A stretch of DNA of 20,157 nt from a virus, in IMG/VR virus record IMGVR_UViG_3300046804_006113, positions 1 to 20,157 of that record. The stretch is one strand, 5' to 3'. Shown here piece by piece: positions 1-20,157 of the stretch. The notes beneath the pieces were generated by a model. That model had not been told where the DNA came from. It made no database searches and saw nothing but the letters and a program-made list of their open reading frames with translations. Every line of letters begins with the position of its first letter. Position 1 is the first letter of the stretch. Both the position numbers and the translations under genes were made by a program.

Positions 1-2059
1 AGATGTAACTGTTACTTTAGATGTCGGATTTAGTAGTTCTGATGATTTTCCTTTTGTAGAGGGTGGGAAAGTTTTAATTGAAGGAGTTAGTGTTGGGATT
101 GCAACAACATTTAAGGGATACAATTCTTCCAAATATAATTATTCGTTATTTACCGTAACTTCGGTAGATGCAAATATTGGCGGAATTGGTGCTACAGTAA
201 CATATAATTTATCAAATTATCTAGAAGATGGAGAATTTCCCGGAAATTTCAATTCATTTTATTCTTCCGGAAGAATAACTCCAGAAAGTTATTTTCCAGT
301 TTTCAATCCAGTATTGAAAACTAATACCTTTTTGATTGACGAAAAAATAAATTCAACATCTTCATCTGGATTTGTTCAAGGTTGGGATCCTATAAGTAAA
401 ATCTTGAAAGTTTCAACCTCTCAAGATTTTGCTGTCGGAGATATTATCCGAGGAAATAGTTCAAAATCTTATGGAATTATAAAAGAGATAAAAACATATG
501 ATGTTGACTATAAAATAAATTCCTATGCATTCCCCAGAAAAGAGTGGAAAAATCAAGTTGGATTTTTAAATAATGATAACCAAAGAGTACATGATAATGA
601 CTATTATCAATATTTTTCTTATGATTTGAGGTCAGAAATTAGTTTTGATTCTTGGGATAATGCTGTTAGTACTTTAAATCATACTGCAGGATTTAAGAAA
701 TTCTCAAATTTAATAGTAGAATCTCCTACAGTTGGATCCGGAATTTCTACTGAACAAAATAATGGAGATTTCGTAGGAATTGCCGATTTAACTTCAATAA
801 ATGATATTAATTGTTACCAAGATTTTGATTTGGTCACCGAAAATTATTATAACTTTGATGATTCACTCAATTCCGATCAAATACTATTTAATTCTAGAAT
901 AGTACAAGATTATATTGAATCTATAGGCAATAGAGTTTTGATGATAGATGATATATCATCTAAGTTTAATAGCAATCCAAGATCAACTGCGTTCAGTATT
1001 GTCGATACTTTTGGTTTATCTGAGGTTAGATCAAAAAAATATCTAATTTGCACTATAGACAAAAGATTTTACGATCAAAAACAATTATCTTCAGTTTCAT
1101 TGATACATAACAATTCTGAAGGTTTCTTAAATCAGTATGGAATGGATACATTTATTAATCTTGGATTTTTTGATTTTAGTATTTTTGGAACTGACGGGAA
1201 TTTATTATTTTATCCGATTAAATCTAGATATAATGATTATCACATTCAAGTTTTTAGTTTCTCACTATCGGATATTACTTCTGGAATAGGTACAGTTCAA
1301 CTTGGAGATTCTGTTTCAATAAAAACCAATACATACACAATACCACAAGGGACTAGTTCTTCTTCGTCTATTGTGGGAATAGCATCTACCTATAGATCTG
1401 CAAAGGTATTGGTTCAAATTGGTTCAACCACAAGTTCATATTATGAATATAATGAGATATTATATACTCATGACGGAAGTAATGTTTACTTTTTAGATTA
1501 TGGAGAAATTACTACTAAAAATCTAACATCACAGTATTCTTCTGGTATAGGTACATATAATGCATATATTTCTGGAGAAGAAATTAAAATTGATATTGTA
1601 CCAAATACAACAACTTCCACTGATTATACTGTAAATACTTTAGTAGTTTCTTTGGGGAGTACGGAATCTTCTGGTATTGGTACTGAATTTGTAGGGGGAA
1701 GCTCCATGAATTCAAGTGTAATTTCTATCGCATCTACATCATCTCCAACTTCAAGTATAATAGCAACTTATTCCAATGAAGAGTTCAATAGTTCTTATAA
1801 TATCATAAGTATTGAAGATAAAACTAATTCAGAATATCAAGTCTCCGAATTTTTATCATTAACAAATACTGATGATTCATATAGTACTGAGTTTGGTATT
1901 ATTAATACTGGTTCTAGTCTTGGAATAACAACTATAGGAATATCTGGGACAAACACCAACATATATTTTACTCCTATAGAAAATATAGATGCGGATGTTA
2001 AGGTATTTCAGATTAATCTTGGACTAAGTGAAATATCAAATCAATTAAATATAATCTAA
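1..2059 (+). CDS. Large virion structural protein, 5' end outside window (686 codons visible)
   Basis: The reading frame is open from nucleotide 2 to the TAA at 2057-2059, so the gene starts upstream of the window. A TTG at 314 is only an internal Leu codon. The product is acidic, Ser/Thr/Gly-rich and beta-like, with no signal peptide or membrane segment. It carries an SGA-like module near 380-480, a Tyr-rich stretch at 602-724 (YYQYFSYDLRSEI...) that I recall from very large cyanophage structural proteins, and three diverged tandem domains at 1031-1267, 1400-1654 and 1793-2020. These share the plan: I/V-rich strand, 'L.H' or equivalent, 'YG', 'G...G', 'F.PI', 'V.VF...L'. Short SGIGT/GIAST motifs separate them. 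It lies 18 nt upstream of another structural gene in the baseplate cluster. A role as baseplate or peripheral tail component is inferred from context; I cannot assign a T4 gene number. Confidence 0.85.
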   Translation, partial: DVTVTLDVGFSSSDDFPFVEGGKVLIEGVSVGIATTFKGYNSSKYNYSLFTVTSVDANIGGIGATVTYNLSNYLEDGEFPGNFNSFYSSGRITPESYFPVFNPVLKTNTFLIDEKINSTSSSGFVQGWDPISKILKVSTSQDFAVGDIIRGNSSKSYGIIKEIKTYDVDYKINSYAFPRKEWKNQVGFLNNDNQRVHDNDYYQYFSYDLRSEISFDSWDNAVSTLNHTAGFKKFSNLIVESPTVGSGISTEQNNGDFVGIADLTSINDINCYQDFDLVTENYYNFDDSLNSDQILFNSRIVQDYIESIGNRVLMIDDISSKFNSNPRSTAFSIVDTFGLSEVRSKKYLICTIDKRFYDQKQLSSVSLIHNNSEGFLNQYGMDTFINLGFFDFSIFGTDGNLLFYPIKSRYNDYHIQVFSFSLSDITSGIGTVQLGDSVSIKTNTYTIPQGTSSSSSIVGIASTYRSAKVLVQIGSTTSSYYEYNEILYTHDGSNVYFLDYGEITTKNLTSQYSSGIGTYNAYISGEEIKIDIVPNTTTSTDYTVNTLVVSLGSTESSGIGTEFVGGSSMNSSVISIASTSSPTSSIIATYSNEEFNSSYNIISIEDKTNSEYQVSEFLSLTNTDDSYSTEFGIINTGSSLGITTIGISGTNTNIYFTPIENIDADVKVFQINLGLSEISNQLNII
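1031..2020 (+). repeat. Three diverged tandem protein domains
   Basis: Coding repeats at 1031-1267, 1400-1654 and 1793-2020, each about 75-85 residues and spaced 120-130 residues apart. Shared landmarks: a first strand (KKYLICTI / AKVLVQIG / YNIISIED), a second strand (SVSLIHNN / NEILYTHD / SEFLSLTN), then YG or FG (QYGMDTF / DYGEITT / EFGIINT), a Gly turn, F/I-x-P (LLFYPI / IDIVPN / IYFTPI) and a closing strand (QVFSFSL / NTLVVSL / KVFQINL). The copies share the pattern but little identity, so this is old duplication. Confidence 0.65.
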
Positions 2060-2062
2060 ATA
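2055..2062 (+). promoter_or_regulatory. Candidate late promoter box TCTAAATA
   Basis: T4-like late promoters consist mainly of a TATAAATA -10 box; cyanophage variants relax the first bases (NATAAATA, CTAAATA). TCTAAATA lies 15 nt upstream of the 1092-aa gene, and its TAA is the stop codon of the preceding gene. In AT-rich DNA such matches also arise by chance. Confidence 0.45.
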
Positions 2063-2077
2063 GTTGAAAAAAGTTCC

Positions 2078-5000
2078 ATGACAGTAGGATTTATTAACTA
2101 TAGTTATTCTGGTTATACAGGAACTAATAATGACATCAAAAAAAGTTTTGAACTGACATATAAAAACAATCCAATTTTTCAACGTTATTTTGATGGTAGT
2201 AGTTCTTTAATTGTTTCTGCGGAGAATGACGTAGTTAGAATTCCGTATCATTATTTTGTTACCGGCGAAGAAATAAAATATTCATTTTTGGATAGTACAT
2301 CTAACCCACATCAACCAATAGGAATTGCAACCACTTCTGTAGTTGGGATAGGAACAACAAATCTACTTCCAGAAACACTATATGTTGTAAAGATTAATGA
2401 TTATGATATAAAGTTAGCAGCATCTGCAGAGGATGCTCTTAGATCTATTCCTAAAGTTTTTGATATTACTTCAGTTGGCATAGGATCATCACATATATTC
2501 ACTTCAAAAAAACAAAACAATAAGGTTATTATTGGAATTGATAATGTAATACAATCTCCAATTGTTTCATCTTCTTCTACAACATTATTATCAAATGATG
2601 TTGGGTTTTTTGATGAAAAAATATATGTTACTAACACTAATTTTATTTCGGGAGGCGATCTTCTAAAAATTGACGATGAGATAATGAAAGTTGTTTCTGT
2701 CGGAATATCGAGTACAAATGCAGTTTCAATATTAAGACCTTGGTTGGGTACAGAAGCATCTACTCATTCTTCTTCAACTGTTGTAACTAAAGTATATGGA
2801 AATTACAATATTGTAAACAATACTATTTACTTTGAAGACGCACCTTATGGAAAAGTACCAATACCTAACCCTACAAATAGAGCGGATGAAGTCGATTATG
2901 TTGGAATAGAAACAAGTTCAACTTTTAGTGGAAGAGTATTTTTAAGGTCAGGTGTTGCTGATGAAACAAATGAGACATATCTAGACAATTATATTTTTGA
3001 TACGGTTTCAAATGATTTTGATGGAATAAAGAAATCCTTTGATCTTAAGCTGGGGGGAAGTAACGTTACGGGATTCTCCACAGATAACGCAATCTTATTG
3101 GTAAACAGCATTTTTCAAGGTCCCGATGATCCTGAGGTAAATGGAGACTATGATATAAATGAAAATTCTGGCATAACTTCTGTTACATTCTCTGGCAACT
3201 CTAGTTCTAATAATTATGATGTTAATACTGCAAGTATACCTAGAGGTGGAATAATACTTTCAGTAGGATCAACTCAAGGGTTTGGTTACCAACCTCTTGT
3301 TGCTGCAGGAGGAACTGCGATAGTTTCTTTGGCAGGAACTATACAATCAATTAGCATAGGAAATAGTGGTTCTGGATATAGACCTGGTGTACAAACTATA
3401 GTTAATGTTGGAGTTAAAACCGAAAGTTTTGGAGAGTCAAATATAGAATATATTGGAATTGCTTCTATAAGTGGTGGCAATATTGTAAGTGTTGCAATTA
3501 CAAATCCTGGATATGGATATACATCATCAAATCCACCAATAGTTATATTTGATTCTCCACTATCTTACACCAATCTCCCTCTAGTTTATAGTTCCCAATC
3601 TACTGCAGGTGTTGGTACTGGGGCAATGGTCGATATTGTAGTAGGACAAGGTTCCAGTGTTATATCATTTGATATTAAAACCTTAGGATATGGGTATAAA
3701 CAAAATGAAATACTAACGGTTTCTATTGGCGGAACCAGCGGGATACAAACTGATACTTCATTGGCATTTTCGGAATTCCAAATAACAATAGATAAAACAC
3801 AATCGGATCAATTTGCTGCATGGACAGTAGGAAGACTTGTTGTTCTTGATAGTATAGAAGAGTACTTTGATGGGAATAGAAAAATATTTCCTATTATTAT
3901 AAATGGGCAACAAACTACTATCAAAGCAAAAAAAGGATCAAATATAGATGTTCAAGCAACACTTTTGGTCTTTATAAATGATGTACTACAAGTTCCAGGA
4001 CGAGGATATACTTTTAGGGGAGGTAGTATTATTAGATTTGCCGAACCACCAAAGGAAGGAGATAAGTGCAAAATATTATTTTATTCTGGTACAGCGGATG
4101 TAGACACCAAAGAAGTAGATATTTTAGAGACAATTAAAGTCGGAGATAATGTGAGAATAAATGATGATTCTATGAGTCTATCGCAAGATAGCAGATTGGT
4201 TACTAATATAATATCTGCAGACGCTATAGAAACTAATTTATATCCAGGTCCGGGAATTTCGCAGAAAGAAACTTTATTAAGACCTTTAACATGGTGCAAA
4301 CACCAAGAGGATATTTTAGTTAATGGTAAAAGTGTAGGAAAAGATAGAATAATTTATGAACCATATATTCAACCAGCAACTAATATAATTCAAAATGTAA
4401 GTACTTCTTCAACAATTGTGTTTGTGGAGAGTGTAAAAGCATTTTTTGACAGTGAAAAAGAATATACTCACGATGGAACAACTGAAAAACCCCAAAACAA
4501 AATCATAATCATATCACAAGATACAGTAGTCTCGTCTTCTGCCACTGCCATAGTTTCTGTCGCAGGAACTATTTCTATGATATCAATATCAGAAGGAGGC
4601 GCCGGATATACAACAAGTCCTACTGTTTCTATAAGTAATCCAATTGGAGTTGGAACTACTGGAGTAGCAACTGCTACTGCAACAGTTATAAATGGAGAGA
4701 TTTCTTCTATAGATTTAACATATGAGGGTTTTGGATATAATCAGTCAGATCCACCATATGTTTTGATTTCCCCCCCTTCACCAAAATATGAAATAATAGA
4801 TAAAGTTTCTTATGAAGGAGATTATGGCATTATTACTGGGATTAATACGGTATCCGTAGGTGTAGCATCTACTGGTATTACTTTTGATTTTTATATTCCA
4901 CAAGATTCTATTTTAAGAGACAATGATATTATAAGTGTTGGTATTGCAACGACGGGAATTAGTGGGATACAAACCGGATATTACTTTACAGTTTTCAATT

Positions 5001-5356
5001 CAAATGTAGGTAATGGTGTTACTTCTTTAAATTCTGATGGATCTATTGTTGGTGTAGGCACTTCTTTTATAGATAACATTTACCAAGTTGCTTCAGTTTC
5101 AATTGGTCAAACTTCTGTCCCGGGTATTGGAATAACAAACGTCACTAAAGTTGTTGTAAGTGTTTCTAGTTATAATAATTTGACTGGAATTGGATTTAGT
5201 GATTTTTATGGAGAGTATAGTTGGGGACTAGTCAAACTACCATCCAGATTGAAACCTAAAGATTTTACAACTTATGCTAATAATGGGGGTATTTCAACAT
5301 CTCCAGTTATTCAGAGATTTAATAGACTTAAATATATTGGGTATTCTACCACATAA
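2078..5356 (+). CDS. Large virion structural protein with Gly-Tyr repeats (position of T4 gene 7)
   Basis: This is a 1092-aa protein directly upstream of gene 8, where T4 carries gene 7 (T4 gp7 is about 1030 aa). The sequence resembles cyanophage structural proteins more than T4 gp7, so the equivalence is positional only. Residues 175-238 hold a beta module (LKIDDEIMKV ... RPWLGTEASTH) also seen in gp15 and in the 844-aa protein. Residues 395-549 and 832-898 hold five to six Gly-Tyr units such as ITNPGYGYTSSNPP. Residues 595-690 contain a block I recall from other cyanophage virion proteins (FDGNRKIFP ... VFINDVLQVPGRGYTF ... GGSIIRFAEPP). The C-terminus ends RLKYIGYSTT. There is no signal peptide or membrane segment. 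A late-promoter-like box overlaps the preceding stop codon. A baseplate or tail-fibre-associated role is inferred. Confidence 0.87.
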   Translation: MTVGFINYSYSGYTGTNNDIKKSFELTYKNNPIFQRYFDGSSSLIVSAENDVVRIPYHYFVTGEEIKYSFLDSTSNPHQPIGIATTSVVGIGTTNLLPETLYVVKINDYDIKLAASAEDALRSIPKVFDITSVGIGSSHIFTSKKQNNKVIIGIDNVIQSPIVSSSSTTLLSNDVGFFDEKIYVTNTNFISGGDLLKIDDEIMKVVSVGISSTNAVSILRPWLGTEASTHSSSTVVTKVYGNYNIVNNTIYFEDAPYGKVPIPNPTNRADEVDYVGIETSSTFSGRVFLRSGVADETNETYLDNYIFDTVSNDFDGIKKSFDLKLGGSNVTGFSTDNAILLVNSIFQGPDDPEVNGDYDINENSGITSVTFSGNSSSNNYDVNTASIPRGGIILSVGSTQGFGYQPLVAAGGTAIVSLAGTIQSISIGNSGSGYRPGVQTIVNVGVKTESFGESNIEYIGIASISGGNIVSVAITNPGYGYTSSNPPIVIFDSPLSYTNLPLVYSSQSTAGVGTGAMVDIVVGQGSSVISFDIKTLGYGYKQNEILTVSIGGTSGIQTDTSLAFSEFQITIDKTQSDQFAAWTVGRLVVLDSIEEYFDGNRKIFPIIINGQQTTIKAKKGSNIDVQATLLVFINDVLQVPGRGYTFRGGSIIRFAEPPKEGDKCKILFYSGTADVDTKEVDILETIKVGDNVRINDDSMSLSQDSRLVTNIISADAIETNLYPGPGISQKETLLRPLTWCKHQEDILVNGKSVGKDRIIYEPYIQPATNIIQNVSTSSTIVFVESVKAFFDSEKEYTHDGTTEKPQNKIIIISQDTVVSSSATAIVSVAGTISMISISEGGAGYTTSPTVSISNPIGVGTTGVATATATVINGEISSIDLTYEGFGYNQSDPPYVLISPPSPKYEIIDKVSYEGDYGIITGINTVSVGVASTGITFDFYIPQDSILRDNDIISVGIATTGISGIQTGYYFTVFNSNVGNGVTSLNSDGSIVGVGTSFIDNIYQVASVSIGQTSVPGIGITNVTKVVVSVSSYNNLTGIGFSDFYGEYSWGLVKLPSRLKPKDFTTYANNGGISTSPVIQRFNRLKYIGYSTT
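3260..4771 (+). repeat. Gly-Tyr repeat units in the 1092-aa structural protein
   Basis: Two clusters, 3260-3724 and 4571-4771, encode units of the same type as in gp14: TQGFGYQPLV, ISIGNSGSGYRPGV, ITNPGYGYTSSNPP, IKTLGYGYKQNE, ISEGGAGYTTSPTVSI and TYEGFGYNQSDPP. Between the clusters lies the unrelated VFINDVLQVPG block. Confidence 0.8.
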
Positions 5357-5359
5357 ATA
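5352..5359 (+). promoter_or_regulatory. Candidate late promoter box CATAAATA (gene 8)
   Basis: The box has seven of eight matches to the T4 late consensus TATAAATA and is placed 16 nt before the gene 8 ATG. The stop codon TAA of the upstream gene (5354-5356) is inside the box, followed by TAG. Confidence 0.55.
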
Positions 5360-5375
5360 GATTAAAAACGATAAA

Positions 5376-6965
5376 ATGTCTGCAATTATAACTGACCAAT
5401 TTAGAATTTTAAATGCAAGGAATTTTGTCGCGGCGGCAACTTCCTCTTCCAATTCATACTATTCATTTATTGGGTTATCCAACGCAACCGATTATGATTT
5501 AAATTGGGATGACAATCCTCCTGCTCCTAGAGATAGTTTTGAGCAGGAAGATGACTATTGGGATACTATGATTGCATTGAAAAAAATAAAATCTAATGAT
5601 ATAAGTCAAGTGGTCAGAAAAATCACTTGGACTTCAGGAACTACCTATGACATGTATCGTCATGATATAAGTAGAATCAATACATCAAAACCTTCTGGGG
5701 CAACGAACTTATATTCTGCCAATTATTACGTAGTTAATAGTGAGTATAAGGTTTATATTTGTTTACAAAACGGAACTGATCCAGAAAATCCAGACGGAAG
5801 ACCATCGTTGGATGAACCAAATTTTATTGACTTAGAACCCAGACCTGCAGGAGATAGTGGAGATGGGTATGTTTGGAAATATCTTTATACTATTAAACCC
5901 ACCGAAATAATAAAATTTGATACTGTAAATTTTATACCTGTTCCGAAAGACTGGTTTGAAAACAGCGAGTATGAACCCGTTATTTTAAATGCAGCACTTT
6001 CAAATAATCAATTAAAAATTATAACTATTAAGGATAGAGGTGTTGGAGTAGGAACTGCTAATAGAATTTATACTAATGTTCCAATAAAAGGTGATGGAAC
6101 TGGGGCAACTGCGACTATCGTGATTAATAACGAATCTAGAGTAGAAACTATAAACATATCCTCTGGGGGATCTGGATACACTTACGGGACTGTAGATTTA
6201 GTTGCCGGCAATGTTCCTGTTGGAATTGGTACGGCATCACCTTCTTTTGACGTTATTATTCCACCAAAAGGAGGTCATGGTGCTGATATCTATAGAGAAC
6301 TCGGTGCTTATAATGTTTTAATATATTCAAGAATAGAGAATGATTTAGAAAATCCAGACTTTATTGTTGGTAATAAAATTGCAAGAGTAGGGATAGTAGA
6401 AAATCCTCAAGATTATGATTCAACTTTAATATTGTCTAAAGATAAAGTAAGTGCAGTGGGATCTTTAAAACTTACTGGAATTGAAAATGAATCGGATTAC
6501 CAAACATCCGTTTTTACTGCCAATTCTTATATAACCCAAACTATAGGGACTGGATTAACTGCTATTGGTAGAGTTATTTCTTACGATAAGAATACCGGTG
6601 TTTTAAAATATTGTCAAGATAAAACATTATATGGATTTGATGTTAGTGGAATACAAACAGGAATTAGTGATTATGGATATGATGTATTAAAATTTACATC
6701 TTCGCCAAGTGCAGGAGGTAATTTAACAATATCAGGTGGAACAATTGATTTGCAAATAGATTCTGGTTTTGGGTCTATTTACAGTGTAGGTGTTACAACA
6801 GTAATAAATAGTAGAACATATAAGCTTGGACAGTCTTTTATCTCTGGTATTGCAAATCCAGAGGTCAAAAAATACTCTGGGAATATAATCCATGTTGACA
6901 ATAGACCTTCTATAACAAGATCTCAAAATCAAAAAGAAGATATTAAAGTAATCATTCAATTCTAG
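5376..6965 (+). CDS. gp8: Baseplate wedge subunit gp8
   Basis: This is the T4 gp8 family: a wedge protein that dimerises and joins gp10, gp7 and gp6 in the baseplate. The N-terminus (MSAIITDQFRILNARNFV), the central YDMYRHD and YYVVNSEYKVYICL stretches (residues 91-130), the GDSGDGYVWKYLYTIKP block (159-175) and the C-terminus (NPEVKKYSG...VDNRPSITR, then EDIKVIIQF) match cyanophage gp8 as I know it. At 529 aa it is far longer than T4 gp8 (334 aa). Part of the excess is a Gly-Tyr unit at residues 257-276 (NISSGGSGYTYG) and neighbouring Gly-rich sequence (235-300). The ATG follows the upstream stop by 19 nt with no strong Shine-Dalgarno. The next gene starts 2 nt after the stop, which suggests translational coupling. 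Confidence 0.93.
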   Translation: MSAIITDQFRILNARNFVAAATSSSNSYYSFIGLSNATDYDLNWDDNPPAPRDSFEQEDDYWDTMIALKKIKSNDISQVVRKITWTSGTTYDMYRHDISRINTSKPSGATNLYSANYYVVNSEYKVYICLQNGTDPENPDGRPSLDEPNFIDLEPRPAGDSGDGYVWKYLYTIKPTEIIKFDTVNFIPVPKDWFENSEYEPVILNAALSNNQLKIITIKDRGVGVGTANRIYTNVPIKGDGTGATATIVINNESRVETINISSGGSGYTYGTVDLVAGNVPVGIGTASPSFDVIIPPKGGHGADIYRELGAYNVLIYSRIENDLENPDFIVGNKIARVGIVENPQDYDSTLILSKDKVSAVGSLKLTGIENESDYQTSVFTANSYITQTIGTGLTAIGRVISYDKNTGVLKYCQDKTLYGFDVSGIQTGISDYGYDVLKFTSSPSAGGNLTISGGTIDLQIDSGFGSIYSVGVTTVINSRTYKLGQSFISGIANPEVKKYSGNIIHVDNRPSITRSQNQKEDIKVIIQF

Positions 6966-6967
6966 TT

Positions 6968-9900
6968 ATGTCACAAGAACTAAACCTAAATGTTTTCCCA
7001 TATTATGACGATTTTGATGAAAATAAGGATTATTACAATGTTCTGTTTAAACCTAGTGTCCCTGTTCAGGCTAGAGAGTTAAATGTCTCGCAGTCCATAC
7101 TTCAAAAACAAATAGAACGATTTGGATCTCATGTTTTTAAAGAAGGTGCTAGAGTATCCGGAGGAGAGATTAGTTATAAAAATGATTTATCTGCGATAAT
7201 ATTAGAAAATTCTTATAATGGAATTAATTTAGATTCTGTTCTATCAGTTCTAAAAGGAACCATATTAACAGGAAAAACTAGTGGCATAAAAGCAAAAGTT
7301 GCAGAAACCCTTTCCTCAAAAAAATCTGAAATAGGAAGTTTAACCCTGTATGTTGATTATGTATCATCTTCTTCCGATGGAATAAGTCAAAACTTTTTGC
7401 CCGGTGAAGTATTGCAGATAGAAACTGCCGGAGAATTTTTTAAATTAAATACTGCTGGACTAACTGAAGGGCAGGACTTTGGTATAACAAAAAATGAAAA
7501 TCACCTTGCATTCGCCCATGGAGTTTATATAAATTCTGGTGTTTATTATATTAAAGGGAAGTTCTTAAGAGTAAATGGAAAATTCTTACTTTTAGACCAA
7601 TATAATAATGTCGGAAGTCATAAAGTTGGATTTAAAATATATGAAGAATTTGTAGATTATATTGATGATGAAAGTTTATTAGATAATTCAAATGGATTTA
7701 CAAATTATGCTGCTCCAGGTTCTGATAGATTAAAGATAACCGCAGAATTAATAAATATTCCTCTATTTGCTGAAGAAAGTAACTTTATTTTACTGAAGCA
7801 GATTACTGATGGTGTAGAAGTAACTTCTCCATATAACACCCAATATGATGATCTAGCAAATGAATTCGCTAGAAGAACATATGATGAGTCCGGGGATTAC
7901 TATGTAAAAGCACCTACTTTATCAATTAAAGAGAGTTTAAATAACCTGAAAGGGAATGGGGGAATCTTTTCGGAGAACTCATTTACTTACTATAAGAACA
8001 AACCATCAGAAGACTTGGGATGTTATGTAATATCTCCATTTAAGTCTTATATTAGAGGATTTGAACTTGGAACACCAAATACTACTTATATTGACTTTAA
8101 AAAACCAAGAACAACAAAAAGACTTGAAAACCAAAATGTAATTTACAATACGGGTTCAACTTTTACTTTAAATAGAGTTCATGGTTCTCCAATTATAGGA
8201 ATTGGAAATACTTATTATGTTAGCTTGAGAGATAATAGAGTAGAGGACAATCAAAACAATGCTAGTGGAAAGGAAATAGGTTTAGCAAGAGTTTATGATT
8301 TTGCTTTAGAATCTGGTTCATATTCAAACAATCTTAATTTGAATGAATGGGATATTTCTCTTTATGATATTCAGACCTATGTTGAAATAACCTTAAACCA
8401 ACCAATAACTCTCGCTACACCAACTCACATCAAAGGTAAGTCAAGCGGCGCTACTGCATTCTTGAGATATGATGCATCTTCTTCCGGAATTATAACTGCA
8501 TATAATGTATCAGGTAAGTTTTCAATTGGAGAAAGTTTTGTATTTGACGGAATTGAAAACACAAGAATATCAACTGCAGTTACTTCTTATGGTATAAGTG
8601 ATATAAAATCAATTTATGGGAAAGTAGGGACAGCATATACTTTTAACTCTGATGTCAAACAATCTATTATTGATGTAGTTGGAACTGTAGCAATTACTTC
8701 AACCTCTTCTGGAATCAGTACTGTATCAAATCCTTCAATATTCTTCCAAAATATAATTAAACCAGGAAATTTAGTTTCTTACACACTTTCCGGAAATTCT
8801 GATATAAATTACTCAAAAGTTATTAGTGTATCGCAGAACTCATTTACGATTTCGGGAGTGACTACAGTACCTGGAATATGTGAGGGAAGTCTTCCCCAAA
8901 GTGATGTAACAGTTTCTGATTTAAAAATTATATCATCTACCTTAAATAGATCATCTGAAAGTAAGTTATATACACAATTACCAAAACAATATATCTCTGA
9001 TGTAGATTTAACAAATTCATTTTTAACTATCAAGAGACAATTTAATTGTGTAATTTCATCAAATTCCACAGAAGTTACTATTACAGAATCTGATCAAAAC
9101 TTTTTACCTTATGATGAAGAAAGATATACTTTAATTAGAGAAAATGGAACTACCGAAATTTTATCTGAAGATAAAATTATCATAGATCCAAATGGGAAGA
9201 AAATAACTATTAACGGACTTACTAGTGGTACAGGTAATGCTAAGTTAATTGCTACCTTACGTAAAGAGACGGTATCATCAAAAATAAAAAATAGAAATAG
9301 AGTAAAGGAAATTATAATTGACAAATCCAGAAAAGAAGGATCTGGTATTGGGCAAACAACTTTAAATAATGGGATTACATTCGGAAATTATGCTTATGGT
9401 ACAAGAGTAGAAGATCAAGAAATATGTCTATTAGAGCCTGATGTAACAAAATTATATGCAGTTATAGAATCTTCGGACACTAATAATCCAGATTCCCCTT
9501 CCATGACCTTTGGAGTTTTGGATGGAGCATCAGGTAGCACAAATGACTTAGTGTTAGGGGAAGAATTTATAGGCGAATCCAGCAATGCACTTGGAATATA
9601 CACAAAAAAAGTTAATAGTTTAAAAATAGAATTTATAGGTTTAAATAATGTTTCATTTGTTGATGGTGAAAATGTAAGGTTTAGAGAAAGTAACGTAACC
9701 GGTAGAATTGCGTCTATTAACTTTGGGGACAATGATATTACCTCTTCCTTTACATTAGACACAAATCAAAAAGATACCATATATGATTATTCAAAAATAA
9801 CTAGGTCTTCAAATAAACTAGAACCAACTAAAAAACTCAAAATTATTTTTGAGTCTGCTGGGTTTTCTTCATCAGATACCGGAGATATTATTACAGTAAA

Positions 9901-12529
9901 TTCATATTCAAACTTTGATTACTGTGATATTAAATCAATTAACGGAATTTCTAATTCTGATATTATTGATTTAAGACCTAGAGTATCTGATTACGGTGTC
10001 GCAGAAAATTCAAGATCGCCATTTGAATTTCTTGGAAGAACATTTAATCAAGCAGGAAATTCTGTAACAAATATACTCGCTTCCGACGAATCTTTCCCTG
10101 TTCATTATTCCTTTTATTTACCTAGAATTGATAGAATTTTCTTTACAAAATTTGGAAATTTCCAAGTAAATTATGGAAATCCTTCAGAAAATCCCGTTCC
10201 ACCATCAGGATTAGATGATTCGTTAGAGATTGCTTCAGTTTATCTTCCCCCATATTTGTGTTATGCGGGAGATGCCAGACCAACTCTTATGGAATATAAG
10301 AGATATAAGATGTCTGATATTAGATTATTAGAAAAGAGAATTGAAAATCTTGAGTATTATACCTCACTATCTCTATTGGAGTCTAAAACAGCTTCTTTAC
10401 AGATCAAAGATTCAAATGGAATTGATAGATTTAAATCTGGTTTCTTTGTTGATGATTTTTCTAGCAATATAAATCAACAAAAAATCACTATAACTAAAAA
10501 TAGTATTGATATTAATAATGCAGAGTTGAGACCAACTCATTATACAACTTCTATAGATCTTTTAAGAGGAACCAATTCTATACTTGGCATAGGGACACAA
10601 GTAGATTCAAATTACGATTTAAGTTCCGACAATACTTTCATTGGAAATGGTGTGAAAATTACTGGAAGAGTTGTTACTCTAGATTATGAAGAAGTAAATG
10701 AAATTTCCCAACCATATGCAACAAAAATTGTAAATGTTGTCCCATACGGATCACGTTATTATGGTGGCAATATGAAATTGCAACCTTCATCTGATGTTTG
10801 GATTGATCAAATTTCTTTGGAACCGAAAACTATTCAGGCAGAAGGAAATTATGTCAAAACTCTTCTGCAGGAAGATGTAGATCCCCAAACTGGATTTGGA
10901 AATCCCGTATGGAATTCTTGGGAAATAAATTGGACAGGAGAAACAAAAACTACAAAAACTACAAAAGAAACAGAAAAATATACAAATTCACCTAAAACAG
11001 GATCTGTCACTAAAGATGGCCAAAAAATATATGAGGTGACCACAACTACGACTATTAAAACAGGAACTCAAACAAGAGAAGGAACTCAAACATTAGTTAA
11101 AGAATCTTTTGCAAATGAGTCTTTGGGCAATTCTTTAGTAAGTTCCGATGTTTTGCCTTACGTAAGGTCCAGAAACGTTCAATTTACTGCTAAGAGTTTA
11201 AAACCATTTACAAGAATGTATCCATTCTTTGACGGTGTTGATGTTTCTTCTTATGTATTTCCAAAATTAGTAGAAATTGAAATGTTGGAAGGTGTATTTG
11301 AGGTTGGTGAAGATGTATCTGTACTTCGTATGTATTCTCCTCCACCTGGAATGGTGTTATGTGCAATTCCAGCTATACTCGCGCGTATCAGAATAGCAAA
11401 ACAAAATCACAAGTATGGAGATTATAGAAATCCAAGCGATATTTTTAGAAAAAACCCTTATGATCAGACAAGTTTGACTGATACATATACATCATCTTCA
11501 AGTATTCTGAATATTGATACATTTAGTCTGTCCGAGATGGTAAATGGTGAGTATTTTGGAAATTTGGTAAAAGATGTTATTTTACACGGATTGAGCAGTG
11601 GTGCAAGAGCAAGGGTCAGAGACATTAGAATTATTACAGATGATGTCGGAACAGTAATTGGTTCTTTCTTTATACCCGGTCCAAATACTTCATATAATTC
11701 TAAATTTGAAGCGGGGGAAAAAGTTTTTAGACTTACAAATAGCGACTTTAATTCTAAAGTGGAGGGCGTTCTTACGACTTCAGTAGAAACAACATACTAT
11801 GCTCAAGGAAGTATTAATACTGTTAAGGAAAATATAATTTCACTCAGAAATGCAACAATTGATACTACAGAATTATCAGAGACTCAGAATATTACAGATA
11901 CTAAGGTTGATGTAAACAAGAAACTTGTAAAAACTATAGATCCAACTGTACTGGACCCCACAATTATTCCCAGAACAGGAGATCCTTGCACAGATCGGGT
12001 TAATGCCGACCCCAACTATAAAGATGTAACTGCGCAAGAAGTTGAATTGATTGCACCGATAAATTCTTCTCGTAAAAACAACGGCGGTGGCAATGCAGGT
12101 TCTTTCGCTGATAATAGAAATTATCATTTGGGAAGAGTCTATGTTAATATTAGAGGAGGATATTTATATGGTAGCCCCATATCGGTGTCAGGAAGCACTC
12201 GAACATCCCAACAAATTGCAGATGACATTAATTCCCAATTAAGTCGGGCAAGAAGCAGACTAATTAACGACTGCAAGAACCCCAAGAAGAGTTCCAGTTC
12301 TAGTTCTTCAGGCACTGCATACCTTACTGGGGATATTATTAGAGATCAATATGGTGGAGACGCAGATGCGGCATTAAAAGCTGCCCAACAAGCAGCAGGA
12401 CCAGGTGGAACTATTATAGCAGGACCAGGTGCCGTTGAGAACTATGGTTTAGATCCAAGTAAGGTCGATGAAGTCAAATCAGAACCTGCGAAAAATAAGC
12501 AGACTAGTCTAACGAATAATCCATTTTAA
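6968..12529 (+). CDS. DUF4815-type giant virion structural protein (1853 aa)
   Basis: The N-terminus (NVFPYYDDFDENKDYYNVLFKPSVPVQ cut short here as NVFPYYDDF ... PVQARELNVSQSILQ, then IERFGSHVFKEGA) is the hallmark of DUF4815 phage structural proteins. Further blocks known in this group are DLRPRVSDYG (about 1001), a short helical segment RLLEKRIENLEYYTSLSLLE (about 1119-1138), and RSRNVQFTAKSLKPFTRMYP (1400-1419). A Lys/Thr-rich stretch lies at 1325-1375. SGA-type modules occur near residues 96-152, 485-527, 862-912 and 1537-1592. After about residue 1630 the sequence turns low-complexity, with a seven-Ser tract near 1775-1781 and an Ala/Gly-rich tail. In the T4 order this locus would carry genes 9-12. 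A baseplate-periphery or fibre role is inferred. The family usually continues into a 'DPLAQSF' domain, which here is a separate downstream gene. Confidence 0.88.
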   Translation: MSQELNLNVFPYYDDFDENKDYYNVLFKPSVPVQARELNVSQSILQKQIERFGSHVFKEGARVSGGEISYKNDLSAIILENSYNGINLDSVLSVLKGTILTGKTSGIKAKVAETLSSKKSEIGSLTLYVDYVSSSSDGISQNFLPGEVLQIETAGEFFKLNTAGLTEGQDFGITKNENHLAFAHGVYINSGVYYIKGKFLRVNGKFLLLDQYNNVGSHKVGFKIYEEFVDYIDDESLLDNSNGFTNYAAPGSDRLKITAELINIPLFAEESNFILLKQITDGVEVTSPYNTQYDDLANEFARRTYDESGDYYVKAPTLSIKESLNNLKGNGGIFSENSFTYYKNKPSEDLGCYVISPFKSYIRGFELGTPNTTYIDFKKPRTTKRLENQNVIYNTGSTFTLNRVHGSPIIGIGNTYYVSLRDNRVEDNQNNASGKEIGLARVYDFALESGSYSNNLNLNEWDISLYDIQTYVEITLNQPITLATPTHIKGKSSGATAFLRYDASSSGIITAYNVSGKFSIGESFVFDGIENTRISTAVTSYGISDIKSIYGKVGTAYTFNSDVKQSIIDVVGTVAITSTSSGISTVSNPSIFFQNIIKPGNLVSYTLSGNSDINYSKVISVSQNSFTISGVTTVPGICEGSLPQSDVTVSDLKIISSTLNRSSESKLYTQLPKQYISDVDLTNSFLTIKRQFNCVISSNSTEVTITESDQNFLPYDEERYTLIRENGTTEILSEDKIIIDPNGKKITINGLTSGTGNAKLIATLRKETVSSKIKNRNRVKEIIIDKSRKEGSGIGQTTLNNGITFGNYAYGTRVEDQEICLLEPDVTKLYAVIESSDTNNPDSPSMTFGVLDGASGSTNDLVLGEEFIGESSNALGIYTKKVNSLKIEFIGLNNVSFVDGENVRFRESNVTGRIASINFGDNDITSSFTLDTNQKDTIYDYSKITRSSNKLEPTKKLKIIFESAGFSSSDTGDIITVNSYSNFDYCDIKSINGISNSDIIDLRPRVSDYGVAENSRSPFEFLGRTFNQAGNSVTNILASDESFPVHYSFYLPRIDRIFFTKFGNFQVNYGNPSENPVPPSGLDDSLEIASVYLPPYLCYAGDARPTLMEYKRYKMSDIRLLEKRIENLEYYTSLSLLESKTASLQIKDSNGIDRFKSGFFVDDFSSNINQQKITITKNSIDINNAELRPTHYTTSIDLLRGTNSILGIGTQVDSNYDLSSDNTFIGNGVKITGRVVTLDYEEVNEISQPYATKIVNVVPYGSRYYGGNMKLQPSSDVWIDQISLEPKTIQAEGNYVKTLLQEDVDPQTGFGNPVWNSWEINWTGETKTTKTTKETEKYTNSPKTGSVTKDGQKIYEVTTTTTIKTGTQTREGTQTLVKESFANESLGNSLVSSDVLPYVRSRNVQFTAKSLKPFTRMYPFFDGVDVSSYVFPKLVEIEMLEGVFEVGEDVSVLRMYSPPPGMVLCAIPAILARIRIAKQNHKYGDYRNPSDIFRKNPYDQTSLTDTYTSSSSILNIDTFSLSEMVNGEYFGNLVKDVILHGLSSGARARVRDIRIITDDVGTVIGSFFIPGPNTSYNSKFEAGEKVFRLTNSDFNSKVEGVLTTSVETTYYAQGSINTVKENIISLRNATIDTTELSETQNITDTKVDVNKKLVKTIDPTVLDPTIIPRTGDPCTDRVNADPNYKDVTAQEVELIAPINSSRKNNGGGNAGSFADNRNYHLGRVYVNIRGGYLYGSPISVSGSTRTSQQIADDINSQLSRARSRLINDCKNPKKSSSSSSSGTAYLTGDIIRDQYGGDADAALKAAQQAAGPGGTIIAGPGAVENYGLDPSKVDEVKSEPAKNKQTSLTNNPF

Positions 12530-12547
12530 TTGAACTAGTGAATTTTC

Positions 12548-12555
12548 AATAAATA
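12548..12555 (+). promoter_or_regulatory. Candidate late promoter box AATAAATA (844-aa gene)
   Basis: The box has seven of eight matches to TATAAATA in the 48-nt gap before the 844-aa gene, 22 nt from its ATG. A second AATAAATA at 12571-12578 runs into the start codon and is too close to drive this gene with a normal leader, so this first copy is the better candidate. Confidence 0.5.
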
Positions 12556-12571
12556 TAACATAAAGGTTATA
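12554..12571 (+). repeat. 6-bp inverted repeat enclosing the ribosome binding site of the 844-aa gene
   Basis: TATAAC (12554-12559) pairs with GTTATA (12566-12571) around the loop ATAAAG. The likely Shine-Dalgarno AAGG (12563-12566) lies in the loop and at its edge, 11 nt before the ATG. The stem is short and AT-rich, so stability is doubtful. Confidence 0.3.
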
Positions 12572-12577
12572 ATAAAT

Positions 12578-15112
12578 ATGAGAATCATAGACCCATTAGC
12601 ACAATCATTTTTTATTGAAGACCCTAACGGAATTTTTGCAACCTCTATTGATATTTTCTTTTATTCAAAAGATAACACTCTTCCAGTAACTCTTCAATTG
12701 AGATCCATGCAATTGGGTCTTCCAACGGATATCATTTATCCTTTTAGTGAAGTTACCATAGACCCAATTTTAGTATCAGTAGATACTGATGGAAGTCAAA
12801 ACATACCGACAAGATTTAGATTCCCATCTCCGGTTTATCTAGAGGGTAATAAGTTTCATTCTATCGTCTTATTATCAAACTCAGAAAATTATAAAGTTTG
12901 GGTTTCAGAACTTGGTAAACCTGATTTATCAGGTTCTGGTGGATTATACAATACTCAAGAGTTTCCTCAGGCTATTGTAACGAAGCAACCACTAACAGGT
13001 GGATTATTTCAGTCTCAAAATGCGTCTTCTTGGGTTGAGCAACCTTATGAAGATTTGAAGTTTGAGTTAAATCGCGCAAACTTCACTTCAAATATTGGGA
13101 ATATAAATTTTTATAATCCAGAACTTGCCCTAGGTAACAATCAAATAGCAACTCTGCTTAAAGATTCTTTGAATATGAACTCTAGATTAGTAAGAGTTGG
13201 ATTGGGAACTACTATTTCGGATACAAACTTAAAAATTGGAAATACAATAATACAAAAAAATTCAAACCTAACTGGAAATTATGTAGGGAATGCAGGAAAA
13301 ATATCCGGCAATTTGCAAATTGTAAACGCAGGAATAGGTTATACTCCAATATCTACGAGCGATAGTTTTACCTTTAATTCAGTTTCTCTTAGTAGTTTAA
13401 CTGGAAATGGATTAGATGCGACCGCAAATATCACAATAAATGGTGGAGTTGCAGTTGCAGCAACTATAACTTCTGGGGGAAGAGGATATGTTCTAGGTGA
13501 TATTTTGACGGCAGATTCTATAGGTTCTCAAGGTCTTGGTCAAAATCTTAGATTATCTGTTTCCGAAATATCAGGAATTAATGAATTAATTTTAGATAAT
13601 GTTCAAGGATCATTTTCTGTAGGTGCCGGAAGTACTTTATATTATATTGATTCTGTCGGAATCACTTCAGAATTAAATCTTTCCGTGGGAGGAAATATTA
13701 TTGTTTCGTCAGAAAATATTAATGTGGTCAATGATGGTTTGCATATTAAAGTAAACCATAAAAATCACGGAATGCACGCTAGAGAAAATCAAGTCCAAAT
13801 TTCAAATGCCAGATCTGATGTAAGGACTACAACTCTACAGCAAGATTATTCTTCAGATTCCTCAACAAATATTTCTATTGCTTCTACAACTAATTTTTCT
13901 ACATTTGAGAATATTGGAGTTGGAGCATCAAATCCAGGATATATTCTGATTGGAAATGAAATAATTTCTTATACGGGTGTAGTTTCAAATGCACTTACTG
14001 GAATTACCAGAGGTATTGATAATACTATTTCATCTAGTTATACTTCTGGGGTTGAGGTTATGAAGTATGAACTCAACGGAATATCTTTAAGAAGAATTAA
14101 TAAAACTCACTTACTTCAAAATTCTGCCGTATCAGATTCTATTGATTTAGATTATTATACTATAAAAATAGATAACGCCAATTTTAATGGATTAACTTTA
14201 CCTCAAGGATTAACTGAACGCAGTGGAATTGGGTCTTTACCTTCACTATATACCAACGAAACAAAATCTGCGGGTGGAGCTGGAATAAATGCAACCCAAA
14301 ATATACAATTTGAAACTATTCGTCCAAATGTACATACTCTTATCTTAAATAAGACCAACATATCATCACAGATAAGAACAATTAGTGGAAGAAGTGTGAG
14401 TGGACAAGAAATTTCATTTGAAGATCGTGGGTTTGAACCTATAGATTTAAATTCCAATAATTACTTGGATGCACCTAGAATAGTTGCTTCAAAATTAAAT
14501 GAAGATACCTTCTTGGATAATATACAAGGGAATAAATCATTAACAATGTCATTTACCTTAGAATCTTCAAATTCAAAGGTTTCTCCAGTCATTGATTTAG
14601 ATAGGGTTAGTTTGATATTATCGACAAATAGAGTTAATGCTCCAATAACTGATTACGCAGCAGACTTAAGAGTTTCTAGTATTAAAGAGGATCCTAATGC
14701 TTTTGTATATGTAACAAAACATCTTGAACTGGAAATTCCAGCAACTTCTATTAGTCTTTTATTTGCTGCTTATGTAAATACCTTTAGCGATGTAAGAGCA
14801 TTTTACTCAATTACAAATGATCCATCTCTTGATCCTATTTTTTATCCATTCCCCGGATTTAGAAATTTGAATAATTTGGAGCAAGTAATTAATGATTCTG
14901 CAAGTGACGGATTGCCAAATCAACCCGTACCAAAGACAGATGTTTTGTCATCAAGTAATAATCCCAACTTGTTCCGGGATTATGAATTTAGTATAGATAA
15001 TTTAGATTCATTTAGGTTCTTTAGCATTAAAATAGTAGGAACATCAACAAATCAAGCATTCCCCCCAAGGATTAAAGATCTAAGAGTACTAGCATTAGCA
15101 CCTTCATATTGA
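12578..15112 (+). CDS. Virion structural protein, 'DPLAQSF' domain (split-off C-terminal half of DUF4815 family)
   Basis: This 844-aa product starts almost immediately with DPLAQSFFIED and continues with SIDIFFYSKDNTLPVTLQLR, FRFPSPVYLEG and a V/W-rich strand (YKVWVSELG). From memory, in other phages this block lies in the same polypeptide as DUF4815. Residues 246-310 have two Gly-Tyr units (NAGIGYTP, TSGGRGYVLG). Residues 425-496 hold a module (LIGNEIISY ... TGITRGIDNTISSSYTSGVEV) like those in gp15 and the 1092-aa protein. The C-terminal region (DAPRIVASKLNE, DLDRVSLILSTNRVN, FVYVTKHLELEIPATSI, DVRAFYSI) is a block I recall from cyanophage structural proteins. The ATG was chosen because it directly precedes the conserved block and follows AAAGG by 11 nt. 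It has its own late-promoter-like boxes upstream. Exact virion location is unknown. Confidence 0.86.
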   Translation: MRIIDPLAQSFFIEDPNGIFATSIDIFFYSKDNTLPVTLQLRSMQLGLPTDIIYPFSEVTIDPILVSVDTDGSQNIPTRFRFPSPVYLEGNKFHSIVLLSNSENYKVWVSELGKPDLSGSGGLYNTQEFPQAIVTKQPLTGGLFQSQNASSWVEQPYEDLKFELNRANFTSNIGNINFYNPELALGNNQIATLLKDSLNMNSRLVRVGLGTTISDTNLKIGNTIIQKNSNLTGNYVGNAGKISGNLQIVNAGIGYTPISTSDSFTFNSVSLSSLTGNGLDATANITINGGVAVAATITSGGRGYVLGDILTADSIGSQGLGQNLRLSVSEISGINELILDNVQGSFSVGAGSTLYYIDSVGITSELNLSVGGNIIVSSENINVVNDGLHIKVNHKNHGMHARENQVQISNARSDVRTTTLQQDYSSDSSTNISIASTTNFSTFENIGVGASNPGYILIGNEIISYTGVVSNALTGITRGIDNTISSSYTSGVEVMKYELNGISLRRINKTHLLQNSAVSDSIDLDYYTIKIDNANFNGLTLPQGLTERSGIGSLPSLYTNETKSAGGAGINATQNIQFETIRPNVHTLILNKTNISSQIRTISGRSVSGQEISFEDRGFEPIDLNSNNYLDAPRIVASKLNEDTFLDNIQGNKSLTMSFTLESSNSKVSPVIDLDRVSLILSTNRVNAPITDYAADLRVSSIKEDPNAFVYVTKHLELEIPATSISLLFAAYVNTFSDVRAFYSITNDPSLDPIFYPFPGFRNLNNLEQVINDSASDGLPNQPVPKTDVLSSSNNPNLFRDYEFSIDNLDSFRFFSIKIVGTSTNQAFPPRIKDLRVLALAPSY

Positions 15113-15113
15113 T

Positions 15114-15389
15114 ATGAGATACCATAAAGTCAATGGAATTGATGGATTAATGAGAGATTCGCATACGAATCATATAATCAACACAAATCAAATTGAATAT
15201 CAAAATTATATGAAATTAGTTTCGGCGAAGAGAAGGGAAAAAGAAAAAATAGAAAACTTAGAAAATAATCTAGATGAACTGTTTCTACAAACAGATAAAA
15301 TAAAGAACCTTGAGAATGATGTAAATCATATTAAGAATGATCTAGAAGAAATTAAAAATTTACTGAGGAATTTGGCAAATGGATCCTGA
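15114..15389 (+). CDS. Small coiled-coil protein of the structural cluster
   Basis: This 91-aa protein begins 1 nt after the preceding stop. The N-terminal part (YHKVNGIDGLMRDSHTNHII, then NTNQIEYQNYM) resembles a small protein family common in T4-like cyanophages near structural genes; no function is known to me. Residues 40-88 form a predicted coiled coil. Hydrophobic a/d positions are I63, L66, V70, I73, L77, I80, L84 and L87, preceded by I46, L49, L53 and L56 in a shifted register, so there is one stutter around residue 60. In T4 the gene just before 13 is wac (fibritin), also a coiled-coil protein, but no sequence similarity is visible and the length is far smaller. The end overlaps the next gene by 11 nt. 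Confidence 0.82.
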   Translation: MRYHKVNGIDGLMRDSHTNHIINTNQIEYQNYMKLVSAKRREKEKIENLENNLDELFLQTDKIKNLENDVNHIKNDLEEIKNLLRNLANGS

Positions 15390-15549
15390 TAAAATTTCTT
15401 TAGAAAGTATGAATAAATTATTTGAATATGAAAAACTTTCTAGGGATATAGATAGTATAGATGATCTTGAAACTTTGAGAAATTTAGCAAAATCTTATAT
15501 CAAATTATATTTTAAACAACAAGAAGTAGTTGCGGAATTTAAAATCTAA
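15379..15549 (+). CDS. 56-aa conserved-type small protein upstream of gene 13
   Basis: The ATG at 15379 lies inside the end of the coiled-coil gene (11-nt overlap). The frame runs MDPDKISLESMNKLFEYEKL ... IDSIDDLETLRNLAKSYIKL ... and stops at TAA 15547-15549. The last A is also the first base of the gene 13 ATG (TAATG), so the two are probably translationally coupled. The product looks fully helical and amphipathic, charged, without Cys or membrane segment. Similar short proteins with 'KLYLKQQEV'-like C-termini occur beside gene 13 in cyanophages, as far as I recall. The function is unknown; head-neck assembly or a regulatory role are guesses. The tight packing on both sides supports a real gene. 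Confidence 0.8.
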   Translation: MDPDKISLESMNKLFEYEKLSRDIDSIDDLETLRNLAKSYIKLYFKQQEVVAEFKI

Positions 15550-16403
15550 TGGCACAACCATCCACTAGACAAGAACTTATAGATTACTGTAAAAGAAAAC
15601 TTGGTGCTCCTGTACTAGAGATTAATGTTGCAGATGAACAGATTGAAGATCTGGTGGATGATGCGATTCAATTTTTCCAAGAAAGGCATTTTGATGGAGT
15701 ATATCCAACTTTTTATAAGTATCAAGTAACTCAAGATGATATTGATAGGGGAAGAGCGGGATATGGAGGTAGAGCAGCAACTAGTGTTGGAATTGCAAGC
15801 ACTTCAGCAACTGCAAACATTGTAGGAACCGCAACTACCTTTAATTTTTATGAAAATAGCAACTATCTTCAAGTTCCACCAAATATCATTGGAGTAAATA
15901 AAATCTTCACATTTGATGGTGCCAATACAATTACTCACAATATGTTCAGTGTGAAGTATCAGTTGTTCTTAAATGACATTTATTATTGGGGAACAACGGA
16001 ACTTTTGAGTTATGCGATGGTTAAAACATACTTAGAAGATCTTGATTTTCTACTTAATACCCAAAAACAAATAAGATTTAATAAAAGACAAGATAGATTA
16101 TACTTGGATATTGATTGGGGGTCAGTTACTAAAGATCAATATTTTATTATAGATTGCTATTCGACTTTAGATCCAAATGATTACTCAAGAGTTTGGAATG
16201 ATTCCTTTATTAAACCATATTTAACCTCTCTTATCAAACGACAGTGGGGACAAAATATGATGAAATTCACTGGGGTTAAACTTCCAGGTGGCGTTGAACT
16301 AAATGGTAGACAAATGTATGATGATGCGCAACGAGAAATTGATATTCTTATGGAAAAAATGTCTAACACTTATGAACTTCCTCCATTAGACCTTATCGGT
16401 TAG
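15549..16403 (+). CDS. gp13: Neck protein gp13
   Basis: This is T4 gp13, which with gp14 forms the neck that seals the DNA-filled head and provides the tail attachment site. Diagnostic stretches are the N-terminus (MAQPSTRQELIDYCKRKLGA), the following PVLEINVADEQIEDLVDDAI with QFFQERHFDG, YQLFLNDIYYWGTTELLSY (138-156), and the C-terminal LPGGVELNGRQMYDDAQ with ELPPLDLIG. Length 284 aa compares with 309 aa in T4. Residues 66-97 are an Ala/Gly/Thr-rich insert (RGRAGYGGRAATSVGIASTS) that looks like low-complexity linker and shares the GIAST motif with the upstream structural proteins. The start overlaps the previous stop by 1 nt, and gene 14 follows after 4 nt. Confidence 0.95.
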   Translation: MAQPSTRQELIDYCKRKLGAPVLEINVADEQIEDLVDDAIQFFQERHFDGVYPTFYKYQVTQDDIDRGRAGYGGRAATSVGIASTSATANIVGTATTFNFYENSNYLQVPPNIIGVNKIFTFDGANTITHNMFSVKYQLFLNDIYYWGTTELLSYAMVKTYLEDLDFLLNTQKQIRFNKRQDRLYLDIDWGSVTKDQYFIIDCYSTLDPNDYSRVWNDSFIKPYLTSLIKRQWGQNMMKFTGVKLPGGVELNGRQMYDDAQREIDILMEKMSNTYELPPLDLIG

Positions 16404-16407
16404 TCTT

Positions 16408-17817
16408 ATGCTTAATCCATTTTTTCTACAAGGTTCTAAAACAGAACAGGGGTTAATCCAAGACTTGATTAACGAGCAATTAAGAATGTATGGGGTTGAG
16501 GTTTATTATCTCCCTAGACAATTTATTACAGAAAAAACTGTTATAAGAGAAGTTATAGAATCTGAATTTAATAATGCATATCCAATTGAAGCTTATGTTG
16601 ATACTTATGATGGATATAGCGATAATCCAACTATTCTATCAAAATTTGGAATTCAAGCACTTAATGAAATAACATTAACTATTTCAAGAGAAAGATTTAA
16701 GAATTATATTTCACCTCTAATTCAAACTCAACCCAATATAAAAGTATCATCAAGACCAAAAGAGGGAGATATAATTTATTTTCCCTTAGGTAAAAGATTG
16801 TTTGAAATTAAGTATGTAGAGCACGAAAAACCTTTTTATCAGTTGCAAGGAACATATACATACCAATTAAGATGTGAGTTATTCCGTTATGAAGATGAAC
16901 TAATTGATACTGGAGTTGACGAAATTGATGAACTTATTAGTGGAACAGATCTAGATGAGGATAAAGGTCCAATTGGAAACCTTATAAATCTTACGATGAT
17001 TGGTGTTGGCGCCACTGCAACCGCAACAGCAGGAATTGTAAATGGTGGAGTTAGGTATATTACTGTTACAAATAGGGGTGGTGGATATACATCTATCCCA
17101 ACAGTGGGTATTTCTTCTGCACCTTCCAATGGTAGAACAGCAACTGCAGTTGCTAAGATGATTGATGGAATTGTTGTATGTAATACAAACATAAATCCAA
17201 AATCAAAGTCAGTTCAAGAAGTTTTTATTACAAATGCCGGTTATGGATATACTACCACCCCTCAGGTAAAATTCATTGGGGGAGGTGGTAATGGGGCAAC
17301 TGGAATTGCGTCTATAGGTGACGGTATTGTTGGCATAATTACAGTAACAAACTCAGGTTCTGGTTACGTAGTTCCACCATCAATTACTTTTAGTGGCATT
17401 TCAACAGTTTCTGCTGCAGCGACGGCAGTTGTATCTGCTGCAGGAACAATAACATCCATTTATATAACAAATGCTGGTCTTGGATATACAGAGAACCCAA
17501 CCATTACTATTGGAAATCCCGCATTGTCATCGTCAGGAAACTTTGAGTTTAATGAGATAGTCACAGGATCCCAAAGTGGAGTAACTGCAAGAGTCAAATC
17601 TTGGAATTCTATTACAAATATTCTCCAAGTTTCTAATATTGATGGAGAATTTCTTTTGGGCGAAAATATTGTAGGATCCGAATCCGGAGCATCTCATTAT
17701 TTGAGTAAAATTGATGCAATGCCAACAGATGATGGATATTCTGCAAATGATGAAATTGAGAATGAGGCAAATAATATTATTGATTTTACCGAAACCAATC
17801 CATTTGGGATGCCGTAA
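16408..17817 (+). CDS. gp14: Neck protein gp14, enlarged by internal repeats
   Basis: This is T4 gp14, partner of gp13 in the neck. The core is clear at residues 1-165 (MLNPFFLQGSKTEQGLIQDL, then EVYYLPRQFITEKTVIREVI, GDIIYFPLGKRLFEIKYVEH, YQLQGTYTYQLRCELFRYED) and at the end (NEANNIIDFTETNPFGMP, here ANNIIDFTETNPFGMP). T4 gp14 is 256 aa; this protein is 469 aa. The excess falls in residues about 190-430. It holds four Gly-Tyr units (216-237, 270-290, 309-329, 349-369; for example ITNAGLGYTENPTITIG) and then an SGA-type module at 380-428. The insert thus lies between two conserved halves. It probably makes a beta-rich domain projecting from the neck, which is inference. Gene 13 ends 4 nt upstream and a 56-nt gap with a promoter-like box follows. 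Confidence 0.94.
   Translation: MLNPFFLQGSKTEQGLIQDLINEQLRMYGVEVYYLPRQFITEKTVIREVIESEFNNAYPIEAYVDTYDGYSDNPTILSKFGIQALNEITLTISRERFKNYISPLIQTQPNIKVSSRPKEGDIIYFPLGKRLFEIKYVEHEKPFYQLQGTYTYQLRCELFRYEDELIDTGVDEIDELISGTDLDEDKGPIGNLINLTMIGVGATATATAGIVNGGVRYITVTNRGGGYTSIPTVGISSAPSNGRTATAVAKMIDGIVVCNTNINPKSKSVQEVFITNAGYGYTTTPQVKFIGGGGNGATGIASIGDGIVGIITVTNSGSGYVVPPSITFSGISTVSAAATAVVSAAGTITSIYITNAGLGYTENPTITIGNPALSSSGNFEFNEIVTGSQSGVTARVKSWNSITNILQVSNIDGEFLLGENIVGSESGASHYLSKIDAMPTDDGYSANDEIENEANNIIDFTETNPFGMP
17053..17514 (+). repeat. Four Gly-Tyr repeat units inside gp14
   Basis: Units at 17053-17118, 17215-17277, 17332-17394 and 17452-17514 encode YITVTNRGGGYTSIPTVGI, VFITNAGYGYTTTPQVKFIG, IITVTNSGSGYVVPPSITF and IYITNAGLGYTENPTITIG. 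The consensus is I-x-V/I-T-N-x-G-x-G-Y-T/V-x-x-P-x-I/V-x-I. Spacers between units are Ala/Gly-rich with ATAT or AAATAVV stretches. Confidence 0.85.
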
Positions 17818-17821
17818 TGCA

Positions 17822-17829
17822 CATAAATA
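17822..17829 (+). promoter_or_regulatory. Candidate late promoter box CATAAATA (gene 15)
   Basis: The box lies just after the gene 14 stop, in the longest intergenic gap of the window, 44 nt before the gene 15 ATG. It matches the T4 late consensus at seven of eight positions. The distance leaves a leader of roughly 35 nt, and an 8-bp inverted repeat starts directly downstream. It is the best placed promoter candidate here. Confidence 0.6.
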
Positions 17830-17865
17830 CTTATAATTAATTGACCAAAATAGACGTATTATAAG
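17830..17865 (+). repeat. 8-bp inverted repeat in gene 15 leader
   Basis: CTTATAAT at 17830-17837 is perfectly complementary to ATTATAAG at 17858-17865, with a 20-nt spacer. It follows the late-promoter box directly and ends 8 nt before the gene 15 ATG. The arms are nearly all A/T, so an RNA hairpin would be weak; a protein-binding site or chance are alternatives. No U-tract follows, so it is not a typical terminator. Confidence 0.35.
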
Positions 17866-17873
17866 ATAGCAAT

Positions 17874-18875
17874 ATGTTTGAGTATTTTTATCACGAAATT
17901 CTAAGAAGGACCGTAATTTCTTTCGGATCTCTTTTTAACGAGATAAGCATTAAGCATACCAATAATTCTGGCGAAAACGTTAGCGTTATTAAGGTTCCCC
18001 TTGCTTACGGTCCTATCCAAAAATTTCTTGCCAGATTAAATCAATCCCCAAATCTGAGTAAGCAAGTTCAAATAACATTACCGAGAATGTCATTTGAATT
18101 TACGGGATTAACCTATGATCCGTCAAGAAAAGCAACTACCACTCAATATTTTACATCCAAATCTGCAGAAGATGGAACAGAGACTAAGAAAGCATATCTC
18201 CCCGTTCCATATAATATGCAATTTGAATTGAATATAATGTCAAAATTAAACGATGATGCTTTGCAGATTGTTGAGCAAATTTTGCCATATTTTCAACCAG
18301 CTTATACTATGACCGTTGATTTGGTAGAAACAATCAATGAAAAAAGAGATATTCCAGTAATTCTGGAAAGTATAACTATGCAAGATGATTATGAAGGCGA
18401 TTTTACATCTAGAAGAGTTTTAATTTATACCCTAAGATTTACAGCAAAAACTTATATCTTTGGTCCGGTCACTTCAGCATCGAAAGATATTATCAAAAAA
18501 GCATCTATTGGTTATATTGCGGGAGATCTTACTTCATCCCCAACAAGGGAGATTGTTTACTCGGCAGAACCAAGAGCAATTCAAAATTATACCGGAATTG
18601 TTATTACGAATCTTGCGCGAGACATATCAAATACAGACACTTTAATTGCCGTAAATGACGCCAGTTCTATTCTGGTAAATACATACTTGGATTTGGAAGG
18701 AGAGGAAATTTATGTAACCTCAAAAGAAGGAAATATTATTACTGCCGTCAGAGGAAAAGACAATACAACAGCAACTAATCATTTGGCAGGTTCTGAAGTT
18801 AAATCTATTACCGCTACAGATAATACTTTAATTGAGACTGGGGATGATTTTGGATTTAGTGGTTCTTTTGAGTGA
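17874..18875 (+). CDS. gp15: Tail sheath stabiliser and completion protein gp15
   Basis: This is T4 gp15, the terminator that forms a hexameric ring on the last sheath ring and tail-tube cap and contacts the neck. Recognisable parts are MFEYFYHEILRRTVISFGSL, VPLAYGPIQKFLARL (41-55), QITLPRMSFEFTGLTYDP, VPYNMQFELNIMSKLNDDAL, and DIPVILESITMQDDYEGDF. It has 333 aa against 272 in T4. The extra length is a C-terminal module at residues 246-311 (YLDLEGEEIYVTSKEGN ... AVRGKDNTTATNHLAGSEV) that also appears in two baseplate-region proteins of this window. A short tail (ETGDDFGFSGSFE) ends the protein. The gene has the longest upstream gap in the window (56 nt), with a late-promoter-like box and an inverted repeat. 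Confidence 0.95.
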   Translation: MFEYFYHEILRRTVISFGSLFNEISIKHTNNSGENVSVIKVPLAYGPIQKFLARLNQSPNLSKQVQITLPRMSFEFTGLTYDPSRKATTTQYFTSKSAEDGTETKKAYLPVPYNMQFELNIMSKLNDDALQIVEQILPYFQPAYTMTVDLVETINEKRDIPVILESITMQDDYEGDFTSRRVLIYTLRFTAKTYIFGPVTSASKDIIKKASIGYIAGDLTSSPTREIVYSAEPRAIQNYTGIVITNLARDISNTDTLIAVNDASSILVNTYLDLEGEEIYVTSKEGNIITAVRGKDNTTATNHLAGSEVKSITATDNTLIETGDDFGFSGSFE

Positions 18876-18884
18876 TTATAAAAA

Positions 18885-19316
18885 ATGCCTAAAAAATTTG
18901 ATAAATTGAATGAAACATTTAATATAGATGGAGAAATAGTTCCTGTGGAATCTTCAAGTATTGTCGAAAAAATAGAAAAATTATCACCTACCACATCGGA
19001 TGATATTAAAAAAGACTACGATTACACTAGAGGAAACTTGTACTCTCTTATTGAAAAGGGACAAGAAGCAATTAATGGAATTCTTGAATTAGCGCAAGAA
19101 ACAGAGATGCCTCGGGCATATGAAGTTGCTGGGCAGTTAATCAAAAACGTTGCTGATGCCACAGATAAATTAATGGAACTCCAAAAGAAACTGAGGGATA
19201 TTGAAGAAGAACCTAAAAAATCTCCCACAACTGTTAACAATTCTCTTTTTGTCGGTTCTACAGCAGAGTTGGCAAAGCTTTTAAAGCAACAATCTCAAGA
19301 TATCACAAACCAATAA
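18885..19316 (+). CDS. gp16: Terminase small subunit gp16
   Basis: This is the small terminase of T4-like phages, which oligomerises, recognises concatemeric DNA and stimulates the gp17 motor and nuclease. The family signature is the helical central region: DYDYTRGNLYSLIEKGQEAI, then EMPRAYEVAGQLIKNVADAT and DKLMELQKKLRDIE (residues 45-108), two long antiparallel-helix segments as in T4 gp16. Length 143 aa compares with 164 in T4. The C-terminus (NNSLFVGSTAELAKLLKQ) fits cyanophage gp16. It begins 9 nt after gene 15. Its TAA stop is part of an AATAAATA late-promoter-like box serving the next gene. Confidence 0.93.
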   Translation: MPKKFDKLNETFNIDGEIVPVESSSIVEKIEKLSPTTSDDIKKDYDYTRGNLYSLIEKGQEAINGILELAQETEMPRAYEVAGQLIKNVADATDKLMELQKKLRDIEEEPKKSPTTVNNSLFVGSTAELAKLLKQQSQDITNQ

Positions 19317-19319
19317 ATA
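19312..19319 (+). promoter_or_regulatory. Candidate late promoter box AATAAATA (DUF5661-like gene)
   Basis: The gene 16 stop codon TAA (19314-19316) is embedded in this box, which lies 23 nt before the next ATG. It matches TATAAATA at seven of eight positions. Confidence 0.52.
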
Positions 19320-19342
19320 TAAAAAGATACTCATCTACTTCA

Positions 19343-20157
19343 ATGCCCAAACTGAAATCCCATAAAACTGTTGAGCAAATTGCAAGGAAACATCGTCTTG
19401 AGGTTTCTTTTATTCAAAAACAGCTTGATATGGGAGAACCTATTGAGCATGAACATACAAAAGACCATAAACTTGCTATGGATATTGCTCTTCAACATCT
19501 AGATGAAATTCCCGATTATTACTCTCGCCTAAAAAAAATGGAAGCAGATGCAAAAAAGAATCACAAGAAATATAAAGATGTAAAAGAAGATTATGGTGCA
19601 GCATTGGGAGATGTAGATTCTCCTGTCCATATGCCGCCAACTCGCGGAATTCATGCTGATTATGATAAAAGATACTGTCCGAAATGCAAAAAAGTAGAAA
19701 CGAGAAGTGAATGTAAATATGGATCAACTTACTGGGACATATTTTCAATGCCAGCAAAATTAAAAGAACATCTACTTCGTAGGAAATTAACCGAAGAAGA
19801 TCCTTGCTGGAAAGGTTATACTCAAGTTGGAATGAAACTCAAAAATGGCAAGAAAGTTCCAAATTGCGTCCCATCAAAAGGTGTTTCAAAAGCAAAAAAT
19901 TATAAGGAAGAGAACACAACAATTGAAGATTTGAATGGAGATTCCTTTGCAGAAATTATTGATTTGATTCAACCAGATCCAATTAAAGGATTTAAGTCGC
20001 AGATTGAGGAAGCAACACGTCTTCAATCACAAACTGGTAACGTAATTGCAGTTACTCTTTCTTGGAGAGCAAAGTACTATTCTCTCAGGATGTTTTTCCC
20101 ACAAGCAAAACTTCCTACCCGTAAAGATATTAATGATGAATTGCAAAAAGTATATCC
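19343..20157 (+). CDS. DUF5661-like protein of unknown function, 3' end outside window
   Basis: The ATG at 19343 opens a frame of 271 complete codons to the window end without a stop. Residues 8-66 (EQIARKHRLEVSFIQKQLDMG, here IARKHRLEVSFIQKQLDMG; then HTKDHKLAMDIALQHLDEIP and DYYSRLKKME) resemble DUF5661 proteins, small helical phage and bacterial proteins of unknown role. Residues 112-124 contain CPKC plus a third Cys (C124), with C155 and C175 further on, possibly a metal site. Residues 154-176 hold a motif recurring in marine phage proteins (GYTQVGMKLKNGKKVPNCVP). Residues 225-271 (TRLQSQTGNVIAVTLSWRAK, FFPQAKLPTRKDI) form a further block I recall only from hypothetical cyanophage proteins. 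There is no Walker A motif in the visible part, so it is not the large terminase. It looks like a multi-segment mosaic. Confidence 0.8.
   Translation, partial: MPKLKSHKTVEQIARKHRLEVSFIQKQLDMGEPIEHEHTKDHKLAMDIALQHLDEIPDYYSRLKKMEADAKKNHKKYKDVKEDYGAALGDVDSPVHMPPTRGIHADYDKRYCPKCKKVETRSECKYGSTYWDIFSMPAKLKEHLLRRKLTEEDPCWKGYTQVGMKLKNGKKVPNCVPSKGVSKAKNYKEENTTIEDLNGDSFAEIIDLIQPDPIKGFKSQIEEATRLQSQTGNVIAVTLSWRAKYYSLRMFFPQAKLPTRKDINDELQKVY

Follow-up and report, generated by a model that had tools for sequence, protein, structure and literature searches.

A repeat unit of about 39 residues, tagged by the motif GxGY, recurs in four virion proteins encoded by a structural gene cluster of T4-like cyanophage type. 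Comparison of the protein sequences confirms the sharing, far above chance. The unit is laid out as an A strand, a B strand (VxxIxITN), the segment GxGYTxxP and a C strand. Units come in pairs, and a pair is homologous, as shown here by profile comparison, to a domain of solved structure in the tailspike Dpo31.

Genes and repeat units of the cluster

The DNA analysed is a 20 kb virus record (20,157 nucleotides, hereafter the window), in which gene order is syntenic with that of S-SM2 and P-SSM2. The genes relevant here are:

2-2059, first piece of gp7 (ORF1)
2078..5356, + strand, 1092-aa protein, C-terminal piece of gp7 (phrog_2885, E=4e-288)
5376..6965, + strand, baseplate wedge gp8 (Pfam Phage-Gp8, E=3.6e-15; phrog_438)
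6968-12529, first piece (1853-aa protein) of a VrlC-like/phrog_358 protein
12578..15112, + strand, 844-aa protein, C-terminal part of the VrlC-like/phrog_358 structural protein
16408..17817, + strand, neck protein gp14 (Pfam T4_neck-protein, E=2.3e-28)

A 91-aa protein, gp13, gp15, gp16 and one further ORF are also encoded. Residues 2-231 of gp14 match T4 gp14 in the PDB (phmmer, E=1.4e-25), and the 844-aa protein matches positions 1422-2055 of phrog_358 (E=5.7e-186). The 1092-aa protein had been taken as a protein of its own; the ORF stands, but it encodes the C-terminal quarter of gp7, a giant baseplate wedge protein. Of 67 loci, 65 have gp7 unsplit; it is broken only in the window and in a sibling contig. 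The break is an in-frame TAA at 2057-2059; after it come six codons and, 18 nt on, an ATG. Presence of the same break in the sibling makes an error in a single assembly unlikely as the simple cause. The VrlC-like/phrog_358 giant protein, a single gene in S-SM2 and P-SSM2 and one intact ORF in 65 loci, is split in the same frame at 12527-12578 in the window as well as 13 further loci among those listed, some of them from identical or near-identical phages. The split is a gene fission in several relatives.

GxGY units are distributed in the window as follows:

3248..3757, + strand, gp7 cluster 1, four units (GxGY at aa 401, 431, 478, 537)
4520..4777, + strand, gp7 cluster 2, one pair (GxGY at aa 841, 884; 31.7 and 36.8 bits)
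5994..6224, + strand, gp8 pair, aa 207-283 (second half 22.9 bits)
13271..13537, + strand, weak pair of the 844-aa protein (GxGY at aa 252, 301; GYxxGD subtype; 16.4 bits)
16981..17520, + strand, gp14 four-unit block, aa 192-371 (four units in all 83 relatives)

The earlier note had reported four copies in gp14, five to six in the 1092-aa protein, and further copies in gp8 and in the 844-aa protein, and all were recovered. The gp14 copies have GxGY with the expected flanks at aa 224, 278, 317 and 357; the copies in the 1092-aa protein number six. The gp8 copy, with GxGY at aa 265 in NISSGGSGYTYG, forms the latter half of a pair whose first half (aa ~210-224) is degenerate; the copies in the 844-aa protein make up a weak pair. 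At aa 641 of gp7, FINDVLQVPGRGYTF is a different motif, with flanks unlike those of a unit, and was discarded.

Among relatives, exactly four units were found in gp14 in 83 of 83 cases, and gp7 ORFs of the class of the 1092-aa protein all carry units, 1–14 each. One or two units are present in 60 of 90 gp8 ORFs, and relatives of the 844-aa protein feature a pair at the matching position. The gp14 of phage Sf-FS3 measures 780 aa, about 310 aa above the usual, with roughly 200 extra aa between the first unit and the remaining ones.

The strict pattern [IV][TSN][NST]xGxGY[TVRK] occurs 7 times, versus 0.0035 expected in shuffled proteins (maximum 1 in 2000). A profile made from the four gp14 units alone, suggested earlier as a means to find the others, retrieved gp7 (E=3.5e-14), but gp8 and the 844-aa protein did not rise above noise, as the profile was too narrow. 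A broader profile, trained on the gp14 units of 83 relatives, all other proteins being held out, identified 483 non-gp14 domains scoring at least 8 bits, versus none in shuffles; in the window, gp7 scored 11–24 bits and gp8 9.8 bits. Weakest of the four carriers, the 844-aa protein reached 16.4 bits with an iterated profile, versus 11.7 for the best control among 3311 shuffled or reversed sequences.

A second, distinct module follows the unit block in gp14:

17533..17727, + strand, aa 376-440 of gp14 (F..NE.VTGS.SG.TARV)

Its fuller form is FEFNEIVTGSxSGxTARVxSW...GEFxxGENIVGSxSGA. It is found also in ORF1 (gp7), at aa 123-166, and in the VrlC-like 1853-aa protein, at aa 488-525. The corresponding profile scored 133 bits in gp14, 16.5 in ORF1 and 14.1 in the 1853-aa protein, versus 8.8 in the best shuffled control.

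The paired module and its solved relative

Units are spaced by 39 aa (median). Outside cyanophages, 277 of 300 tandem clusters, singletons left out, have an even number of units and 23 an odd number, in counts which include related proteins and are not independent. Even and odd clusters number 138 and 42 in bacterial and archaeal genomes (138 and 16 without singletons), 139 and 35 in viral contigs (139 and 7), in loci sampled by one exact 32-base pattern, the bacterial set being limited to sequences near NGG[ST]GYT[ST]APT. Clusters of exactly two units number 104 in the former and 96 in the latter; a single detectable unit was seen in 54 clusters. After these counts the single unit was dropped in favour of a two-unit module (~80 aa). 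Read in pairs, gp8 and the 844-aa protein have one each, gp14 two, gp7 two plus one. Lambda-like tail tube proteins (256–260 aa) match the 154-position TTP_11 model over 228–240 residues, which leaves about 76–86 extra aa, the size of one pair.

One relative (L104) has nine tandem units at aa 3830-4184 of its gp7 ORF, versus the one pair of cluster 2 in the window, and its linkers are near-repeated (SSPVDEFG/SSPIDEFG). The array is a local tandem expansion within gp7.

Searched against the PDB, a single-unit profile matched Dpo31 (E=0.0048), the tailspike of Cobetia phage Carin-1 (PDB 28lx, 28mg, 8ck1). With a two-unit profile (A4), residues 446-507 of Dpo31 were matched with E=2e-6, and this was the sole significant chain. 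The match puts two tandem units under one profile and falls within domain D3* (residues 434-536), which shows sequence homology of the GxGY module to D3*. According to the accessible text of the structure paper (PMC13317679), D3* is an Ig-like domain inserted in the beta-helix and protruding from it, soluble by itself and devoid of depolymerase activity when alone; in that form it did not crystallise. The best DALI matches reported for it are distantly related sugar-binding domains (Z 2.8–2.9), and the same text does not mention the repeat. In contrast to the cyanophage arrays, Dpo31 is a podovirus depolymerase, in which the insertion corresponds to a single pair.

In the AF2 model of gp14, the unit block is predicted as 12 strands, four times A-B-C, with pLDDT mostly at 86–95, dropping to about 60–72 near aa 251-270; the T4-like N-domain is poorly modelled. 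The unit regions of gp7 follow the same A-B-C strand order (pLDDT mostly 75–89), so that the two models agree in strand order. Foldseek searches of the PDB with the gp14 and gp7 models, which included poorly modelled parts, gave no significant match for the repeat region; the T4 gp14 N-domain was the only significant match, and Dpo31 is absent among the 50 matches listed for the whole models. Matches to EF-Tu/SelB-type proteins and to antibodies were dismissed as insignificant.

No Pfam family matches the unit blocks of the window at E<=10, and NCBIfam, as a search with the nine-unit array, gave only matches far below cut-off. The module is covered by no Pfam or NCBIfam model, and is unnamed in those two collections; literature searches for its peptide strings found nothing on it. 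It would resemble the Ig-like accessory domains of phages (Big_1, Big_2, FN3), which are small beta-sandwiches added at exposed sites of virion proteins, and in one match to a "major tail protein with Ig-like domain" the pair lies beyond the tail domain. It differs from them in having no match to Pfam or NCBIfam Ig/FN3 models, and from classical Ig domains in being made by two halves of ~39 aa, extendable into arrays.

Distribution and candidate functions

No units were found in a scan of the T4 genome. Outside the module the gp14, gp8 and gp7 of the window are homologous to the T4 proteins, which lack the unit and are shorter (256, 334 and 1032 aa, respectively). The region of gp8 that contains the pair spans 292 profile positions in this family but 88 aa in T4 gp8, and comparison of gp14 with its T4 counterpart is consistent with insertion of the unit block. 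All 8 isolated T4-like cyanophages searched carry units, 10–19 each, located in gp7, gp8 and gp14; in S-SM2 and P-SSM2 units, some of them weak, reside also in fibre, tail-fibre-like and PA14-domain proteins. Unrelated phages have pairs inserted in proteins of the tail tube, tail sheath, fibres, baseplate and neck, as well as in other virion proteins; one pair sits inside the tail-sheath match. In bacterial and archaeal contigs, some of which may be prophages (L169, with its tail tube protein, is an example), pairs are found in surface-type proteins as well as in proteins not recognisable as virion parts. As judged by these profile matches, the GxGY module is widespread, probably as a decoration, and is neither specific to the virus of the window nor a local invention.

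In several Chryseobacterium loci (L184, L210, L218, L219 and others) a family of ~375-aa proteins hosts one pair between PSAILHIEN and NKGLLFPNL. The pair looks inserted in a surface or tail-fibre-like protein; no uninterrupted version of the host protein was found among the fetched loci. In a Kordia locus (L171:2347-3198), one unit pair is found in a DUF2589 protein.

The units probably form a small, internally duplicated Ig-like accessory domain (~80 aa), inserted in exposed sites and serving as surface decoration. Two units, each providing three strands and a GxGYTxxP turn, would build one beta-sandwich domain, and longer arrays (4, 6 or more units) would be strings of such two-unit domains. 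Dpo31 D3* is itself an inserted, protruding and independently soluble domain. Homologues are inserted, at apparently exposed sites, in tail tubes, sheaths, fibres, spikes, baseplate wedges and necks, and occur also in surface-type proteins of bacteria and archaea. On the virion, the module would be exposed as a non-catalytic decoration, most likely providing weak, broad adhesion to glycans of hosts or particles, or stabilising neighbouring subunits. Both roles are suggested by analogy with proposals for phage Ig-like domains: contact with surface carbohydrates has been proposed, and not verified, for Ig-like/FN3 domains of phage tails, and in lambda the Ig-like domain of the tail has been proposed to add a ring contact (PMC8718954).

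More specific functions may be envisaged, each held tentatively. The GxGYTxxP turns of both units could form a site for sugars of the cell envelope or of exopolysaccharides. This possible but rather doubtful assignment would fit D3*, which belongs to an exopolysaccharide depolymerase and distantly resembles sugar-binding domains (PMC13317679), as well as the carbohydrate contacts proposed for phage tail domains (PMC8718954). However, conservation is strongest at G, G, Y and P, which would serve a structural turn equally well, and the carriers include neck, baseplate, sheath and tube proteins, whose usual role is not receptor contact. A purely structural, ligand-free spacer or stabiliser, making subunits bigger and neighbour contacts more numerous in a large marine virion, is likewise possible but rather doubtful. 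The many structural roles of the carriers, the giant size of gp7 (~4000–5200 aa versus 1032 in T4) and the ring contacts which tail Ig-like domains may add (PMC8718954) speak for a spacer; presence of the module in bacterial and archaeal proteins not recognisable as virion parts, and as a protruding domain in a tailspike, speaks against it. Finally, it seems rather unlikely that the unnamed family is a general low-affinity glycan-adhesion module spanning virion parts, the paired turns being the putative site, and exchanged with bacterial surface proteins.

Descent of the modules and their annotation

The earlier note viewed the unit as a surface module shared by proteins from different parts of the virion and spreading between genes of one structural cluster. 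The unit is indeed present in gp14, gp7, gp8 and the 844-aa protein; spread between genes did not find support in identity comparisons. In gp14, units at the same position in different phages share 0.49–0.55 identity, units at other positions of the same phage 0.29–0.41; being closer by position than by phage, they are orthologous by position. Units of gp14 and gp7 are about equally alike whether they come from one phage (identity 0.364) or from different ones (0.362; permutation p=0.40), and gp7 and gp8 units show no same-phage excess (p=0.49). Position-wise orthology and the lack of a gp7-gp14 excess do not support recent spread between these two genes. The modules are thus mostly older than the diversification of these phages; in gp7, local expansion came later.

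Spread among cluster genes by recombination within a phage is thus improbable. One module in four genes of a single cluster, unit numbers varying from 1 to 14 in gp7, the tandem expansion described above, and gp14 and gp8 units slightly closer within (0.338) than between phages (0.322; p=0.02, one of three uncorrected tests) would be in keeping with it. These data are set against the positional orthology of gp14 units, the absent gp7-gp14 excess, and the wide occurrence of the module outside the cluster, together with its presence in additional genes of these phages.

Convergence of low-complexity beta sequences rich in Gly, Tyr, Thr and Val, in place of homology, might be suspected from the biased composition and from the low single-unit scores of the 844-aa protein, but is most improbable in view of the 483 real matches of at least 8 bits versus zero in shuffles, the regular spacing (median 39 aa), the arrangement in pairs and the position-specific orthology.

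Annotation may be misled by the module. The profiles phrog_460 ("head closure Hc2"), phrog_708 and phrog_2885 ("baseplate wedge subunit") match unrelated proteins, such as tail tube proteins, over the module-bearing stretch. The formerly anonymous motif has now a boundary (the unit pair), a solved relative and a distribution. In the cyanophage lineage of the window, the modules contribute to the enlargement of gp7, gp8 and gp14, and offer one reason why these proteins exceed the size of their T4 counterparts.
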